DNA from: Solobacterium sp.
GTDB lineage: Bacteria > Bacillota_I > Bacilli_A > Erysipelotrichales > Erysipelotrichaceae
Assembly (NCBI GenBank): GCA_017432325.1
Contig: JAFRJJ010000023.1
Location: 1 to 64,000 of the forward strand
DNA: 64,000 nt
Reading direction: 5' to 3'
The notes under the pieces: generated by a model
What the model was told of the DNA's origin: nothing
The model's input: the letters and a program-made list of their open reading frames with translations, nothing else
The model's database searches: none
Made by a program: the position numbers and the translations under genes
Shown: positions 1-64,000 of the stretch, in pieces
Layout of the letters: the number at the start of each line of letters is the position of its first letter
Numbering within the stretch: the stretch's first letter is position 1

Positions 1-1
1 C

Positions 2-124
2 ATGATGACAATGAAGGAAATCATTCCTTTCCGGTGCTGCGACATTCCTAAGAAGCCAATGCCTATCAGTTTATATGCCGCATATGGCGAATATCACTAC
101 GGTATTTACAGCCTTATCAACTAA
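2..124 (+). CDS. 3' end of an unidentified gene cut by the window edge
   Basis: An open frame runs from the left edge to a TAA stop and gives about 40 residues ending in YSLIN. I do not recognise the product. A clear terminator at 211-232 lies downstream on the same strand, which is the main reason to take it as the end of a gene. The ATG triplets at 2-13 could be internal. It could equally be an accidental open frame, because so little is visible. Confidence 0.3.
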   Translation: MMTMKEIIPFRCCDIPKKPMPISLYAAYGEYHYGIYSLIN

Positions 125-210
125 ATCTTTGAAAAGAGCGATGATCAAAAAAAACATTCCATCTGTAAATGATTCAATAGAACTTATAAAAAAATGAATC
201 CTCCTCAGGA

Positions 211-232
211 AAAGAAGCAAATGCTTCTTTTT
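211..232 (+). terminator. Intrinsic terminator
   Basis: An 8-bp stem (AAGAAGCA/TGCTTCTT) with a two-base loop is followed by a T run. It would end the partial left-edge gene. The rest of the 125-327 interval shows only this stem-loop and the longer hairpin at 245-301. Confidence 0.6.
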
Positions 233-244
233 CTCATAAATAAA

Positions 245-301
245 ATCCCACTTTCAAGTAGATAGTACTTTATACATTTAAACTATCAACTTTAGTGGGA
301 T
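245..301 (-). terminator. Long imperfect hairpin 3' of the GNAT gene
   Basis: Arms ATCCCACT/AGTGGGAT enclose a second paired segment (AAGTaGATAG/CTATCaACTT) around an AT-rich loop. It sits 27 bases past the acetyltransferase stop, so it probably ends or stabilises that transcript. It could also be a boundary of the AT-rich inserted segment. There is no long U tract directly after the stem. Confidence 0.45.
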
Positions 302-327
302 GATAAGATATAAAAATCAAGCAATAG

Positions 328-882
328 TCATTCTTTAATAATTGAAACCCACGATTCATCAACAGTTAAATCATAGACAAATGCTATTTCATTATACTCT
401 TTTCCTGCTAATTCAAATTTCTTTTCAGCGACTTTAATACCTCCTTTTGATTTATAAAAATTAATTGCATTTGTATTTTCTTTTATACACCATAGTCCCA
501 TTTTACTTTTATCATTTTGTAAAAATTCATTCACAACATAATTAAACATTTTCGTTCCTATACCAATTCCAACATATTGATTTTTTACATATAATCCACA
601 CAATTCACAATCTATATCTAAGTCTTTTGAAAATTTATTAGTTAAAGTATATTCTGAAAAAGCTACTATTTCATCATCGATTGTTGCAACTATCATCTTT
701 CTTAGATTAAATTCATCTTCCATTCTTTTAATTCTTTTATCAATATTATTTCGCATCTTATCAAGATGATCTTGTGCAATTATTCCGTTATATGTTATAT
801 TCCAGCTATCGACATGCAACTTTGCTACCTCAGGAATGTCCACAATAGTTGCATCTCTGATTATTAATCTATCCAGATTCAT
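328..882 (-). CDS. GNAT family N-acetyltransferase
   Basis: A 184-aa protein with the GNAT fold pattern: N-terminal 'LIIRDATIVDIPEVAKLH', a central strand (LCGLYVKNQYVG) followed by the acetyl-CoA pyrophosphate loop 'GIGIGTKMFNYV', then 'NAINFYKSKGG' near the C-terminus. The family moves acetyl from acetyl-CoA to an amine; the substrate is not predictable. ATG at 882 is chosen because AGGTGA lies just upstream; a GTG nine bases earlier is the alternative. The gene is far more AT-rich than the acyltransferase and dehydrogenase genes beside it. It abuts a broken acyltransferase gene, which suggests acquisition by transfer. Confidence 0.85.
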   Translation of the reverse strand: MNLDRLIIRDATIVDIPEVAKLHVDSWNITYNGIIAQDHLDKMRNNIDKRIKRMEDEFNLRKMIVATIDDEIVAFSEYTLTNKFSKDLDIDCELCGLYVKNQYVGIGIGTKMFNYVVNEFLQNDKSKMGLWCIKENTNAINFYKSKGGIKVAEKKFELAGKEYNEIAFVYDLTVDESWVSIIKE

Positions 883-921
883 TTCAATCACCTGAAACTA
901 TTATACCATAAAAAAAAGTAG

Positions 922-1626
922 CTTACTCATATCGGAGGCGTGGACATTGAGATGTCATTCCTGGCAATCAGCACACCCTGCTGGTTGGCTCTGGGAAATC
1001 CTCATGAACTGTATAAAGATATCAACGGAATGATGCTGCAGATGAACGGTCTGATCCCAATGGATGTCCATCAGAAGTCAGACCGTACAGCAGGAAAGGC
1101 ACAGATGAAAGCCCTGCTGGAGAAAGGCGGCAATCTGCTGCTGTTTCCTGAAGGAACTCAAAACATCAGTGCAAATGCGCTGGTAGGTCACCTTTATGCA
1201 GGCGCGGTGGATCTGGCAATCACCTGCGGTGCTGAGATCGTACCGATCGCGATCTGCCGGAACAAAGATGATTATTACTTTATTCTGGGAGAAAACATCA
1301 GTTATGAGGGATGCTCTTATGATGACCGGTTCTCACTGACCGATGCACTTCGGAATCAGATTGCATCGCTGAAATGGGAGATCATTGAGCAGCTGCCGCC
1401 GCTCAAACGCAGTGAGATCCCGGATACAGCGTATGATGATTTTATTGAAAGCATCATCACGATGAATACGGAATATACGGTAACAGCAGAGGATATCCGT
1501 TCCGAAGAATTCCATCCAAAGGGCATTACTGATCCTTCTGACGCATTTGCGTATCTGGATTCGTTGATTCCATCTGAACAGAACGCGTTTTTATACAACA
1601 AGCGATTGACAGGATATCGCAGTTGA
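922..1626 (+). pseudogene. 5'-truncated plsC-like 1-acylglycerol-phosphate acyltransferase
   Basis: The frame encodes the PlsC/LPLAT catalytic core: 'THIGGVDIEM' fits the NHxxxxD motif (H at 928-930, D at 943-945) and 'LFPEGTQNIS' is the FPEGT block II. The family acylates lysophosphatidic acid at the membrane. An in-frame TAG at 919-921 lies immediately before the catalytic segment, so the usual N-terminal membrane region is missing and no ribosome site precedes any start. GTG at 940 would even exclude the catalytic His. Homology begins exactly where the AT-rich GNAT region ends. Most likely a remnant; a short aberrant protein from GTG 940 cannot be excluded. Confidence 0.75.
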
Positions 1627-1703
1627 TCTGCAGTTCCAAAATCATAAATATGATGCGCTTCATTGCGTTTCTTCTCGTAGCAGTTAAGGTATCAGCTGTT
1701 TAG

Positions 1704-1740
1704 CAAAAGGTGCCTGCCATTCTCAGGCTGACACCTTTTG
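1704..1740. terminator. Bidirectional terminator
   Basis: Arms CAAAAGGTG/CACCTTTTG enclose a second short stem (CTG/CAG). A/T runs on both sides allow function for the plsC remnant (plus) and the aldehyde dehydrogenase gene (minus), which converge here. Confidence 0.8.
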
Positions 1741-1772
1741 TTGTTTACTGCAGAGTATTTAGTAATGAGTTC

Positions 1773-3209
1773 TCAGAACCTGTCGTTCGTCTGAACACTG
1801 ATCCATTTTTCAGTCGTGAACTTCTCTACAACCCACTGATAGTTGAACCTGCCGACACCGGACATCTTTTCTCCACCGAACATGATATGCGGTTCATCGT
1901 TGATCGACTGGTCATTGACATGTGTCATGCCTGCTTCGATCCGTTTTGCCACTTCAATGCCGTGGTACAGGTCCTCCGTAAACACGCTTCCGCTGAGACC
2001 GTATTCCGTATCGTTTGCAACTTTGATTCCTTCTTCTTCATCTTTGACTTTGATCAGGCAGATGACCGGTCCGAATACCTCGTTGCAGCAGGCAGGCATA
2101 TCGTTTGTGCAGTCTGTGAAGACCCATGGATAGATATAGTTCCCTTCTGTCTTACCTTCAAGAGCTACGGTAGCACCTGCTTTGATGGTCGCGTCTACGA
2201 ATCCTTCGATGCTTCTGACCTGGTCCGGGCTGATGATCGGTCCGATGAATACTTCCGGATCATGCGGATCTCCGACCTTTACCTGTTTTACCGCTTCGAT
2301 GAAGATCTTTGCGAATTCATCATATACAGGTTCTTCAATGATGATCCTGTTGAGTGCCATGCAGACCTGGCCCTGGTTGAAGAATGTTCCGAAGATCGCT
2401 GCCTTCGCCGCTTTGAGCAGATCGGCATTTTTCAGCACCAGCATGACATTGTTTCCACCGAGTTCCAGGGAAACATCCTTGATCATATTGCCGGCTGTTG
2501 AACCGATACGTTTGCCTACTTCGGTCGATCCGGTAAAGCTGATCAGGGATGGTACTTCATGTTCTACAAAGTAGTCGCCGATCTCGCTGCCTTTGCCTGC
2601 GATCGCATTGTAGACACCTTTCGGGAATCCTGCTTTTTCAAAGAATTTACCGATCAGGAATGCTGTGGCAGGCGTATCGCTTGCAGGTTTCAGAACGACT
2701 GTATTGCCGGTAGCTACTGCCGGTACGACAGAACGCATGGCAAGTACGAGCGGTACGTTCCAGGGAGCGATGACACCGATCACGCCTTTCGGGGATTTGA
2801 ATGTGAAATTATGTTTTCCCGGAATATCCGAGGGTGCTGTCTGTCCGCGCATCATATAAGGGAATGCCATTGCCTGTTTGCAGATATTGATGCATGTTGA
2901 GATCTCGAATCCGACTTTCGGAGCGGTCGAGCCGCCTTCAGTGATCAGGACTTCAGCAACTTCTTCTGACATGTCCTCGATCGCTTTTGCCAGCTTTTCA
3001 AGCATTGCGGCTTTTTCACCGGGTGTGACTGCCGCCCAGAGAGGCTGGGCAGCTTTGGCTGCTGCATAAGCACGGTCTACATCTTCTTTTCCGGCAGCCC
3101 TGTAGGTATAGATCAGTTCATTGTTCATCGGGCATCTGTTTTCCATTGTTTTTGTACTGGTGCCTTCTGTCCACTCACCGTTGATGTACATTTTGTCATA
3201 TGCCAACAT
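1773..3209 (-). CDS. NAD(P)-dependent aldehyde dehydrogenase
   Basis: At 478 aa this is full length for the ALDH superfamily, whose members oxidise aldehydes to carboxylates. The Rossmann and catalytic signatures are all present: 'IAPWNVP' with the oxyanion Asn, 'SFTGSTEVGKRI', 'LELGGNN' with the general-base Glu, and 'NQGQVCMALNR' with the nucleophilic Cys. 'VFGPVICL' lies near the C-terminus. The pattern is closest to benzaldehyde/vanillin-type dehydrogenases, but the substrate is not certain. The start follows GAGGAGGT. A TATAAT box at 3314-3309 (minus strand) suggests a single-gene transcript with a leader of about 90 bases. Confidence 0.93.
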   Translation of the reverse strand: MLAYDKMYINGEWTEGTSTKTMENRCPMNNELIYTYRAAGKEDVDRAYAAAKAAQPLWAAVTPGEKAAMLEKLAKAIEDMSEEVAEVLITEGGSTAPKVGFEISTCINICKQAMAFPYMMRGQTAPSDIPGKHNFTFKSPKGVIGVIAPWNVPLVLAMRSVVPAVATGNTVVLKPASDTPATAFLIGKFFEKAGFPKGVYNAIAGKGSEIGDYFVEHEVPSLISFTGSTEVGKRIGSTAGNMIKDVSLELGGNNVMLVLKNADLLKAAKAAIFGTFFNQGQVCMALNRIIIEEPVYDEFAKIFIEAVKQVKVGDPHDPEVFIGPIISPDQVRSIEGFVDATIKAGATVALEGKTEGNYIYPWVFTDCTNDMPACCNEVFGPVICLIKVKDEEEGIKVANDTEYGLSGSVFTEDLYHGIEVAKRIEAGMTHVNDQSINDEPHIMFGGEKMSGVGRFNYQWVVEKFTTEKWISVQTNDRF

Positions 3210-3394
3210 ATTCTTTTTTACCTCCTCATGCCAGCGTAAAAACGTGAAAAATGAATGATCGTCTGAATGAAACAGTTATTATGGTCTGTATAACCTTTAC
3301 CTGTTTTTATTATAGAATATTTATTCAAAAGGTTCATCTAAGTTGATTGTAAAAGGACGATACAGACAATACCGGTCCCTCAGACATGAAAATA

Positions 3395-3419
3395 CCCCGC
3401 CAGTCAGAGCCTGGCGGGG
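3395..3419 (-). terminator. Terminator of the desulfoferrodoxin gene
   Basis: A perfect 9-bp G+C-rich stem (CCCCGCCAG/CTGGCGGGG) has a 7-base loop and is followed on the minus strand by TATTTT. It lies 36 bases past the dfx stop codon. Confidence 0.85.
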
Positions 3420-3454
3420 CGATGTTCATGATATGAAGCTGTTCCTGTCAGTTA

Positions 3455-3826
3455 TTATTCTGACTTCCACAGACCGTGCAGGTTGCAGTATTCATATGCC
3501 GCAACGACTGAGTCACCTTCTGTCAGTGCGAATACAGCAACAGGTTTTTCACCCGGCTTCAGTGTCTTGCGCTGACGGCCTTCTTTTGTTTCGAGCATGA
3601 TCCACTGGATGTAGTGTGCATCAAGCATCGGATGGTCAACGGAACCAACCGCAACAGTGACAGTCTGTCCGTCTACCGTGATGACAGGTACGTGCTTTTC
3701 ACCTGCACCGTCGGATGTGTTAGGTTCGATCGGTTTCATTTCTTCTCCGCAGCATACGACGCGTACGCCGGAGTCGTAGAGATGGGCAATCATATTGCCG
3801 CAGTGTTCGCATTTGTAAAATAACAT
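3455..3826 (-). CDS. dfx: Desulfoferrodoxin (superoxide reductase)
   Basis: This 123-aa protein reduces superoxide to hydrogen peroxide in the cytoplasm of anaerobes without forming oxygen. The N-terminal rubredoxin-like centre is visible as 'CEHCG' plus 'VVCCGEE'. The catalytic mononuclear iron site is marked by 'EKHVPVI', 'VGSVDHPMLDAHYIQWI' and the C-terminal 'YCNLHGLWK'. The two-iron-site layout matches class I desulfoferrodoxin. A Shine-Dalgarno (AGGAGGATC) precedes the ATG, and the gene has its own terminator. It supports an anaerobic lifestyle. Confidence 0.96.
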   Translation of the reverse strand: MLFYKCEHCGNMIAHLYDSGVRVVCCGEEMKPIEPNTSDGAGEKHVPVITVDGQTVTVAVGSVDHPMLDAHYIQWIMLETKEGRQRKTLKPGEKPVAVFALTEGDSVVAAYEYCNLHGLWKSE

Positions 3827-3975
3827 GGAAATGATCCTCCTTCCTGATCTTTGTCTGTTATTGTGCAGAACTTCCGAATGATCACTGTCCGTTTCCGGGA
3901 CAGTGACCGGGATGTATTTCTTCTGCTTCTATCATACTGGATATTCGTCAATAATGACAGATGTTATCATCATGA

Positions 3976-4218
3976 TCATGGCTGATGGCTTTCAATGAAC
4001 CATTTATCCTTTTCCTGGTACAGGTTCCTTCTGTTGCCCTGGATCAGGCATACATAGCGCATCCCGCAGCCGCCGACCGGAGATGCCCTTCGTTCCCTGC
4101 TCAGCACCTTGTCTATTTTATATTTCTGACCGTTTTCCCAGATCAGATACATCGGAGTGATATCCCCAGTGCGTTTCTGCATCAGGATAACATCCACATA
4201 TCGTTTATATAATTCCAT
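3976..4218 (-). CDS. Small conserved protein paired with the Y-family polymerase
   Basis: An 80-aa basic protein ('MELYKRYVDVILMQ', 'IWENGQKYKIDKVLS', 'GMRYVCLIQG'). Proteins of this kind are commonly encoded directly after UmuC/DinB-like polymerases in Bacillota, in the position taken by YolD elsewhere; its biochemical role is unknown to me. Its ATG lies 14 bases inside the polymerase gene and has its own GGAAGGAAGC, so the two are translationally coupled. Expression should follow the SOS-type control of the polymerase. An imperfect hairpin at about 3883-3905 follows it. Confidence 0.75.
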   Translation of the reverse strand: MELYKRYVDVILMQKRTGDITPMYLIWENGQKYKIDKVLSRERRASPVGGCGMRYVCLIQGNRRNLYQEKDKWFIESHQP

Positions 4219-5479
4219 CGCTCAGCTTCCTTCCCCGGAAATAACCAATCGGATATACAGTATGGTCTCCCTTCGGATTGAATTCTGTCAGCGGCCTGTC
4301 GATCAGCGTGCATGCCCTGCGTACGGAATAAAAGCCGTACTGGCTCCTGATCCGGTCCATTGCCGTATCGATCCGCAGCGCGTCATCATATGCCTCTTCG
4401 TCCGTAAATAATGACAGCTGCCGTTTTGAATGCCATGGATGAAGTTGTGAAACACTGACGCCGGCTGCCCTTAACGGAATGGAAAAGTCATATGACTCTT
4501 CGATCAGTTCCATCGCGATCTTCAGGATCTCCTCACTGACATTGGTGGGCTGCGGGATCTTCCGCTGTTTCCCGTACCAGTCAAGACCGCCCGATCTGGC
4601 GGAGACGGAGATCACGCTGCCTTCCATATCGTGGTCCTTCAGCCTGGAGGCGACCGCTTCACAGAGCACATACATGGCGGGACGCAGTTCATCCGCGTCG
4701 TTCACGTCATGGATCAGCGTCATGGCATTCCCGACAGACTTGACCGGCGTACGGAAAAATGTTTCCGCGACATTGCTGCGGTCCTCCCCGTTGGCAAACG
4801 CGGAGATCACTTCTCCCGCGATTCCCATGCTTTCCTTCAGCCACTGCACCGGATAGTTCGCAAGCTGTCCGATCGTATATACGCCCCGGGACCTGAGTTT
4901 CTTTTCCGTTGCGTGCCCGACATAAAGCAGATCCGATGCCGGCAGCGGCCAGACGATATCCTTGTAGTTGTCCCTTGTGATCACTGTCATGCCGCTCGGC
5001 TTTTTCAGGTCGCTTCCCAGTTTGGCAAACGCTTTGTTCCATGAGATTCCCACGGATACGGTCAGACCGAATTCCTGCAGGACTCTCTGCTGGATCCTGG
5101 CTGCGGTCATGCAGGGATCCCCGTAGATCAGCTGACTGCCTGTAAAGTCAAGCCATGCCTCGTCAAGTCCGAACGGTTCCACATGATCCGTATATTCCTG
5201 ATACAGTTTCCTGATCTCACGCGAGTAATAAATGTAATCGTTGTAGGCAGGCGGTATGATCAGCAGATCGGGACATTTTTCACGTGCTTCCCGCAGGCTT
5301 TCCCCTGTTTTGATGCCTGCTTTTTTGGCAAGGTCATTCTTTGCCAGGATGATCCCATGACGTTTTTCTTCATGGCCTCCCACTGCCATCGGGACGAAGC
5401 GAAGCTCCGGATACTTCATTTCTTCGATCTGCGCATAGCAGTGATTGATGTCGATGTGAAATATGACCTTGTCTTCCAT
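4205..5479 (-). CDS. Y-family DNA polymerase (DinB/UmuC-like), translesion synthesis
   Basis: A 424-aa error-prone polymerase that copies across damaged bases. The N-terminal catalytic region has 'VIFHIDINHCYAQIEEM' (first metal-binding Asp) and 'PFGLDEAWLDFTGS' (the DE pair). A helix-hairpin-helix/thumb segment follows ('LLYVGHATEKKLRSRGVYTIGQLAN') and then the little-finger domain. ATG 5479 is preferred over the upstream ATG at 5521. A minus-strand promoter (TTGAAT, 17-base spacer, TATAAT at 5503-5498) would start the mRNA near 5491, downstream of 5521. It is divergent from a LexA-like repressor gene and shares its operator region. Confidence 0.92.
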   Translation of the reverse strand: MEDKVIFHIDINHCYAQIEEMKYPELRFVPMAVGGHEEKRHGIILAKNDLAKKAGIKTGESLREAREKCPDLLIIPPAYNDYIYYSREIRKLYQEYTDHVEPFGLDEAWLDFTGSQLIYGDPCMTAARIQQRVLQEFGLTVSVGISWNKAFAKLGSDLKKPSGMTVITRDNYKDIVWPLPASDLLYVGHATEKKLRSRGVYTIGQLANYPVQWLKESMGIAGEVISAFANGEDRSNVAETFFRTPVKSVGNAMTLIHDVNDADELRPAMYVLCEAVASRLKDHDMEGSVISVSARSGGLDWYGKQRKIPQPTNVSEEILKIAMELIEESYDFSIPLRAAGVSVSQLHPWHSKRQLSLFTDEEAYDDALRIDTAMDRIRSQYGFYSVRRACTLIDRPLTEFNPKGDHTVYPIGYFRGRKLSDGII

Positions 5480-5497
5480 AACCGCCCCTGCAGGTCC

Positions 5498-5583
5498 ATT
5501 ATAGTCTTGGATGTCGCACAATTCAACATGATACGCAACGAATTTTTTTCTTCCTTGTAATATAGTAGCGTATTGAGTATAAT
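5498..5583. promoter_or_regulatory. Divergent promoters and putative operators of the polymerase and LexA-like repressor
   Basis: The leftward promoter is TTGAAT-17-TATAAT (-10 at 5503-5498). The rightward promoter is TTGTAA (5555-5560)-17-TATAAT (5578-5583). Inverted half-sites ATACGC (near 5531) and GCGTAT (5568-5573) flank the interval, and the second lies between -35 and -10 of the repressor promoter. This fits binding by the LexA-like protein and autoregulation. The operator assignment is inference. Confidence 0.65.
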
Positions 5584-5589
5584 GTGTTC

Positions 5590-6183
5590 ATGGAACTGAA
5601 AGACTTGATTAAAGAATACAAAGAGCGTACCGGTGTCAACGACAGCGAGATCGCGCGCCGTGTCGGCGTCACCCGCTCAACTGCCTCCCGCTGGAGCAGC
5701 GGTCAGATCAGACATGTATCTTCCGATGTCATGGAACGGCTCAGTGAGATGATGGGCTACAATATCGAGCCCCTGCTGAAAGGAATGGAGATCAGCATCA
5801 GAATGCCTGTACTGGGCTTTGTCAAGGCGGGCTATGACCTGTTTGCCGAAGAGAATTACCTTGGTGAAGAAGACGCTTCCCTGGATGAACGCAAGAGCGG
5901 CGATTACTTCCTGAAGGTGACCGGTGACTCCATGAAAGGAGACGGCATCATGGACGGTTCGCTCGTCCTGGTCAAACAGACGAATACCGTGGAAAACGGA
6001 AAGATCGCTGTTGTCATGGTCGGGGATGAGGTGACCGTCAAGCGTGTCTACGTCAAGGACAAGGTCATGATCCTGGAGGCTTCCAACCCGGAAGTAGAGA
6101 ACCGTTATTTCTCCGGTACGGAAGTACGGAACCTGCCGGTCAGGGTGATCGGCCGTGTTGTTCTCTGCAGGACGTATTTCTAG
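5590..6183 (+). CDS. LexA/HdiR-like self-cleaving repressor (HTH plus S24 peptidase)
   Basis: A 197-aa protein. Residues about 15-40 form an XRE-type HTH ('NDSEIARRVGVTRSTASRW'). Residues about 75-197 form a LexA/UmuD S24 domain. The autocleavage bond is probably Ala80-Gly81, the nucleophile Ser114 ('TGDSMKGDG') and the general base Lys151. In this family RecA-ssDNA triggers self-cleavage and derepression. With a translesion polymerase divergently adjacent, it most likely controls a small damage regulon. The -10 box ends six bases before this ATG and no Shine-Dalgarno exists, so the mRNA is probably leaderless. The GTG at 5584 would lie upstream of the predicted transcript. Confidence 0.9.
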   Translation: MELKDLIKEYKERTGVNDSEIARRVGVTRSTASRWSSGQIRHVSSDVMERLSEMMGYNIEPLLKGMEISIRMPVLGFVKAGYDLFAEENYLGEEDASLDERKSGDYFLKVTGDSMKGDGIMDGSLVLVKQTNTVENGKIAVVMVGDEVTVKRVYVKDKVMILEASNPEVENRYFSGTEVRNLPVRVIGRVVLCRTYF

Positions 6184-6212
6184 TTGCACTTCTCTGCATT
6201 TCTTCCTACAAT
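6184..6212 (+). promoter_or_regulatory. queA-queH promoter
   Basis: TTGCAC (6184-6189), a 17-base spacer and TACAAT (6207-6212) directly follow the repressor stop codon. The predicted start near 6219 gives a leader of about 40 bases. Confidence 0.65.
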
Positions 6213-6224
6213 AAATCGGAAAGG

Positions 6225-6247
6225 AACATCCGCCCCCGGCGGATGTT
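6225..6247 (+). terminator. GC-rich hairpin in the queA leader
   Basis: A perfect 10-bp stem (AACATCCGCC/GGCGGATGTT) with a CCC loop is followed by TTTAATTAA. It could end the repressor transcript. Because it lies downstream of the queA promoter, it would also sit near the 5' end of the queA mRNA. It does not match preQ1 riboswitch consensus that I can recognise. Confidence 0.55.
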
Positions 6248-6259
6248 TAATTAACAGCT

Positions 6260-7291
6260 ATGAAAACAAGTGAGTTTGATTATGAACTTCCTCAGGAGCT
6301 GATCGCGCAGACTCCGCTGAAGGACAGAACTGCCAGCAGGATGCTGGTGGTGCATAAAAACAAGGGAACATTCGAACACCGTCATTTCTCCGATATTACG
6401 GAATACTTCCATGCCGGCGATGTTCTCGTGCGCAACAATACAAGGGTCATTCCCGCCCGTCTGTTCGGTACAAAAGAGATCACGGGTGCGCATGTTGAAG
6501 TGCTCCTGCTGAAGCAGCTGGAGAACGATGTCTGGGAGTGCCTTGTAGGCAACGCGAAGACCGTCAAGATGGGAACCGTCGTTTCCTTCCACGACGGCCG
6601 TCTGAGAGCAGAGTGCGTCGGCATCGGTGACAAGGGCATCCGTCAGATGAAGATGCTGTATAACGGGATCTTCAATGAGATCCTGGATGAACTGGGCAAT
6701 GTTCCCCTGCCCCCTTACATCAAGGAAAAGCTGGATGACAAGGAGCGTTACCAGACAGTCTACGCGAAGATCGAAGGCAGTGCGGCTGCTCCGACCGCAG
6801 GACTGCACTTTACGGATGAGACATTCGCGAAGCTGAAGGAAAAAGGCGTTGAGATCCTGGATGTGACGCTGCATGTCGGACTCGGTACATTCCGTCCGAT
6901 GGACACGGATACCATTGAGGAACATGTCATGCATTCCGAGGTCTACCAGATGTCCGCAGAGACAGCGGAAGCCCTGAACCTTGCCAAGGCGGAAGGCAGA
7001 AGGATCATCGCTGTCGGCACGACCAGCGTGCGCACACTGGAGTCTGTATGGAACAGGTTCAGCAGGTTTGAGGCATGCACGGGTGAAACAGCACTGTTTA
7101 TCTACCCGGGCTATGAGTGGCATACGATCGACTGCATGCTGACGAACTTCCATCTCCCCAAGTCAACGCTGATCATGATGATCTGTTCCTTTGCGGGAAA
7201 GGAACTCATTCTGAAAGCATATGAGGAGGCAGTCCGGGAGCGCTACCGCTTCTTCTCGTTCGGTGACTGCATGTTCATCACCAATGAATAA
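6260..7291 (+). CDS. queA: S-adenosylmethionine:tRNA ribosyltransferase-isomerase QueA
   Basis: A 343-aa enzyme that moves the ribosyl group of S-adenosylmethionine to preQ1 in tRNA, giving epoxyqueuosine at position 34. Family signatures are clear: '[15 protein letters not shown]' at the N-terminus, '[16 protein letters not shown]', '[13 protein letters not shown]', '[10 protein letters not shown]', '[14 protein letters not shown]' and '[11 protein letters not shown]'. Length matches QueA. It overlaps queH by eight bases, so both steps of the pathway end are co-expressed. No obvious Shine-Dalgarno precedes the ATG. Confidence 0.97.
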
Positions 7292-7964
7292 AGAAGAATA
7301 TATTGCGTATCTCAAGGGCAGGAAGAGTTCCCATAAGGTGAACTATCACCTGGAATGCCTGAAGGAGATCAGAAAAATACAGCAGGAAGGACGGAAGCCT
7401 TCCCTGCTGCTGCACGCATGCTGCGGTGTATGCGCCTGCTGGCCGCTGGAATTCCTGCATGATCATTTTGACATCACGGTATACTTCAACAACTCGAATA
7501 TCTGGCCTGCCGAAGAACATGACAAGCGTCTGAGCGAACTGCAGCGCTATATCCGTGAAAAGTTCGGGGACGATATCCGGGTCATCGTGACACCGTACGA
7601 CAACGTTTCCTATACGCAGAAGCTGGAACCGATGAAGGATGATCCGGAGGGCTGGCAGAGATGTTTCTTCTGCTATGAAGAACGCATGAATGAAGCGTTC
7701 GCCTATGCGGACAGCCATGGCTATGATTACTTCACAACGGTCATGACCTTCTCGAGACAGAAGGACAGCCAGAAGATCAACGGGATCGGCATCGCCCTGG
7801 AAGCGAAATACGGGCACACGAAATATCTGCGCTCAGACTTCAAAAAAGGCGGAGGTCAGACACGCTCCGCCGAACTGGTTGATGAATACTGTATTTACCG
7901 CCAGGATTACTGCGGCTGTGTCTATTCCTACATGGACAGACATTCTGACGAACAGCAGGGCTGA
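7284..7964 (+). CDS. queH: Epoxyqueuosine reductase QueH
   Basis: A 226-aa enzyme that reduces epoxyqueuosine to queuosine in tRNA, the step after QueA. It is the QueH (DUF208) type, not the cobalamin-dependent QueG. Conserved features are '[18 protein letters not shown]' (Cys pair for metal or FeS binding), 'YFNNSNIWP', '[10 protein letters not shown]', '[12 protein letters not shown]' and '[11 protein letters not shown]'. The start at 7284 is inside the queA stop region (ATGAATAA overlap). An earlier in-frame start at 7221 would add residues unrelated to the family. Its own terminator overlaps the stop codon. Confidence 0.95.
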
Positions 7965-7976
7965 TTGCCCTGTTTT
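7956..7976 (+). terminator. queH terminator overlapping the stop codon
   Basis: CAGGGC (7956-7961) pairs with GCCCTG (7966-7971), followed by TTTT. The TGA stop (7962-7964) lies in the loop. The converging SDR gene begins its 3' end two bases later. Confidence 0.75.
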
Positions 7977-7977
7977 C

Positions 7978-8736
7978 TTATTTTTTCTTCAGATTCCCTT
8001 TGATCATGACGATCAGGTGCATCCTTACCCTTGCCGGCAGCAGATTTGATAAATTGCCGATCAGTCCGGGGATCAGGATGTCTTTTTTCGTATCACGGTG
8101 TTTGTACAGGTATCCTGCCGCCTGCTTAGCGCTCATATAGAACGGCGGTCTCACACCATTCGATTTTTTATAGAATTCCGTATCAACAGGACCAGGACAG
8201 TACGCCAGCACGCGCACGCCTGTACCGGCAGCCTCGTAGTTCATTGCCTGGGAATAGCGCATCACAAAGGCTTTGGAAGCGTAATACGAGGCAATGTAAG
8301 GTCCGGGCTGGAACGCACCGGTCGAAGCGATGTTGACGATCAGTCCCTTCTGAGCAGCGATCATGTCTTTGATAAACAGCTTGGACAATGACATGACTGC
8401 TGTATCGTTCAATGATACGAGCCGTTCATCCTGTTCGACCGGGATCTCCCAGCTGGTGCCGGCATATCCGGCTCCCGCATTGTTGATCACCTCATCCGGT
8501 TCATATCCCATTTCCTTCACAGCGTCATAGAGCTTCTGCGCGCTCCCCTGTTCTGAAAGGTCGATGGAGACTGTTTCTGTCGGTACTTGAAACTGCTTTG
8601 TCAGGATCTCTTTTGCCGTATCCAGTTTCTTCTGATTTCTTGCGGCCAAAATGATCGTCCACCCGTCTTCCGCATAGCATTTTGCCAGTTCGAAGCCGAT
8701 CCCTTCACTTCCGCCTGTAATGAGTACTGTTTTCAT
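7978..8736 (-). CDS. Short-chain dehydrogenase/reductase
   Basis: A 252-aa classical SDR. 'TVLITGGSEGIGFELAKCYA' is the TGxxxGIG cofactor motif, 'VINNAGAG' the NNAG motif, and 'NIASTGAFQPGPYIASYYASKAF' carries the catalytic Ser, Tyr and Lys. Arg after the second strand ('LAARNQKK') favours NADP(H). The C-terminal tail is basic ('MIKGNLKKK'). The substrate is unknown. A TACAAT box (8748-8743) ends exactly six bases before the ATG and no Shine-Dalgarno is present, so a leaderless mRNA is likely. Confidence 0.93.
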   Translation of the reverse strand: MKTVLITGGSEGIGFELAKCYAEDGWTIILAARNQKKLDTAKEILTKQFQVPTETVSIDLSEQGSAQKLYDAVKEMGYEPDEVINNAGAGYAGTSWEIPVEQDERLVSLNDTAVMSLSKLFIKDMIAAQKGLIVNIASTGAFQPGPYIASYYASKAFVMRYSQAMNYEAAGTGVRVLAYCPGPVDTEFYKKSNGVRPPFYMSAKQAAGYLYKHRDTKKDILIPGLIGNLSNLLPARVRMHLIVMIKGNLKKK

Positions 8737-8781
8737 ACTGTCATTGTATTACAAAACAGCTCTGACATTCCGGAAATTAAA

Positions 8782-8812
8782 AGAAGCAGAATGGTTTTGC
8801 CAGACTGCTTCT
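8782..8812 (-). terminator. Terminator of the glucuronide operon
   Basis: An 8-bp stem AGAAGCAG/CTGCTTCT with an inner TGG/CCA pair is followed on the minus strand by TTTTAATTT. It lies just past the beta-glucuronidase stop. Confidence 0.75.
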
Positions 8813-8828
8813 CTTATCTGTTTACGGT

Positions 8829-10649
8829 TCAGCCTTTGTAGTCTTCGGGCAGGCTTTCCCATCTCTTCTTGAACACGAACGCAGCGCTCTTGGGCTGGCG
8901 GTCACGTGTGAAGATACCCTTCTTGTTGCCGTTCATGCGGATGATGCCTTCGGTCGTCTGGAAATCCGCAAAGTTCCAGACAAGTTCGCCTTTGATCCAG
9001 GGATAGCTGTCAAAGACTCTGTGTGTCATTTCAAGATATTCATCCTGGTATTCCTGGCTCCACATGACACTCGGAAGCTTGTGAAGTTCGCCGTTGGTAT
9101 CAGCGCCGTATTCCGTGAAGATAAACGGTTTGTCGCCGCGGATCTTTGCCCATTCATCCATTTCCGCACGGAATGCTTTTTCGGCATTGACGATCCGCGG
9201 ACCACCCATGACATACCAGCCATAGTATCTGTTCAGGGAAACGAAATCACTCAGATCCCAGCACTTGCAAAGTCCCGGTCTGGAATTCATGACCAGAGCG
9301 AATGTGCGGGGACGCTTCTGAGGGTCGAATTCAAGAGCCTTTGCGAATACCTGTTCGAAGTAAGGTCTTGCGCTTTCATGAATCGTTTCCGGTTCGTTGA
9401 GCAGTGACCACGCGATGACGCTCGGATGGTTCTTATCGCGGACGATCATGTCATGAACACAGCTGATGTGGTGTTCGAGCAGTTCCGGTGTTGTTTCCTT
9501 TTCGAACCATGTGACCTTCTGCTGCTGTCCTTTGGACGCGTCTACCGCGTTCATCAGGCTTTCAAACATGCCGACTGCCGGTACTTCATCGATGATGAGG
9601 AATCCTTCTTCGTCAGCCATGTAATACCATTCTTCCGCATACGGATAATGGCTTGTTCTGTAGCAGTTTGCGCCGATCCACTTCATGCATTCATAGTCAC
9701 GCTGGGCAATGGCATAGTCCATTCCCTTTCCGCGGATGTCCGCGTCCTCGTGCTTGCCGAAGCCCTTCAGGTAGACTGGTTTGCCGTTGAGCAGGAGTTC
9801 CCCGCCTTTGACTTCGAATGTACGGATACCGATGCGGTCTTTGTATTCATCGACCAGTTTTCCGTCTTTGCACAGGCTGATCACGATCGTGTAGAGATTC
9901 GGCTTTCCGATCCCCCAGAGTTTCGGATCTATGACTTCCAGTGTACCGGTCCTGCCTTCTGCCTTCGCAGCGCAGTTTCCTTCATCATCGTGAAGGGAAA
10001 CGCTGACGGTTCCGTTTCCTTCAGCTTCTACACTGTAGTCAACGAATGCCTTTCCTTCTTCCAGTCTGTAGACTGTGGAATAGTCTGTAACGGACTCCTT
10101 CGGGAGTGCCATCAGTTTGACCGGACGGTGAATGCCTGCGTAGTTGTAGAAGTCGAAGTAAGGCGCAGCGATCTTCTTGCCGTCAGACAGAACTTCTGTC
10201 GCTCCGCAGGGGATCATTGTCTGGGACAGCTCATTATTTGCCAGAACTGACAGTCTGTTGTTTTCGTTGAATTTTACATAAGCGGTAATATCTGCGTCGA
10301 ACGGCAGGAAGCCGCCTACATGCTGAGCAACTTCTGTTCCGTTGATGAATACCCTTGCTTTATGTGTAACGCTTCCGAAGCGTACAGCGATCTTACGGTC
10401 TTTCCATTCTTCCGGAACAAGGAACTCTGTCTCATACCAGAAGTCTCCGCAGTATTCACGGCTGTCCTTGTCAGTGAAGATGTCGCAGAAGCTTGCGGGA
10501 ACCGGCATGTTGACGGAGTTCTTCAGTCCGTTCATCCAGTTTTCTGCAGTGCCTTTTGATTCAAGATCAAACCTGAACTTCCACAGGCCGTCAAGAGAAA
10601 CAGCGCGGCGTGTCGCTGTAACACGGGGATAAAGTAATGATGCAGTCAT
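8829..10649 (-). CDS. uidA: Beta-glucuronidase (GH2)
   Basis: A 606-aa cytoplasmic GH2 enzyme (no signal peptide) that releases glucuronic acid from glucuronides. The layout is jelly-roll sugar-binding domain, Ig-like domain and TIM barrel. Catalytic acid/base is the Glu of 'WSLLNEPET' and the nucleophile is the Glu of 'FTEYGADT'. 'GKHEDADIRGKGMD' and the C-terminal 'NGNKKGIFTRDRQPKSAA' match E. coli UidA closely; the NxK in the latter recognises the carboxylate and separates glucuronidases from galactosidases. It is encoded downstream of a GPH symporter and a TM2 protein in one minus-strand unit, with a divergent AraC regulator. Confidence 0.96.
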   Translation of the reverse strand: MTASLLYPRVTATRRAVSLDGLWKFRFDLESKGTAENWMNGLKNSVNMPVPASFCDIFTDKDSREYCGDFWYETEFLVPEEWKDRKIAVRFGSVTHKARVFINGTEVAQHVGGFLPFDADITAYVKFNENNRLSVLANNELSQTMIPCGATEVLSDGKKIAAPYFDFYNYAGIHRPVKLMALPKESVTDYSTVYRLEEGKAFVDYSVEAEGNGTVSVSLHDDEGNCAAKAEGRTGTLEVIDPKLWGIGKPNLYTIVISLCKDGKLVDEYKDRIGIRTFEVKGGELLLNGKPVYLKGFGKHEDADIRGKGMDYAIAQRDYECMKWIGANCYRTSHYPYAEEWYYMADEEGFLIIDEVPAVGMFESLMNAVDASKGQQQKVTWFEKETTPELLEHHISCVHDMIVRDKNHPSVIAWSLLNEPETIHESARPYFEQVFAKALEFDPQKRPRTFALVMNSRPGLCKCWDLSDFVSLNRYYGWYVMGGPRIVNAEKAFRAEMDEWAKIRGDKPFIFTEYGADTNGELHKLPSVMWSQEYQDEYLEMTHRVFDSYPWIKGELVWNFADFQTTEGIIRMNGNKKGIFTRDRQPKSAAFVFKKRWESLPEDYKG

Positions 10650-10664
10650 AGTTTCTCTCCTTTT

Positions 10665-11057
10665 TTAAATCAGTATGTATCCGTTTTCGTCTGCCTCTTT
10701 GGGCACTGCGATCATCCAGTCGATCAGGCCGAAGGCTACAGGGATCCCTGTCCAGCAGATTGCCAGATAGAACAGCCCTTTCACCCAGTGCCTGGCGTAG
10801 AACTGGTTGACACCGAGAACGGCAAGCAAACAAAGCCAGAGGTATGTTGTACGTTTGACGGGATTCAGAACAGTGTGTTCCTCTTTAAAAGTATAGTAGC
10901 CCTCACCCAGACGGGCAAACCATGTTTTGTCTTCGATGTTATACTGCCGCTTCAGATCAGACAGTTCTGATTCAAGCGCAAACAATTCCTTGACCTGCTC
11001 ATCATTGAGCGGAGTCGTGTTCTTTCCCTTTTTCAGCGTCTTGTTCTTTTTTGCCAT
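10665..11057 (-). CDS. TM2 domain membrane protein
   Basis: A 130-aa protein. A basic, charged N-terminus with a short predicted coiled coil is followed by two C-terminal membrane helices with the TM2 signature ('YLWLCLLAVLGVNQFYARHWVKG' onward, then 'WTGIPVAFGLIDWMIAV'). TM2 proteins have no agreed molecular function. The start at 11057 follows GGAGGTGTGAG. It lies between the GPH transporter (24 bases upstream) and the glucuronidase (15 bases downstream), so it is probably co-transcribed with both. Confidence 0.85.
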   Translation of the reverse strand: MAKKNKTLKKGKNTTPLNDEQVKELFALESELSDLKRQYNIEDKTWFARLGEGYYTFKEEHTVLNPVKRTTYLWLCLLAVLGVNQFYARHWVKGLFYLAICWTGIPVAFGLIDWMIAVPKEADENGYILI

Positions 11058-11081
11058 CTCACACCTCCGGCAGATCATTCA

Positions 11082-12572
11082 TTAACCTTTTGCGTATTCA
11101 GCTTTGATCTCAGCGATACGTTCACGTACCTCTTCCATCTTCTCAGCTGTCAGAGGATAATACTTCATTGCGATAACATTGACGAGCAGACCGATCGATA
11201 CGAGTCCGTACATCAGGAAGATGCCGACGATCTTCAGCTGCGGTGAGAACGGTGTGTTCAGGTCAGGCATGACTTCTTTGAAGCCGATCGCAGCCAGACA
11301 CAGAGAAGCGATCATCGGTGCCAGTGAGGAAACGAGCTTGTCGATGAAGCTGAACAGTGTTCCCATCAGGCCGGGGACATACTTGCCGGAACGGTATGTT
11401 TCATAGTCAGCGCAGTCAGCAGTCATCGGAATAACGATGTTGGAAGATACCTGCTGGAAGCCGCCTGTTACGACTGTCAGTACAAACAGCGCGATCGTGA
11501 AGAATGAGAAGCCTGTGAAGCCTTCATAACCCGGCAGGTTCAGGGTTCTGGGATCACCGAACAGCCAGAGCAGGATCATCAGGAGGTTGCCGCACAGTGC
11601 GACCCAGCTGGAGATGACCATGGCTTTTCTCTGGCCGAACTTTGTCGCGATGATACCGAGTCCGACGAATGTGAACAGGATATTGCCGATCGTTGTATAG
11701 ATGCTGAAGCCTCCGGAAAGAGCGTAGTTGCCGACAACGATACCGTACATGATCAGTGTGACAACAGATGTTCTTGCGGCAGAACCGAGCTTATCGGTCG
11801 ATGCAGAGAGGACGAGCATCTGAATGGCTTTGTTGTTTTTGATGACATCAAAGTAGTCTTTGAATGTGATCATCTGGGGTTTGCCTGTGCCGAAATACTT
11901 TTCATTGTCCTTCGGCCAGATGGAGATGACAGCGATGCATGTGAAGATCGCGGAAGTGACCGCTACGATCAGCCACAGTTCATGGAAGAGTCCGATATCA
12001 TTCTGGAATCCGCCGTATTTGGGTGCCAGATAGGAAGATACGAGAACCTGTCCGCCTGTGAAGAGGATCATATTGTAGACCGCATCGAAGATTGCAAATA
12101 CAGGTCTCTGCTTCGGATCGTTTGTGACGCAGCTCTGTGCGGACTTTGTAACGACACACTGGAATGTATAGCCGATGTAATAAAGTGCATTGATCAGGAA
12201 GAACCATCCGATCCTTGCGCCGCCTTCCGGAATGCTCGGTGTCAGATGGAACATCAGGAAGCTGGTAACACACAGGATCAGGTTGCCGGCGACCATGAAC
12301 GGTCTGTTTTTACCGAATTTGCCGTTTGTTCTGTCGACAACATAACCGATGAACGGATCGGTGACGCCGTCCCAGATCCTCATGATCATTGAGAAGCTTC
12401 CGGCCAGGACTACGCCGAGTCCTACCCATCCGGTGATATAGAATGCAATAAAGTTCATCATGAACAGATACAGGTTTGTTGCTGTGTTGTTTAATGCGTA
12501 GCCGCCGATTCTCCACAGCGGTACACGGTGGATGCCGTTTCCGACATCGTACTTGCTGTTTACAGTACTCAT
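11082..12572 (-). CDS. GPH-family sugar/glucuronide:cation symporter
   Basis: A 496-aa polytopic membrane protein of the glycoside-pentoside-hexuronide:cation symporter family (MelB/GusB type), with about twelve hydrophobic segments. Typical signatures are 'SMIMRIWDGVTDPFIGYVVDRTNGKFGKNRPFM' (shortened here for family comparison) near the N-terminus and 'MTADCADYETYRSGKYVPG' in the second half. Placement in front of a beta-glucuronidase makes glucuronides the likely substrate. The start follows AAGGGG. Control by the divergent AraC regulator is likely. Confidence 0.9.
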   Translation of the reverse strand: MSTVNSKYDVGNGIHRVPLWRIGGYALNNTATNLYLFMMNFIAFYITGWVGLGVVLAGSFSMIMRIWDGVTDPFIGYVVDRTNGKFGKNRPFMVAGNLILCVTSFLMFHLTPSIPEGGARIGWFFLINALYYIGYTFQCVVTKSAQSCVTNDPKQRPVFAIFDAVYNMILFTGGQVLVSSYLAPKYGGFQNDIGLFHELWLIVAVTSAIFTCIAVISIWPKDNEKYFGTGKPQMITFKDYFDVIKNNKAIQMLVLSASTDKLGSAARTSVVTLIMYGIVVGNYALSGGFSIYTTIGNILFTFVGLGIIATKFGQRKAMVISSWVALCGNLLMILLWLFGDPRTLNLPGYEGFTGFSFFTIALFVLTVVTGGFQQVSSNIVIPMTADCADYETYRSGKYVPGLMGTLFSFIDKLVSSLAPMIASLCLAAIGFKEVMPDLNTPFSPQLKIVGIFLMYGLVSIGLLVNVIAMKYYPLTAEKMEEVRERIAEIKAEYAKG

Positions 12573-12718
12573 TTGGTTGTAACCCCTTTCACGAATTACC
12601 CTGTTTCTGCGCAGATTTTTCTACAGGTTTGATTCGTCTTTATATTAGTATTGGAGTTCAGTAAATAATAGGATACTTTTTATATATAATTGGACAATAT
12701 TTCTGTTATGATGGTTTC

Positions 12719-13948
12719 ATGAATAAAAACAAAGAATTTCTGTACAAGTTTACAGACGAATTTATGAGCAGCCTGTTCCTGAAGACGGAAAAGGTCTTTT
12801 TGCACGAAGAACTGCCTGATCAGTTTGATCTCGGGCTGAGATCCATGCTGGGGATCAGCCATTCCCGGACGCTTTCCGGCTTCACCGGGATCGATTTTGA
12901 CGATCACAATGACAGGTGCATCTATTATCTGCAGGATGAATATGCGTGCTCCTATATCCTTCTGCCGCATATCATAGAGGACGATCCGATGGTACTCATC
13001 GGTCCGTATATCACCGCAGTGCCTCAGATCAGTGAGATCCGGAAAATGTTCCGCGGCAGCCGTATTTCAAATGAACAGATCGTTTCGCTGCTTCAGTACT
13101 ACGGAACACTGCCCTGTATCAATGATGAAGGGATCCTGCATTCATTTATCGAGGTCCTCTCACGTTTTTTACAGGGTGATGAAGCGGACATCAGAAAGAT
13201 CACCATTACATCAGCAGAACCAGAATATGGCCTGCCTGCTGAACAGGACCATGATCTGCAGATGAAGAACCTGGAAAAGAAATACCAGAATGAAGCTATT
13301 ATGATGAAAATGATTGCAGACGGTGATGAAGCCGGTGCCAGAAAAGCCCTTAACAGGATCAACAGGTTTACCTTCGATGTCAGATCTTCTGACTCCATCC
13401 GTTCCAGGCAGTATTATATTGCGGTCATGAATACACTGTGCAGAAAAGCAGCAGAGCACGGAAATGTACACCCTTACTTCCTGGATGAACTTTCCCGGCA
13501 GATGTCAGTCAAAATACTGAAGACATATGATATGAAGGCGCTTGATCAGATAGCGGATGAAATGATCACTGAATACTGCAGGCTTGCTTTGAAATACAAG
13601 GTCAGCGGATATTCCCGCACCATTTCAGACGCCGTCAATTACATCAATGCCAGCCTGAACCATCAGGACCTGTCGCTTGCACTGGTGGCAGATGAATTAT
13701 CTGTCAGCAGATCCTACCTTTCGGCACGCTTCAGTGAAGAAACGGGCATGACCATCACTGACTACATCACAAAAAGGCGCATTGAGAATGCGCAGGACCT
13801 CCTGGAAAATACATCGTTCCCGGTACAGGATATCGCGTCGCTGTCCGGATATGATGACCCGGCATACTTTACCCGTATATTCAAAAAGATGACCGGTATT
13901 TCACCGAGAGATTACCGGAAGAAAACTGCCATCAAACAGAAAGCCTGA
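12719..13948 (+). CDS. AraC-family transcriptional regulator of the glucuronide locus
   Basis: A 409-aa protein with a long N-terminal sensing part that I do not assign to a named ligand domain. The C-terminal AraC/XylS domain has two HTHs: 'LSLALVADELSVSRSYLSARF' and 'FPVQDIASLSGYDDPAYFTRIFKKMTGISPRDYRKK'. It is transcribed divergently from the GPH-TM2-glucuronidase unit, 146 bases away, so it most likely regulates that operon. An extended -10 (TGT-TATGAT at 12707-12712) ends six bases before the ATG with no Shine-Dalgarno, suggesting a leaderless mRNA. Confidence 0.92.
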   Translation: MNKNKEFLYKFTDEFMSSLFLKTEKVFLHEELPDQFDLGLRSMLGISHSRTLSGFTGIDFDDHNDRCIYYLQDEYACSYILLPHIIEDDPMVLIGPYITAVPQISEIRKMFRGSRISNEQIVSLLQYYGTLPCINDEGILHSFIEVLSRFLQGDEADIRKITITSAEPEYGLPAEQDHDLQMKNLEKKYQNEAIMMKMIADGDEAGARKALNRINRFTFDVRSSDSIRSRQYYIAVMNTLCRKAAEHGNVHPYFLDELSRQMSVKILKTYDMKALDQIADEMITEYCRLALKYKVSGYSRTISDAVNYINASLNHQDLSLALVADELSVSRSYLSARFSEETGMTITDYITKRRIENAQDLLENTSFPVQDIASLSGYDDPAYFTRIFKKMTGISPRDYRKKTAIKQKA

Positions 13949-13981
13949 GTAACACATCAACCTCAGGCTGTCACATTCATC

Positions 13982-14027
13982 AAAAAAAGAGCGATCGGAA
14001 CGGTATTTATCGGCCCTTCGCTCTTTT
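13982..14027. terminator. Bidirectional terminator
   Basis: AAAGAGCGA pairs with TCGCTCTTT, with A and T runs outside the stem. It serves the AraC gene (plus) and the coiled-coil gene (minus). Confidence 0.8.
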
Positions 14028-14047
14028 GCTGTTTAAATGATACGGAA

Positions 14048-14383
14048 TTACTGCTGTTCTTCAGCTTCCATCTGTGCAAGCTGTTCTTCGAGCAGTTCGA
14101 TAACTTTGTTATTGGAACGGATCAGATCCACGACATCTCTCATTTCATCCATGGATGTGCCGTGTTCAACATAGTTGAAATATGCTTCGCCGACCCTTGT
14201 ATAGGCTTTCTGTACAGCCCTGCGGTTCTTGCCGATCTGGGATCTGAGATCCATCTTTTTCTTTTCACGGTTGAGCGTTTCCGGCAGATCTTTTGCGCCT
14301 GAGTCGATCAGTCTGCTTGCTTTTTCCGTAACTTCGGTGAGACTCTTCACCAGTTCGTCGAGTGTCCTTCTTAATTCATCCAT
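14048..14383 (-). CDS. Coiled-coil protein of unknown function
   Basis: A 111-aa, highly charged protein with heptad-like spacing of Leu/Ile/Val over most of its length and no membrane segment, signal or recognisable catalytic motif. 'RSQIGKNRRAVQKAYTRVGEAYFNYVEHG' resembles small helical proteins often found beside regulators, but I cannot name a family. It lies 17 bases downstream of a TetR gene, so both are probably co-transcribed and controlled by the TetR operator. Confidence 0.8.
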   Translation of the reverse strand: MDELRRTLDELVKSLTEVTEKASRLIDSGAKDLPETLNREKKKMDLRSQIGKNRRAVQKAYTRVGEAYFNYVEHGTSMDEMRDVVDLIRSNNKVIELLEEQLAQMEAEEQQ

Positions 14384-14400
14384 ATGCTTGCCCCTTTCTG

Positions 14401-14952
14401 TTATTTCAGTATCTTCTTGATCATCTTCTTGATCTCTTCCAGGTCTGCTTCGGATTGTGCGACCAGGTCACAGATCCCTCCGACGATCATATCCGCATAA
14501 TATTTTGTCTGTTCAATATCCAGTTTCTGCAGCTTCTTTCCTTCTTCCAGAAGATCCTGCAGCGCTTCTGAAGCTGTTTTTTTGGCTTCGTCCAGACTTC
14601 TTGAAGTCAGGATCGACAGGTCTATGTTATCTGTATCGCCGTGCAGGTTTACCCAGAGATTCCTGAATGAAACGATCGTGTTCTCAATGAACTGATCCAT
14701 CCTGCCCTCAAAGTCATCGGAATTCATCGCCCGCTTGATCGTTCTGACAAAGTCCTGATTATAACGCTCTGATATCGCATCGATGACATCATCCTTGGAA
14801 TTGAAGTAATAATAAAACAGTCCTTTTGCGACATCCATTTCCTTCACGATCGCGCTGATCGTCGTATCTACGATGCCGTTCTTTTTGAAGAGCTTTTCCG
14901 CCGCATCCACGAATTCCTGTTTTCTCTGCTCAATGTCCTGATTATTCGGCAT
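14401..14952 (-). CDS. TetR/AcrR-family regulator
   Basis: A 183-aa protein. The N-terminal HTH is typical ('EFVDAAEKLFKKNGIVDTTISAIVKEMDVAKGLFYYYFNSKDDVIDAI'-type, residues about 10-58), and the C-terminal ligand or dimer domain is helical. ATG 14952 is chosen for its GGAAGGAGGAGTC; an upstream in-frame ATG at 15000 falls inside the operator. A palindrome at 14982-15000 directly upstream is the probable autoregulatory site. It also overlaps the region in front of the divergent methyltransferase gene, which may be co-regulated. Confidence 0.92.
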   Translation of the reverse strand: MPNNQDIEQRKQEFVDAAEKLFKKNGIVDTTISAIVKEMDVAKGLFYYYFNSKDDVIDAISERYNQDFVRTIKRAMNSDDFEGRMDQFIENTIVSFRNLWVNLHGDTDNIDLSILTSRSLDEAKKTASEALQDLLEEGKKLQKLDIEQTKYYADMIVGGICDLVAQSEADLEEIKKMIKKILK

Positions 14953-14981
14953 GACTCCTCCTTCCGATTCCAATATACATT

Positions 14982-15000
14982 TTGACTGACCGCCAGTCAA
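14982..15000. promoter_or_regulatory. Palindromic TetR-type operator
   Basis: Perfect 7-bp arms TTGACTG/CAGTCAA are separated by five bases. The site lies between the TetR start and the divergent methyltransferase. The size and symmetry fit TetR operators; assignment to this protein is inference. Confidence 0.7.
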
Positions 15001-15035
15001 GAAGAGAACGCCGATAAATGTGTTATACTTGTGGC

Positions 15036-15800
15036 ATGCGTTTAATATGTCCGGTATGCGGGAGACCGCTGATCAGAATGGATCGTTCCGCTGTCTGTGA
15101 AAACAGGCATTCCTTTGATTATGCAAAAAGCGGATACCTGAACCTGCTGCTCAAAGCATCCGCTTCGACAGGCGATGACCGTGATATGGTCAATGCAAGA
15201 ACTGCGTTTCTGAATACCGGCTCCTATGCGTTTCTGAGGGAAAAGCTGTGTACTTTGATACCGGATGAAGGGATCCTTGCAGACTTGGGATGCGGTGAGG
15301 GCTACTATACTTCTGCCTTCCTTTGCCCCGAGAAATACGGTTTTGACCTTTCCAAGGCAGCCCTGATCCATGCGGCAAACCATGATCCTTCCACACAGTA
15401 TGTATTGTCATCGATCTTCCATCTGCCCCTGGCAGATCACACAGTAAAAACAGCAGTCACATGCTTTGCGCCTGCAGCGGTCGAAGAGATCGGCAGGATC
15501 CTGACAGATGACGGTTTCTTCATCCATGTCACACCCGGTCCGGATCATCTGTACGAGCTGAAAGAGATCCTGTATGAACAGGTCAGGCTCAATCCCGACA
15601 AAAAACTGTCAAAAGGCCTGACATACAGGGATACAGTTGTGATATCAAATACATTCCATGCGGATACCGACGCACTGATCAGTCTGTTCCGCATGACGCC
15701 ATATGCATGGCGTACCGGAAAAGACGGTATCGACAAGCTGAAACAGGCCGGTGAAGCGGATATCACGGCACAGTTTCATATCCATATTTATACAAAATGA
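15036..15800 (+). CDS. RlmA-like 23S rRNA (guanine-N1)-methyltransferase
   Basis: A 254-aa SAM-dependent methyltransferase. The N-terminal zinc-binding module is 'LICPVCGRPL' plus 'SAVCENRHSFDYAKSGYLNLL', as in RlmA/TlrB. Motif I is 'ILADLGCGEGYYT', followed by 'KYGFDLSKAAL' and 'TCFAPAAVEEIGRIL'. RlmA proteins methylate G745 or G748 of 23S rRNA near the peptide tunnel; which base is not determined here. The ATG at 15036 lies six bases after an extended -10 (TGT-TATACT at 15024-15029) with no Shine-Dalgarno, so the transcript is probably leaderless. Confidence 0.88.
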   Translation: MRLICPVCGRPLIRMDRSAVCENRHSFDYAKSGYLNLLLKASASTGDDRDMVNARTAFLNTGSYAFLREKLCTLIPDEGILADLGCGEGYYTSAFLCPEKYGFDLSKAALIHAANHDPSTQYVLSSIFHLPLADHTVKTAVTCFAPAAVEEIGRILTDDGFFIHVTPGPDHLYELKEILYEQVRLNPDKKLSKGLTYRDTVVISNTFHADTDALISLFRMTPYAWRTGKDGIDKLKQAGEADITAQFHIHIYTK

Positions 15801-15806
15801 TATATC

Positions 15807-15847
15807 AGGACATTCCCGTGTCTTCCGTGACAGGGAATGTCCTTTTT
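15807..15847 (+). terminator. Terminator of the RlmA-like gene
   Basis: An 11-bp stem (AGGACATTCCC/GGGAATGTCCT) with an inner GTC/GAC pair is followed by TTTTT. It is directional for the plus strand. Confidence 0.85.
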
Positions 15848-15896
15848 CATATGCGGGTGCATACAGAAAACACTTCTGCTTTCTATGCAGTCCTTG

Positions 15897-18800
15897 TTAT
15901 TTAAACCATCTGAACAGTCCTTTGGGCTTTGCCTGTATCTCATTGCGGATCTGTCCGATCTGCCCTTCCACCTCTGCTCCGGCATCAGCTGCGCGCTCAT
16001 ACCAGTACAGCGCTGTTTCCAGATCTTTGGCAGCTTTCTCACCTTGCCAGTATACCCATCCAAGCGTGACCATGGAACCTGCGTCCCCCTGCTCAGCTGC
16101 CTGATGCAGCAGATCAAGCCCCTTCCGGATGTCCGGTCCAATACCGCTTCCGTACAGGTAGTGTGCACCAAGCTTACCCGATGCGATCAGGTGACCTCTT
16201 TCCGCAGCAAGACTCAGGTACTGCACTTCACGCGCAGAGTTAAACCCCAGTTCTCCCTTTTCCGAATACATTAACGACAGCCGGTAAGCAGCTTCGGCAT
16301 GTCCTGCATCACACAGTTTCTGGAACCATTGTGCCGCAAGATGCGGATTCCTCGGTGTGCCCAGACCGTTCTGGTAACTGTTTGCGAGATTGAACATTGA
16401 GAGCGTATCTCCGGCTTCTGCCCCTTTCCTCGTCCATTCGAAGGCACTGGCATAGTTTGTACCGACACCTGTTCCGGTTCCGTACATAAAGCCAACATAG
16501 CCCATCGCTTCAGCATTTCCGAGTTCAGCCGCTCTGAGGTAATAACGGAAGCTTTTGAATACATCCTTCGGAGCATCGATGCCATCTGCATACACCCTGG
16601 CAAGATTCAGGGCTGCTGTGGCATCTCCGGCTTCAGCACCTTTTTCAAACCATCCAATACCCTGCTGCACATCCCTGAGGGCATCATCGCCTGTCATATA
16701 AATGATCGCGAGATCGTTGGCAACGCCGGAAATTCCGTTCTCATAGGCTTTGCTGTACCATTCGATCGCTTTGCGGCTGTCCTGCTGTACATAGATGCCG
16801 TTCATATACATTCTTCCGAGATTGCTCATCCCGTAGGGATTTCCCCCTTCGGCTGCTCTTGTATACAGTTCATACGCGGTCCTCAGATCTGCCGGTACCC
16901 CTTCACCGTGTTCATACATCATACCGAGATCATTTACCGCGTTTGTATTTCCTTTGTCAGCAGCTTCACGCAGCAGCTCTGCGGCTTTTCCGTTATCAGC
17001 GGAAACTCCGTAACCGCTTCTGTACATACCTGCCAGTCTGGCCAGAGCATCGGTATTTCCGCAGTCAGCTGCCTGACAGAAGTAATGGTATGCATTTTCC
17101 GGGTCGCCTGCTTCATAGCGGATGATGCCCAGTCTCAGCAGACGCGTTCCTTCATAATCATTTCCGTATCCTGCTTCCAGATAGTATTTCTCTGCCATGG
17201 AAAGATCTGCAGGACCGCCAAGACCTTCAAAATACAGGTCGGCGAGCATGATCATAGCCGGCAGGATCCCGTTTTCCGCTGCTTTCTGCAGATACTGGCG
17301 GGCAGTCGCAAAATTCTGCGGAACACCAATCCCGTTGCAGTACATTTTACCCAGCATCACAGGAGCCAGCGGATCCTCCTGCTCATCAGCTTCCTGGTAA
17401 TATTCCAGTGCTGTCTGAAGATTCGCTTCTTTGCCGTCCATCAGACAGATCGTTGCATAGTTGACTGTGGCTATTCTTTTCTTGTCTTCCGGTGCTGTTT
17501 CACTGTCCATGACCTGTTCCAGGAAAGAAGCTGCTTTTGCCATATCACCGTTCACTGCATATACCTGTGCCATCAGGATCAGTGCTTCAAGGCATCCTGC
17601 TTCTGATGCTTTCAGGATCCAGTCACCTGCAGTATATGCATCAGGCTCATTGACTGCATGTGCCGCATACAGTTTGCCTGCCGCATACATCCCCGCCGCT
17701 TCTCCCAGTTCAGCAGCTCTCAGGCACAGCTTCAGGATCTTTTCACTGAACAGGCGGTAGTCTTCATCGTAAGACATTTCGCTTGTCGTATTGCGGAGCC
17801 TGTCTCCTTCCGGTTCAAATCCGATCTGAACTTTTTCCGGCTGATAAGCATCATAAACATAATAGTTATCAATATAGGCATCTTCGATCGAATAACAGTA
17901 CAGCCGTTCGCCGATGAGTTTCTCAACAAGATACATCGGGAAAGCAGAACTGTCACTGTCTGCATATTCTTCTATATCGCTGTTTTCTGTCAGTACTTTT
18001 ACAAACAATTCTTCTTCCTCAGCCAGCATGAATGTCTGCAGTCCCAGTGTCCATACATTTGACAGATCCTGCACTGTTTCACTGATGCCCGGAACAACTC
18101 CGTTGTCCGCAGGCATATTCATGCAGGCAAGTTTAAAGCGTGCAGCCGCCATGACATCGGGATAGTCTTCCCCTGTCATCAGGCATCTCTGCAGATAGTC
18201 GACCGCATTCAAACGGTTCTGCTGTTCTTGGTTTTCCTTTGCCAGCATGAGCAGTCCTTCCGCTCCGCTGTTTTCATACATCTTCACATGCATCTCTTCC
18301 GCTCTGGCAGGATCCTGTTCACAGCCGAATCCTTCCTGATAGCAGCTGATCAGCCTGGAATACGCTTCCCCGTCATGCAGGGACGCGGACATGTCTGCCG
18401 CATTGACATAATGCCTGAATGCCTCCAGCGCGTGTGCATCATGAGGGTCTTTTGCAAGGATACGGCGGCTGTCACCCATCACCAGCTGCAGACGGTACAG
18501 TACCATATTGTATCCCGGTACATCGTTCAGTTTTTCCGCGTTGTTTTTGGCAGCATCATAATATCTGAGTTTCTCCGCTATTCCCTGTTCACTCTGATCA
18601 GCGTACAGATCCGCCATGATGATAGCCGCAAACGGATCCCCGTCTGCCATGCGTTCCTGCAGCTGTCTGATCATCATCTTTTCGGTAATGCCGTTGTTGT
18701 AATCGAGCATCCACTGTTCAGCCTGCGTCATCCCTTCTGCAGGTGTCTGAACAGTTTCTTCAGGTTCCGGTCCTTCATTCAGGAAAGAACCCCAGTAGGA

Positions 18801-18947
18801 CGCTTTCTCAGCGTCATAGTGTCCCGGATCCTGATAATAGTTATACAGAATGCGGGCAGAGTCCTGGGAACCATCGATCGCTTCTTCTTCGAGTAATGCA
18901 AGTTCGTTCAGACCGAGTACGGTCATGCTTTCATTATTTGTGTTCAT
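15897..18947 (-). CDS. Large Sel1-repeat (TPR-like) protein
   Basis: A 1016-aa protein without a signal peptide, dominated by Sel1-like repeats of about 36 residues from roughly residue 400 to the end ('AxxLGxMYxxGxGVPxDxxxAxxYYxxAAExG' pattern, at least twelve copies). The N-terminal third has looser repeats. Sel1 proteins act as scaffolds for protein partners and are frequent in bacterial signalling and secretion. The start at 18947 is set by AAAGGA; ATG 18953 is too close to it. A minus-strand promoter (TTGACG-17-TATTTT, 19049-19021) makes this its own unit, just downstream of the TIR gene. Confidence 0.88.
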   Translation of the reverse strand: MNTNNESMTVLGLNELALLEEEAIDGSQDSARILYNYYQDPGHYDAEKASYWGSFLNEGPEPEETVQTPAEGMTQAEQWMLDYNNGITEKMMIRQLQERMADGDPFAAIIMADLYADQSEQGIAEKLRYYDAAKNNAEKLNDVPGYNMVLYRLQLVMGDSRRILAKDPHDAHALEAFRHYVNAADMSASLHDGEAYSRLISCYQEGFGCEQDPARAEEMHVKMYENSGAEGLLMLAKENQEQQNRLNAVDYLQRCLMTGEDYPDVMAAARFKLACMNMPADNGVVPGISETVQDLSNVWTLGLQTFMLAEEEELFVKVLTENSDIEEYADSDSSAFPMYLVEKLIGERLYCYSIEDAYIDNYYVYDAYQPEKVQIGFEPEGDRLRNTTSEMSYDEDYRLFSEKILKLCLRAAELGEAAGMYAAGKLYAAHAVNEPDAYTAGDWILKASEAGCLEALILMAQVYAVNGDMAKAASFLEQVMDSETAPEDKKRIATVNYATICLMDGKEANLQTALEYYQEADEQEDPLAPVMLGKMYCNGIGVPQNFATARQYLQKAAENGILPAMIMLADLYFEGLGGPADLSMAEKYYLEAGYGNDYEGTRLLRLGIIRYEAGDPENAYHYFCQAADCGNTDALARLAGMYRSGYGVSADNGKAAELLREAADKGNTNAVNDLGMMYEHGEGVPADLRTAYELYTRAAEGGNPYGMSNLGRMYMNGIYVQQDSRKAIEWYSKAYENGISGVANDLAIIYMTGDDALRDVQQGIGWFEKGAEAGDATAALNLARVYADGIDAPKDVFKSFRYYLRAAELGNAEAMGYVGFMYGTGTGVGTNYASAFEWTRKGAEAGDTLSMFNLANSYQNGLGTPRNPHLAAQWFQKLCDAGHAEAAYRLSLMYSEKGELGFNSAREVQYLSLAAERGHLIASGKLGAHYLYGSGIGPDIRKGLDLLHQAAEQGDAGSMVTLGWVYWQGEKAAKDLETALYWYERAADAGAEVEGQIGQIRNEIQAKPKGLFRWFK

Positions 18948-19020
18948 GATCATTTTCCTTTCATTTGCCCATAAACTGTATGCATCCAGTGCTCTCAGGG
19001 TTCTTTTTTCGGAGCCTTAC

Positions 19021-19049
19021 AAAATAACAGACTAAATATACTTCGTCAA
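19021..19049 (-). promoter_or_regulatory. Promoter of the Sel1-repeat gene
   Basis: On the minus strand TTGACG (19049-19044), a 17-base spacer and TATTTT (19026-19021). The predicted start is about 65 bases before the ATG. Confidence 0.6.
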
Positions 19050-19119
19050 CAGTTTTTTGTGCTTTTCTGTAAAAAACCATTCATCTCTTCTATTTTACAA
19101 TAATATCGGCAACGCAAAA

Positions 19120-19159
19120 ACGGACGTTTGTCTGACAAAGGATCACAGTAAACGTCCGT
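19120..19159 (-). terminator. Terminator of the TIR gene
   Basis: A perfect 10-bp stem (ACGGACGTTT/AAACGTCCGT) with a 20-base loop is followed on the minus strand by TTTTG. It separates the TIR gene from the Sel1 gene. Confidence 0.8.
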
Positions 19160-19196
19160 CATTGCCCATCATGAATTTGTTTGTGTGACTGCAGAA

Positions 19197-22100
19197 TCAC
19201 TCAAGACCATACAGGACCTTGCTTTCCGGACTGAGTTCCCAGCCCTTCAGCAGTGATTTTCCGTATTCGATCAGTGATTCCGTGGTGTGTCTGGGGAAAC
19301 TTCCGAATACATTAACAGAATTTTCATACTGCCTGACGATAAAGATATCCTGATCTTCCAGGTATCCGAAACAGTTAGGTACATATGCGAAGATCGCCCA
19401 GTCACCTTTATTGATCAGGTTCATGCGGTGATCGACATTGACTGCAAGGATATCGCCGTACTCATTCCATTCAAAATCATTTGTACTGTATACATTCTGT
19501 GAGAGCGGAATGGAATTGCAGAGCGAACTGTCATCAGTACGATAGCGGCGGATGACGCCATCCGATTCCAGTGTCAGGAAATACTGTCCGTCACGTGTGA
19601 AATAAGCACTGAACACTTCAGATGTCTCACCTGTGATCGTGAAGCGTTCATTTCCGTCACGGTCGGTAACAGTATAGGCATTCGGTGCTGTTCTGAATGC
19701 CAGATCATTTGTTTTCACACAGCAGACTACATCCAGTTCGTTGTATCCGCTCTGTTCTTCAGCCTGTGCAAACAGTTCATATAATCGTTTGGAGCACTTT
19801 ACTACGGATTTGTTCCTGATATCTGCCCTGTATGCTTCTTTGGAAGCAGGTACCGCGACGTAAATGTTCTCCTGGTCGATCGCGTAATTGATCATAGATG
19901 TGACATTGCTGAAGGTACCAACCAGAGTCAGATCAGAAACGTTCATACCGGTATCCAGGGAACACGCCGAGATCTCTACCTGACCTTCTTCGGGGATCGA
20001 ATACGCTATGCCGGACAGGTCGCCTGTGTCATCATCGGAAAAGATCGTATATATATGCAGGTCGTCTCTTTCCCATGTGACTGTTTCGTATTCCAGGCTG
20101 TCAACATTCAGGTTCAGCAGGCCGAACTTCTGATCACCTTTCCATGTCATTGTCAGTATGTTGTCATTGCTGCAGAAGGGATTATATTCGATCCGTTTGC
20201 TGTAATCACTGTTGTCTCCCGGCAGGATCAGATGGTCCAGTCTGCCGGACAGATCACCGTTCCCGATCAGCAGATGATTGTCATCTATAAATGCTGCGAT
20301 ATTGTTCCGGACATAAGAATCTTCTATATAGAAATCATCTTTCACACTGTCATCCTTCCAGTGTGTTTCATACTGTTTCCATGCAGGATCGGCTTTCTCA
20401 GCCGTGTAGCGGGTCACTGTAGAGGATGTCTTGCCCATTACCCATGCCGAATAAGCCGGATAGATGACTTTCCCGACACCTCCTTCAAATGCGTGATAAC
20501 AAGTCCATTGGGAATAATCCTCATTGAAGTATCCGAATCCTCCGTCATATGTTGTATAGAAGACCCATCCCCTGGTCGTTTCCACATTGATCACCGGAGC
20601 CGTCAGTTCAGCCTGCGCGACCGGTACACCGGTCTCTGCTTCGAAGATATCGATATGATTGGAATAGGAATGGATGATGACAGGCACCTTGTGAACAGAT
20701 TCCGAATACTTCAGCGTCGTTCCGTAATTCGTTACGCTAGAATCGTGTACGTTCTCCCAAAGAACGCTGTGTGAGTTTAAATCATATAACTGCAGATGAT
20801 TCTTCACAGTCACATACAGGCCGAAATCACCAAGATTGCTGCCATGCGTTGTGGTTGAGTCTGCATAGCTGATGATCAGCTTATCCGGACCGGCAAACCT
20901 GCAGTCCATGTACATTTCCTGATATATGAATTCATCGATCATGTCCATCATTGAACCGTTCCTAAGATCCATGACTGCCACAGCTGTTACACCGAGAGAT
21001 GAGCGTTCACCGTAAAGATTCAATGCAAGTTTCGTCCCATCCGGTGACAGACAGGAACCATAGGTCTGGTATGTCAGGGATTCAGGCAGTTCAGGAAGTT
21101 TGTGTGAAGCGATCAGATGTCCGTCCCTGGTATCGAATGTCAGTACCTTTGCGGATGTAACAGCTGCGAGGACTGTTTTATCTTCCGACATCAAAGGTGA
21201 GGAGATATAAGTCGAATAATCAGTGACATAGTCAGAGATCTTTTTCTGCCATTTCACATTCCCATCAGCTGTGTCCAGACATATAAAAGATTTTGAATCG
21301 GATATGATGAGTTCCTGGTTCTCATTGAAACCGATCAGATCGATTGAGCTTAGGGAAGTATCCCCTGTACTGTAAGTCCAGCTTGGTGAGACCGTTCCGG
21401 TATCCCAGCATGTCACAACATTCAGCTGCGATGCTGTGATCAGACGGGACTCATCTTCATTCACGGTAAAATCGTTGATCTTTTCACTGTGAGTAAATCT
21501 ATCATACGGAGCAATGCCGAAGGTATCCTGAGGTGCCAGGTATGCGTTGACTGCCATGCCCAGGGCATATTCGGCATTTGATACAAGCGGCCGCTCATTC
21601 TGTTCTGATGGAAGTGCTTCGATTGCCAGACTGATCGCAGTAAACCTGTCTGAATTGTTCAGTGCGGATAATGATTCTGATGCCAGATAAGAAGACTGGT
21701 TTCGCAGCGATTTCTCATAGTTTGCCTTGATGGCCGCATTCCTGTTCAGCAGGACTCCGCTGAATCCCGCCATCACCAGCATGACCACAGTACTCAGTGT
21801 GAGCCACAGTCTTGTTTTATAGCGCTGTTCCCTTCTGTATAATTCATCGTACTGACAGCCCAGGAGTCCTGCGAACAGCCTGAGTTTTTCCCTGTTGAAG
21901 AGTTTTCTTCTCTGTACGGGATTGTCCGCAACAATGTTCGCGGCAAGCGGTTCAATCAGCTGTACGAGTTCCCCGTCTTTTGTACGGATATGTGTGAGCT
22001 GTTCCGGGAATGATTCATCCGGTTCCCCTGCCGCAAGAACTGCCAGGACATGATTCCTGTCATGGTGTTCCAGGAAGTAAGTGATCTCATTGGCTACCCA

Positions 22101-22361
22101 GACTGATTCCGGCGTGTCAGGCGTGCATATAACGATCAGGTATTCTGAATTATCCAGTGCCTCAAAGATGTTTTCGGTCAGGTTGTTGGATACAGGCAGT
22201 TCATCCTGGTCGCGGAATACCTTTCCGAGATTCTTCCTGCCGTCTTTCCGAAGACCTCTGGGGATCACGTAATGTTCGATCGCCTGATGCAGTTTAACAG
22301 CAACGCTCTTATCAAGCGGCTTATGGCGATAGCTGATGAATGCGATATATTTCTTTGACAT
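19197..22361 (-). CDS. TIR domain - transmembrane - beta-propeller protein
   Basis: A 1054-aa three-part protein. Residues 1 to about 150 are a TIR domain ('YIAFISYRHKPLDKSVAVKL', 'KVFRDQDELPVSNNL', 'SEYLIVICTPDTPESVWVANEI'). Glu92 occupies the position of the catalytic Glu of TIR NAD hydrolases. One membrane helix spans about 185-205, and the rest (about 280-1054) has WD40/PQQ-like propeller blades ('CWDTGT', 'CLDTADGNVKWQK', 'LTFDTRDGHLIASHKLPELP'). The TIR part would be cytoplasmic with the propeller outside, or the reverse. ATG 22361 follows GGAGTG. Function is unknown: signalling, defence and envelope sensing are all possible. Confidence 0.88.
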   Translation of the reverse strand: MSKKYIAFISYRHKPLDKSVAVKLHQAIEHYVIPRGLRKDGRKNLGKVFRDQDELPVSNNLTENIFEALDNSEYLIVICTPDTPESVWVANEITYFLEHHDRNHVLAVLAAGEPDESFPEQLTHIRTKDGELVQLIEPLAANIVADNPVQRRKLFNREKLRLFAGLLGCQYDELYRREQRYKTRLWLTLSTVVMLVMAGFSGVLLNRNAAIKANYEKSLRNQSSYLASESLSALNNSDRFTAISLAIEALPSEQNERPLVSNAEYALGMAVNAYLAPQDTFGIAPYDRFTHSEKINDFTVNEDESRLITASQLNVVTCWDTGTVSPSWTYSTGDTSLSSIDLIGFNENQELIISDSKSFICLDTADGNVKWQKKISDYVTDYSTYISSPLMSEDKTVLAAVTSAKVLTFDTRDGHLIASHKLPELPESLTYQTYGSCLSPDGTKLALNLYGERSSLGVTAVAVMDLRNGSMMDMIDEFIYQEMYMDCRFAGPDKLIISYADSTTTHGSNLGDFGLYVTVKNHLQLYDLNSHSVLWENVHDSSVTNYGTTLKYSESVHKVPVIIHSYSNHIDIFEAETGVPVAQAELTAPVINVETTRGWVFYTTYDGGFGYFNEDYSQWTCYHAFEGGVGKVIYPAYSAWVMGKTSSTVTRYTAEKADPAWKQYETHWKDDSVKDDFYIEDSYVRNNIAAFIDDNHLLIGNGDLSGRLDHLILPGDNSDYSKRIEYNPFCSNDNILTMTWKGDQKFGLLNLNVDSLEYETVTWERDDLHIYTIFSDDDTGDLSGIAYSIPEEGQVEISACSLDTGMNVSDLTLVGTFSNVTSMINYAIDQENIYVAVPASKEAYRADIRNKSVVKCSKRLYELFAQAEEQSGYNELDVVCCVKTNDLAFRTAPNAYTVTDRDGNERFTITGETSEVFSAYFTRDGQYFLTLESDGVIRRYRTDDSSLCNSIPLSQNVYSTNDFEWNEYGDILAVNVDHRMNLINKGDWAIFAYVPNCFGYLEDQDIFIVRQYENSVNVFGSFPRHTTESLIEYGKSLLKGWELSPESKVLYGLE

Positions 22362-22404
22362 AAGACACTCCGGGGTACACAAAAAAATCAGTTCGTATGT
22401 CCTT

Positions 22405-22433
22405 ATTATAAAGAACTGCAGTACATATTTGCA
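22405..22433 (-). promoter_or_regulatory. Promoter of the TIR gene with TTTGCA motif
   Basis: On the minus strand a -35 TGCAAA (22433-22428), a 17-base spacer and TATAAT (22410-22405). Related ATTTGCAC motifs recur at about 22970 and 23002 and a GTTGCAC at about 22931, around the XRE gene, so the XRE protein may bind them. That link is inference. Confidence 0.5.
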
Positions 22434-22456
22434 TCAGTTTGCCTGACGAGAACGAC

Positions 22457-22489
22457 AAAAAAACACCCGGATCAGACTTTACCGGATGT
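22457..22489 (-). terminator. Terminator of the XRE gene
   Basis: An 8-bp stem (ACATCCGG/CCGGGTGT on the minus strand, one G-U pair) is followed by a run of T. Confidence 0.7.
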
Positions 22490-22545
22490 CCTGTCAGATG
22501 TTATGACATCAGCCTGCAGAAGAATACTATCCTGTCTGAACAGAC

Positions 22546-22911
22546 TCATTCCTGATCATATTGAAAATGACTGACATACATGATCTTCACGAGCTGCCTG
22601 AGCGGATCTTTTTCTTCTTCAGACAGCATCCTGTACTGATCGATCATCTCCTGATCTTTCGGATCCTGATCCATCAGCACAGTATTCCCGTATGTTTCCG
22701 TGCTCAGCAGCCGGTTGAGGTCTGCATTGAATACTCTTTGGTAACCGCAAAGTACATCAATACCCGGATAATTTTTTCCGCACTCATATCCGTAGATAGC
22801 AGATGGAGTCACATGCAGTTTTTCTGCGAGTTCTTTCATCGTCATTCCTGCGTTGATCCTGAGCTGTTTCAGCCTGGAGCCAAGTAGTACTGTGTTCATT
22901 TTGTTTTGCAT
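22546..22911 (-). CDS. XRE-family transcriptional regulator
   Basis: A 121-aa protein with an N-terminal helix-turn-helix ('LKQLRINAGMTMKELAEKLHVTPSAIYGYECGKNYP', about residues 12-46) and a short helical tail ('DQYRMLSEEEKDPLRQLVKIMY'). Such small regulators usually repress their own promoter and a neighbour. It lies directly upstream of the TIR gene on the same strand but has its own terminator. ATG 22911 follows AAAGGCGG; ATG 22899 is the alternative. Confidence 0.88.
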   Translation of the reverse strand: MQNKMNTVLLGSRLKQLRINAGMTMKELAEKLHVTPSAIYGYECGKNYPGIDVLCGYQRVFNADLNRLLSTETYGNTVLMDQDPKDQEMIDQYRMLSEEEKDPLRQLVKIMYVSHFQYDQE

Positions 22912-23001
22912 TTTCCGCCTTTCATTAAAATGTTGCACTACCATTATATATATTTTTACATATTTGCACCATTTGTCCGAAACAGAAAAGAATGCCAGAT
23001 A

Positions 23002-23028
23002 TTTGCACTCTAAACAGAAGAGTGCTAA
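23002..23028. promoter_or_regulatory. CIRCE operator (HrcA site) 1 of htpG
   Basis: TTTGCACTC, nine bases, GAGTGCTAA matches the CIRCE consensus TTAGCACTC-N9-GAGTGCTAA with one mismatch. It overlaps a plausible promoter (TTGCAC at 23003-23008 with TAAATT 17 bases later). Confidence 0.88.
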
Positions 23029-23034
23029 ATTATA

Positions 23035-23061
23035 TTAGCAGTTAATTATTAAGAGTGCTAA
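23035..23061. promoter_or_regulatory. Second, degenerate CIRCE operator of htpG
   Basis: TTAGCAgtt, nine bases, GAGTGCTAA: the right half is perfect and the left half keeps the first six bases. It lies in the predicted leader, six bases after the first operator and 17 before the htpG ATG. Confidence 0.7.
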
Positions 23062-23078
23062 ATACAGGAGGCTTGCAT

Positions 23079-24977
23079 ATGGCAAAGAAACAGTTTAAAG
23101 CGGAATCCAAACGTCTGCTGGAAATGATGATCAACTCCATCTATACAAATAAGGAGATCTTTTTAAGAGAGCTGATCTCCAACGCGTCTGACGCGCTGGA
23201 TAAGAGATGGTATCTCACCCTGACAGACGACACACAGAAAGTCGACAAGGATGATCTGAAGATCCGTCTGACACGCGATGAACGTGAAAGAACACTTGTC
23301 ATCGAAGATACCGGTATCGGTATGACAGACAAGGAAATGGAAAACAACCTCGGTACGATCGCGAGAAGCGGTTCCGCCGAATTCCGTCAGCAGCTTGAGG
23401 AAGGTGCTGAGAATATAGACATCATCGGTCAGTTCGGTGTCGGCTTCTACAGCGCGTTCATGGTCTCCTCGAAGATCGAAGTTGTATCACGCAAAGCAGG
23501 AACAGATGAAGCGTTCTGCTGGACAAGCACCGGCCAGGACGGATATACGATCACACCCTGCGAGAAAGAAACAGTCGGCACAAAGATCACATTATGGCTG
23601 AAGGAAGATACCGAAGATGAGAAGTATTCGGAATACCTGGAAGAATATACTCTGAAGAACCTCGTGAAAAAGTATTCCGACTATGTACGTTATCCGATCA
23701 TTATGGAAGTATCCAAGAACATCCCCGATCCCAGTGATGAGAACAATGACATCATCACCCGGGAAGATGAAACACTGAACTCCATGGTACCGCTGTGGAA
23801 GAAGCAGAAGTCCGAGATCACGGATGAAGAATACAACGAATTCTACAAGTCCAAGTTCAATGACTGGCAGGATCCCCAGAAGGTCATCCACTACTCAGTC
23901 GAAGGCAACCTGTCCTATACTGCCCTGCTCTTCATCCCGGCAAAGGCACCATATGATTTCTACAACGCGGATTACAAATCAGGTCTGCAGCTGTATTCCA
24001 AAGGTGTATTCATCATGGATAAGGCAAAGGACCTTGTACCGGAATGCTTCAGATTCGTGACCGGTCTGATCGACAGCGATGACCTGAACCTGAACATTTC
24101 CCGAGAGATCCTCCAGCAGGACCGTCAGGTCAAGGCACTGGCTTCCTCAGTCGAAAAGAGGATCCAGAGAGCTCTGGAAGACATGCTGAAGAATGACCGT
24201 GAAGCATATGAGAAACTGTTCGATAACTTCGGTCTGAACATCAAGTATGATATCTACCGTTCCTTCGGCGCAAACAAAGAGAAGCTTCAGGATCTGCTGC
24301 TCTACCGTTCCAGCAAGGACGGAAGTTATGTCACCCTGAAGGAATACACTGAGCGTATGCCGGAAGATCAGAAGAACATCTACTTTGCAAGCGGTACGTC
24401 TGTAGAAGACATCGAAAAACTCCCTGCCCTGGAGAAAGTCAGGGACAAGGGATATGAGATCCTCTACTTCCTGGACGCAGTTGATGAATTCGTCATCTCC
24501 ATGATGAATGACTACAATGAGAAACCGTTCCGTTCCGTATCCAAGGGCGACCTGGATCTCGACAGTGAAGAAGAGAAGAAGGAACGTGAAGAAAAGGCAG
24601 AAGAGAACAAGGATATGCTGACGATGATGAAGGAAGCTATCGGCAGCCGTGTCAGTGATGTCAGGATCTCTTCCCGTCTGAAGGATGACCCTGTTGTCCT
24701 GGTATCTGATGAAGGTATGTCCATTGAGATGGAAAAAGTACTCTCCCAGAACCCGGATAACCGCGGCATGATGAAAGCAGTCAAGATCCTTGAGATCAAC
24801 CCTGACCACCCTGTATTTGAGACACTGAAGAAGGTCTATGAAACAGATCAGGACAAACTCAAGGAATATGCAGGTGTCCTGTATGACCAGGCGTGCCTGA
24901 TCGAAGGTCTGCCGATCGATGATCCTGTCGAATACGCCAGAAAGATCACGGACCTGATGGTACAGGCCTCTAAGTAA
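23079..24977 (+). CDS. htpG: Molecular chaperone HtpG (Hsp90)
   Basis: A 632-aa cytosolic Hsp90 with the GHKL ATPase at the N-terminus ('KEIFLRELISNASDALDK' with the catalytic Glu and ATP-binding Asn, 'VIEDTGIGMT', 'IGQFGVGFYSAFMV'). The middle domain follows ('LNLNISREILQQD') and then the C-terminal dimerisation domain ('SSRLKDDPVVLVS', 'ILEINPDHPVF'). Length is normal. ATG 23079 is chosen for CAGGAGG. Two CIRCE-type operators upstream indicate HrcA heat-shock control. A tRNA-Ala gene follows. Confidence 0.97.
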   Translation: MAKKQFKAESKRLLEMMINSIYTNKEIFLRELISNASDALDKRWYLTLTDDTQKVDKDDLKIRLTRDERERTLVIEDTGIGMTDKEMENNLGTIARSGSAEFRQQLEEGAENIDIIGQFGVGFYSAFMVSSKIEVVSRKAGTDEAFCWTSTGQDGYTITPCEKETVGTKITLWLKEDTEDEKYSEYLEEYTLKNLVKKYSDYVRYPIIMEVSKNIPDPSDENNDIITREDETLNSMVPLWKKQKSEITDEEYNEFYKSKFNDWQDPQKVIHYSVEGNLSYTALLFIPAKAPYDFYNADYKSGLQLYSKGVFIMDKAKDLVPECFRFVTGLIDSDDLNLNISREILQQDRQVKALASSVEKRIQRALEDMLKNDREAYEKLFDNFGLNIKYDIYRSFGANKEKLQDLLLYRSSKDGSYVTLKEYTERMPEDQKNIYFASGTSVEDIEKLPALEKVRDKGYEILYFLDAVDEFVISMMNDYNEKPFRSVSKGDLDLDSEEEKKEREEKAEENKDMLTMMKEAIGSRVSDVRISSRLKDDPVVLVSDEGMSIEMEKVLSQNPDNRGMMKAVKILEINPDHPVFETLKKVYETDQDKLKEYAGVLYDQACLIEGLPIDDPVEYARKITDLMVQASK

Positions 24978-25036
24978 GTAAAGCAATTATTGATGCACAG
25001 TTCAGTAAAAAGTGTTATCATACTGATTGTGCATAT

Positions 25037-25112
25037 GGGGTTTTAGCTCAGCTGGGAGAGCGTCTGGTTCGCAATCAGAAGGTCAGGGGTTCGAATCCCC
25101 CAAGCTCCACCA
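25037..25112 (+). tRNA. tRNA-Ala(CGC), reconstituted at attL
   Basis: A 76-nt tRNA with encoded CCA. The 7-bp acceptor stem contains the G3-U70 wobble pair that identifies alanine tRNAs. The anticodon loop UUCGCAA gives CGC (reads GCG). D-arm (AGCTCAGCTGGGAGAGC) and T-arm (GGTTCGAATCC) are standard. The prophage attachment core covers the 3' half, so bases after 25074 may be phage-derived, but they are identical to the original. Confidence 0.96.
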
Positions 25113-25113
25113 T
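25075..25113. repeat. attL, 39-bp prophage attachment core
   Basis: Identical to 57035-57073. It spans the 3' side of the tRNA anticodon stem through CCA plus one base. Sequence identity stops abruptly on both sides (A versus T before, A versus T after). Confidence 0.96.
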
Positions 25114-25121
25114 ACGTTTTT

Positions 25122-25147
25122 GAGGTCGATTTGACCTCTTTTTTTTT
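25122..25147 (+). terminator. Phage-supplied terminator for the tRNA-Ala gene
   Basis: A stem GAGGTC/GACCTC with a 5-base loop is followed by nine T, ten bases past the tRNA CCA and inside the prophage. It replaces the host terminator that was moved to 57076. Confidence 0.85.
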
Positions 25148-25246
25148 ACTCCCGTGAACGGCATTTTTTATGCATAATTATGCTGTTTTTTTGATTTCCA
25201 TGATCACAGGGTGTGGAACTGCATCGGCCTCTGCATGAGTCAGAAA

Positions 25247-25278
25247 ACCGCACCAGACCGCACCAGAAACCGCACCAG
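25247..25278. repeat. Arm-type integrase sites near attL (three copies)
   Basis: Perfect ACCGCACCAG at 25247, 25257 and 25269, all in the same orientation. Two related copies (ACTGCACCAA, ACTGCACCAG) lie near attR at 56947 and 56959. The 10- and 12-base spacing suggests sites on one DNA face for the integrase N-terminal domain. The rest of 25148-25321 shows nothing else I can assign. Confidence 0.7.
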
Positions 25279-25321
25279 CGCCAGTTTTTATGCAAGCCCA
25301 TTTTACAGTCTTTTGGAATAC

Positions 25322-25343
25322 AAAAAAAGCCCCCGAGGAGACT
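25322..25343 (-). terminator. Terminator of the conversion cassette
   Basis: On the minus strand AGTCTCC pairs with GGGGGCT (G-U pairs included) and is followed by seven T, directly past the last cassette gene. Confidence 0.7.
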
Positions 25344-25352
25344 CTTTCATAA

Positions 25353-25649
25353 TCACTTGTCTTTGTGCTTATAGTCCTTATAGCTTCTTCGTATTGCTTC
25401 GGAGGCAAAATTCATATAGCCACGTGCGCCATACAATAAGCCTATAGCAAAACATGTGCTTACTATCATCGATAATGAGTTGCCTTCACGGAACCCTTGC
25501 ATAAACCATGAATAAATGACGAATGCCCCTCCGCCAAAGAAAAGTGCAAAGCATGTTGAAGTTACAAGAACTGTCATCACGTGCATCATTTCTGGAGAAG
25601 CCTTTCCCTTGCGTGGCTGCCACATGTAATTTCTTGGTTGTTTTTTCAT
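25353..25649 (-). CDS. Small membrane protein, conversion cassette gene 4
   Basis: A 98-aa protein with two membrane helices (about 'VMTVLVTSTCFALFFGGGAFVIYSWF' and 'SLSMIVSTCFAIGLLYGARGY', here only as examples of hydrophobic stretches) between a basic N-terminus and a very basic tail ending in KDYKHKDK. I do not recognise a family. ATG 25649 overlaps the preceding stop region (TAATATG) without its own Shine-Dalgarno, so translation is coupled. Last gene of a four-gene unit. A role in superinfection exclusion is possible but unproven. Confidence 0.7.
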   Translation of the reverse strand: MKKQPRNYMWQPRKGKASPEMMHVMTVLVTSTCFALFFGGGAFVIYSWFMQGFREGNSLSMIVSTCFAIGLLYGARGYMNFASEAIRRSYKDYKHKDK

Positions 25650-25650
25650 A

Positions 25651-25929
25651 TTATTTAAAAGAGCCGATAATGAGTAATGCCCAGAGCACAAATCCAAACT
25701 TTACCCATCCGTTGATTGGCTGTCTCCATGGTTCTACAAAATATCTGACAAGCCAATAGATCGTATAGAACGGGCAAAATGCAATGTACACAACTAACAT
25801 AAACATTTTGAATATCAGGCCGAAAATGCCACCGATTGCTTTCTCGGTCAAGTAAGTTCCGTAACTCCGTGTGTAGTAAGTACGGCTGCCGTCGCGGTTT
25901 TTCCAGCTTGTCCTAACTCTAACACCCAT
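25651..25929 (-). CDS. Small membrane protein, conversion cassette gene 3
   Basis: A 92-aa protein. A basic, Arg/Tyr-rich N-terminus ('RVRTSWKNRDGSRTYYTRSYG') is followed by hydrophobic segments around residues 35-60 and 78-90. No family is recognised. It is 12 bases after the lipoprotein gene and translationally coupled to the following membrane protein. The pair of tiny membrane proteins beside a lipoprotein and a membrane-tethered nuclease suggests an envelope-located complex. Confidence 0.7.
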   Translation of the reverse strand: MGVRVRTSWKNRDGSRTYYTRSYGTYLTEKAIGGIFGLIFKMFMLVVYIAFCPFYTIYWLVRYFVEPWRQPINGWVKFGFVLWALLIIGSFK

Positions 25930-25941
25930 ATTTTTCTCCTA

Positions 25942-26529
25942 TCACTGTGCTTCTATTTTGATAAATCCTCTGGAACGTCCTGTGCTGAGATCAATACCTG
26001 GTTTAAATTTGATACTCATTGTTCCAAATTCACTTTCTGTTATATGTTCATTTTGTACTAATTCGTCAAAATATGCATATATTTCGTCATCTGTCAATTC
26101 AGGATTAATTGTGATTGCAACATCATGAAATATGTCGCGCATTCCATTCATTCCAAGACTTGCTGTGTCAGCTGTCTCATTGATAATTACAACGATCTTA
26201 TTAGTGCTGGTATTACACTGTAATTCACAGTAATATCCATAACTGTATGCAAAGTTTTTTACAAAACTATTTCCTTTTTTTATATCTGTAAAATCGCTTT
26301 GTGAGACGTTATTGTAATCAATGATGAATTGATTTACAACTTTGTTATATGCATACTCTGGTGTAGGTGTCGGTGTTGACATTGGCATTGGTTCTATAGT
26401 TTCTTCAAGTATAATAGCCTCTGTTGCTGTTGGTGTAGGTGATGCATCGTTCTTTTGGGAACTACTGCATGCGCTAATATTTACTGCCAATATCATGCAG
26501 AATAGTAAATAAATGAGTTTATTTATCAT
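25942..26529 (-). CDS. Prophage-encoded lipoprotein, conversion cassette gene 2
   Basis: A 195-aa protein with a lipoprotein signal peptide: Lys-containing N-terminus, hydrophobic core 'LIYLLFCMILAVN' and lipobox ISAC. A Ser/Thr/Pro-rich linker ('SPTPTATEA', 'PMSTPTPTPEY') follows, then a folded domain that I cannot name. It should sit on the outer face of the membrane. Phage lipoproteins in this position can block DNA entry of related phages (Ltp of TP-J34 is the classic case); no sequence similarity to Ltp is claimed. ATG 26529 overlaps the exonuclease gene by eleven bases. Confidence 0.82.
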   Translation of the reverse strand: MINKLIYLLFCMILAVNISACSSSQKNDASPTPTATEAIILEETIEPMPMSTPTPTPEYAYNKVVNQFIIDYNNVSQSDFTDIKKGNSFVKNFAYSYGYYCELQCNTSTNKIVVIINETADTASLGMNGMRDIFHDVAITINPELTDDEIYAYFDELVQNEHITESEFGTMSIKFKPGIDLSTGRSRGFIKIEAQ

Positions 26530-27325
26530 AATATAAGCCATCCTCTTCTAGCATTTTCAAAAGAACATATCTTGTCGCAGTTGCGTCTGCTGCTGCATGG
26601 TGCGCCTTTTCTGGCCAAGTGTAGCCTAAATGTGATGCTGCGTTTTTTAGTTTCCAACGTCTCTCGCGGCTTCCTGTGGTTTTGACCATATAGTCAGTAT
26701 ACATATCCATCACGTCGATTTCCGGTCCATTGTATGTGATGCCAGCTTCTCGCAAAAAGCTCATATCGAACTCTGTGTTATAACCAATGACCGCGGTTGC
26801 TTGGTCAAAAATCTGTTGAACTTCCAAATGATAGTCTTCGAACGGCTTTTCGTTTTTTACCATTTCGTATGTGATCCCGTTGATCTCTTCTGCTGCTGTC
26901 CACTTCTTGCGACGCTCGGGTTTCAACATATGGTCAAACAAAACATCCCCAGAGCTACTGATGATTGCCAAAGACAGCATTTCATCTTGTGTTTCCGGAT
27001 GCAACCCTGTTGTTTCCGTATCAATGAAAATGGCCCGTTCAAGCAACTTTTCCCATTTTGCTTGATTAGCCTGTCGATTTCTTTCGCGGCGCTCTGCCTC
27101 CTCAGCTTTGCGTTTTTGCCATTCCAATTCCTGGCGTTCTTTCTCAAGACGCTCCTGTTCTTCCTTTTCTGCTGCCAGCTGTGCTTTAGTTTTGATCTTC
27201 CCTGAATACCAGAAAATGACCCCACCAAATATGACTCCGATTGCCCCCATGACAGGTTGTGCGAGCATCAATAACAGTGACATTCCAATCAATAAAGCGC
27301 TTAATATTCGCAAAAAGATTTTCAT
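26519..27325 (-). CDS. Membrane-anchored DEDDh (DnaQ-like) 3'-5' exonuclease, conversion cassette gene 1
   Basis: A 268-aa protein. Residues 1-42 form two hydrophobic segments. Residues 45-95 are a highly charged coiled coil rich in Glu, Lys and Arg. Residues 98-268 are a DnaQ-like exonuclease with ExoI 'FIDTETTG' (Asp102, Glu104), ExoII 'GYNTEFDMSFL' and ExoIII-epsilon 'HHAAADATATRY' (His and Asp). The family removes nucleotides from 3' ends with two metal ions; membrane tethering is unusual. First gene of a four-gene unit with its own -10 box after the late-operon terminator. The ATG is preceded by GAGGTGG. Confidence 0.86.
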   Translation of the reverse strand: MKIFLRILSALLIGMSLLLMLAQPVMGAIGVIFGGVIFWYSGKIKTKAQLAAEKEEQERLEKERQELEWQKRKAEEAERRERNRQANQAKWEKLLERAIFIDTETTGLHPETQDEMLSLAIISSSGDVLFDHMLKPERRKKWTAAEEINGITYEMVKNEKPFEDYHLEVQQIFDQATAVIGYNTEFDMSFLREAGITYNGPEIDVMDMYTDYMVKTTGSRERRWKLKNAASHLGYTWPEKAHHAAADATATRYVLLKMLEEDGLYYDK

Positions 27326-27348
27326 ACGCTCCACCTCTGTTTGACACC

Positions 27349-27354
27349 ATTATA
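27349..27354 (-). promoter_or_regulatory. -10 box of the conversion cassette
   Basis: TATAAT on the minus strand, 24 bases before the exonuclease ATG and just downstream of the late-operon terminator. No strong -35 is visible; the T-rich terminator tail occupies that position. It suggests expression independent of late transcription, that is, in the lysogen. Confidence 0.5.
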
Positions 27355-27370
27355 TGCAGATTAGTGGTAC

Positions 27371-27406
27371 AAAAAAAAGCCCCAAGAAGCGTCCCTCTTG
27401 AGGCTT
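27371..27406 (-). terminator. Late-operon terminator
   Basis: On the minus strand AAAGCCTCAAGA pairs with TTCTTGGGGCTTT (one mismatch) and is followed by eight T. It ends transcription after the holin-like gene and isolates the conversion cassette. Confidence 0.85.
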
Positions 27407-27478
27407 TGTGCGTACGCAACGGAGAGGCAGGCATGTAGCCACAATGGCCGGTCTACCCCGTCGATCTATATTATTATA

Positions 27479-27844
27479 TCATTCTTTGCCCTTTACGGTC
27501 TGAACGCCAAAATAGAAAGCGATCACGGTCGTAAATACTGTCATGAACTGTTCTGCTTCGATAGTGCCTGTGATGCTCAAATATGCGAAGCAAGCTGCCA
27601 TCAAGAGCGTTACCAGGCTTTTTACGGTGAGCAGCCGATCCACTACGTTGTTGGCAGCGTCTGCTCCGGTCTCTCTTTCTGCTGTGGTAAGGCGGCCTTC
27701 TATGGCTTCTCTTACCTGCTTTGCAGGAATAGTTACAGTAGCTGGAGCGGCAGTCACAGTGACCTGTTCAGCCTCTTTCTGGGCGTCTTGTGCATCATCT
27801 GGTGCAATATATGTAGTTTCGATTGATTGATTAACAGTTGCCAT
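27479..27844 (-). CDS. Putative holin
   Basis: A 121-aa protein with a polar N-terminal half rich in Thr, Ala and Glu and two hydrophobic segments in the C-terminal half ('LVTLLMAACFAYLSIT' and 'FMTVFTTVIAFYFGVQ'), ending in a basic tail. Size, topology and position after the endolysin fit a phage holin that permeabilises the membrane at lysis. ATG 27844 is set by AGGAGGG; the upstream start at 27931 lies inside the previous gene. Confidence 0.7.
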   Translation of the reverse strand: MATVNQSIETTYIAPDDAQDAQKEAEQVTVTAAPATVTIPAKQVREAIEGRLTTAERETGADAANNVVDRLLTVKSLVTLLMAACFAYLSITGTIEAEQFMTVFTTVIAFYFGVQTVKGKE

Positions 27845-27845
27845 A

Positions 27846-28148
27846 TTATACCCTCCTGATTGGCTTTTTTGCCAGGTCTTCGTGAATTCGGTCCCCTGTG
27901 TGGTTGAAACCAAGTAAGTGATATGCTGCATGCAAACTTTCCATTTCCTCAGCTATATCTGCGGGGATTTCTTCTTCATTCCTGTAAATTTCATATATAT
28001 CAAACATTTCATGTCGCAGCAAAGCTCCAAGAGCTTCACGCTCTGCAGAATTCTTTTTTCTTCCGGTGATCCAATAATCCAGCAGTTTAATCACAACCGA
28101 CCAAAGACCGGAGCTTGCCAGCACAGCCAGAAGTATCTTTTCATCCAT
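27846..28148 (-). CDS. Small lysis-module protein with one membrane segment
   Basis: A 100-aa protein with one N-terminal hydrophobic segment ('ILLAVLASSGLWSVVIKLLDYW') followed by a charged cytoplasmic part ('LRHEMFDIYEIYRNEEEIP', 'LHAAYHLLGFNHTG'). Proteins of this layout are common between endolysin and holin genes of Bacillota siphoviruses. They may act with the holin, but no activity is established that I know of. It is 4 bases after the endolysin stop and 1 base before the holin ATG. Confidence 0.7.
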   Translation of the reverse strand: MDEKILLAVLASSGLWSVVIKLLDYWITGRKKNSAEREALGALLRHEMFDIYEIYRNEEEIPADIAEEMESLHAAYHLLGFNHTGDRIHEDLAKKPIRRV

Positions 28149-28152
28149 GCTG

Positions 28153-29412
28153 TTATATCCCCTTTTCTAAGGCCGTTACAGCCTGCTTGAGACTCTCTTT
28201 CGTCTCTGTGATCAAGTCTTTATAGCTATTAAGCTCAGTGTTCAAAGCGGCTAATTTGGCCTCCAAATCAGCAATTTTTGCTGTTTCATCATCCGGCTTT
28301 TCCAGCTCAGAGCCGTCTTTCTTTTTGTAGAATATCAGACAGTTTGCCACTTTTCTCTTTTCGTTTGTGGCATAAATCGTCTCATATCCGACCTGCATAG
28401 TAGAACTTCCGCCGCTGTCCAGCAGGATCACATCCTGTAGGCCGTTGATTGAATTAATTGCCCAGGTTGTGAAGTCTGCTGCCGTAAGCTTTCCTGTACA
28501 CATGCAGAAAGCATATCTGTCTTTAGTGCGTAATAGTGCGCTTTGTGTTACTGGAGTATTCTTGCGTCCGGCAGTAGCAGGGCTTTCGTACCATACTCGC
28601 TTTCCGTGTCTGAATGTAATGAGCGCTGGGCTGAATGCTGTTTTTACAGCATCTTTGCCGTATGGCCACTGCACATCCAGACCAACGTCCGTGCTGCCAT
28701 CTTTGAGCTCTGTAAACCACCAGAAAGCGTTCTGACGCGGGATCTCCCATTCTTCACCGAAACCGACGCGGATGCCTAAGTGCTGTCCTGAGCTCATAAT
28801 AAAAAAGGAACAGTTTATCTTCCCGTATATTACTATGTCATCACGGTCCATATCGGGTACCAGCTGCACGGAAACTTCCGGCTTTTTGCCGTCTTCATGT
28901 GCAGACAGCAACCCAAGCTCAGTACCTTCAGGCTGCCCGAAAACTATGATATTCTGGCCTTTATAAGCCGTCTGGTACTTCTTATTTGCTTCAATAGTAA
29001 ACATATCGTGTTCGTATCCTTTCCAGCGTAAAGCACCCAAAATGCCGTTATAGCTGATTGCTTTGAGGCAGAACTCGCGGTTTGCGGTTCCTTGCCTTTG
29101 TCCAAAAAACTGTCCTTTATAGAACATTGAAATGTGGCTCTGTGGGCAGTTTGCTCTCGTTGGATCAATGGACCATATTACCCAGTCACCGTCCTGGAAC
29201 TTACTTGTATCGGTAATAAAGCTAAATTCAGCAGCGTGCTCATGCCGATATGTCCAGTACCCAGCAGCCCAATTCGTCTTAGTGGGGTAGCAGTATCCGA
29301 GGCACTCAAGGCACCAAAGCTTAAAGCCATATACGCACTGAACGCCCAAACTGGCCGATTCTGCATATGCCTTTCCGTTGTATTTTTTGTAGAATTCATC
29401 AGGTGATAACAT
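28153..29412 (-). CDS. Endolysin: CHAP-like domain plus phosphodiester glycosidase (NAGPA) domain
   Basis: A 419-aa protein. Residues 1 to about 135 resemble a CHAP amidase/endopeptidase: Cys26 in 'LGVQCVYGFKLWC' and a candidate His in 'CPQSHISMFYKG'. About 225-375 match the NAGPA/phosphodiester glycosidase fold ('VILLDSGGSSTMQVGYE', 'ALLRTKDRYAFCMCTG'), which cleaves sugar-phosphate diesters in characterised members. The last 50 residues are a coiled coil. Such a fusion would attack peptidoglycan and perhaps a phosphodiester-linked polymer. ATG 29412 follows AAGGAGGGTGG; the earlier in-frame start lies in the hairpin. Confidence 0.8.
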   Translation of the reverse strand: MLSPDEFYKKYNGKAYAESASLGVQCVYGFKLWCLECLGYCYPTKTNWAAGYWTYRHEHAAEFSFITDTSKFQDGDWVIWSIDPTRANCPQSHISMFYKGQFFGQRQGTANREFCLKAISYNGILGALRWKGYEHDMFTIEANKKYQTAYKGQNIIVFGQPEGTELGLLSAHEDGKKPEVSVQLVPDMDRDDIVIYGKINCSFFIMSSGQHLGIRVGFGEEWEIPRQNAFWWFTELKDGSTDVGLDVQWPYGKDAVKTAFSPALITFRHGKRVWYESPATAGRKNTPVTQSALLRTKDRYAFCMCTGKLTAADFTTWAINSINGLQDVILLDSGGSSTMQVGYETIYATNEKRKVANCLIFYKKKDGSELEKPDDETAKIADLEAKLAALNTELNSYKDLITETKESLKQAVTALEKGI

Positions 29413-29430
29413 GCCACCCTCCTTTATAAA

Positions 29431-29461
29431 GGCAAAGAGAGGCCTTTTTAGCCTCTCTGCC
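29431..29461 (-). terminator. Hairpin between tail and lysis modules
   Basis: On the minus strand GGCAGAGAGGC pairs with GCCTCTCTTTGCC (bulge) and is followed by TTTAT, directly in front of the endolysin Shine-Dalgarno. It may partly terminate or process the late mRNA. Confidence 0.6.
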
Positions 29462-29484
29462 AAAGTTCCTTATTATGTAGTGCC

Positions 29485-29658
29485 TCAGCCAGCTGCTGTC
29501 GTGTCCACGCCATATCGGGTGAGAATCGCAGCGACTTCCGGATTCTTCAGAATCTTTTTCTTTTGGCCTTTTGCAAGGGCGTCGAAAATCGTCTGAAGTG
29601 CATTCTTTGTCCTGGTCTTGTATTTGCCAACTGAATTATCAAGTTCAGCTTTGTTCAT
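29485..29658 (-). CDS. Small conserved tail-end protein (57 aa)
   Basis: A 57-aa basic protein, starting MNKAELDNSVGKYK and ending LTRYGVDTTAAG. It overlaps the end of the preceding 77-aa gene by 14 bases, typical of tightly packed late genes. No domain is recognised. The position between receptor-binding fibre and endolysin is often occupied by XkdX-like small proteins, though this sequence does not match XkdX. The charged composition and the coupled start make it a likely gene despite its size. Confidence 0.65.
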   Translation of the reverse strand: MNKAELDNSVGKYKTRTKNALQTIFDALAKGQKKKILKNPEVAAILTRYGVDTTAAG

Positions 29659-29878
29659 TATCGATCACCCCCAAATCCTTTAAAGCAGCATAGAGATCTC
29701 GCGTGCTTGCCTCGTCACTCTGATCTGTGCGCTTCTCGCTGCTTTCCTGGTATGTACGGTGCTGGTCCTCCGGATCATATGCTTCATCGTAAACCAGTCC
29801 CGTACCGTCCTGAATGAGCCTGTATCCTGTATCAGAGTATGTATGAACGAATCCGTCCTTCACTTCTGTGATTATCAT
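29645..29878 (-). CDS. Small phage protein (77 aa), tail-end region
   Basis: A 77-aa acidic protein. The N-terminal half is beta-rich ('IITEVKDGFVHTYSDTGYRLIQDG'), followed by 'YDEAYDPEDQHRTYQES' and a helical tail ending 'LKDLGVIDNEQS'. A good Shine-Dalgarno (GGAGGC) precedes it. No function is known to me. Its place directly after the receptor-binding fibre suggests a fibre accessory or late packaging-independent role. Confidence 0.7.
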   Translation of the reverse strand: MIITEVKDGFVHTYSDTGYRLIQDGTGLVYDEAYDPEDQHRTYQESSEKRTDQSDEASTRDLYAALKDLGVIDNEQS

Positions 29879-29887
29879 TTATGCCTC

Positions 29888-30706
29888 CTATGCCAGCTCG
29901 CTTACCGGCTTGATCTGAGCAGCAAATGTAGCCCAATTAGTCGCAGCTTTATATGCACTTACTAAGGCATCAGGCACATAGATATATCCGGCACCGGCAG
30001 CAATCGGCGTTCCGTCAAAAGCATTAACGTTAGCGAGGCTTGGCACTGTAGTGCCGCCCATCACCAGCTGTGTCAGTGACGTGCAACCGGCAAAAACCTG
30101 CGCTGCAATAGAAGTTCCGCCAAGCTTAACACGTGCCAGTGCTGTATCCTGGTGGAATGCACGATATGATACAGTAGTAGCGCCCTCAAATTCTGCTGTT
30201 TCAAGTGCGGTATCGTACGCAAAAGTGTACTGCCCAATTGTGGTGACTGCCGGCAAAACAACACTCACTAAGCCTGTGCAGTACCAGAATACATACTGAG
30301 AAAGGTTCTGCAGCACAGGAAACATTGCTGCAGTCAGTGTGGTCAGCTCTGTACAATATTCAAAACTGTATCCCCAAAGCGTATCTGCTACTGGGAAGTA
30401 CAGATCAGATACCAGTGAATGAGAGAAAGCATAGATGCCTACTCTCGCCGCATTTAATGCGGCAAAACGGCCGATTTTTGCATTATAGAATGTGTAGTCT
30501 TTAACGCCTGGTGCACTAGTTTCGATGTCATATGTCCTGTTATTCTGTAGGATTCTGCTGAGCAGTGCGTCCGGCTCCTCATCTGGCAGTGAATTGATTT
30601 CAGTTACCATCTGTGCGGGAGTAAGTGCTGCGCTTCTGCCTGTTTTGGACCTGATTGCATTTGCAATTGCAGTCAAAGCTGTATCAAGGATTTTGTAATA
30701 TGCCAT
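29888..30706 (-). CDS. Leucine-rich-repeat (BspA-like) tail fibre, probable receptor-binding protein
   Basis: A 272-aa protein. The N-terminal 50 residues ('LTAIANAIRSKTGRSAALTP', 'MVTEINSLP') are the helical attachment segment common in Bacillota phage fibres. Residues about 85-240 contain repeats of the LRR_5 (BspA) type ('FEYCTELTTLTAAMFP', 'FWYCTGLVSVVLPAV', 'FAYDTALETAEFEG', 'FAGCTSLTQLVMGG'). The C-terminus has 'GYIYVPDALVSAYKAATNWATFA'. LRR_5 domains mediate adhesion, so this is the best receptor-binding candidate. The host encodes a related LRR surface protein at 60289-62175. Confidence 0.82.
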   Translation of the reverse strand: MAYYKILDTALTAIANAIRSKTGRSAALTPAQMVTEINSLPDEEPDALLSRILQNNRTYDIETSAPGVKDYTFYNAKIGRFAALNAARVGIYAFSHSLVSDLYFPVADTLWGYSFEYCTELTTLTAAMFPVLQNLSQYVFWYCTGLVSVVLPAVTTIGQYTFAYDTALETAEFEGATTVSYRAFHQDTALARVKLGGTSIAAQVFAGCTSLTQLVMGGTTVPSLANVNAFDGTPIAAGAGYIYVPDALVSAYKAATNWATFAAQIKPVSELA

Positions 30707-30715
30707 ACGCCCTCC

Positions 30716-31144
30716 TTAGAAGCTAACTGTTGCAGCATCGGTCATTTTGTCATAAACCAGATCAGCAATTTCCGTTTTATCCGCACTAGTCAAAATATAT
30801 GCGTCGCCTTTTGGCCCGGTTGGTCCAGTCGGTCCGACCGGCCCGCAGGGACCGACCGCACCGGTGTCCCCAGTGTCGCCCTTCTCGCCCTGAGGTCCTG
30901 TTGCACCAGTTTCCCCATCGTAGATCTCCACTGTGGATGTAGTTCCGTCTGCGTGTGTAATTGTAACTATGATCCGGTCATCTTCTCTCACCGCAGTGAT
31001 CTCTGGAGAAGGAATGCCCAGTTCTGCAGAAGTACGATTGCCTTCTAAGGTAATCCCATTGATCTGCGGCTTGTTTTCCAGCAAATCATAGTCGTTCCTG
31101 ACGGTGCTGTATAAAGTACCAAATTTTGCAAAAAAAGATGCCAT
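30716..31144 (-). CDS. Collagen-like tail fibre protein
   Basis: A 142-aa protein. The first half is a tail-attachment segment ('[33 protein letters not shown]'-type, seen as shorter blocks). Residues about 80-118 are about thirteen Gly-X-Y triplets with many Pro, Asp and Lys, forming a short collagen-like trimer stalk, and a 20-residue helical C-terminus follows. It starts on the last base of the preceding gene. Such proteins space receptor-binding tips away from the tail. Confidence 0.82.
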
Positions 31145-31452
31145 TAGATAACGTCCTCCTTCATAACTGGTAAGAACTTCAACGGTTCTTTCTGACTCGC
31201 CAGGGATGTTCCATCAGCCATCTTCAGGCGTACCTGGATCCAACCTGTGATCAAAGAATTAAACGCAAGCGTTTCTTCCTGCGTCATATCAAAAGACAGG
31301 AAGTTATCTGTAATCGTGAGATCTGACAGCTGCTTTTCTAATTCATTGCCGTCCTGGTTCATAGTGACGTATGCCGCCGCAATGTTTTCGGGCTCAATTT
31401 CCAAAGGAAGCTCGATACATATAGTGGGCGTTGTTCCTCGTCTGATTTCCAT
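31144..31452 (-). CDS. Baseplate-associated protein (BppU-like candidate)
   Basis: A 102-aa protein of mostly beta structure ('[20 protein letters not shown]', '[18 protein letters not shown]', '[16 protein letters not shown]'). It resembles small baseplate/upper-fibre proteins encoded between the tail-tip protein and fibre genes. Similarity to BppU N-terminal domains is by pattern only. Spacing is nine bases after the tail-tip gene. Confidence 0.65.
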
Positions 31453-31461
31453 GTATCCTCC

Positions 31462-33069
31462 TTATGATGCCGCCGGTGTGTATGGCGATCCATTGATGAT
31501 CAGTCCTGCTGGTGCAGTGATCACTACGGTGCCGTCTGCCTTGACTTTGACAAGTGCTCCGGTTGATCCGATAAAGTCGGTAGCTTCGAGCGTAGCCTCT
31601 GCTGGATCGGAATTAGTTCCTGACCAGGTTTTAGCTTCTACTCTGGCGTTTTGCGTGATCCGTGACCCGCTGTAGCGCTCGCCGTACATCTGACTGCTAG
31701 AATACCCCGCGCTGCCTCCAGATAACTTGGAAGATGCCACGCCTCTTGTCTCACCGGATGCAGTCTGTCCTGCTTTAGCTATGACTGTGTCGTCTGTAGA
31801 CTCGAGCCGGATCCTTCCTTCGCCGCTGATTTTCAAGCCAGTGTCAGACGTCCCGTTTTCAAGACTCTGCTGACTACCAGATGCACCAAAAGTAATCGGC
31901 TGGATCTCTCCAGCAGCAGCGGCGTCTATGACGTCCTGCAAAGTAATACCGCTGCCTGATCCTGACTGCTCGAGCGTCGTAACCCGACTGTCCAGTGATG
32001 CGATTTCTTTTGCGGTCTGAGCCGTTCCTGCTGCTTTCTGGAGTGCTGCTTTTACGCTGTAGTACTCGACTTCTCCAAAATCAATCTTTTTAACTTTGCC
32101 GGTCTGGCAATCGAACGTATATGATTTTACTTCCATCGGTTTTGATACCAGCGGGTGCTGAACCTGAATCAGATCTCCTGCTGTCCAGGTGCCGGTAGCG
32201 ATGCCAGTTACTGTGACCTGTTCTGTGGAGCTTATGTGCTCAGTGGCCCATGCTTCAGCCAGCTGCTGCAAAATAGCCTGGCGCTCAGCCTCTGTGTACG
32301 CTGTGCCGTTGCTGTCTTCCGTGGGCACATCGAACTCTTTTGCCATGCAGCGAGTTACGGTTCCGCCGGTCTCAATATAGCCTGGAGAGGCCAGTCTGAG
32401 GCCATCTGACGTATAAGGATACAGTCTCGAGCAGATCTCCTCTCCGTCATAATCGACCCTCAAAGACTGTATATCGCGACCATATATGAGATCACCTTGT
32501 ACCGCTTTTTCTCTTGGATCTATCGGGATCATCAGGCGGCCAAGCGGCCTCCATTCGATGCCGAAAAGGTCTTCGCAGTCGCATATGACGTCCAAAAGAG
32601 TGTCTCCCGGTTTGTATGTTTTTGAAGCGGTACCAGTAATGCTGGAAGGTCTGTTGACCATAATAAAGGAATTCGCATCACTTAGTAAGTTTGCATTCGC
32701 GCGCGCAAAAAGGTAAAAGCTGCCGAAGTCCTGCTCAGTTAGCACAAGATCACCGGTGGTAGCCAGCGGCCAGTACTGAGCGTCATATACGACATGATCT
32801 GCTCTGAAGGCCAGGCTGCCGTTTTTAACTGTAGTAGTCTTGATGCGAAATTGCTGTGTAACACTGTTCTTAGTTTGAAGTGCGATGATCATTCCAGGAG
32901 ACGGCTGTGCTGCAATCTCTTCATCTGTCCGTTCAGCTTCATAAAAGGCGGACTCGATCTCCGCCTCGATATACCATCCATCCCTGATGGATTTTCCGTG
33001 AAATTCGGTGCATTTCCTGGTTTCTATAGTGCGAATGAATTTGCCTGTTTGATCACATAACTTTATCAT
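31462..33069 (-). CDS. Tail-associated protein (Tal/prophage tail endopeptidase type)
   Basis: A 535-aa tail-tip protein. The N-terminal 380 residues match the gp27/Tal-like baseplate hub ('FHGKSIRDGWYIEAEIE', 'TYKPGDTLLDVICDCEDLFGIEWR', 'WTAGDLIQVQHPL'). A coiled coil ('ASLDSRVTTLEQSG') and a Gly/Ser-rich beta region form the C-terminus ('GGSAGYSSSQMYGERYSGS'). It closes the tail tube and may carry enzymatic or adhesion functions. ATG 33069 overlaps the Dit stop (TAATG) after AGGTGG. Confidence 0.82.
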   Translation of the reverse strand: MIKLCDQTGKFIRTIETRKCTEFHGKSIRDGWYIEAEIESAFYEAERTDEEIAAQPSPGMIIALQTKNSVTQQFRIKTTTVKNGSLAFRADHVVYDAQYWPLATTGDLVLTEQDFGSFYLFARANANLLSDANSFIMVNRPSSITGTASKTYKPGDTLLDVICDCEDLFGIEWRPLGRLMIPIDPREKAVQGDLIYGRDIQSLRVDYDGEEICSRLYPYTSDGLRLASPGYIETGGTVTRCMAKEFDVPTEDSNGTAYTEAERQAILQQLAEAWATEHISSTEQVTVTGIATGTWTAGDLIQVQHPLVSKPMEVKSYTFDCQTGKVKKIDFGEVEYYSVKAALQKAAGTAQTAKEIASLDSRVTTLEQSGSGSGITLQDVIDAAAAGEIQPITFGASGSQQSLENGTSDTGLKISGEGRIRLESTDDTVIAKAGQTASGETRGVASSKLSGGSAGYSSSQMYGERYSGSRITQNARVEAKTWSGTNSDPAEATLEATDFIGSTGALVKVKADGTVVITAPAGLIINGSPYTPAAS

Positions 33070-33743
33070 TAGAACCACCTGTCTTTCCGTCCGATGCTGA
33101 TATCTGTGATGCTGCCGGTCACTGTAATCTCATTTGATCCAGGATTAAGCGTCGGGTATCTCCAGCCGAGGTTTGCGATGCCGGTTGGTGTGAGCGTCTT
33201 GGATTTGCTGTCAATTATAAGAGTTACTTCTGTGTCTCCGGCTGTAATCTGTACGCTGGTCCCGTTTATGCTCAGTGTGATAGTGCCCGTCCCGGTAATG
33301 CTTATAATCGGAACACTTGCCACTGTGCCGGTGTTTGTTACTGTATAGGTACCTGCTGCGCTACCGATGCTGGTCAGTTCGTCGCTTTCCGGGTACCAAA
33401 AAGGTTCGAAGATAACTGACAGTGTGAATGCTTCCATCTCTGTTCCGATCCGCTGGAAGTCGATCTGGCCCAGGATGAACGCTCTGCGCTTTCTGCCATT
33501 GAAGATAAAGTCGCCTGTACCGTGAAGCCATCTGCGAACTGCGTCTCTGTTAGCAGAATCTCTTAATGTGCACTTGATATCCATCAAAACGTTTTTAAGA
33601 TTTTGTATCTCAATCACGGCTCCATCGCGCCCTGGGATGTCGATTTCTTCAAATGAAATAGCCGGTGTGCTGTCCAAAAATTCATCTTGCATCAGCACTC
33701 CGAGCGTCTCAGAGGAGACGTTATTGAACGTGAAATATTCCAT
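33069..33743 (-). CDS. Distal tail protein (Dit)
   Basis: A 224-aa siphovirus Dit: 'YFTFNNVSSETLGVLMQD' at the N-terminus, 'IDIPGRDGAVIEIQN', and 'FEPFWYPESDELTS' at the junction to a C-terminal galectin-like part. Dit forms the hexameric hub linking the tail tube to the tail tip. It lies between tape measure and Tal, as in other siphoviruses, with a strong Shine-Dalgarno (GAGGAGG). Confidence 0.9.
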   Translation of the reverse strand: MEYFTFNNVSSETLGVLMQDEFLDSTPAISFEEIDIPGRDGAVIEIQNLKNVLMDIKCTLRDSANRDAVRRWLHGTGDFIFNGRKRRAFILGQIDFQRIGTEMEAFTLSVIFEPFWYPESDELTSIGSAAGTYTVTNTGTVASVPIISITGTGTITLSINGTSVQITAGDTEVTLIIDSKSKTLTPTGIANLGWRYPTLNPGSNEITVTGSITDISIGRKDRWF

Positions 33744-33758
33744 GTTTTATGCCTCCTC

Positions 33759-36092
33759 TTACCTCAGAGCAGCCGTCAGAAGGCTGTTAAATACCTCGCC
33801 GACTTTCTCATTGTCGATATAAACGCCCGGCTTGTAGCGACTTAATACCGCCATGATAGCGGCATATACTGCCTGCTGCATAGTGCTTCCAAGTGCTGCG
33901 GTCTGCTCCGAATTTGCACTTCGAATATAGTCCATAAGTGTACTGATTGGAGCTACTGCTTCCGGGCCAGCCTCTCCGCCTGCCATCAGGGTACTGCCGT
34001 TGGTACCAAAGACGGTCGGATGTTGTAAGATGCCGCCGTCTGCAAACCAGTCAATGCCAATTGTCGGCAAACCGCCGGATTTTATCCAATCGATGGGATT
34101 TAAACTTCCGGCTAATGTGAAGTGTGGTGCTTTAATACCTGAGATCAGTTCTTTTATGGCGCCTGGAATGCAGGTGATCTTGTCGATCAGGTTGCTGATA
34201 AAGTCTCCGATTCCGGTGAATATACCAGCCCAAAAGTCGTACATCGCCTTGCCGGTCTCCATAAACCAGCTGATTATACCATCAACCAGATCTCTGAAAC
34301 CTTCGCAATGCTGGTACAGAGTGACCAGAGCGGCGATGATAGCTCCGATAATGATCACGGGGGCTGCTGGACCGGTCAACAGAGATCCAATTCCTGTGAT
34401 CATGTTTCCCATCAGAGAGCCCTGTTCTGTCATCTTCGCCATAACCTTCATGGCACTTGATATACCTCCGGTAAAGCCCTGAATCGCTTTAAAAGCCGGT
34501 CCAACTGATGCAGCGAGAAGTGCAATCTTTACGATGGCCTCTTGTGTTTCCGGGTTCAGTTCCGTCCATGCTGCCGTGAGATCTCGAATAATCGGTAATC
34601 CCGTATCGATCAGAGATTGAATAAGTGGCATGATAGCCTCGCCGACTTCCGCACCTGCGATTTTGATTTGATTCATCATTACAGCAAGCTGATCTGTCGG
34701 ATCCTGTAAGGCTTCGTATGTAGTCTCCAGGGTGCCGAGAGTGCTGTTTAAATCGCTGACTCCAGCCTGGAAATCAAAGATGGAAATGCTGCCGTTTTGA
34801 AAAGCGCTATATAGTGTCGGTCCTGCTTTTGAACCGAAGAGGTCTATAGCTGCTGTCGAATCTTCAAATGCCTCTGCTAATGAATCTGAGAAGGAAATGC
34901 CGTCTTTTAAGCTGTTTGCGAAGCCTTTCTTCATGCCTGCAAGTACGTCCGATGTCTCAATTCCTGACTTTTCCATCCTTGCCAAAAAAGTCACTGCATC
35001 AGCAGCTCCAAAGCCCATCTCACGCAGCGTCGCCGCGTTGCTGAGCATCTGAGAACCCAATGTATCCATAGAGACGCCGCTTGCCTGTCCTGCTGCTGTC
35101 ATAGCATCCAGGAGCGCTGGAACGTCCTCTATCGTGAGGCTGTATGCCTCCAGCAACTTTTGCGTGGTGTCAATCGATCCGTTGAGATCTGTATCATTTA
35201 CATTGGCAAATTTGATGAAAATAGAACTCAAATTCTCAAGTTCTTTGCCTGTGCTGCCAAATCGGGTGTTGACTTCTCCGACCGCTGTAGCAGCAGCCTC
35301 AAAGCTTGTCGGGATGGTCGTTGCGATCGTTTTTGCGACGTCCGAGAAGCCATCCAGAGCGTCTCCTGTGGCGCCTGTTTTTTTGAGTATGATGTCCATC
35401 GCATCGTCCACTTCCGTCCAAGCTGCCATACTTGCAGTTTTTACTGCTGTGATCGGAGCTGTCACTCCGGCAGTGAGCACATTGCCAATCTTGCCGGCTT
35501 TATCCGATACCTTATCGAGCTTGTCTGACCAGTCCTCAAGCTGCTGAGAACCGCTTTTAATCTTCTTCTGCGCTGATTCGACTTCCGCTGCATATTTCTC
35601 CATTGCGATTTTTGCGGTTGTCAGAGAAGCTTCCTGGGCCTTGATCTGGGCATTGTATTTATTCTCCTGATCTACCAGCTTAGAAAGCTCCTTTTCGCTT
35701 TTCTCGAGCTCTTTCTGCTTTGCTTCGATGGCCTTTGTATCCTGCTGCTCTGCAGTGAGGAGATCACCGAGCTCTCTGCGCAGCTGCTCTGTGGACTTCC
35801 TTTTAGCGTCCAGGGCTTTTGAATTCTCCTCTTCTTTGGTTTTTAGCTCTGTGAGCTGCTTGCCGAGAAGCGTGACTTTGTCTCCGTAGGTTTCCATCTG
35901 CTTACGGGAAAAATCCATCTTATCAGTAAGCTTCTGGAGGCCTGTCGTGGTATCTGTATATGCCTGAGTGGTCTTTTTAAACTGATTTTGATTTTCTTTT
36001 AATTCGCTGGAGACGTTTTTCAGACTCTTTTGAAAATCTGTCGTTCCGTCTGCTGCAAAGACTAAACCAACGCGCTTTAACTCGTCTGCCAT
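33759..36092 (-). CDS. Tail tape measure protein
   Basis: A 777-aa protein that sets tail length and passes into the cell with DNA. The N-terminal 180 residues are a long coiled coil rich in Lys, Glu and Gln. Then comes the conserved region 'TAGVTAPITAVKTASMAAWTEVDDAMD' (shortened family block), with hydrophobic segments around 'PAAPVIIIGAIIAALVTLY'. 'GGILQHPTVFGTNGSTLMAGGEAGPEAVAPI' is the usual C-terminal loop, quoted here in part only as a recognisable motif (GGEAGPEAV). At roughly 0.15 nm per residue a tail of about 115 nm would be expected; this is an estimate. Confidence 0.92.
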   Translation of the reverse strand: MADELKRVGLVFAADGTTDFQKSLKNVSSELKENQNQFKKTTQAYTDTTTGLQKLTDKMDFSRKQMETYGDKVTLLGKQLTELKTKEEENSKALDAKRKSTEQLRRELGDLLTAEQQDTKAIEAKQKELEKSEKELSKLVDQENKYNAQIKAQEASLTTAKIAMEKYAAEVESAQKKIKSGSQQLEDWSDKLDKVSDKAGKIGNVLTAGVTAPITAVKTASMAAWTEVDDAMDIILKKTGATGDALDGFSDVAKTIATTIPTSFEAAATAVGEVNTRFGSTGKELENLSSIFIKFANVNDTDLNGSIDTTQKLLEAYSLTIEDVPALLDAMTAAGQASGVSMDTLGSQMLSNAATLREMGFGAADAVTFLARMEKSGIETSDVLAGMKKGFANSLKDGISFSDSLAEAFEDSTAAIDLFGSKAGPTLYSAFQNGSISIFDFQAGVSDLNSTLGTLETTYEALQDPTDQLAVMMNQIKIAGAEVGEAIMPLIQSLIDTGLPIIRDLTAAWTELNPETQEAIVKIALLAASVGPAFKAIQGFTGGISSAMKVMAKMTEQGSLMGNMITGIGSLLTGPAAPVIIIGAIIAALVTLYQHCEGFRDLVDGIISWFMETGKAMYDFWAGIFTGIGDFISNLIDKITCIPGAIKELISGIKAPHFTLAGSLNPIDWIKSGGLPTIGIDWFADGGILQHPTVFGTNGSTLMAGGEAGPEAVAPISTLMDYIRSANSEQTAALGSTMQQAVYAAIMAVLSRYKPGVYIDNEKVGEVFNSLLTAALR

Positions 36093-36144
36093 AATGCCTC
36101 CCTTTCTTTACTTTTTGCCATATTTTATAAATTGTGTAATAATA

Positions 36145-36351
36145 ATGGTCATGTATAAGGACCGCTTCGAATCCATTTTTTGGCAGACTGTCCATATGAT
36201 GGAACGCCAAAAACTGACAAAACAGGAAGCCTGTGATGTGCTTCTGACGCTGCTCGTAGTGTCAGTTCCAGAAAAAGATTTTAAGCAAATTTTGGTACTG
36301 CTCGGCCCTGAATATACGCAGAACTGGCAGTCATGGCTCAGTGACTCATAG
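36145..36351 (+). CDS. Possible opposite-strand moron gene in the tail module
   Basis: A 68-aa reading frame on the strand opposite to all flanking tail genes. The product looks protein-like: 'MYKDRFESIFWQTVHMMERQ', 'LTKQEACDVLLTLLVVSVPE', ending NWQSWLSDS, with sensible codon choice. It fills the only gap between the frameshifted chaperone (its end overlaps by six bases) and the tape measure. A promoter candidate (TTGCCA at 36115-36120, TAATAA at 36137-36142) lies directly upstream, but no Shine-Dalgarno is visible. No family is recognised. Confidence 0.45.
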   Translation: MVMYKDRFESIFWQTVHMMERQKLTKQEACDVLLTLLVVSVPEKDFKQILVLLGPEYTQNWQSWLSDS

Positions 36352-36857
36352 CAGCCTGCGATGTGCTGCTGGATCAGTCGGGATGTACTGAACAGAACCT
36401 TTTTCAAGTCTGAAATATGTCTCTGCTACTTCATTAAAAAAGATGGGATCTGAAGCCCAGAATTCCTGCTCTGAGTAGCCCATCTTCCGTGCTAATACCA
36501 TGTACTCTGCCCAGTCTATATCGAGCTCACGTACTGACGCATTGCCTGCTTTGCGTCCTGTTTTTTTTTGAAAGCTTCAAGGCGCTCTCTAAAGTCGTCA
36601 AAGACTGCCTGCACCTCTTCGATGTCGATTGGGCATAGTACCAGAGCCTCCTGGAAGGTCACTGTGCGTCCATTGCTGCATAAAAGCACATAGAGCATAC
36701 GCGCTGCGATTTCCAAAGCATCATCTTCATCCGGGTCGCCCTCTTCTGGAATGAAAGCCTTAACACCGCTTTTCCGCATATAATATAATGTTGCGAAATT
36801 AACCTTCGCGCTGACAGTCGTGCCGTCTGTGAGATGTAAGATTTTTTCATCAATCAT
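36346..36857 (-). CDS. Tail assembly chaperone fusion gpGT (programmed -1 frameshift)
   Basis: The gpG frame contains nine A in a row at 36569-36561 (codons 97-99, Lys-Lys-Lys). A -1 slip there opens a frame running to TGA at 36348-36346, giving a 170-aa fusion. The added part has 'ELDIDWAEYMVLARKMGYSE' and 'EFWASDPIFFNEVAETYF', the typical gpT-type signature of siphovirus chaperones. The ratio of gpG to gpGT controls tail assembly around the tape measure in lambda-like phages. The extension has no start of its own. Confidence 0.85.
36516..36857 (-). CDS. Tail assembly chaperone gpG
   Basis: The 113-aa unshifted product: 'IDEKILHLTDGTTVSAKVNFATLYYM' (shown for comparison in two blocks: LHLTDGTTVSAK and NFATLYYMRKSG), acidic middle, 'LYVLLCSNGRTVTFQEALVL'. 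It helps polymerise the tail on the tape measure and is not in the virion. It shares its first 99 codons with gpGT. Located between major tail protein and tape measure, as expected. Confidence 0.85.
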   Translation of the reverse strand: MIDEKILHLTDGTTVSAKVNFATLYYMRKSGVKAFIPEEGDPDEDDALEIAARMLYVLLCSNGRTVTFQEALVLCPIDIEEVQAVFDDFRERLEAFKKKQDAKQAMRQYVSSI

Positions 36858-36971
36858 AATGATCTTTCCTTTTATTTAGTGGTCATGTGTGCTGGAGCGA
36901 TCCCCAGCTTTTCGTGATAAGAAGGCCGGGCTGTCACCGGTCATGCTTTGGATTCCACAGTATTATTTTTT

Positions 36972-37595
36972 TTATTCTCCGCTGAGAACTGATGCCAGAT
37001 CTGCTGGCGTAAGAATCGGTTTTGAGAAGAATTTTGCTTCAGTGAGACCTTCAACCGTCTGAATTGACGTGTCAACTGAAGCGACGATATTTTTGTCGCC
37101 GTCATACTCATAAGCTCTGATTGTCAGATCATCTGTCTGCTCGCTGTATGTTTCTTCGGATGTGTTGGTAGAATCTGAATTCTCAATTAATTTACATTTC
37201 GGATACCAGTCGTAGCGTATGCCGCCGTCTGTATACGCAACTACGCGTCCATACGCAAAATAAGGCCTCTTGCCGGTGCCTTTGCGGATCAGACCGCCTT
37301 CATCTACGTCGTCTCCGCGCATCTTAGCCAGAGTGGCCGCATCGAAGCCAAGAGTAGTGACTGAGATGTCGTAAGAGCCTTTTCCACGAACTGTATCGTG
37401 AAGCTTGCCGGATCCATAAACATCAGTGCTGCTGGTGTTATCTGTGATTTCGCTCGTTTTTACGCCGTCAATCTCAACTACTTCAGTCTCATAAGTGGTA
37501 GTCCATTCGCCAGTAGTGGCATCCGGTACATCGAAGCATACGTACTGATCACCAATTGTTTCTTTAAGCGGAACATGTTTCTTTGTAATCGCCAT
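36972..37595 (-). CDS. Major tail (tube) protein
   Basis: A 207-aa protein of the phi13-type major tail family: 'LKETIGDQYVCFDVPDATTG', 'GKGSYDISVTTLGFD', 'PYFAYGRVVAYTDGG', 'WYPKCKLIENSDST'. It forms the stacked hexamers of the tail tube. It is followed by the chaperone genes after 114 bases that carry no clear feature. Position and size are as usual for HK97-type modules. Confidence 0.88.
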   Translation of the reverse strand: MAITKKHVPLKETIGDQYVCFDVPDATTGEWTTTYETEVVEIDGVKTSEITDNTSSTDVYGSGKLHDTVRGKGSYDISVTTLGFDAATLAKMRGDDVDEGGLIRKGTGKRPYFAYGRVVAYTDGGIRYDWYPKCKLIENSDSTNTSEETYSEQTDDLTIRAYEYDGDKNIVASVDTSIQTVEGLTEAKFFSKPILTPADLASVLSGE

Positions 37596-37608
37596 AAATA
37601 TATCCTTT

Positions 37609-38025
37609 CTATTTAGTGAGCCCTGCTTTCTTTAACATCAGGGCATATATCTTTTCTTTGTTTTTACGCCATGTTGGCTCGATGTGTGGCTGGGCTTTTT
37701 GGCCGTGCGCTCCGTTGCCGCCAAGTTTCGTGCCGTGTTCTACCATAGGGCCATAGTACACGCCCCAGCCGACCTCGACCTGGCCTTTAAACCTGCCATT
37801 GTTTACTACACCATATGTGAAGCTATCTACGAGGTGCGTATGGCCAGGTGCACGGATCTTGCTAATCGGATATGGAAGCTTATCAAGCTGCTTTACCAGG
37901 GCTTGTGCTCCAAGCTCCAGAACCTCCTGAACCCTCTTTGGCTCTGTGGCTGCTGCGTATGCCTGAAGATCTGACATCAGCTCGTCGAATGGCTGCAGCA
38001 CTTCCTGAGTTCTGATCTCTTCCAT
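37609..38025 (-). CDS. HK97 gp10-like head-tail joining protein
   Basis: A 138-aa protein with the HK97-gp10 pattern: 'VQEVLELGAQALVKQL' early, 'VEVGWGVYYGPMVEHGT', 'AQPHIEPTWRKNKEKI' near the end. It is part of the neck/tail terminator assembly. ATG 38025 overlaps the previous stop by one base, so it belongs to the connector gene string. Confidence 0.88.
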   Translation of the reverse strand: MEEIRTQEVLQPFDELMSDLQAYAAATEPKRVQEVLELGAQALVKQLDKLPYPISKIRAPGHTHLVDSFTYGVVNNGRFKGQVEVGWGVYYGPMVEHGTKLGGNGAHGQKAQPHIEPTWRKNKEKIYALMLKKAGLTK

Positions 38026-38354
38026 TACTCGATAACCTCAAGGCTGAAGTATGAGTGAAATGCAGCATCTTCTCTGACGTATTCGTGATGTATCGTCGGA
38101 TAGTAGCCAAGTGATGCCAGAGCGCCTCTGATGCCCGCTACAACCGCGTTATGTTCCGGCGGAACCTTGCCCCATATCGATACCTGGTACGTCCTGAGAT
38201 CTTCATGTGCTGCTCCTGAGCCTACGATATAATCCCATGCATAGGACCAGTACACGACGCGGGGGTACAAGTTCTGGTTTTCCATGTCAGTGATAGAATC
38301 AGAGACATTACTGCTGAAATCGTGCAGGATCTGCGATAATTCATCTTTAGTCAT
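38025..38354 (-). CDS. Neck protein / tail completion protein
   Basis: A 109-aa protein ('LSQILHDFSSNVSDSITDM', 'YPRVVYWSYAWDYIVGSG', 'YQVSIWGKVPPEHNAVVAGI'). The pattern resembles tail-terminator proteins, which are usually encoded next to gp10-like proteins. ATG 38354 overlaps the preceding gene by four bases (ATGA). The exact structural role is inferred from gene order. Confidence 0.72.
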   Translation of the reverse strand: MTKDELSQILHDFSSNVSDSITDMENQNLYPRVVYWSYAWDYIVGSGAAHEDLRTYQVSIWGKVPPEHNAVVAGIRGALASLGYYPTIHHEYVREDAAFHSYFSLEVIE

Positions 38355-38704
38355 GCTGTCTCCTCCAGGTTATTTTCCGGTGCAATCAAAGTGATTTCTG
38401 TCATCGGGTAGCCGTCTTTATCCAGGCCGTGTGCTGCATTGAAGACTTTGTGATACCTACCATCAATCAATACATAAAAGTTGCTGTCGATCTCGCGGTA
38501 CTGCGGGATCTGGACCTTCAGGGTAATCTGTTTTCCGGCTTCTTCCAGCGCGATTCTTGTACGGTCATAGACTGCCAATTCTCTATACCAGATAGGTGCT
38601 ATATCAACGCGGCTTAGTGCCTTTTTAGGATAGTCTCCGATCGTTTCAGTAACTTGTTCATACAGCTCTAAAACGCCTGAATTGTACGCCGGGACGCTTC
38701 TCAT
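38351..38704 (-). CDS. Phage head-tail adaptor (head closure)
   Basis: A 117-aa beta-rich protein: 'PAYNSGVLELYEQV', 'VDIAPIWYRELAVYDRTRI', 'KVQIPQYREIDSNFYVLIDG'. It fits stopper/head closure proteins. ATG 38704 overlaps the TGA of the upstream gene (ATGA). A longer frame from 38746 would lie inside that gene and is rejected. Confidence 0.78.
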   Translation of the reverse strand: MRSVPAYNSGVLELYEQVTETIGDYPKKALSRVDIAPIWYRELAVYDRTRIALEEAGKQITLKVQIPQYREIDSNFYVLIDGRYHKVFNAAHGLDKDGYPMTEITLIAPENNLEETA

Positions 38705-38979
38705 ACTTCGTCCTCCGGCAGATCTCTGTAGCGTTCTGTCTGCCAAGTCAGTAAAGAAGTCTTATAATTTGTCCAAAAATCGTGCTGTGCATGCATGTAT
38801 GAATAGTAGGCATAAGACTTCAGAAGGCTTCTATATACCGAATCTCCGTCATAGTCCGCATCTGGCACTAGCTGGTGCAGTGCCGCCTCACCCTCTCTGA
38901 TGTATGCGGTAATCGCTGCGTCAGAAAGGTAAGGAGGCAGCTGATACTCTGTCCTCATCTCTGCGATTATGGTATTCAT
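38701..38979 (-). CDS. Head-tail connector (gp6-like DNA packaging protein)
   Basis: A 92-aa helical protein: 'LPPYLSDAAITAYIREGEAAL', 'SVYRSLLKSYAYYSYMHAQH', 'WQTERYRDLPEDE'. The pattern matches gp6-like connectors that bind under the portal. It follows the capsid gene by 23 bases with a Shine-Dalgarno. Confidence 0.85.
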   Translation of the reverse strand: MNTIIAEMRTEYQLPPYLSDAAITAYIREGEAALHQLVPDADYDGDSVYRSLLKSYAYYSYMHAQHDFWTNYKTSLLTWQTERYRDLPEDEV

Positions 38980-39002
38980 ATTTTGCTGCCTCCTTTATTT
39001 CA

Positions 39003-40136
39003 CTATTCTTCTGTTACTGTCTTGAAGGAAGGGATGTATTCTTCGAGTTTGGTTACATCGAAGATTACGGCGCAGTTGTCGTCAACAGCGCGACCGTTTG
39101 CATAGACTTTACCGATTACAACATCCGCATCGTCCAGAGCCTTTGTCTCTTTGTATTCGTCTACTTTGACTGCATTTACGCCCAGAGTATATACGCCCGG
39201 AATCGTGAAAGCAGCCTGGCCCGTTGTGACGGTTGCGTCCTCGATAACTTCCAGGTCAATAAAGGACTTAGAAACGAATCCGCCTGAAATGCTGTCGCCA
39301 TACAGCGCCGGGTTGACATACTGGTAGCGGTCTGCAGGATTGCAGATCAGAACGAGTTTGGATACCTTACGCTTTCCACTGTTAGACAGAGTTGTAAGTA
39401 CCGGCGCCAGCTGTTTCGGAGAGAAGCCTTTGATTGTAGTTAAAACCGCTTTATTCTGATGTGTAGCGTCCTGATTGACAGCTGCAATCTGCTTAAAGAT
39501 ACCAATCGGGCTGCTTACGCCGTCACCGTACAGGTATCCATATACAAGACCATCCTGGAGAGCTTCCTGCAGAACTGCTGTAAAGTAGCGATCAACATAG
39601 CCGATTTCGAGGTCTCTGATCGCCTTCGGAATCACGCAATAAGCCATCAGCTTGAACACGTCCATGGAGAGGGATGTGATTGTAGCTGTCAGTTCACCTG
39701 TGATAGCGTCAGTGAGCTTGCCCCATGCATAAGTGCCTGTCTTTTCCGCAACCAGCCACTTTTTAACACCTGCCGGAGCGCGGTTTACCAGAGCAAGAAC
39801 GCCGGAAGGCTCCTTGACGTTTGCCAGAGTGTAATCGATGGTCTCAGTCGGGATGATATCGATCTGATCAGCTGTGACAGCCTGTCTGAATGCTTCCGGA
39901 CCTCTCTGCAGTGCTTCGTAGAAAGTCTTTTCTTTCTTTGTCAGCTGTCTGAAATTGCGGACGCCTGCAGCTGCTTCTGCCTTAATCTGATCAACCAGAT
40001 CAGCGTTGGCTTCTGCTACGCGCTGTTCTACTACCATATCGATTGCGTTGAATACGCCTTCGTTTTTGTCTTCAGCATCAGCAATCATAGCTGTCACTTT
40101 CTGCTTAAGAGCGTCGTTTGTAGATGTGATTTTCAT
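39003..40136 (-). CDS. Major capsid protein (HK97 fold)
   Basis: A 377-aa HK97-type capsid protein. Residues about 1-100 are the helical delta/scaffold region ('ALKQKVTAMIADAEDKNEGV', 'EAAAGVRNFRQLTKKEKTFY'). The E-loop and P-domain follow ('KKWLVAEKTGTYAWGKLTDA', 'VIPKAIRDLEIGYVDRY'), with 'LVYGYLYGDGVSSPIGIF' typical of the family. ATG 40136 follows AAAGGAGGACAAGAC, so the longer frame from 40196 is rejected. Confidence 0.93.
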   Translation of the reverse strand: MKITSTNDALKQKVTAMIADAEDKNEGVFNAIDMVVEQRVAEANADLVDQIKAEAAAGVRNFRQLTKKEKTFYEALQRGPEAFRQAVTADQIDIIPTETIDYTLANVKEPSGVLALVNRAPAGVKKWLVAEKTGTYAWGKLTDAITGELTATITSLSMDVFKLMAYCVIPKAIRDLEIGYVDRYFTAVLQEALQDGLVYGYLYGDGVSSPIGIFKQIAAVNQDATHQNKAVLTTIKGFSPKQLAPVLTTLSNSGKRKVSKLVLICNPADRYQYVNPALYGDSISGGFVSKSFIDLEVIEDATVTTGQAAFTIPGVYTLGVNAVKVDEYKETKALDDADVVIGKVYANGRAVDDNCAVIFDVTKLEEYIPSFKTVTEE

Positions 40137-40155
40137 GTCTTGTCCTCCTTTATCA

Positions 40156-40989
40156 TCATCTTGAAAAAAGAGCGTTAAAACCGGCGCCCTTTTCATCCAT
40201 ATTCATTTCCGGCTGTTCTACCGGTGCCGGCTCCGGTTTACCTGGACGAACTTCCAGGATTTCTTCAGAAGTGATCACAGGGGGTTGTAGTCTCATCTCT
40301 GTGATCATCGATTCAATATGTGAGAGCTTCTCCATCACTGGATCCGCCAGCTTCTGTACAGCCTGTTTTGGGGCTTCTGCGGGGCTCTCTGTATCAGCCT
40401 GAAGCCTGTTTCTCGGCTCGGCAATCTCATCGATAAAGCCGTATTCCAGCGCCTTTTCTGGCGTGAGCGTGGTCTCTGCATCGAGAAGTTCAACCAGCTT
40501 TTCACGGCTGATTTTTGCGCGTTCAAGATAGTAGGCGATCTCGCCTTCCATCGCGATGTCCAGCTGATCAGCAATCTCTCTGAGCTGCTTTGCGTTGCCA
40601 GCCGCGTAGGTCCACATATTGTGGATAATCGCGGAAGTGCCGCGGTTCATGACGCGCCATGTTCCTGCCTGCAGAATAGTAAATGCTGCGGAATGTGAGG
40701 CTCCGTCTACGACGGTCGTAACGCGTCCAGAGCGCCTGCGCAGCATTGAAGCAATTGCTGCCGCTTGGTATACGTCACCCCCGTGTGAGTTAATATAAAC
40801 AGTGATCGGATCCCCGTCCGGGATCTCACTCAGCAGATCTCTGAAATGTTTTGCACTGGTCTCGCTTTCGTCATAAGTCCAGGTGTTCCAATTCCATTCA
40901 CCATGCTCCGAAATATCGTCATAAATATAAATCTCGTGTGAATCGCTATCGGGAACCGACTGGAAAATATAGTTAAATCCATGTTCCAT
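40156..40989 (-). CDS. ClpP-like prohead protease
   Basis: A 277-aa S14/ClpP-type protease that cleaves capsid delta domains during maturation. 'VYINSHGGDVYQAAAIASML' is the oxyanion loop, 'DGASHSAAFTILQAG' carries the probable nucleophilic Ser and 'SAIIHNMWTYAAGNA' the catalytic His. The C-terminal third is acidic and Pro-rich. It lies one base downstream of portal and 20 bases before the capsid gene, the normal HK97 order. Confidence 0.93.
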   Translation of the reverse strand: MEHGFNYIFQSVPDSDSHEIYIYDDISEHGEWNWNTWTYDESETSAKHFRDLLSEIPDGDPITVYINSHGGDVYQAAAIASMLRRRSGRVTTVVDGASHSAAFTILQAGTWRVMNRGTSAIIHNMWTYAAGNAKQLREIADQLDIAMEGEIAYYLERAKISREKLVELLDAETTLTPEKALEYGFIDEIAEPRNRLQADTESPAEAPKQAVQKLADPVMEKLSHIESMITEMRLQPPVITSEEILEVRPGKPEPAPVEQPEMNMDEKGAGFNALFSR

Positions 40990-40990
40990 A

Positions 40991-42142
40991 TTATGTATCC
41001 TCCTCTGTTGTGAAGTTCTTAGTCAATGCGCGTTTTGTGCTGAAATCAGTTCCGAGCTGCGTCCATCCGACAGCCTGCCTGCACTCATCGAGTGTAAAGC
41101 CGATGCCGCGGAGTTTCTCCAAACCGGCTGCTGAATCCGCAAGATTTTTTTGTGAAAAGTTGCCTGTCCAGGTGATCAACCTTTCGCCTGCGAGAAAGTC
41201 TTCTCTGCCGACCATTTTGGCATTGAGTTCACTATCAATCGCGTCGATCACTGGCATCAGCGCGTACGTCGCATAATTTGCGTCACTCTGGCCTTTTTCG
41301 GTAATCGTGCCGGAAAAGACATTTAGTGGTATATCATAAGCCATAGCGGCAGCGTGCTCCGCTGACTCAATGAGCTTTTGAAGTTGGTCCGCTGTAACGC
41401 CGCCCGAATCGATCTTCAGCTGCTCCAGATTCCTGCCATCATTCATAGTGATCACGCTGAGCTTATCCGCAGCGAGGTCCGCTGCCAATTTTTGTGCATA
41501 GTCCTCTTTTGTCAGCACTTTGCCGGTTTCACGATCAATCAGCTTGACTGACTGGCCAGGGATGGATCCCGGAGCGTTGATACGCGAGATAAATTTGGAG
41601 CTGTGAGCCGTTTTGTAGTAGCTTTGTACTGTGTCAATAACAGCGTCATACTGGCTTAAAAGAGCTTTTGTGTATTCGCGGATTTTCTCATTTGAGTATC
41701 GAATGTGTATGATCTCATCAGCTTTAAAAGTCCTGTATATTTGTTTTGTTTGTCCGGCCACTTCCAGTGTGATGCTGCTGTAGCGCCTGGGCTTCATGGC
41801 CTCCTGGGTGACGCTGTAGCTGTCTGCTATGTACAGTGATCCACTGAGTGGGATGATTAAGCATTCCTGCTCTTTGAGAAGACGTTTCACGACTTGATAC
41901 CAAAAATAAAAGCCGTTTTCGTTGGCGTTCGGCTGGATGTTCAGTACATAATAGTCGTCGTCTGTTGTGATTCCGTCGGGTGTTTGTTTCAATATCTCAC
42001 ATCTTGCAACGCTTTTTGCGATCATGTCTATAGCGTGTTCATGTGCCCAGCGGGCTGCCTGAAGTTTTGTAAGATCTGCGGATATGATAGAGAGAATGTC
42101 TACCATGTCGCCGGTCCGTTTTTGGAAATTCAGATTAAACAT
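40991..42142 (-). CDS. Portal protein (HK97 family)
   Basis: A 383-aa portal protein: 'LQAARWAHEHAIDMIAKSVA', 'LNIQPNANENGFYFWYQVVK', 'IHIRYSNEKIREYTKALLSQ', 'AAAMAYDIPLNVFSGTITEK'. It forms the dodecameric ring through which DNA is packaged. It overlaps the terminase gene by eight bases. Confidence 0.93.
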   Translation of the reverse strand: MFNLNFQKRTGDMVDILSIISADLTKLQAARWAHEHAIDMIAKSVARCEILKQTPDGITTDDDYYVLNIQPNANENGFYFWYQVVKRLLKEQECLIIPLSGSLYIADSYSVTQEAMKPRRYSSITLEVAGQTKQIYRTFKADEIIHIRYSNEKIREYTKALLSQYDAVIDTVQSYYKTAHSSKFISRINAPGSIPGQSVKLIDRETGKVLTKEDYAQKLAADLAADKLSVITMNDGRNLEQLKIDSGGVTADQLQKLIESAEHAAAMAYDIPLNVFSGTITEKGQSDANYATYALMPVIDAIDSELNAKMVGREDFLAGERLITWTGNFSQKNLADSAAGLEKLRGIGFTLDECRQAVGWTQLGTDFSTKRALTKNFTTEEDT

Positions 42143-43820
42143 AATAGACCACCTCCTCTAATAAGTCTTTTGAATACATAGCAATATCAAATGCAAAAAA
42201 GCCATCTGTTTTAAGCGTTCTTTCCTCTAGCTTAAAAAATACAACGTTGCCGTTGCTATCAATCTTGCTGCCGCAGTTGTTTGTATACCATCGCATAATC
42301 GCGCTGTCTCCGTATATGATCCGGCCCTCCGCGAATAGTGTCTGAATAAAAGGTCCGATAATCGTACTGATGGAAGATACGCGGCGTATCAGGCGGACAA
42401 TTCCGCCGGGGTTCTGCTTCGTCTCCTCGTACCATCCTCTTGCTTCGAAAAGTGGCCGTATCAGCGTCCAGCGGTACATATCCAGTGTGATCTTTTTTAC
42501 GTCGTAGAGAGTCATCAGACGTTCGATTTCGTCGCATATCGGCTCAATTGGAATCGCCGGCTCATCAATAACGTCGTAATCAGTAAATCCGAGTGTTCCC
42601 CAATACTGCTCTGCTGGGAAATGGATTTCGCCCCACCGAGGGTTTCGCTTATTTAGCCATGAGTGCTGCTTCCATACATAAGCATCGTCGTCTGTCTTTG
42701 TCAAAATACCAACGCTCGCAAAGTCTCTGATATCTGCATAATCCAACGCAATAATCGCTGGCTGACCTGCTGTATCTGGAACTGGCCGTGGTGTTCTGGC
42801 TTCGAGTTCTTCCGCCGTTTTGCCGACATATGAGCATCGCAGGATGTCCTGCTGTGAAGCAACTGCTTCCATTTCCGGTGGATTTTCCGGCAAATTGCAG
42901 CGCATCGTAATGTATTCTGGCCATAGTTTTGGCTGTGCCTTTGCTTTGATATAGTCCAGCTTTATCTGCGATTCCAAAATCGGCATAAATTCCATGCTTG
43001 GGTTTGCTTTGTGCATGGCGGTCATATCGTCAGCTTCTGCCTTGTCGTCCAGCCGGCATATAAAAGGGAAAAGGCCTGTCAGGTTTTCCGCTCCGTGAAG
43101 CACTTTATGTGCCTCCAGCAGCTTGTCATCGAGCGGCCCGCCCCGTACATAACCGCTTGTCGTAATCGTTATAATGCGCGGGTTTTTAATCTTTCCGAGA
43201 CCGCTCGTGAAGACGCTGATCTGGTCGTAGTTTTCGTATGTATGCAACTCGTTGAAAACAACCATGCCAGTCTGCTTCCCGTATTTTGTCGTCGCCTTGC
43301 TCGTGTTATATCGCAGTGTGCTGTGCGTCGCCAAGTTTGTACATTTTTCCAAAGTGGTTCTAAATTTTCCTGCAAACTTTGCGTTTTTATACAGTTTGTT
43401 GTAAACCACCATGTATGTGTTCTTTGCCGGATCTTCCGAATTGGCAACGATGTCGACGTTGTAGCCCTGTACGCCGTACATTGGTGTCTGAAAAAAGTTT
43501 GCTACTGGTGCAATCAGACCGTCCTTTCCATTTCCGCGTCCTTCCATGATCAGAAATTCTGGAAATACTGGCTCGCCATCTTCTTTCTTATAAAGAAAAA
43601 GGTGGCTGATAATAAAACGCTGATACGGAAAAAGGCTGTAGTAGTTTGCCTCGCAGTACCTGATGCAATTCTTGAGCTGCTGGTCATTGAGGAAAATGTC
43701 ATCCCGTCTAAGCGTTGGCTCCGTAACATTAGCAATCAGGAGCTTTCTGTCTCGGTTTATCCAGTCTGGGTGCTCAGCCATGTAGCCGATGTAGCTCTCT
43801 ATATAATCACAGGAGATCAT
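42135..43820 (-). CDS. Terminase large subunit
   Basis: A 561-aa packaging ATPase-nuclease. The Walker A variant is 'EGRGNGKDGLIAPV', the Walker B region 'GMVVFNELHTYEN', and nuclease-domain Asp residues lie in 'AIIALDYADIRDFAS' and 'KKITLDMYRW'. It belongs to the HK97/phi-SLT Terminase_1 type, usually associated with cos packaging. It follows the small subunit by nine bases. Confidence 0.95.
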   Translation of the reverse strand: MISCDYIESYIGYMAEHPDWINRDRKLLIANVTEPTLRRDDIFLNDQQLKNCIRYCEANYYSLFPYQRFIISHLFLYKKEDGEPVFPEFLIMEGRGNGKDGLIAPVANFFQTPMYGVQGYNVDIVANSEDPAKNTYMVVYNKLYKNAKFAGKFRTTLEKCTNLATHSTLRYNTSKATTKYGKQTGMVVFNELHTYENYDQISVFTSGLGKIKNPRIITITTSGYVRGGPLDDKLLEAHKVLHGAENLTGLFPFICRLDDKAEADDMTAMHKANPSMEFMPILESQIKLDYIKAKAQPKLWPEYITMRCNLPENPPEMEAVASQQDILRCSYVGKTAEELEARTPRPVPDTAGQPAIIALDYADIRDFASVGILTKTDDDAYVWKQHSWLNKRNPRWGEIHFPAEQYWGTLGFTDYDVIDEPAIPIEPICDEIERLMTLYDVKKITLDMYRWTLIRPLFEARGWYEETKQNPGGIVRLIRRVSSISTIIGPFIQTLFAEGRIIYGDSAIMRWYTNNCGSKIDSNGNVVFFKLEERTLKTDGFFAFDIAMYSKDLLEEVVYYV

Positions 43821-43829
43821 GTGGTCTCC

Positions 43830-44186
43830 TCACATGTACTCATCCCAGTCGTTTTCCGGTTCATCCTGGCGCTGCACTTCCAGTTTGTTTTTCTGTCCAA
43901 GGTACTGCTTGCCAAGCCAGATCGCCATGTTCGCATTCTTTTCGGCCATCTTCCATTGTGCCCGTCTGAGTGATACCTTGCCCGCTTCTCGCTTCTCTGC
44001 GTAGACTTCTTTCCAGGGCTTGCCATACTCGCGCTTGCACCACCTGGTCAGCGTTTTGTCTGATACTCCAAACCAGCCGCATATTTCTTCTTGTGTGCAC
44101 TGGAGTTTGCATAAGTTTTCAAACTGAGTGCGGTCTATGTTAGCGAGAGGCCGGCCGATTTTTGCTTCTTCTTTTTCGTTTGTCAT
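43830..44186 (-). CDS. Terminase small subunit
   Basis: A 118-aa DNA-binding protein with an N-terminal HTH ('FENLCKLQCTQEEICGWFGVSDKTLTRWCK') and a helical oligomerisation part ('KVSLRRAQWKMAEKNANMAIWLGKQYLGQ'), quoted as family blocks. It recognises the packaging site. ATG 44186 is selected by AGAGGAGGGG; the longer frame from 44252 overlaps the methyltransferase gene. Confidence 0.88.
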   Translation of the reverse strand: MTNEKEEAKIGRPLANIDRTQFENLCKLQCTQEEICGWFGVSDKTLTRWCKREYGKPWKEVYAEKREAGKVSLRRAQWKMAEKNANMAIWLGKQYLGQKNKLEVQRQDEPENDWDEYM

Positions 44187-44206
44187 AATGCCCCTCCTCT
44201 TTTCAT

Positions 44207-45517
44207 TCAATCTGTAAGCTTTTCTGCTTTTTGACCGGTGTAAGTTTCCCATCGGTCGATTATGACATCTACATAGCGTGGATCAAATTCCATTACTCTG
44301 CATTTTCTGTGCAGCTGTTCGCATGCTATGACGGTTGTCCCGGATCCTCCAAAGAGATCAAGGACGACATCTCCCTGTCTGCTGCTGTTTCTAATCAGCC
44401 GTCCAAAAAGCGGGACTGGCTTCATCGTCGGATGCAGATCTGCTTTGCGCGGTTTGTCTTCATATATAACTGATGAATTATCAATGATCTTATGCAGCAG
44501 CGCCTGAAGCTCTGCTTTGCTCATCTCATCAATCTTTTCCGTACAATCGAGAACTGAGGTTTTGTAGTCGCCATCGACGCGATTGAATGAATGTTTTTGA
44601 TTCCATCCATATAAAATGGGCTCATGCCGGTAATCGTAGTCAAGACGTCCCATCGAAAACACTGCTGCGTTTTTTACCCAGACAAGCTCGTGCTTAACTT
44701 GCCATCCGGCTTCCTGCGCGCTCATCATCATCATCATCATATGAGTACCGCCCTGCGGCATGGTTACATATATGCTGCAATCATCCGCTGCATTATGAAG
44801 CGCGTTTGCAAAGGCTGGAATCCATAAATCGTGAGCTGTCTGCTCATCAGTTTTGTTCTCTGCATCTCCTGCAATATTTTCGGTGATGCGTCCTGATTTT
44901 TGTATCTTTTCAAGTGCTTTGTTTTTATCGCCGATTGCTACGTTATATGGTGGGTCAGTGATAAACAAGTTTGCCTGAAAGCCGCCCATTAATTTCTCAA
45001 CGTCTTCTGGCTTCGTGCTGTCGCCACACATCAGAACATGATCTCCGAGTAAATATATGTCTCCTAGTTTTGAACGTGGCTCTGCTGGCAGTGCTGCATC
45101 AAAATCATCGTCTTCCGGTACTGGATCATCTGTGACCGATTCCTGAATATCAAATCCAAAATCGGACATATCATACGAGAAGATGCTGTCTAATTCGCCA
45201 TTTAATAAATCAAGATCAAAGCCGGAATTCATCGTCAGCTGATTATGGATTAACGTGTATGCTTTGCGCTGCTCATCTGTGAGATGATCAAGCCTTATGA
45301 CTGGCACTTCATCCATGCCGAGGCGCTGGCATGCAAGAAGACGGCCATGGCCCTCTACAACCAGATTATTGTCGCCCCATACAGCAATCGGATCATCCAT
45401 CCCGAATGCTTCGATTGATTTGATGATCTGCTGTATCTGTGATTCTGGATGCTGCTTTGCATTTTTATCGTACGGAGTAAGATCCGCTGTCTTCATGTAT
45501 TCAATCTTTAAACTCAT
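44207..45517 (-). CDS. ParB-like domain fused to DNA methyltransferase
   Basis: A 436-aa two-domain protein. Residues 1 to about 95 are a ParB/Srx-type domain ('DKNAKQHPESQIQQIIKSI', 'LVVEGHGRLLACQRLGMDEV'). Residues about 165-436 are a beta-class amino-methyltransferase: 'FITDPPYNVAIGD' (DPPY catalytic motif) comes before 'VVLDLFGGSGTTVIACEQL' (SAM site). It would methylate adenine-N6 or cytosine-N4, probably protecting phage DNA. This fusion is common beside terminase genes. A prophage MetK-like gene lies 1.9 kb upstream. Confidence 0.92.
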   Translation of the reverse strand: MSLKIEYMKTADLTPYDKNAKQHPESQIQQIIKSIEAFGMDDPIAVWGDNNLVVEGHGRLLACQRLGMDEVPVIRLDHLTDEQRKAYTLIHNQLTMNSGFDLDLLNGELDSIFSYDMSDFGFDIQESVTDDPVPEDDDFDAALPAEPRSKLGDIYLLGDHVLMCGDSTKPEDVEKLMGGFQANLFITDPPYNVAIGDKNKALEKIQKSGRITENIAGDAENKTDEQTAHDLWIPAFANALHNAADDCSIYVTMPQGGTHMMMMMMSAQEAGWQVKHELVWVKNAAVFSMGRLDYDYRHEPILYGWNQKHSFNRVDGDYKTSVLDCTEKIDEMSKAELQALLHKIIDNSSVIYEDKPRKADLHPTMKPVPLFGRLIRNSSRQGDVVLDLFGGSGTTVIACEQLHRKCRVMEFDPRYVDVIIDRWETYTGQKAEKLTD

Positions 45518-45639
45518 CTCACGTTTTGTCCTCTATATGTACTGCTGCCTCATAAAAAAAGCGGAAAAAGTAATTTTTCAAAATTTTCTCCGTTGTCGAC
45601 CCTACGCCTCTGTTCTCCACCTGGCAGATTTTCGCGTAG

Positions 45640-45665
45640 AATTTTGCCGGGGGGTATGGTATATC
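45640..45665. other. Candidate cos region
   Basis: A run of six G (C on the minus strand) next to a CCGG in the 145-base spacer between the HNH gene and the methyltransferase gene. In HNH-terminase phages the cohesive-end site often lies beside the HNH gene and is G/C-rich. This is suggestive only; no ends can be mapped from sequence. Confidence 0.3.
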
Positions 45666-46014
45666 ACCAGAACTCCTGCCATTGCTTTGGACGTTTTGCT
45701 TCAGCATGCTCAGCTTTAATGCTGTCCGGATCTCTGCCATGAATGCGATTGTGGCATGAGATGCACACGCTCTCAAGGTTGTTGTCATCGAGTGCCAGCT
45801 CTGGATAGTCCTTCAGCTCTTTGATGTGGTGTACCTGCTGAGCATAGTGAATGTATCTGTCTTTGCCAATCAGGATCTCACCTGTCTCTGCGGCTCGAAG
45901 CAATCTATTCCGGCACTCCTGGCACTCGAAGTTGTCCCGAGCCAAAATAAAAGCACGTTTCCGTTTCCAGTCCGCGCTGTTGTAGAACTTCTTAGCTTCT
46001 TTCTCTGTTAGCAT
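45664..46014 (-). CDS. HNH endonuclease of the packaging module
   Basis: A 116-aa HNH nuclease: 'FYNSADWKRKRAFILARDNFECQEC' in the N-terminal zinc-ribbon part, 'AQQVHHIKELKDYPELALDDNNLESVC' with the HH/N core and 'SCHNRIHGRD' with the last His, quoted in short blocks. These proteins bind and aid the terminase at cos in HK97-like phages. Four Cys (two CxxC) suggest a structural zinc. The start follows a weak AAGAAAG. Confidence 0.88.
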   Translation of the reverse strand: MLTEKEAKKFYNSADWKRKRAFILARDNFECQECRNRLLRAAETGEILIGKDRYIHYAQQVHHIKELKDYPELALDDNNLESVCISCHNRIHGRDPDSIKAEHAEAKRPKQWQEFW

Positions 46015-46081
46015 TCTTAGCCAACTTTCTTATGATATCAGTATATAAGGTATAACGTGTGCGAGTGCACAATGCTCCTTA

Positions 46082-46513
46082 TTATATGTGATACAAAGGT
46101 ATCGTGCTCAGTATTGCCTGCACTCTGCGTCTGACTGTCTCTCTAGACATGAAGTGCTTATCGCAGATCTGCTCATATGTAGTGCATGGTGTCATATAGT
46201 ACTCGTGTATGAGCTGCTGATCTTCGTCGCTATATGCCAGCAGTGCATCGTCGATCTGACGCAAGTAAGTTCTTAATGCTGCTGCCTGAGCTTCCTTCTC
46301 ATCGCGTTTTTCCATGAGTACCAGAAGCTGATGCTCTCTGTCTGTATGGCCTCCTGGCACTCCGCCCCAGCTAACGCCGCGCACTCCGGCCATGCTGTAG
46401 TCGAGTACTGCGATGTCGTCATCAAGTTCTGCCAGCTCTCTGGCGTGGTACCTATATCCGCGCAGCATGCCATCTGCTGCTGCTATCCGGTCACGATCTG
46501 TCTGTGTAATCAT
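46082..46513 (-). CDS. Late transcriptional regulator (RinA/ArpU or sigma-70 region 4-like)
   Basis: A 143-aa protein. Its N-terminal part is helical ('RDRIAAADGMLRGYRYHAREL'), followed by 'LRTYLRQIDDALLAYSDEDQ' and a C-terminal HTH ('TYEQICDKHFMSRETVRRRVQAIL'). Proteins of this pattern stand directly upstream of the HNH-terminase genes in Bacillota phages and switch on late transcription. It has its own Shine-Dalgarno. It is the best candidate activator for the late operon. Confidence 0.75.
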   Translation of the reverse strand: MITQTDRDRIAAADGMLRGYRYHARELAELDDDIAVLDYSMAGVRGVSWGGVPGGHTDREHQLLVLMEKRDEKEAQAAALRTYLRQIDDALLAYSDEDQQLIHEYYMTPCTTYEQICDKHFMSRETVRRRVQAILSTIPLYHI

Positions 46514-46592
46514 CCTGTCTCCTTTAATCTAAATTGCAATCCCAGTAACGAAAAAGCTCGTTTTGGTGCATAATCATGCGATCTAAAATCGC

Positions 46593-46648
46593 GAAAAAGT
46601 GAAAAAATGAGGACATAGCAAATATATGCCTCAAGATTTCACTTTTTC
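46593..46648 (-). terminator. Perfect 12-bp inverted repeat between early and late regions
   Basis: GAAAAAGTGAAA pairs perfectly with TTTCACTTTTTC, with an inner TGAGG/CCTCA stem. On the minus strand it ends in TTTTTC. It lies between the 83-aa gene and the late regulator, so it may end early transcription. Confidence 0.7.
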
Positions 46649-46678
46649 TGCTGGTGTATTGTGGTCTATCTGGTGCGA

Positions 46679-46930
46679 TCAGAGCGCACATGCCGCTGCT
46701 GCCGGTGTGCAATGTGCTGGTGTGATACGCTTAAAAATGTACGTCCAGCCGGTATACGTTTTTACGTATGTAATGAATCCGTCCGGGTCCATTTTGGCTT
46801 CGGTCCAGACTGAGTGCTGGAGCTTTGCAATAATCGGTCCATAAGAAGCAAGGCACATGTACCGGCACTCCGGCACAAAAAAATCGCCTTCAGGCGTGAG
46901 AGTAAGCTGCGAAATTAATGTGGTTTTCAT
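46679..46930 (-). CDS. Phage protein of unknown function (83 aa)
   Basis: An 83-aa protein ('LTPEGDFFVPECRYMCLASYG', 'DGFITYVKTYTGWTYIFKR') with a strong Shine-Dalgarno (AAAGGAG). No family is recognised. It is the last gene of the early run, just before the inverted repeat that separates early and late regions. Confidence 0.7.
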   Translation of the reverse strand: MKTTLISQLTLTPEGDFFVPECRYMCLASYGPIIAKLQHSVWTEAKMDPDGFITYVKTYTGWTYIFKRITPAHCTPAAAACAL

Positions 46931-46947
46931 AAAAAATATTCTCCTTT

Positions 46948-47412
46948 CTATTCATTTTCTTTCGGCGGTTCAATGGGTTCTGCTGGCTTAATTGAGATAA
47001 AAATCCCAGACATTTTATAAAACTGTTTGTATAAACGAAGGTCTACGACGAATGAATCATCAGCAAAAAACCTGCAGCTCATGAGTGCATCCATGATCTC
47101 CTTGCTGCTGTTATCTAAGTCAGGGCGCGTAGTTTTCCATAACGCTGAGCCATCTTTTGCTAATTTTGCATCTGCCTTCCGGTATGGATAGTACAAGCCG
47201 ATTGTGACACTGAGTGGGCCCTCCAGCGGCGTTTTCGGTGCGTATGGCATGAAAGCTTTTTCCAAAATCTGGCGTGCATCCTGGAGCTTCTGATCACGGT
47301 ATACGCTGATCTTTCCGCGCTTGCTGATCGTTACTCTGTGATGATCCTGAGCGGTTACTGTAGGTGGTTTTGGCATCTCTGCGACGAAGGTAATCGATGA
47401 AGTGGGGCTCAT
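46948..47412 (-). CDS. RusA-family Holliday junction resolvase
   Basis: A 154-aa endonuclease that resolves recombination and replication intermediates. The RusA signature is 'TTRPDLDNSSKEIMDALMSC' followed by 'FADDSFVVDLRLYKQFYK' with the catalytic Asp residues; 'SVTIGLYYPYRKADAKL' precedes it. ATG 47412 overlaps the upstream TGA (ATGA) after a GGAGTGGG, which favours it over 47427. Size is normal for phage RusA. Confidence 0.9.
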   Translation of the reverse strand: MSPTSSITFVAEMPKPPTVTAQDHHRVTISKRGKISVYRDQKLQDARQILEKAFMPYAPKTPLEGPLSVTIGLYYPYRKADAKLAKDGSALWKTTRPDLDNSSKEIMDALMSCRFFADDSFVVDLRLYKQFYKMSGIFISIKPAEPIEPPKENE

Positions 47413-48197
47413 CCGACAAGCCCCCACTCCGCCATTTTTTCAAAACCGCCGAGCATTTTGATGTAGCGTCTTGCGGTCTCTACGATCTCACTGTACGGAA
47501 TTCCATTTACCTCGGTATCACCGATTGCACAGCACAACTCTACGGGTTTGCCGGTCTGCTGCGCTTTGAGCCAGGCATAGATGGTGATACTTACATCTGC
47601 TTTGCTGAGGTCTTTTCCATGAATGCCTCCGCCGGTAATCGAGTCTGCAAGATCCGATCCAAGCTTTCTGTTTGTTGCTCCTGAGTCTACCCAGATGCCG
47701 CCAGTCCAGGGCCCCAAAGGATTGATTTCTGCACCGGGGAAGTCCTTTGCCAGATCCTCTTTTTCGGCGCGACTCTGGCAGATGATCAGGCGCCTTTCGT
47801 CCAAAATATACTTTCCGTCTGATGGATATTTCTCGTAAATTTTATGTGCGATTGCGCAGAGCTGAGCCTGTTCAAACGTTACTGGAACCCCCCTAAAAAT
47901 TCCATTGTCTCCGCAGCGAAGCTCAAATTTCTGGTTCTCTGCCAGATGCTTGTCCTGGCGATGCTCATCGTAATGCAGAATAATATTCTCTCCCGTGATC
48001 CGCTTGCAGACTGCAAGGACTTTGTCGTATTCGAGCGGTGTGTCTGTCTCTGCGATAATGTACACGTGACCGTGACCAACGAGGACCTCAACCGCGATGT
48101 GCGGGTTTTCCGTCTCTGCGTATGCCAGGTCTACCAGGGCTCCGGCAATGCGGTCGGCGATCTTATCAGGGTGTGCGGGGTTTACTTTTTCGAACAT
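47409..48197 (-). CDS. Short S-adenosylmethionine synthetase (MetK-like), prophage-encoded
   Basis: A 262-aa protein clearly related to methionine adenosyltransferase (usually 380-400 aa). Visible MetK signatures are 'NPAHPDKIADRIAGALVDLA' (His, Asp, Lys of the ATP site), 'ELRCGDNGIFRGVP' (GAGDQG-type loop), 'VDSGATNRKLGSDLADSITG' and 'GGGIHGKDLSKADVS' (the GGGAFSGKDPTKVD loop). It lacks parts of the canonical central domain but keeps the catalytic positions. It could supply S-adenosylmethionine for the phage methyltransferase at 44207-45517. A Shine-Dalgarno (AAGGAGG) precedes it. Confidence 0.85.
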   Translation of the reverse strand: MFEKVNPAHPDKIADRIAGALVDLAYAETENPHIAVEVLVGHGHVYIIAETDTPLEYDKVLAVCKRITGENIILHYDEHRQDKHLAENQKFELRCGDNGIFRGVPVTFEQAQLCAIAHKIYEKYPSDGKYILDERRLIICQSRAEKEDLAKDFPGAEINPLGPWTGGIWVDSGATNRKLGSDLADSITGGGIHGKDLSKADVSITIYAWLKAQQTGKPVELCCAIGDTEVNGIPYSEIVETARRYIKMLGGFEKMAEWGLVG

Positions 48198-48215
48198 TAT
48201 ATATACCTCCTTATA

Positions 48216-48434
48216 TCAAAAAAGCGCGAGCTGTTCTGCGCTGTCCTGGTGCTCTGGTTCTGCTTCCAGCCAGCGCAGCAAAGCGCACAGACCAGCGTCG
48301 CGTGAATCGATGTGTTCTGTATGTATCACCTGTCCGTGGTACCACACGATGGCTGAATAAAAGCCTTCATGAATGTCACAAACGAGACCGATGTCTTTCA
48401 AACTATAAAGATCCTTATTCTTTTTCTTTTCCAT
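48216..48434 (-). CDS. Small phage protein (72 aa)
   Basis: A 72-aa protein: basic start 'MEKKKNKDLYSLKDIGLV', then 'FYSAIVWYHGQVIHTEHID' and 'CALLRWLEAEPEHQDS'. No family is recognised. It begins 20 bases inside the preceding gene, with AAAGGAC as ribosome site. It belongs to the cluster of short early genes upstream of the MetK-like gene. Confidence 0.7.
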   Translation of the reverse strand: MEKKKNKDLYSLKDIGLVCDIHEGFYSAIVWYHGQVIHTEHIDSRDAGLCALLRWLEAEPEHQDSAEQLALF

Positions 48435-48654
48435 TGTTAAGTCCTTTCTTCAACGTTTTAGCGTATGTTTTTATCATGCGAATGTACAAAATCGCCGTGC
48501 CTGTATCACCGGATCTGACTGCCTGCACAGTGGGTTCACAGTGTTCGATGATTGCCGTCAGGAGCTCTTCGCGCTGCTGTTCAGGTGTGATTTCCGGTCC
48601 AAAAGGTTCTTCGATCCATGAGCTGCCTGCCGGCTCGTCCATAACGTGAATCAT
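48415..48654 (-). CDS. Small acidic phage protein (79 aa)
   Basis: A 79-aa helical protein ('PEITPEQQREELLTAIIEHC', 'SGDTGTAILYIRMIKTYAK'). Its ATG overlaps the preceding TGA (ATGA), so translation is coupled. No known domain. Part of the string of short early genes. Confidence 0.68.
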   Translation of the reverse strand: MIHVMDEPAGSSWIEEPFGPEITPEQQREELLTAIIEHCEPTVQAVRSGDTGTAILYIRMIKTYAKTLKKGLNNGKEKE

Positions 48655-48878
48655 GATTCCCTCCCGACCTGCTGAAGTTTTTCTTCCAGCTTTTTGTGTT
48701 TTTTAGCTGACAAAAAAGACAGCTGCCATGCCGGCTGTCCGGCAAAGCGGCCTGGCACTTTGTAATATTTTTTGCAGCAGGAAGTGCTGCAGAATTTCCT
48801 TCTTCTATCGCCTGGCTGTGTGTGGACTTTGCGTCCGCAGTACTGGCAAAGGAATGTGTGGTCTTCAGTTCTATTCAT
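48651..48878 (-). CDS. Small zinc-finger-like phage protein (75 aa)
   Basis: A 75-aa protein with two Cys pairs, 'CQYCGRK' and 'CSTSCCKKYY', separated by about fifteen residues: a treble-clef or zinc-ribbon pattern often seen in phage DNA- or RNA-associated proteins. The C-terminal half is basic ('LSAKKHKKLEEKL'). ATG 48878 after AAGGACGG is preferred to the GTG at 48890; it overlaps the preceding stop by eight bases. Confidence 0.72.
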   Translation of the reverse strand: MNRTEDHTFLCQYCGRKVHTQPGDRRRKFCSTSCCKKYYKVPGRFAGQPAWQLSFLSAKKHKKLEEKLQQVGRES

Positions 48879-49104
48879 TGTATGAATCACCGTCCTTCTT
48901 GCTGAGGATGATCATCCTCTCTGTCCAGGCCTTCCGCCAGTCGTCAATGTTCGTATTTGGATCACTATATTTCTTAGCCCAGGCGGTCAAAGCTGGGTTG
49001 CGCGTTCCGGTGCGCGTTGTCTGCGTTACTGCGACAGCACGAACATATTCCGGTCCGAGTGCTCTGGTAGCAGGACGTACCTGCAATCTAAAATTATGCT
49101 TCAT
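48871..49104 (-). CDS. Small phage protein (77 aa)
   Basis: A 77-aa basic protein ('MKHNFRLQVRPATRALGPEY', 'PNTNIDDWRKAWTERMIIL') with a good Shine-Dalgarno (AAAGGAG). No recognised domain. Follows the HTH gene by four bases, in the same early unit. Confidence 0.68.
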   Translation of the reverse strand: MKHNFRLQVRPATRALGPEYVRAVAVTQTTRTGTRNPALTAWAKKYSDPNTNIDDWRKAWTERMIILSKKDGDSYNE

Positions 49105-49108
49105 TCTG

Positions 49109-49570
49109 TTATTCTCCTTTCTTCATATAAATGATGGCTGCGCGCTGGGTGCCAATAGGACATGTGCTGTAACGAAGTCCGATTGGTGCTCCGAGCGCTC
49201 TGTGTGTCTGTGTAAGTGCGTATGCGGCGCCCTTAGCAGCGATGAGGCCAGCGATGTCCGCTGAGCCATGACGGCGAATCAATCCTGCATAGAAGTCTGG
49301 ATCAGTTGCTGCGTCGTACGGCAGTACTGGCTGCGGCTTCGGTTTCGGTTTAGGGCCTTTTGGCAGCGGAACCTGTTCGCCGCGGGCGATTGCTTTCCGC
49401 GATTTCTGATCCGCGAAAAATTTAGAAATTGTCTGTTTAGAAACGCCGAGCTCATCGGCGATTGCGGTCATAGTAAGTCCAGCTTCAAACTGCTGGAGAA
49501 TGTATTTTCCGGTGTTGGATGGGGCCACTTCATAGTCGAGCGGCTCGACGATATATGTGCTTCTTCTCAT
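49109..49570 (-). CDS. HTH-containing phage protein next to the putative origin
   Basis: A 153-aa protein. Residues about 20-50 form a resolvase-like HTH ('FEAGLTMTAIADELGVSKQTISKFFAD'), followed by a basic Pro/Lys linker ('LPKGPKPKPKPQPVLP') and a C-terminal part with 'DFYAGLIRRHGSADIAGLIA'. ATG 49570 is chosen for GGAGACACC. It is the first gene after the iteron-rich region, so it could bind there; replication-initiation or repression are both possible. It is the only extra HTH regulator in the early region. Confidence 0.72.
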   Translation of the reverse strand: MRRSTYIVEPLDYEVAPSNTGKYILQQFEAGLTMTAIADELGVSKQTISKFFADQKSRKAIARGEQVPLPKGPKPKPKPQPVLPYDAATDPDFYAGLIRRHGSADIAGLIAAKGAAYALTQTHRALGAPIGLRYSTCPIGTQRAAIIYMKKGE

Positions 49571-49710
49571 AGGGTGTCTCCTTTCGTATATAGAATGCAA
49601 ATTGAAAGGCACTCTGGCGGATGTGTGCCGGGAGTGCCTGAGTGGGTGTTGATGGTGTGCGTATGGGTGAAAAAAATGATCACAGGGGTGTGTGAGGAGC
49701 CCCGGATCAT

Positions 49711-50020
49711 CTACAAACTACAAAACTACAAACTTTTCCTATTAATTATAAATACTGCGTATATTTACGGTTTTTAACCTAAAAATCATTAATTTTATAA
49801 ACTGTTTATTTGGTTGTAGCAAATGTAGCAGATGCTCAAAAACAGCATATTTATGCGCTTTTTGCTCTCACATTCTTTGCTACATTCTTACTACATTTGC
49901 TACAATCTCTGGTCACATCCGCTACAAACCGCCACTACAACCGCTACAAACTTTTTGAGAATGTAGCAGATGTAGTGAGTTTGTAGTAGGAATGTAGTAG
50001 AGAATGTAGCACTGTTGTAG
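49711..50020. repeat. Iteron-rich probable replication origin
   Basis: Seventeen copies of the 5-mer TGTAG or its complement CTACA lie in about 310 bases: three CTACA at 49711-49730, two TGTAG at 49815-49828, six CTACA at 49880-49948, then six TGTAG at 49962-50020. The last two arrays face each other, and 49879-49900 is nearly complementary to 49989-50010. An AT-rich tract (49738-49805) adjoins. No gene fits here. Position beside helicase and primase genes suggests the origin. Confidence 0.7.
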
Positions 50021-50033
50021 CGGTTCCTGTGGT

Positions 50034-51749
50034 TTAGAATGGAAGGTCTTCGTCGGTGATCTCTTCCTCCTGTGACAATTTAATTGCGACGCGTCTATAG
50101 CCTCTCTGGTTCCCGTAAAGTGGTCCATATGACGTAGGACTCTTTTCCGGCTCCCAGCCTGGCAGTGTGTCGAGAATCTTATTGATATCCGTGCTTTCAA
50201 ATTTTTTAATTACACCGGGGTTCTTCCCGTAGAGTTCGCAGAGAATCTCACGGGCACAGACCTTCTGGCGTTCCATTGTGACCTCTCTCGGCACCACTTT
50301 TCCCAGTTCTTCAATGTGTTTATCATTTTTGCCCGAAAGGAATGCCCTCCTCTGGTCCAGATTCATTTCAGCCCAGTTAGTCGGAAGTCTGCGTTCGACG
50401 AAAGCGGCAATCTCTCCTTCACGTCCTCCAGCCTCCTGATGTGCTTCCTGCGCTTCAGCTGCCAGCTTCTCTTCTTCCGATGAAAGCCACCACTTCTCGC
50501 CGGCCTGGTAGGCTACATAGGCCTCTGCCCACATCTGGCGGATTTCTGAGTCGCTGATCTCAAAGGGGTTCTTTACCCGACGATTAGCATGGCAGTCGAC
50601 TGGCCAATAGCGACGGTTTTCGGTATCTTTTAAGAGATTTCTGTCATTGCTTGTGATGATAAAGACAGTCTGACGAGGAAAGGTCACTGACGCACGTCCA
50701 TATGCAGGACGATAGCGGTCTGACTGTGCCGATAAGAAATTCTTCGCAGTGTTACTGTCGGCAGTGCTAAGCAATGTACCTTCGCCGATTTCGAGTATCC
50801 ATACTCCTCTAATCGCTTCGTAAGGGTTTTTCCCGTCGCGGAAGTCCAGTTTGGTGTCTGAAAACCACTTGCCAAATCCAGCCAGTTTGCGGACGAAGGT
50901 GCTCTTGCCGATCCCCTGCCCTGCCTCATCATGAGTCTTTACTGAAATCATAGTGAGTACCGAATCCACCTTGCAACCCGGTTCGAATACGCGTGCTATT
51001 GCTGCGATAAGTGTCTTTCTGCTGACGGCACGAACATATGCGTTATCGTCCGCACCGAAGTATTCGACAAGCCACTGACTGATGCGTTCTGTCCCGTCCC
51101 ATACCGGCTCCTGAATCCATTCGCGAATCTCGTGGTAACCGCGCCGCCTGCAATGATTCAGAAGAGCATCCATCATCAGGCTCTGCTGCCTAATCCCGTA
51201 TCTGGCTTCCAGGTACTCTGCCAGGCCGCTCTCGTCAAAGTCCTGCCATTCTGTACCAGGCCTTTTGTGCTGATCCCAGGGAACAGGACCAGAAAAAGTG
51301 ATGGTTTCACTGAACTGGTTATAGCCTTTGATTCCACTTAAAAAGCTGTCGTTTTCGTAAAGATACCGGAAGTTGCTGTAGCTTGGTTCGAGCTCTCCCT
51401 TAGCGGTAAAGGTTGGTTCCTCTGGTACCATCAGTGCCGCTGCAGCCTCTGTACCGAAGACTTCAGTTTTGCTTCCATCGTCTTCAATTCTATAAACGCG
51501 AGGCGGTGTCATATAGGCACTGATCATCAGTTTTTTCACCTTTGGATCAGTACCGACCAGACGTTCCATAGCTGCTTCATCCGGCTTACCGAATCTGCCC
51601 GTCATGACAGCATCCCATGCTGTCAGGGAAGGATCAGTAGGTGCTGGTGCTCCGTATGCTGTACAAGCCTCAGTAGAGGAGTATGCCGCATTGAATGCAT
51701 TTTTAACGGAGAGTTTCTCAGGTTTTACGATCTCATACTGAGCCATCAT
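50034..51749 (-). CDS. VapE-type superfamily 3-like helicase
   Basis: A 571-aa replication ATPase. The Walker A motif is 'GQGIGKSTFVRKLAG', followed by 'IRGVWILEIGEGTLL' (Walker B region) and 'FPRQTVFIITSNDRNLLKD' with the sensor Asn. 'NRRYWPVDC' is typical of VapE (virulence-associated protein E) and P4-like helicases. About 200 N-terminal residues contain the linker region. It overlaps the primase gene by four bases, so the two work as a pair; the iteron region lies 14 bases past its stop. Confidence 0.92.
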   Translation of the reverse strand: MMAQYEIVKPEKLSVKNAFNAAYSSTEACTAYGAPAPTDPSLTAWDAVMTGRFGKPDEAAMERLVGTDPKVKKLMISAYMTPPRVYRIEDDGSKTEVFGTEAAAALMVPEEPTFTAKGELEPSYSNFRYLYENDSFLSGIKGYNQFSETITFSGPVPWDQHKRPGTEWQDFDESGLAEYLEARYGIRQQSLMMDALLNHCRRRGYHEIREWIQEPVWDGTERISQWLVEYFGADDNAYVRAVSRKTLIAAIARVFEPGCKVDSVLTMISVKTHDEAGQGIGKSTFVRKLAGFGKWFSDTKLDFRDGKNPYEAIRGVWILEIGEGTLLSTADSNTAKNFLSAQSDRYRPAYGRASVTFPRQTVFIITSNDRNLLKDTENRRYWPVDCHANRRVKNPFEISDSEIRQMWAEAYVAYQAGEKWWLSSEEEKLAAEAQEAHQEAGGREGEIAAFVERRLPTNWAEMNLDQRRAFLSGKNDKHIEELGKVVPREVTMERQKVCAREILCELYGKNPGVIKKFESTDINKILDTLPGWEPEKSPTSYGPLYGNQRGYRRVAIKLSQEEEITDEDLPF

Positions 51750-52726
51750 TCCCCCTCCTTATTCCTTTTTGGATTTGTGATGCCAAAAAAATTCTCACAC
51801 TTAGCGATTGCGGCCGAAATAGTGCGATCTCCGTAAGTCAGTCCGTTGTAATCGCGCCTATCCCACTTTTCTCTCATCAACGCTGATCTTCTGAAGACGG
51901 CGTCGATCATATCTCTGTGACCTCCGGTCCAGAAAGCAAGCAGGCAGCACAAAGCCTCATCGTACATGGACTGGTCAATCTCACCTGTCGAGTTTTTGAT
52001 CCACTTGGATCCGTTATATGCGTCATAATCAGCACGGAACAAAGCTTCGAACTTCGCGTACGATTTATTCTTTTTCAGAATGTTGAAAATATCGTGCCAG
52101 CTCATCCCATTTCCACCCACTGGAGCTGTGATAACCTGCTCTTTTGGCCGTACTGACGTCCGACGCATATATGTATCCAGGAAGCTCTGCATCTCTGCCT
52201 CGGTCAGCCTCCGCAGCTCTCTGTGCTCACCGTATGGGACTGCTGTGACGGTCATTGCACGAGTAGTCATACCAGGCGTGTACAGCTCACATGAAGGTCC
52301 GTGCATATAGTACTGCGTGTCATCGTATCTCCAGCCCTTGTACGGAACAAGAATTGCAATATGCAGTCCGAGGTAACTCGGCGAATATTCCGTATACGAA
52401 TCCAGCATCTCTACGATGTCCTGCGCCTCCGCAGTCAAATTCCCATATGTGTCGAGGCAGTGATCGATGTCGACATATGCCACCTCACTCTCTGCTGTGA
52501 CCAAAGTCCCGATTCCGCTATACCGATCCGGGTACATTTCCATGCAGCTGAGTGCTGCGTCCAGTGAGTTCCAGTTTTCTGGATGGTTTGGTTTTGCTGC
52601 ATACCCGTACGGCGTGCAAAAGATCTTCTTGCGTTCGTTGCCAATCTGCTTGTACATCCATGGACTAAAAAGCCCGCTGCGAATCTCAGCAGGCAGGTCT
52701 TTATATTTATTTGTAGTGTTATTCAT
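51746..52726 (-). CDS. Prim-pol-type primase/polymerase (NrS-1-like)
   Basis: A 326-aa protein. Residues about 20-180 resemble archaeo-eukaryotic prim-pol: 'YVDIDHCLDTYGNLT' with metal-binding Asp residues and 'YTEYSPSYLGLHIAILVP' (YSPSxxGxH motif). The C-terminal region ('FEALFRADYDAYNGSKW', 'ALCCLLAFWTGGHRDMIDAV', 'SALMREKWDRRDY') matches the helicase-binding domain of NrS-1-like polymerases. It would prime, or both prime and copy, phage DNA together with the VapE helicase. Confidence 0.88.
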   Translation of the reverse strand: MNNTTNKYKDLPAEIRSGLFSPWMYKQIGNERKKIFCTPYGYAAKPNHPENWNSLDAALSCMEMYPDRYSGIGTLVTAESEVAYVDIDHCLDTYGNLTAEAQDIVEMLDSYTEYSPSYLGLHIAILVPYKGWRYDDTQYYMHGPSCELYTPGMTTRAMTVTAVPYGEHRELRRLTEAEMQSFLDTYMRRTSVRPKEQVITAPVGGNGMSWHDIFNILKKNKSYAKFEALFRADYDAYNGSKWIKNSTGEIDQSMYDEALCCLLAFWTGGHRDMIDAVFRRSALMREKWDRRDYNGLTYGDRTISAAIAKCENFFGITNPKRNKEGE

Positions 52727-52767
52727 GATTTTTCTTCTCCTTTTTTTTGTATTTGTGCATAAAGAAA

Positions 52768-52790
52768 GGGAAGCTCTCCGGCTGCTTCCC
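52768..52790 (-). terminator. Terminator between HNH gene and primase
   Basis: GGGAAGC/GCTTCCC with a 9-base loop is followed on the minus strand by TTTCTTT. It would stop transcription from upstream and implies a separate promoter for the primase unit. Confidence 0.75.
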
Positions 52791-52809
52791 TGTTCTCGTT
52801 TTATGTCTC

Positions 52810-52825
52810 CGACTGATATCAGTCG
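52810..52825. promoter_or_regulatory. Perfect 16-bp palindrome upstream of the primase gene
   Basis: CGACTGATATCAGTCG reads the same on both strands. It lies between the homing-type HNH gene and the primase terminator. It could be an operator; no binding protein can be named. Confidence 0.45.
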
Positions 52826-52942
52826 TTCCTCCCCTAAATCACTTATGTATCCTTATATATATGTCTTGAATCGGCTGTGTTTTTGAATCTCTTTTTTTCG
52901 TGGTGATACTGTCTGTAATTATTTGTTGTGATTCGGTGGTTG

Positions 52943-53494
52943 TTATGAGAGCCAGCCCCAGCGCCTGCCGGCCAGGATGTTGTAGACTGCAGGCGTGCTG
53001 CATCCGATGCGCTCTGCGATCATCCGTACCGGCATGCCTGCTGCATCCATGCGGCGGATTGCCTGCACTGCCTCCGGATCCATCTGCTGTGGACAGCGTC
53101 TCTGCAGCAATGCGTCCTGCGCATTTTCCGCCCGGCAGCCGTAGCACAAGTTGCTGGCCGTGTTATCTGTCGGTCTGCCATCGAGATGCCTGATCACTGC
53201 ACCTTCAGGCCGCTGTCCGATGTAAGTTGCCGCTACAAGAGCGTGTACAGGTTCCGGATATACACCGCCGTATGCATGCATGACCGAGACGTGCATGTAT
53301 CCGCATCCGTTTGGAGACGGCGTCAAAATGTGCCCAGAGCGGAGATTGATGACTCTGCCCCAATCGCTGACCATATACTGACCGGATCTCAATCCGTACC
53401 AGTCAGGTACCAGCCGCCATTCCTCACCGGAACTTCCATCGAAAAAGGCGCCTTCCAGCGCCTCTTCGATTGAATTGTAATAGTTCATCGTCAT
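52943..53494 (-). CDS. NUMOD4/HNH homing-type endonuclease
   Basis: A 183-aa protein. The N-terminal NUMOD4 motif is 'EWRLVPDWYGLRSGQYMVSDWGRV' (split blocks), followed by an HNH core 'VHALVAATYIGQRPEGAVIRHLDG' with 'DNTASNLCYG' and a C-terminal HTH ('DPEAVQAIRRMDAAGMPVRMIAERIGC'). These free-standing nucleases spread by cutting related phage DNA. It sits between the SSB-like gene (TAATG overlap) and the primase, followed by a terminator, as expected for an inserted cassette. Confidence 0.88.
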   Translation of the reverse strand: MTMNYYNSIEEALEGAFFDGSSGEEWRLVPDWYGLRSGQYMVSDWGRVINLRSGHILTPSPNGCGYMHVSVMHAYGGVYPEPVHALVAATYIGQRPEGAVIRHLDGRPTDNTASNLCYGCRAENAQDALLQRRCPQQMDPEAVQAIRRMDAAGMPVRMIAERIGCSTPAVYNILAGRRWGWLS

Positions 53495-54066
53495 TAAAAC
53501 GGTACCTCCTCGTCCGTGATGCTGAGGACATCATCCAGCGGGATGCCATCCTGCTGCTCCTGCTGCTGTACCGGCAGGCCTTCGAAGATTTCGTCAGTGT
53601 CGACCGACTCGAGATTCTCACCTTCTTCAGTCAAGATGAAACCGCTGAGCCCGAAGCTGACGCCCCTGTTGCCGCTGTTATCGTATGCGTACGGGCTAAG
53701 GACCAAATAGCCTTTGTTGCCGCTGTGGATCTTGCTTGTATCCGTCAGCTCGCGGCGATCCATTCCGTACAATTTAGGTTTCCTATTGCTGCTGGTATTA
53801 AGGAAGTAATATTCCGGTCCTACGTCCTCTTTTTCACTTCCGTCGCGCAGCGGCTTTCTGATGCCTGCGGGCCTCTTAGTGCCCCATCTGGCTGCTGCGC
53901 ACTCTGCATAAGCTGCTGACAGCTTGTCGAGGCTCTGTTTGTCCGTTTTTGGCAGAAGTGCCATCGTGCTGAATTTCATCTGTCCGTTCATGCTTTCTGC
54001 GGGCTGGATCAGGTGCTGATACCACAATGTGACTGGGCCGATAATAGTTACGATTGGTTTTGCCAT
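53494..54066 (-). CDS. DUF2815-type single-stranded DNA-binding protein
   Basis: A 190-aa protein of the DUF2815 family, considered T7 gp2.5-like single-strand binding proteins: 'PVTLWYQHLIQPAESMNGQM', 'STMALLPKTD', 'LVLSPYAYDNSGNRGVSFGLSG'. The acidic C-terminus ends in DEEVPF, resembling SSB tails that recruit replication partners. It has a strong Shine-Dalgarno (AAAGGAGAT) and heads the replication unit. Confidence 0.86.
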   Translation of the reverse strand: MAKPIVTIIGPVTLWYQHLIQPAESMNGQMKFSTMALLPKTDKQSLDKLSAAYAECAAARWGTKRPAGIRKPLRDGSEKEDVGPEYYFLNTSSNRKPKLYGMDRRELTDTSKIHSGNKGYLVLSPYAYDNSGNRGVSFGLSGFILTEEGENLESVDTDEIFEGLPVQQQEQQDGIPLDDVLSITDEEVPF

Positions 54067-54153
54067 AAATTTTTTATCTCCTTTTTTCGCGTTTTCGCGT
54101 CTACTAATATGGCGGTGTGTAAGCCGTGCTTGTGCCCACGGGGGCAGCTATGC

Positions 54154-54181
54154 AAAAAGGCACCCCGCCAGGGATGCCTTT
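54154..54181. terminator. Strong terminator upstream of the SSB-like gene
   Basis: AAAAAGGCA/TGCCTTT enclosing CCCC/GGG. A and T runs lie on both sides, so it may act in both directions. It stands between the repeat elements and the SSB-like gene, so read-through would have to be controlled. Confidence 0.8.
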
Positions 54182-54197
54182 AAGTTCAGTTTTTATG

Positions 54198-54275
54198 TGT
54201 ACCCCTCATCTGGGGCGTTTTTACATTTTATAGAATACTACTGGAAAATCCCGGTTTTAATAGCATGTTTTGCCA
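54198..54275 (-). repeat. 79-bp control element, copy 1
   Basis: Read on the minus strand: block A (GGCAAAAcatGCTATTAAA), exactly 30 bases, then block B, a hairpin with a CCCC/GGGG stem whose outer arms are TGTA/TACA. A TATAAA box lies in the 30-base spacer. See the finding on this element. Confidence 0.75.
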
Positions 54276-54303
54276 TTCGGCCCTTCCTCAGCATTTTCTT
54301 TTG

Positions 54304-54383
54304 TGCGTTCCCCTCTTCCGGGGTTTCTTTGCAGTTTAATAATAATATAAGGATAGGATCCGATTTAATAGCATGTTTTGCCA
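54304..54383 (-). repeat. 79-bp control element, copy 2
   Basis: Same layout as copies 1 and 3: block A (GGCAAAAcatGCTATTAAA), 30 bases with TATATT/TATTAT, then a CCCC/GGGG hairpin with TGC/GCA outer pairing. Copies 1 and 2 are tandem, 28 bases apart. Confidence 0.75.
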
Positions 54384-54396
54384 ACTGACCATTTTG

Positions 54397-54654
54397 CTAT
54401 ATCCGGTATACGATTATCGGCGCTGAGCTGCCGTACATTGGTAGTGAGCCAAGAATGTTGTAATCAATCCACTCAGCCGCTTCATCAGAACTCATACCGT
54501 CATGCTCCATCAGTCCGGCAATCAGATCTTCGTACGCATATACGGCTCTGCCATCTTCCGTTACGCCCAGCAGCGCATCGTCGTATGCTGCGTCCGGCAT
54601 GTACACCACACCCTCATAGCCGGCATCCAGCAGCCTCTGTTCTTGTGTGCTCAT
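54397..54654 (-). CDS. Small conserved phage protein (85 aa)
   Basis: An 85-aa acidic protein ('LLDAGYEGVVYMPDAAYDDA', 'DGRAVYAYEDLIAGLMEHDG', 'DEAAEWIDYNILGSLPMYG', ending PIIVYRI). Proteins ending with this 'EAAEWIDYNxxxxxPY' pattern are common in early regions of Bacillota phages, but no function is known to me. A strong ribosome site (AAGGAAGGAGA) precedes the ATG. It is flanked by control-element copies 2 and 3 and by terminators, so it forms its own small unit. Confidence 0.8.
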   Translation of the reverse strand: MSTQEQRLLDAGYEGVVYMPDAAYDDALLGVTEDGRAVYAYEDLIAGLMEHDGMSSDEAAEWIDYNILGSLPMYGSSAPIIVYRI

Positions 54655-54711
54655 GCATGTCTCCTTCCTTATTTATATAGCGTCTCCTTACCTCCGCTAT
54701 TAAAATCAAAA

Positions 54712-54737
54712 GGGAATCCCAGCCGAATGAGATTCCC
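54712..54737 (-). terminator. Terminator between control element copy 3 and the 85-aa gene
   Basis: GGGAATC/GATTCCC with further inner pairing is followed on the minus strand by TTTTGATTTT. A transcript starting at copy 3 would meet it before reaching the 85-aa gene. Confidence 0.75.
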
Positions 54738-54798
54738 TATGCGCTTGCTATAGCGAAGAAAGGAGAGATGTGAACGCAGGTAATCATGGGACCTGCGC

Positions 54799-54877
54799 GT
54801 AAGTTACCCCTTCAGGGTTTCCTTACATGATATATAGTAGTACAGCCAAAAGTCCGATTTAATAGCGACTTTTGCCA
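54799..54877 (-). repeat. 79-bp control element, copy 3
   Basis: Block A is GGCAAAAgtcGCTATTAAA, then 30 bases with TATATAT, then a hairpin with GTAAG/CTTAC outer arms and a CCC/GGG inner stem. In this copy block A can also pair with the spacer (AAAAGTC/GACTTTT). Confidence 0.75.
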
Positions 54878-54913
54878 CTCGTACCAAAGAAAAAGACCCA
54901 GTTTTGCAAACAG

Positions 54914-54936
54914 TAAGATTAATGCTCTTTGCCATT
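54914..54936 (-). repeat. Degenerate half copy of the control element
   Basis: Resembles block A only (minus strand AAATGGCAAAGAGCATTAAT). No CCCC/GGGG hairpin follows at the expected distance. Weak evidence. Confidence 0.35.
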
Positions 54937-54940
54937 TTCT

Positions 54941-54970
54941 TTTACAATATGTAGCAAAATATGATATGAT
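54941..54970 (+). promoter_or_regulatory. Rightward promoter of the structured RNA
   Basis: TTTACA (54941-54946), an 18-base spacer and TATGAT (54965-54970). The predicted start is near 54977. Confidence 0.6.
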
Positions 54971-54976
54971 AGATAT

Positions 54977-55062
54977 ATAGAGATTGAGGCAAAAAAAAGA
55001 CCTCCCAGACAGAAAGGACAGCAGTGGGCTTACTGCGTCTGCGCGCCAGAAGGGAGGTTTTT
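54977..55062 (+). ncRNA. Structured small RNA or attenuated leader
   Basis: A predicted transcript of about 86 bases. Nested stems are CCTCCC/GGGAGG (55001/55052), CAGAC/GTCTG (55006/55037) and GCAGT/ACTGC (55021/55032), followed by TTTTT, so it ends as an intrinsic terminator. It lies 100 bases before the plus-strand genes 55162-55799. It could be an independent sRNA, or a leader whose read-through controls those genes. A short frame from GTG 55024 (38 codons) also crosses it. Confidence 0.55.
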
Positions 55063-55099
55063 ATTGTTGTTCTTTGCCAATCGAATAGGTCGAATTTGA

Positions 55100-55117
55100 T
55101 GCCGTTCGATTCCGGCA
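55100..55117 (+). other. T-arm-like hairpin in the leader of the plus-strand genes
   Basis: TGCCG, loop TTCGATTC, CGGCA, resembling a tRNA T-arm (GTTCGATTC). No cloverleaf can be drawn around it. It may be a tRNA-derived remnant or chance. Confidence 0.35.
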
Positions 55118-55161
55118 CAAAGGAAGCCACAGTGAACTAAAAAAAAAGAAAGGAGACAGTT

Positions 55162-55380
55162 ATGTTCTTATTGCTTACTATGTTGGTTTGTGGAGGAGGG
55201 CTTATTGGCCTTGGAATGGCAAACGAATACTACTATAGCTCTGGCATGAATAAATATTTCCTGCCGCCCAGCACCTGGTCGGATGATACAGACCTGTATG
55301 GTAATAGCGGCGGCTGCAGCAGTTGCTACAGCAGTTACAACGATGATGATAATAACGGCGGCTATGGCAGCCTATTTTAA
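55162..55380 (+). CDS. Small membrane protein of the opposite-strand lysogeny-region unit
   Basis: A 72-aa protein with one N-terminal hydrophobic segment ('FLLLTMLVCGGGLIGLGMA') and a polar tail rich in Gly, Ser, Tyr, Asp and Asn ('YGNSGGCSSCYSSYNDDD'). No family is recognised. The ribosome site AAGAAAGGAG is strong. With the next gene it is the only clear rightward unit between integrase and early genes, so it may be expressed in the lysogen. Confidence 0.72.
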   Translation: MFLLLTMLVCGGGLIGLGMANEYYYSSGMNKYFLPPSTWSDDTDLYGNSGGCSSCYSSYNDDDNNGGYGSLF

Positions 55381-55394
55381 TGGAGGAGGGTAAG

Positions 55395-55799
55395 ATGGAA
55401 AGTTTTGAAAAAATGTATGTATGCGGCTATCCAGGTGAAGGCCGCACTTTTGACTTTATCACGCGAAATCGAAAGTTTGCAGAATCCTGGGTTCTCGCGC
55501 ATTCAACCTACCGTGGTTTCTGGGAGATTGAGGCTTTGATCATCTGCCAGGGAAAAGGCAGGGATCTCTTCAAAGACAAAAAAGTCAAGCTGGCCTGTGC
55601 TTATACGCACAACGACGGTTTGGTTCCCCAGGTAGCTGCGATGGACAAAGAGCCGCTGATTGCTTGGAGGTCCTTGCATGGCTTTACAGAGGAAGATCCG
55701 TACCTGGTGCTGACGGTGCCTTTCGCGCGGAATCAGGATCCCACCGTGCCGCCCTATTATTTGAAAGATGACGACGATTTTGAAGAAGATGAATTCTAA
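55395..55799 (+). CDS. Acidic protein of unknown function (lysogeny region)
   Basis: A 134-aa cytoplasmic protein, mixed alpha/beta: 'MYVCGYPGEGRTFDFITRNRK', 'GFWEIEALIICQGKGRDLFK', 'VKLACAYTHNDGLVPQ', ending with a strongly acidic tail (DDDDFEEDEF). No family recognised. ATG 55395 is chosen for GGAGGAGGG; ATG 55380 overlaps the previous stop but has no good site. It converges with the integrase gene across a shared terminator. The acidic tail could mimic DNA or serve protein binding; that is speculation. Confidence 0.75.
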   Translation: MESFEKMYVCGYPGEGRTFDFITRNRKFAESWVLAHSTYRGFWEIEALIICQGKGRDLFKDKKVKLACAYTHNDGLVPQVAAMDKEPLIAWRSLHGFTEEDPYLVLTVPFARNQDPTVPPYYLKDDDDFEEDEF

Positions 55800-55804
55800 A
55801 GGCT

Positions 55805-55848
55805 AAAAAAAAAGGTCACTATGCCGATATGACATAATGGCCTTTTTT
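55805..55848. terminator. Bidirectional terminator between the opposite-strand unit and integrase
   Basis: AAAAAAGG/CCTTTTTT with inner ATG/CAT pairing, A-rich on the left and T-rich on the right. Confidence 0.8.
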
Positions 55849-56910
55849 CTACTTTGCCTTATGAGTGTTTATAGCGTCTACGATGATCTGGTCCGTATCA
55901 TCGTACAGATGCGCATAGACCGCCAAGACGACCTCCACGGTATCGCCAATACGGTGCGCTATCTGCTGCGGAGTCAAATTGGTATTGTTAAACAGCCAGG
56001 ATACATGCGAGTGACGCAGACCATGCGCAGTGATCCGGGGCACTGTGGAATCCTTTTTGTGGATACGATCAAGTATCTTCCCTGTCCGGTTCTGAGATGC
56101 CATTTGCCTTTTATATCCAGTGATGTACCAGTAGTCAGTATAGCCTCGCAGCTTTCTTTCCTGATCCTGGAGATCAGACAGCACTGATACTAGCTCGTCG
56201 TCTATCGGTACGGTCATATCGCCACTTGAATTTTTGCGGCCTGGCAATATGGCGTGTCCCCCGTCTTCCACGACATGGCAGCGGATTGTGATTGTTTTTT
56301 GCTCTCTGGAGAAGTCCTGCCACTCAAGACCGCGAGCCTCACCACGCCGGATGCCGGTCCAGAATATCAGAGCAACGGTGGCGAGATTCTTCTGTGACTC
56401 TTTTACTAGCATTGCCCGCCGATAGTCATCCTCAGTCCAGAAGGCTTTTGGCTTTCTCGTGTGTTTAACCTTTGTGACGCGTTGGCATGGGTTCCGGTCA
56501 CAATATCCATGCAAAATTGCAAAATTGAAGATCACCCCGAGACGTGTTTTTACTTCATTTAATGAATTAGGCGAGTGACCCGCAGCTTTCAGGCGGCTTT
56601 GCAGCTGCTCAATATCCCCTGCCGTGTACTCCGTGATCACTTGATCTTCCAAATAAGGCGATATGCGACACCGCCACATCTGCTCCATTTTTGCAGCTGT
56701 CTGATTTTGGCCTTTGAGCTTATAATCTGCCATTTTCTCCAGGAATACTTCTGACAGAAGTCTTGATCCGGTTTCCAGCTTCTGACGCCTTTCTCGCTCC
56801 GCGGCAGACGCTGCTGCACGCGTCGGAAAGCCTCGGCCTTTGTATCGCTTTCCGTTTTTCTGGAACAGATAGTAATATGTCCCATTTGACTTATCTTTTT
56901 TTGTGGGCAT
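55849..56910 (-). CDS. int: Tyrosine-type site-specific integrase
   Basis: A 353-aa tyrosine recombinase. Residues 1-45 are the arm-binding domain ('GTYYYLFQKNGKRYKGRGF'), about 60-150 the core-binding SAM-like domain, and about 160-353 the catalytic domain with 'WTGIRRGEARGLEW' (Arg), 'ITAHGLRHSHVSWL' (HxxR) and 'VLAVYAHL' (nucleophilic Tyr). It integrates into the tRNA-Ala gene. ATG 56910 follows AAAGGAGGG; an open frame extends to 57000 without a better site. Arm-type repeats lie 37-58 bases upstream of the ATG, so the enzyme may repress its own gene. Confidence 0.95.
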   Translation of the reverse strand: MPTKKDKSNGTYYYLFQKNGKRYKGRGFPTRAAASAAERERRQKLETGSRLLSEVFLEKMADYKLKGQNQTAAKMEQMWRCRISPYLEDQVITEYTAGDIEQLQSRLKAAGHSPNSLNEVKTRLGVIFNFAILHGYCDRNPCQRVTKVKHTRKPKAFWTEDDYRRAMLVKESQKNLATVALIFWTGIRRGEARGLEWQDFSREQKTITIRCHVVEDGGHAILPGRKNSSGDMTVPIDDELVSVLSDLQDQERKLRGYTDYWYITGYKRQMASQNRTGKILDRIHKKDSTVPRITAHGLRHSHVSWLFNNTNLTPQQIAHRIGDTVEVVLAVYAHLYDDTDQIIVDAINTHKAK

Positions 56911-56946
56911 CTTTTGACCCTCCTTTTTTACGTTTTTTTTATGCAA

Positions 56947-56968
56947 ACTGCACCAAAAACTGCACCAG
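56947..56968. repeat. Arm-type integrase sites near attR (two copies)
   Basis: ACTGCACCAA (56947-56956) and ACTGCACCAG (56959-56968), the same 10-mer family as the three copies near attL. They lie between attR and the integrase gene. Confidence 0.7.
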
Positions 56969-57034
56969 TGTGAAATCTTTTGCACGGTTTGGAGAGGCAA
57001 AAAAGCCTTTATTTATGCTATATTTTGACTTTTT

Positions 57035-57073
57035 TCAGAAGGTCAGGGGTTCGAATCCCCCAAGCTCCACCAT
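57035..57073. repeat. attR, 39-bp prophage attachment core
   Basis: Identical to attL (25075-25113). It holds only the 3' half of the tRNA, so it is not a functional tRNA gene. Confidence 0.96.
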
Positions 57074-57075
57074 TG

Positions 57076-57102
57076 AAAAATCGCATGATTATGCGATTTT
57101 TT
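57076..57102 (+). terminator. Original host terminator of tRNA-Ala, displaced by the prophage
   Basis: AAAAATCGCAT/ATGCGATTTTTT with a 4-base loop, three bases past attR. It stands exactly where the tRNA terminator would be if the prophage were excised. The rest of 57103-57300 is AT-rich with no feature I can support. Confidence 0.85.
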
Positions 57103-57300
57103 ATTATAAAAAGCAAACGTACAGTTCACATTCCCTGTGAAAATACGATTACCCGTCTAATTTTAGTTCCAATTTCGGAATATTTATTCCATTTGTTGAT
57201 ATTCTTTCCGATTTCGGAACATTATTTGAATTTTTATTGATTTTCAATAAGATACCGGTCCTGAAACGTTCGATACTTTTTTACCTCACTTCGGCATAGA

Positions 57301-57347
57301 AAAAGCCCTGGATTCTCACTGTTTCCGTGTTAAATCCATGGGCTTTT
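57301..57347 (-). terminator. Terminator of the SLH/CAP protein gene
   Basis: AAAAGCCC/GGGCTTTT with inner GGATT/AATCC pairing. It is 66 bases past the stop on the minus strand and has a T run there. Confidence 0.8.
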
Positions 57348-57412
57348 CTTGATTCAATCAACACGTGCATCGATTGTGGATTTTTCAAATCAACACGTTG
57401 ACTCATTCTGCT

Positions 57413-60256
57413 CTAATTACTGTTTTTCAGTGCATTATACCTTGCCAGGAAAGATACAATAGCAAGTCTGTTGCACGTATTCCACGGTCTGAACGTTCCG
57501 TCTGCCCAGCCGGTTGTAATATTGTTTTCTGACGCCCAGGAAATTGCTTTATCAAAATCAGCGTTTCCTGTCATGTCTGTGAATTCTGCCATCTTTGTTG
57601 GTGCAGGTTTTCCTGCCGCTCTCCACAGGAAGGTCATGACTGCCGCTCTGTTGCATGTATTCCAGGGGCGGAATGTGTTGTCTGCTTCCCAGCCCGTTGT
57701 AATATTGTTCTCCGCCGCCCAGGAAATTGCTTTATCAAAGTCAGCGTTTCCTGTCATGTCTTTGAACGTCGCCATCTTTGTCGGATCAGGTTTTCCGCTC
57801 AGTCTCCAAAGGAATGTTACAACTGCGGCACGGTTGCAGTTGGCTGAAGGTCGGAATGTGCCGTCATCATATCCACCGACAACTCCCCTTTCCACCATGT
57901 CATATACATAGTCGTAGTAGAACAAATCAGGATCTGTTACATCACTAAACAGTACTTTTATCGTACACTCCGCATGTAATCCTCCGGCTGTGTTTGCTGT
58001 GATCGTTGCGGTTCCGGGTGCTTTCCCTGTCACTTTTCCTGTTCTGCTTACTGCTGCAATACTTTCATCTGAAGAAGTCCATGTAATTGCTTTGTCTTCG
58101 GTTGCGTCTGCCGGATCATACTTAACACTTAATGTTTCTGTTTCCCCAATCACAACATTCATTGATTCACTATTGAATGATATGGATTCCAGAGGTACTT
58201 TAACAGTCACCTTGCAGGTGGCTGTCTTCGTCCCGACCAATGCAGTGATCGTTGTTGTTCCCGGACCGACTGCCGTGACTTTTCCGTTTGATACTGTTGC
58301 AACTGACTTATTACTGGATGTCCATGTAACTGTTTTGTCGTCTGTTGTATCTGCCGGTGTATACGTAACCTCCAGTGTCTCGCTCTTCCCTTTATCAAGA
58401 TTAAGAGATGATTTATTCAGTGCTATGGATTGCAACTGAATGATTTTTTGATCAACTGTCACATTTAGAGCGATGCTTCCTTTTAATTCATGGAATACGC
58501 CTTCATAAATGATTGATGCTGTTCCGGGATTTTTCGCAATGATCTGATCACCGATGACCACAGCAACATTTTCATTACTGCTTCTCACATTATTTACCGT
58601 CCCGGCAAAAATAGAGCTTTCACTGTTGGTATAAAAATAAGCCTCTGCTGAAGGAAGTTCTATCGACTCTCCCTTGTACAATCTGACTTCAGGCGAATCG
58701 TTATATATGTCATCGTTGAATTTCAAATAAAGTGACACTGTTTCTCTGTCAACATACACAGTATGTTCTTCTTCTGTATCCATATCTGTAATAGGAGTTT
58801 GAGTGACTATTTTATTATCAAATTCCTGTATCCAGTATTTTTTACCATTGTATTCAATACACGCCAGTCCAACGGCCATTGAATTCCTGTCAAGCATATC
58901 GCGCCTTTGCATCTGCCCGCTGTAAGATGAATTGTCTGCTTTCCAATATTCAAAAGCTTCTTCTGCAGTATCAAATCCATAACACATATTTTCATTCACA
59001 CCCGGTTCCATCAGCCTGGTATTGAATCTGCCGTCCGGAGTGCAATGTGTAATCGGATCATAGTATGAAATAATCTCTTTTGCCCGTGTCATTGCAAGGT
59101 ATTCCAGGTAGTAGTCGTATGTTAAAGAAGATACATTATAATACTGCTTTTCTGTATTGGAACTGTTCCATGCCCATGCTTCATCACCGGTACGGAAATC
59201 ATTGACCATATCAAACATTGATCTGGCTTCATCCTGATGATATACTGCGTGAATTGTAACCTGGAAGACTTTGTTTTCACTTTCAACAAAGCTGTGATCC
59301 CCTGCGGCCCATCTGCTGATACGGTCAATCATCCTGCTTTTATCGCATATACCGTTGCATCCGCTGATAAACTGCCGTTCTTCATCCATCAAAAAGGAAA
59401 CAGGATACAGTTTCCCGTTCAGTCCATATTCGTTAAAGAGCTGATATGCATATGAATAATTGGCATTGTAATTATCAGAAACCATAAGGTTCGGATGCCC
59501 TGCGATTACATCGGCCAATAATGACTCATGTTTTTCCTCTGTAAGCATTAAAACCGGTTTCAGAGATATGCCGGAATCAATCAGAGCTTCGCATTCAGTT
59601 ACCAGCTGTTCCGTATATTCAACCTGATTGCTTCCGAAAAAGATAAGCAACAGCATATCTTCACTGAAATCATCCGGCTTATAGGTAATTTCTCCCACTT
59701 TAATATCGACATCAAACGTGACGATTCTTTCGTTATAGTCAGGCAGATCATCCTGCAGAACATTATATGTATCTGTCTCTCCAAAACCTTCTTCTTCAAT
59801 CATCGGTACTGCGGGATCCTCATCGGGTTCCTCGTTCTCATCCGCTGTTTCAGACGATGATTCCTCTGCCTCATACTGTCCGTCAGCCGGAATCAGATCA
59901 TCTGCTTTTTCCGGATCAGATACTGCTTCTGACTCTGAATCATCTCTCTCAGTATCAGTTTCTTCATCTTCCAAAGGAACGTTTTCCTCAGCCTCAGCTT
60001 CATCCGGTTCAGAAATGATTTCTTCCTGATTCTCTTCTGTAACTTCATCTGTATTTACAGCAGATCCATCTTCTGTATGATCAGTATCAGTTACAGGTTC
60101 CGTTTCTTCGTTTGCTTCTTCAGGCGGAATCTCTTCGCTCACTTCAGTGACATGATCTGTTTCTGCTTCAAAGTCAGTTTCTTCCGCTGCTGCCGGGATC
60201 ACGTTTAACATCAGTAATACCGCAAACAACAATGTCATTGTTTTTTTCAGCTTCAT
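57413..60256 (-). CDS. Secreted surface protein: CAP, Big2 and SLH domains
   Basis: A 947-aa exported protein. Signal peptide at residues about 1-25 ('TMTLLFAVLLMLNVIPAAA'). Residues 26-150 are an acidic Glu/Asp/Thr-rich linker. About 170-320 form a possible thioredoxin-like fold with a CNGIC motif. About 330-470 match a CAP/SCP domain ('MFDMVNDFRTGDEAWAWN', 'ENMCYGFDTAEEAFEYW'). Two Big2 domains follow ('VTYTPADTTDDKTVTWTSS') and three SLH-like repeats end the protein ('FRPWNTCNRAAVMTFLWR'). The SLH part should anchor it to the wall. ATG 60256 follows GGAGATGG. Confidence 0.88.
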   Translation of the reverse strand: MKLKKTMTLLFAVLLMLNVIPAAAEETDFEAETDHVTEVSEEIPPEEANEETEPVTDTDHTEDGSAVNTDEVTEENQEEIISEPDEAEAEENVPLEDEETDTERDDSESEAVSDPEKADDLIPADGQYEAEESSSETADENEEPDEDPAVPMIEEEGFGETDTYNVLQDDLPDYNERIVTFDVDIKVGEITYKPDDFSEDMLLLIFFGSNQVEYTEQLVTECEALIDSGISLKPVLMLTEEKHESLLADVIAGHPNLMVSDNYNANYSYAYQLFNEYGLNGKLYPVSFLMDEERQFISGCNGICDKSRMIDRISRWAAGDHSFVESENKVFQVTIHAVYHQDEARSMFDMVNDFRTGDEAWAWNSSNTEKQYYNVSSLTYDYYLEYLAMTRAKEIISYYDPITHCTPDGRFNTRLMEPGVNENMCYGFDTAEEAFEYWKADNSSYSGQMQRRDMLDRNSMAVGLACIEYNGKKYWIQEFDNKIVTQTPITDMDTEEEHTVYVDRETVSLYLKFNDDIYNDSPEVRLYKGESIELPSAEAYFYTNSESSIFAGTVNNVRSSNENVAVVIGDQIIAKNPGTASIIYEGVFHELKGSIALNVTVDQKIIQLQSIALNKSSLNLDKGKSETLEVTYTPADTTDDKTVTWTSSNKSVATVSNGKVTAVGPGTTTITALVGTKTATCKVTVKVPLESISFNSESMNVVIGETETLSVKYDPADATEDKAITWTSSDESIAAVSRTGKVTGKAPGTATITANTAGGLHAECTIKVLFSDVTDPDLFYYDYVYDMVERGVVGGYDDGTFRPSANCNRAAVVTFLWRLSGKPDPTKMATFKDMTGNADFDKAISWAAENNITTGWEADNTFRPWNTCNRAAVMTFLWRAAGKPAPTKMAEFTDMTGNADFDKAISWASENNITTGWADGTFRPWNTCNRLAIVSFLARYNALKNSN

Positions 60257-60288
60257 CTTGTCCATCTCCTATATGTGTTGAGAATCTG

Positions 60289-62175
60289 TCAGTTCATACT
60301 GCTGTATCTTGAAAGGAATGATACGATTGCAAGTCTGTTGCAGGTGTTCCACGGGCGGAATGTTCCGTCTGCCCATCCGGTGGTGATTCCGTTTGCTACA
60401 CCCCAGCTGATTGCTTTGTCAAAGTCAGCGTTTCCTGTCATATCGCTGAATGAACTGTCGATCTCTGTTTCGGGTGCTCCCGCATATCTCCACAGGAATG
60501 TCATGATTGCTGCCCTGTTGCAGGTATTCCATGGACGGAATGTTCCATCTGCCCATCCTGTAGTGATCCCCTGCTCTGCTGCCCAGCTGATGGCCATATC
60601 AAAGTCAGGATTCCCGGTCATATCTTTAAACTCTGCCGTTGTTTCCGGTAAAGGCTTTCCGTTCAGTCTCCACAGGAACGTCACGACTGCCGCTCTGTTG
60701 CACGGATTGTACGGGCGGAATGTACCGTCTGTATATCCTCCTACTACACCCATGTCTGTCATGTCATATACATAGCTGTAGAAAAATTCACGGGGATCTG
60801 TAACATCTGTAAACTGGACTCTGAGATCACAGGATTCCGATTGATCACCGGCAACAGCTATCACAGTCGCTGTTCCGAGACCGACAGCAGTGACTTTTCC
60901 GTTTTCCACAATTACGACCGAGCTGTCTGTTGAGACCCATTTGATTTCGTGATCTGAAGGAAGCTGTGAAGGTTTCAATATTGCCTGATCACCAAGGGGT
61001 ATTGCTGCCGAAGAAGAATCCATTGATATTTCCTGAGGTTTATTCCATGTTTTCCATGTTATGGTTCCTGAATAATTCTGACGCTTATCAGCTGTCCATG
61101 TCGTATTGTCTTTCGGATAGTAGGCTGTGAAAGTATCTTCACCAAATGCACTCCCTTTAATATCAGGAGCATTCCCGTAAAAGACCATTTTTTTCAGATT
61201 GTAGCAATAGGTAAAAGCGCTGTTATCGATCAATTTTACCGATAACGGAATATTGATTTCAGAGAGAGAACTGCATTTAAAGAATGCACCGTCTCCGATG
61301 GATTCCAGTCCTTCCGGAAGCACAACTGTTTCAAGTCTTCTGCAATCTGAAAATATGCCGTTCGCCAATGATGTTACCTGTTCCGGTATTTTTGCGTTTC
61401 TCAGTCCCGAACATTCCAAGAATGCGGCATCCTCGATTATTGAAACATTCGAGGGGAGAAAGTCAATATCTGTAAGGCTGTAGCAACGGTAAAATGCCAG
61501 CATTTCAACTGTTTCCACGTCCGGAGATACAACTACATCTCTTAAGCTGCTGCATTCAAAAAATGTTCCGCGGGGAATAATCGTTATATTTTCGGATAGT
61601 ACTGCCCTCTGCAGATTTGAACATCCCTCAAACAGTCCTACACCGATATTGTTCACAGTATCAGGAAGCGTTACACTGTACAGATCTGTATTCTCCAGGA
61701 ATGTTTCATCTTCCATATCCGTAACTTCCAGTCCGTCTATGATCGATGGAACATCCAGATCATGATCTGTCCCATGATATCCGGTAATCGTTATCGTTCC
61801 CCGGTCATTTTTATAATAATCAAAGTCACTTACAGCACTGAGGTATACCTCGGTGTTATCCGAACCTGTATCTTCCTCTTCAGCAGATAACCCTGCCATA
61901 TGATCAGGTTCTTGTTCCTCATATTCCATGCTCAGACTGATTTCTTCTTCAGAGTCAGCAGTATTCTCCGCTGCTTCAGCCTCGTCGGTAATCTCTGTAT
62001 ATTCGGTATTTTGCTGTGGATCTTCAGTCTCCATGGGTGTTTCAGAAGATAATTCCTCCTGCTCTATGGTAACTTCCTCTTGAAACTCATCATCAGTATC
62101 TGTTTCTTCCGCACTGACCTGTATCAGTGACATAGCCATAGCAGCTGCACACAATGTTTTGACGATTATCTTCAT
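60289..62175 (-). CDS. Secreted surface protein: BspA-like LRR, Big2 and SLH domains
   Basis: A 628-aa exported protein. Signal peptide 'MKIIVKTLCAAAMAMSLIQVSA', then an acidic linker of about 90 residues. About 125-340 are LRR_5 repeats ('FLENTDLYSVTLPDTVNNIG', 'FFECSSLRDVVVSPDVETVE', 'FSDCRRLETVVLPEGLESIG'). A Big2-like domain follows ('KWVSTDSSVVIVENGKVTAV') and then three SLH-like repeats. LRR_5 proteins bind host or bacterial surfaces. ATG 62175 follows GGAAGGTG; TATAAT at 62206-62201 with TGT in front gives a leader of about 20 bases. Tandem with the preceding SLH protein. Confidence 0.88.
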   Translation of the reverse strand: MKIIVKTLCAAAMAMSLIQVSAEETDTDDEFQEEVTIEQEELSSETPMETEDPQQNTEYTEITDEAEAAENTADSEEEISLSMEYEEQEPDHMAGLSAEEEDTGSDNTEVYLSAVSDFDYYKNDRGTITITGYHGTDHDLDVPSIIDGLEVTDMEDETFLENTDLYSVTLPDTVNNIGVGLFEGCSNLQRAVLSENITIIPRGTFFECSSLRDVVVSPDVETVEMLAFYRCYSLTDIDFLPSNVSIIEDAAFLECSGLRNAKIPEQVTSLANGIFSDCRRLETVVLPEGLESIGDGAFFKCSSLSEINIPLSVKLIDNSAFTYCYNLKKMVFYGNAPDIKGSAFGEDTFTAYYPKDNTTWTADKRQNYSGTITWKTWNKPQEISMDSSSAAIPLGDQAILKPSQLPSDHEIKWVSTDSSVVIVENGKVTAVGLGTATVIAVAGDQSESCDLRVQFTDVTDPREFFYSYVYDMTDMGVVGGYTDGTFRPYNPCNRAAVVTFLWRLNGKPLPETTAEFKDMTGNPDFDMAISWAAEQGITTGWADGTFRPWNTCNRAAIMTFLWRYAGAPETEIDSSFSDMTGNADFDKAISWGVANGITTGWADGTFRPWNTCNRLAIVSFLSRYSSMN

Positions 62176-62358
62176 ATTAAAAACACCTTCCATGTTATCT
62201 ATTATAACAATTCTTCTGTCAGTCATTTTAACTTTTCGTCGATTATGTATGATTACCTGTCAAAACAGTATTCACTGCCCAACGCAGTGTTTTTCATACC
62301 GGTAGGACAGGGCATATTTGCCATATAACGTTGTTATCAACGTTTAAGGCGTTATAAA

Positions 62359-62378
62359 AGACAGCTCATGAGCTGTCT
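62359..62378 (-). terminator. Terminator of the Ntn-hydrolase/AKR unit
   Basis: A perfect palindrome AGACAGCTCA/TGAGCTGTCT is followed on the minus strand by TTTTAT. Confidence 0.75.
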
Positions 62379-62394
62379 CTGGTGTGATCTTAGC

Positions 62395-63057
62395 TTATGG
62401 TTTCAGGATCTTATGTCTGATCCAGCGTGCACCGTCCTTTGTAATGAGCAGCAGATCGATCGGTCCGCCGCATGTTGCGACTCCGTTTGCGAATCTCTGT
62501 GCCTTACAGTTAACGTCTACAATGAACTCCGCAAATTCGATGGCGTCCCTGAGATACATATGGTTCCAGTCAAATTCCATCTTCGGTTTGCCGTTGATCA
62601 GGTTTGTGATATGGGCAATGTCCCCGTTCCAGCAGGCACCGTATTTCCCTTTCCCTGATGTCCATGTATAGATCTCTTTGGCATTGACCCTGTACACTCT
62701 CTGTTCATTACCGACATATCCGCCGACAAAGAAGATCGTTGTGTTGTTGGGATCGATCGCTTTCAGGTTCTGATGCAGTTTTTCAACGACCGTATCAACG
62801 TTGTCATCATCCGTGATCTCTTTCTCACTGAAGTCTGACAGGTAATCTACGATATTCTGGTTGTTCTGCATCGTATTGCCTGTGAAGGAGATCCCGATCC
62901 TGTCTTTCAGCAGGAACAGTTTCTGTCCGTTGTCACTGATCGTGAACTTCTCGTTGATGATCCGTTCTTTGTCCTTGACGATCCTGGCACCGGTAATACG
63001 GCTGTCGGCAGCCATGGCTATGCCTTCCGGCACAAATACACATGATATTACACTCAT
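62395..63057 (-). CDS. Proteasome-like Ntn-hydrolase fold protein
   Basis: A 220-aa protein. Its N-terminus 'SVISCVFVPEGIAMAADSRITG' (quoted as a 20-odd residue block in part: VPEGIAMAADSRITG) matches the first strands of proteasome beta/HslV proteins, where 'GVxxAADSR' lies ten residues after the N-terminal nucleophile. Ser2, exposed after Met removal, aligns with Thr1. 'IGISFTGNTMQNN' and 'TTIFFVGGYVGNEQRVYRV' continue the fold. Too different from HslV to be named so; it may be a peptidase or an inactive relative. It is 5 bases downstream of an aldo/keto reductase gene. Confidence 0.7.
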   Translation of the reverse strand: MSVISCVFVPEGIAMAADSRITGARIVKDKERIINEKFTISDNGQKLFLLKDRIGISFTGNTMQNNQNIVDYLSDFSEKEITDDDNVDTVVEKLHQNLKAIDPNNTTIFFVGGYVGNEQRVYRVNAKEIYTWTSGKGKYGACWNGDIAHITNLINGKPKMEFDWNHMYLRDAIEFAEFIVDVNCKAQRFANGVATCGGPIDLLLITKDGARWIRHKILKP

Positions 63058-63062
63058 AGCTG

Positions 63063-63911
63063 TTACTCCTGATCATCCCAGTCCGGTTCCCATGCAAGGT
63101 ATCTCTGACGCATTGCGTCAGTGAATTCCTTGTACAGTGTACCGCTGTCCAGACCTGCGATCTGTTTCATATCCTCTTCGGTCAGGCAGAAGTCAAAGAT
63201 ATCGATATTCTCTTTGATATGAACGGGATTCTTGGAACCGGGCAGTACGGAGTTGCCGATCTGTACATGCCATCTGAGCAATACCTGTACAGGTGTTTTA
63301 TGGTACTTCTCAGCCAGTTCCAGAATAACCGGTTCTTCCAGCAGTTTGTGGTCTGCGTGTCCTAACGGATACCAGGCTTCCAGTATGATGCCTTCGCTCT
63401 TCAGGTATTCCCTCAGTTCATTCTGAGGAGCATACGGATGGTTCTCGATGGTAAGCAATGCCGGCTTGATGCGGAATCTTGAAGTAAATTCAGCGACCTG
63501 TTCCTTTGAGAAATTAGATAAGCCGATAGCCTTTGCCTTGCCTTCGTCTACCAATTCTTCAAAGCTTTCCCAGGCTCCGTATACATCCCCTACCGGATGA
63601 TGCAGCAGAAGCAGATCTGCATAGTCGATGCCAAGGCGCCTGTATGAGCCTTCCACAGCTGTCCTGACCCTTGTATAATCAGACGGCCATACCTTGACTG
63701 TGATAAACAGTTCTTCTCTCGGTACGCCGCATTTTGCGATACCCCTGCCCACTGCCTTTTCATTCTGGTAGGAGCTGGCTGTATCGATATGACGATAGCC
63801 GTTCTGTACGGCACATACGACCGCATCTTCCGCATCCTTGCCGAAGATACGGAGTGTGCCGAGTCCAAGTACCGGCATGTTCTGTCCGTTGTTCAATGTA
63901 AAGTATTCCAT
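63063..63911 (-). CDS. Aldo/keto reductase
   Basis: A 282-aa NADPH-dependent reductase of the AKR5 type (2,5-diketo-gluconate reductase-like). 'MPVLGLGTLRIFGKDAEDAV' starts the barrel, 'GYRHIDTASSYQNEKAVGRGI' holds the catalytic Asp and Tyr, 'ELFITVKVWPSDY' the Lys, and 'DLLLLHHPVGD' the His. 'GLSNFSKEQVAEF' and 'VLPGSKNPVHIKENIDIFDF' are cofactor-binding blocks. The substrate is unknown. A GGAGGC ribosome site precedes the ATG; the remaining 63912-64000 is its upstream region. Confidence 0.95.
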   Translation of the reverse strand: MEYFTLNNGQNMPVLGLGTLRIFGKDAEDAVVCAVQNGYRHIDTASSYQNEKAVGRGIAKCGVPREELFITVKVWPSDYTRVRTAVEGSYRRLGIDYADLLLLHHPVGDVYGAWESFEELVDEGKAKAIGLSNFSKEQVAEFTSRFRIKPALLTIENHPYAPQNELREYLKSEGIILEAWYPLGHADHKLLEEPVILELAEKYHKTPVQVLLRWHVQIGNSVLPGSKNPVHIKENIDIFDFCLTEEDMKQIAGLDSGTLYKEFTDAMRQRYLAWEPDWDDQE

Positions 63912-64000
63912 ATTGCCTCCTGTCAGATATTCAGCAGACTGATGAGATTGCGCAATTGAATATTCAGGCAGTTATTGAACTGGATCAATGTATTCAGTGT

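What the first reader, a model, noticed from the sequence alone, without database searches (positions are those of the whole stretch)
54198..54877. Three copies of an undescribed 79-bp element with exactly constant spacing
Seen directly on the minus strand: block A (GGCAAAA, three variable bases, GCTATTAAA), then exactly 30 bases in all three copies, then block B, a short hairpin with a C-run/G-run inner stem and differing outer arms (TGTA/TACA, TGC/GCA, GTAAG/CTTAC). The outer-arm differences are compensatory, which points to RNA pairing. The 30-base spacer holds a -10-like box in each copy (TATAAA, TATATT/TATTAT, TATATAT) but no common -35. Inference: phage-specific promoters in which block A replaces the -35 as an activator site and the RNA starts with the hairpin, each followed by a terminator (54712-54737, 54154-54181). 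An antitermination or attenuation switch is the most attractive reading. The copies flank the 85-aa gene and lie at the boundary between lysogeny and replication genes.
Basis: partly seen in the sequence, partly recalled or inferred. Interest (0 to 1): 0.75.

Follow-up and report, generated by a model that had tools for sequence, protein, structure and literature searches.

The report
Triplicated switch element in a prophage
A dormant virus in a bacterium carries three copies of a ~79-bp control element (a fixed 19-base tag, 30 bases of free sequence rich in A/T at its far end, then a small hairpin) at the start of its lytic gene block; they are probably switched-on-demand promoters with a hairpin-tagged leader, but nothing like them was found elsewhere and the protein that reads them is unknown.

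Summary
Three minus-strand copies of GGCAAAAnnnGCTATTAAA (54876-54858, 54382-54364, 54274-54256) are each followed, at exactly the same distance (30 bases to a shared TG, 40 to CCC), by a C-run/G-run hairpin. Spacers are only 12-17/30 alike, so tag and distance are conserved, not a recent duplication. The shared hairpin position has P~1e-4 in shuffles. New: the 15 bases just upstream of each hairpin are 39/45 A/T (P~4e-4). The elements sit at the head of the ~29-kb lytic operon of a 32-kb prophage, with a terminator between them and each downstream ORF. A -10 box at a fixed position is not supported (P~0.11); outer-arm pairing exceeds chance (P~8e-4) but folds only in copy 1. No copy was found in viral, phage or plasmid collections or related genomes, so covariation cannot be tested. 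A nut/boxA reading fails against the host genus' rRNA boxA; put needs two stem-loops, not seen. Best reading (0.45): activator-positioned promoters with hairpin leaders and readthrough-dependent terminators. Rivals: repressor operators, RNA antitermination elements, replication origin. A weaker tag copy lies inside the divergent promoter, suggesting one regulator for both directions.

The parts
54858..54876 (-). copy 1 block A (GGCAAAAGTCGCTATTAAA)
54828..54857 (-). copy 1 spacer, 30 bases, last 15 bases 12/15 A/T
54799..54826 (-). copy 1 hairpin GTAAGgaaACCCTgaaGGGGTaaCTTAC, -9.4 kcal/mol, outer arm folds
54364..54382 (-). copy 2 block A (GGCAAAACATGCTATTAAA)
54334..54363 (-). copy 2 spacer, 30 bases, last 15 bases 14/15 A/T
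54304..54333 (-). copy 2 hairpin, CCCC-GGAAGA-GGGG core, 3-bp outer arm TGC/GCA not in the MFE fold
54256..54274 (-). copy 3 block A (GGCAAAACATGCTATTAAA)
54226..54255 (-). copy 3 spacer, 30 bases, last 15 bases 13/15 A/T
54198..54225 (-). copy 3 hairpin, CCCC-AGATGA-GGGG core, outer arm TGTA/TACA not in the MFE fold
54711..54738 (-). terminator T1, 60 nt after copy 1 hairpin, before the 85-aa gene
54154..54181 (-). terminator T2, 16 nt after copy 3 hairpin, before the ssDNA-binding gene
   Evidence: read from sequence
54397..54654 (-). 85-aa acidic gene (phrog_13182, unknown function); relatives in 8 viral contigs without the element
53494..54066 (-). Gp2.5-like ssDNA-binding protein (PF10991), first replication gene after T2
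54941..54970 (+). divergent sigma-70 promoter TTTACA-18-TATGAT towards a short terminated leader and two + strand genes
54952..54971 (+). best non-copy match to block A in the 64-kb window (TAGCAAAATATGATATGATA), inside the divergent + promoter
54996..55063 (+). hairpin-terminator ending the ~90-nt + strand leader RNA

Best explanation
The three copies are activator-positioned phage promoters for the leftward lytic operon. A DNA-binding regulator (not identified) recognises block A; it holds RNA polymerase at a fixed distance, melting occurs in the A/T-rich stretch just upstream of the hairpin, and the transcript starts at or a few bases into the hairpin, so each RNA begins with a small C-run/G-run stem-loop. 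Each RNA then meets a terminator (T1 before the 85-aa gene, T2 before the replication genes), so full expression of the operon needs readthrough, in which the 5' hairpin and/or the block-A protein may take part. A weaker block-A copy inside the divergent + promoter suggests the same regulator also turns the lysogeny-side transcript down. Shown: conservation, spacing, A/T-rich stretch, hairpins, terminator positions. Inferred: promoter activity, start point, regulator, readthrough.
For: Exact tag with free spacer sequence (12, 12 and 17 of 30 alike) but invariant distance: a fixed length of arbitrary sequence is what DNA geometry between a bound protein and polymerase demands. A/T-rich 39/45 just upstream of the hairpin. 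The ~29-kb leftward operon has no good sigma-70 promoter on its strand in the control region. Replication genes follow directly. The 4th-best block A match in 64 kb lies within the divergent + promoter (chance of falling in the ~850-bp non-coding control region about 1%).
Against: No -10 hexamer at a common offset (best 12/18, reached by 11% of shuffles). Terminators directly after the supposed promoters would block them unless a second mechanism exists. No regulator gene could be tied to block A; no CI-like repressor was recognised in the genes scanned. No relative carries the element, so nothing confirms the geometry.
Confidence: 0.45

Rival explanations
1. Operators of the prophage repressor: block A is bound in the lysogen to silence leftward transcription; the hairpin is a separate leader or stability element.
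For: Tag clustered in the control region only, in three strong copies plus one weak copy over the divergent promoter. SPbeta offers a precedent: a 15-bp repeated element later shown to be the site of the master repressor MrpR (PMC10516654).
Against: A repressor site does not need the same exact distance to a hairpin three times; no leftward sigma-70 promoter overlaps the copies.
Confidence: 0.2
2. RNA antitermination elements (put-, conAn2- or nut-like): the whole ~79 nt acts as RNA in a transcript from further upstream and lets polymerase pass T1 and T2.
For: Every copy lies upstream of a terminator that precedes an ORF; outer-arm pairing above chance (P~8e-4); copy 1 core CCCUGAAGGGG resembles the lambda boxB stem by eye (recalled, not tested); a small protein is encoded between the copies, as in bipartite conAn (PMC8955417).
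Against: An exact 30-nt unpaired spacer has no obvious reason in RNA; block A does not match the host genus rrn boxA TCTTTGAAAACT; putRNA is two stem-loops of ~70 nt (PMC9378689), but only copy 1 has a 5' stem by inspection; the 85-aa protein is acidic, unlike N; few other terminators on the operon strand.
Confidence: 0.2
3. Replication origin: block A copies are initiator sites, the A/T-rich stretch melts, the hairpin is a priming signal for the NrS-1-like primase.
For: Direct neighbourhood of ssDNA-binding protein, primase (PF22763) and VapE helicase genes; A/T-rich stretch at a fixed distance from a repeated tag.
Against: Copies are 494 and 108 bp apart with a gene between, not an iteron array; GC skew does not change sign cleanly at the locus; all copies in the orientation of leftward transcription.
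Confidence: 0.1
4. The hairpins work on the + strand as weak terminators against antisense transcripts; block A is unrelated to them.
For: On the + strand each hairpin is followed by a T-rich tail (at least 5 T in 8), chance about 0.003 for all three.
Against: Stems of only 4-5 pairs; no + strand gene lies upstream; does not explain the tag at fixed distance.
Confidence: 0.05

Closest known systems
Lambdoid Q / qut late promoters (21Q, lambda Q)
   Same: Promoter-linked DNA site for a phage protein, start-proximal signal, terminator just downstream, long operon beyond it (PMC6606751)
   Different: QBE lies between -35 and -10, with a -10-like pause in the first transcribed bases; here the tag lies at or upstream of the -35 position, there is a hairpin, three copies in the early region; no Q homologue tied to it (the RinA-like protein at 46085-46513 has only weak Q/sigma-R4 similarity)
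HK022 put sites
   Same: Two copies of a ~70-nt element downstream of early promoters, terminators beyond (PMC9378689)
   Different: put has two long stem-loops and works with RNA alone; here one short hairpin and an unpaired tag
conAn bipartite antitermination of pLS20
   Same: Gram-positive mobile element, small protein plus leader RNA at the start of a long operon (PMC8955417)
   Different: More than 20 internal terminators there; few on this operon strand; homology of the 85-aa protein to ConAn1 not tested
SPbeta repeated element / MrpR; Cluster K SAS/ESAS repeats
   Same: Phage-specific short repeats confined to regulatory gaps, some with inverted repeats (PMC10516654; PMC3203893)
   Different: No fixed tag-to-hairpin distance described there in the passages I read; SAS overlaps ribosome binding sites, which block A does not

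Membership tests
Q-type (qut) antitermination promoter | Q-binding element between -35 and -10 of a sigma-70 promoter | tested here: inconclusive
   No common -10 and no scored leftward promoter at the copies, so the place of block A relative to a core promoter cannot be fixed
Q-type (qut) antitermination promoter | Terminator downstream of the site, before the operon | tested here: met
   T1 60 nt after copy 1, T2 122 and 16 nt after copies 2 and 3
Q-type (qut) antitermination promoter | A Q protein encoded by the phage | tested here: inconclusive
   Only the RinA-family protein at 46085-46513; PF06530 E=0.06, RinA 24.8 bits below the 31.9 cut-off
HK022 put RNA | Two stem-loops in ~70 nt | tested here: not met
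   One hairpin shared; a 5' stem (CAAAAGTC/GACTTTTG) is visible by reading the sequence in copy 1 only
lambda-type nut site | boxA matching the host NusB/S10 target | tested here: not met
   Host genus rrn leaders and spacers carry TCTTTGAAAAC; block A is YGCTATTAAA
lambda-type nut site | Arg-rich N-like protein | tested here: not met
   The neighbouring 85-aa protein is acidic; no family match except phrog_13182
sigma-54 promoter | -24 GG and -12 GC elements with their fixed spacing (consensus from general knowledge) | tested here: not met
   TGGCA and GC are two bases too close in all copies (sequence)
Known Rfam RNA family | Covariance-model score above gathering cut-off | tested here: not met
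   Only one tRNA in the window
conAn | ConAn1 protein homologue | not tested
   No ConAn1 sequence compared

The most novel reading that the evidence does not exclude
A new kind of early phage switch in which one protein site sets both where transcription starts and whether it ignores the next terminator: a tag-30-hairpin unit that acts as promoter and loading site for a readthrough complex, used three times at the head of one operon.
Probability: 0.15. Interest if true: 0.7.

Novelty: new variant of a known kind. Interest (0 to 1): 0.42.

Why it matters
If the geometry is functional, it gives a compact, testable model for early control in prophages of this bacterial order, in a phage where no CI-like repressor was recognised. 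It also gives a defined bait (block A) to find the missing regulator. If it turns out to be an ordinary operator set, it is still the map of the lysis-lysogeny switch of this phage.

Tried and rejected
Exact and relaxed pattern scans in IMG/VR and GTDB genome contigs gave only chance hits without a matching tag-hairpin unit. <=3 mismatch scan of 316 genomes of the order: no second family member. DNA similarity to phages and plasmids: none. Related replication modules in 20 prophage regions: no repeated tag-hairpin unit at a fixed distance except coding repeats. Relatives of the 85-aa gene lack the element. Structure model of the 85-aa protein is fair (best model pLDDT 87, others 58-74) but has no significant PDB match. 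Small + strand RNA pairing with the leftward leader: the long duplexes from duplexfold are unspecific, with only 7-8-nt exact complements. Competing antiterminator folds: none. boxA, sigma-54 and put readings: see membership test. A covariance model was not built: three sequences from one locus give no independent covariation.

Full report
Setting. The window carries a complete-looking prophage bounded by a 39-bp direct repeat, 25075-25113 in the tRNA-Ala gene and 57035-57073 at the right end, with an integrase at 55849-57000. From about 54.7 kb to 25.9 kb nearly all genes run leftwards: an 85-aa protein, a Gp2.5-like ssDNA-binding protein, HNH protein, NrS-1-like primase, VapE helicase, RusA, a RinA-like late regulator, methylase, terminase, then structural genes. 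To the right two unknown genes run rightwards from a good sigma-70 promoter (54941-54970) through a ~90-nt leader that ends in a strong terminator. The finding lies at the head of the leftward operon. No CI-like repressor was recognised in the genes I scanned.

The observation. The three block A copies are exact at all 16 fixed positions. The hairpin core CCC begins exactly 59 bases after the first G of block A in each copy. In shuffles of the three downstream stretches a GC-rich hairpin shares one offset in 1 of 10,000. The spacers share only 12, 12 and 17 of 30 bases between copies; copies 2 and 3, with identical block A, share 12. Tag and distance have been kept while the sequence between drifted; recent duplication does not explain that. 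I correct three details: total length is 77-79; copy 1's strict outer arm begins a base later than in the others; the -10-like boxes lie at different offsets and at the best common offset do no better than 11% of shuffles.

What the pairing shows. RNAfold pairs the outer arm only in copy 1. With three copies from one locus there is no independent covariation. On the + strand each hairpin has a T-rich tail; this may simply mirror the A-rich 5' side of the minus-strand loop.

What points to DNA geometry. A 30-base stretch of free sequence but fixed length is more natural between a bound protein and polymerase than in single-stranded RNA (inference). The 15 bases before the hairpin are 39/45 A/T, P about 4e-4 against local non-coding windows; I examined this after seeing the sequence. 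The fourth-best match to block A in the whole window, TAGCAAAATATGATATGATA, lies at +54952-54971 between the -35 and over the -10 of the divergent promoter; its score (13.8) is not far above the next match (13.2), so the argument is one of place, about 1% by chance for the non-coding control region. Together these favour a regulator that binds block A, drives leftward transcription from the hairpin start and covers the rightward promoter.

The terminators. T1 and T2 lie between elements and ORFs (60, 122 and 16 nt after the hairpins). Simple promoters would run straight into them. Either they leak, or readthrough is part of the system. I found no alternative fold that could undo them: blocking the T1 or T2 stem costs 11-12 kcal/mol. 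So a classic attenuator is unlikely; protein- or RNA-mediated readthrough remains open. There are few other terminators on the operon strand, so a need for long-range antitermination is not evident.

Comparison with known systems. nut: the host genus' rrn leaders carry TCTTTGAAAAC as boxA, unlike block A; rejected. put: two stem-loops of ~70 nt (PMC9378689); not met. Q/qut: architecture of DNA site, start-proximal signal and terminator is similar (PMC6606751), membership undecided. conAn (PMC8955417): small protein plus leader RNA at the head of a long operon; similar outline, homology untested. SPbeta repeats and MrpR (PMC10516654) and cluster K SAS repeats (PMC3203893) show that phage-wide tags can be regulator sites or remain unexplained.

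Distribution. No copy was found in IMG/VR, in GTDB species genomes (patterns need exact letters at the chosen positions), in 316 genomes of the order with up to three mismatches, or among deposited phages and plasmids. The closest replication proteins are only about 35-43% alike, so no close relative of this phage was available; uniqueness may reflect sampling.

Verdict. Real, selected, and unexplained in detail; promoter reading most likely, operators and RNA antitermination next. Not categorically new on present evidence.

Noticed in passing
window 54974-55066 (+): A predicted ~90-nt RNA from a 10/12 sigma-70 promoter with TG extension, ending in a strong hairpin terminator (-29.8 kcal/mol), between integrase side and lytic operon; could be a small regulatory RNA or an attenuated leader.
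   Followed up: partly
window 54918-54934 and 55063-55079: Two further TGGCAAA half-tags (minus strand) in similar 17-base contexts (ATTAATGCTCTTTGCCA / ATTGTTGTTCTTTGCCA on the + strand) flank the divergent promoter and its leader.
   Followed up: partly
window 54655-54830 (-): The copy 1 leader folds so that TCTCCTTTCTTC pairs with the GAAGGAGA ribosome site of the 85-aa gene in the minimum-energy fold, with a second hairpin CGCAGGT/ACCTGCG.
   Followed up: no
window 47409-48197 (-): Phage gene with an S-adenosylmethionine synthetase N-terminal domain (PF00438, phrog_1569) inside the early operon, not far from a DNA methylase.
   Followed up: no
window 25075-25113 and 57035-57073: 39-bp att repeats in the tRNA-Ala 3' end define a 32-kb prophage; no CI-like repressor was recognised in the genes scanned.
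   Followed up: partly
window 57413-62226 (-): Two large host surface-type proteins with repeated S-layer-like GWADGTFRPWNTCNR motifs next to the prophage.
   Followed up: no
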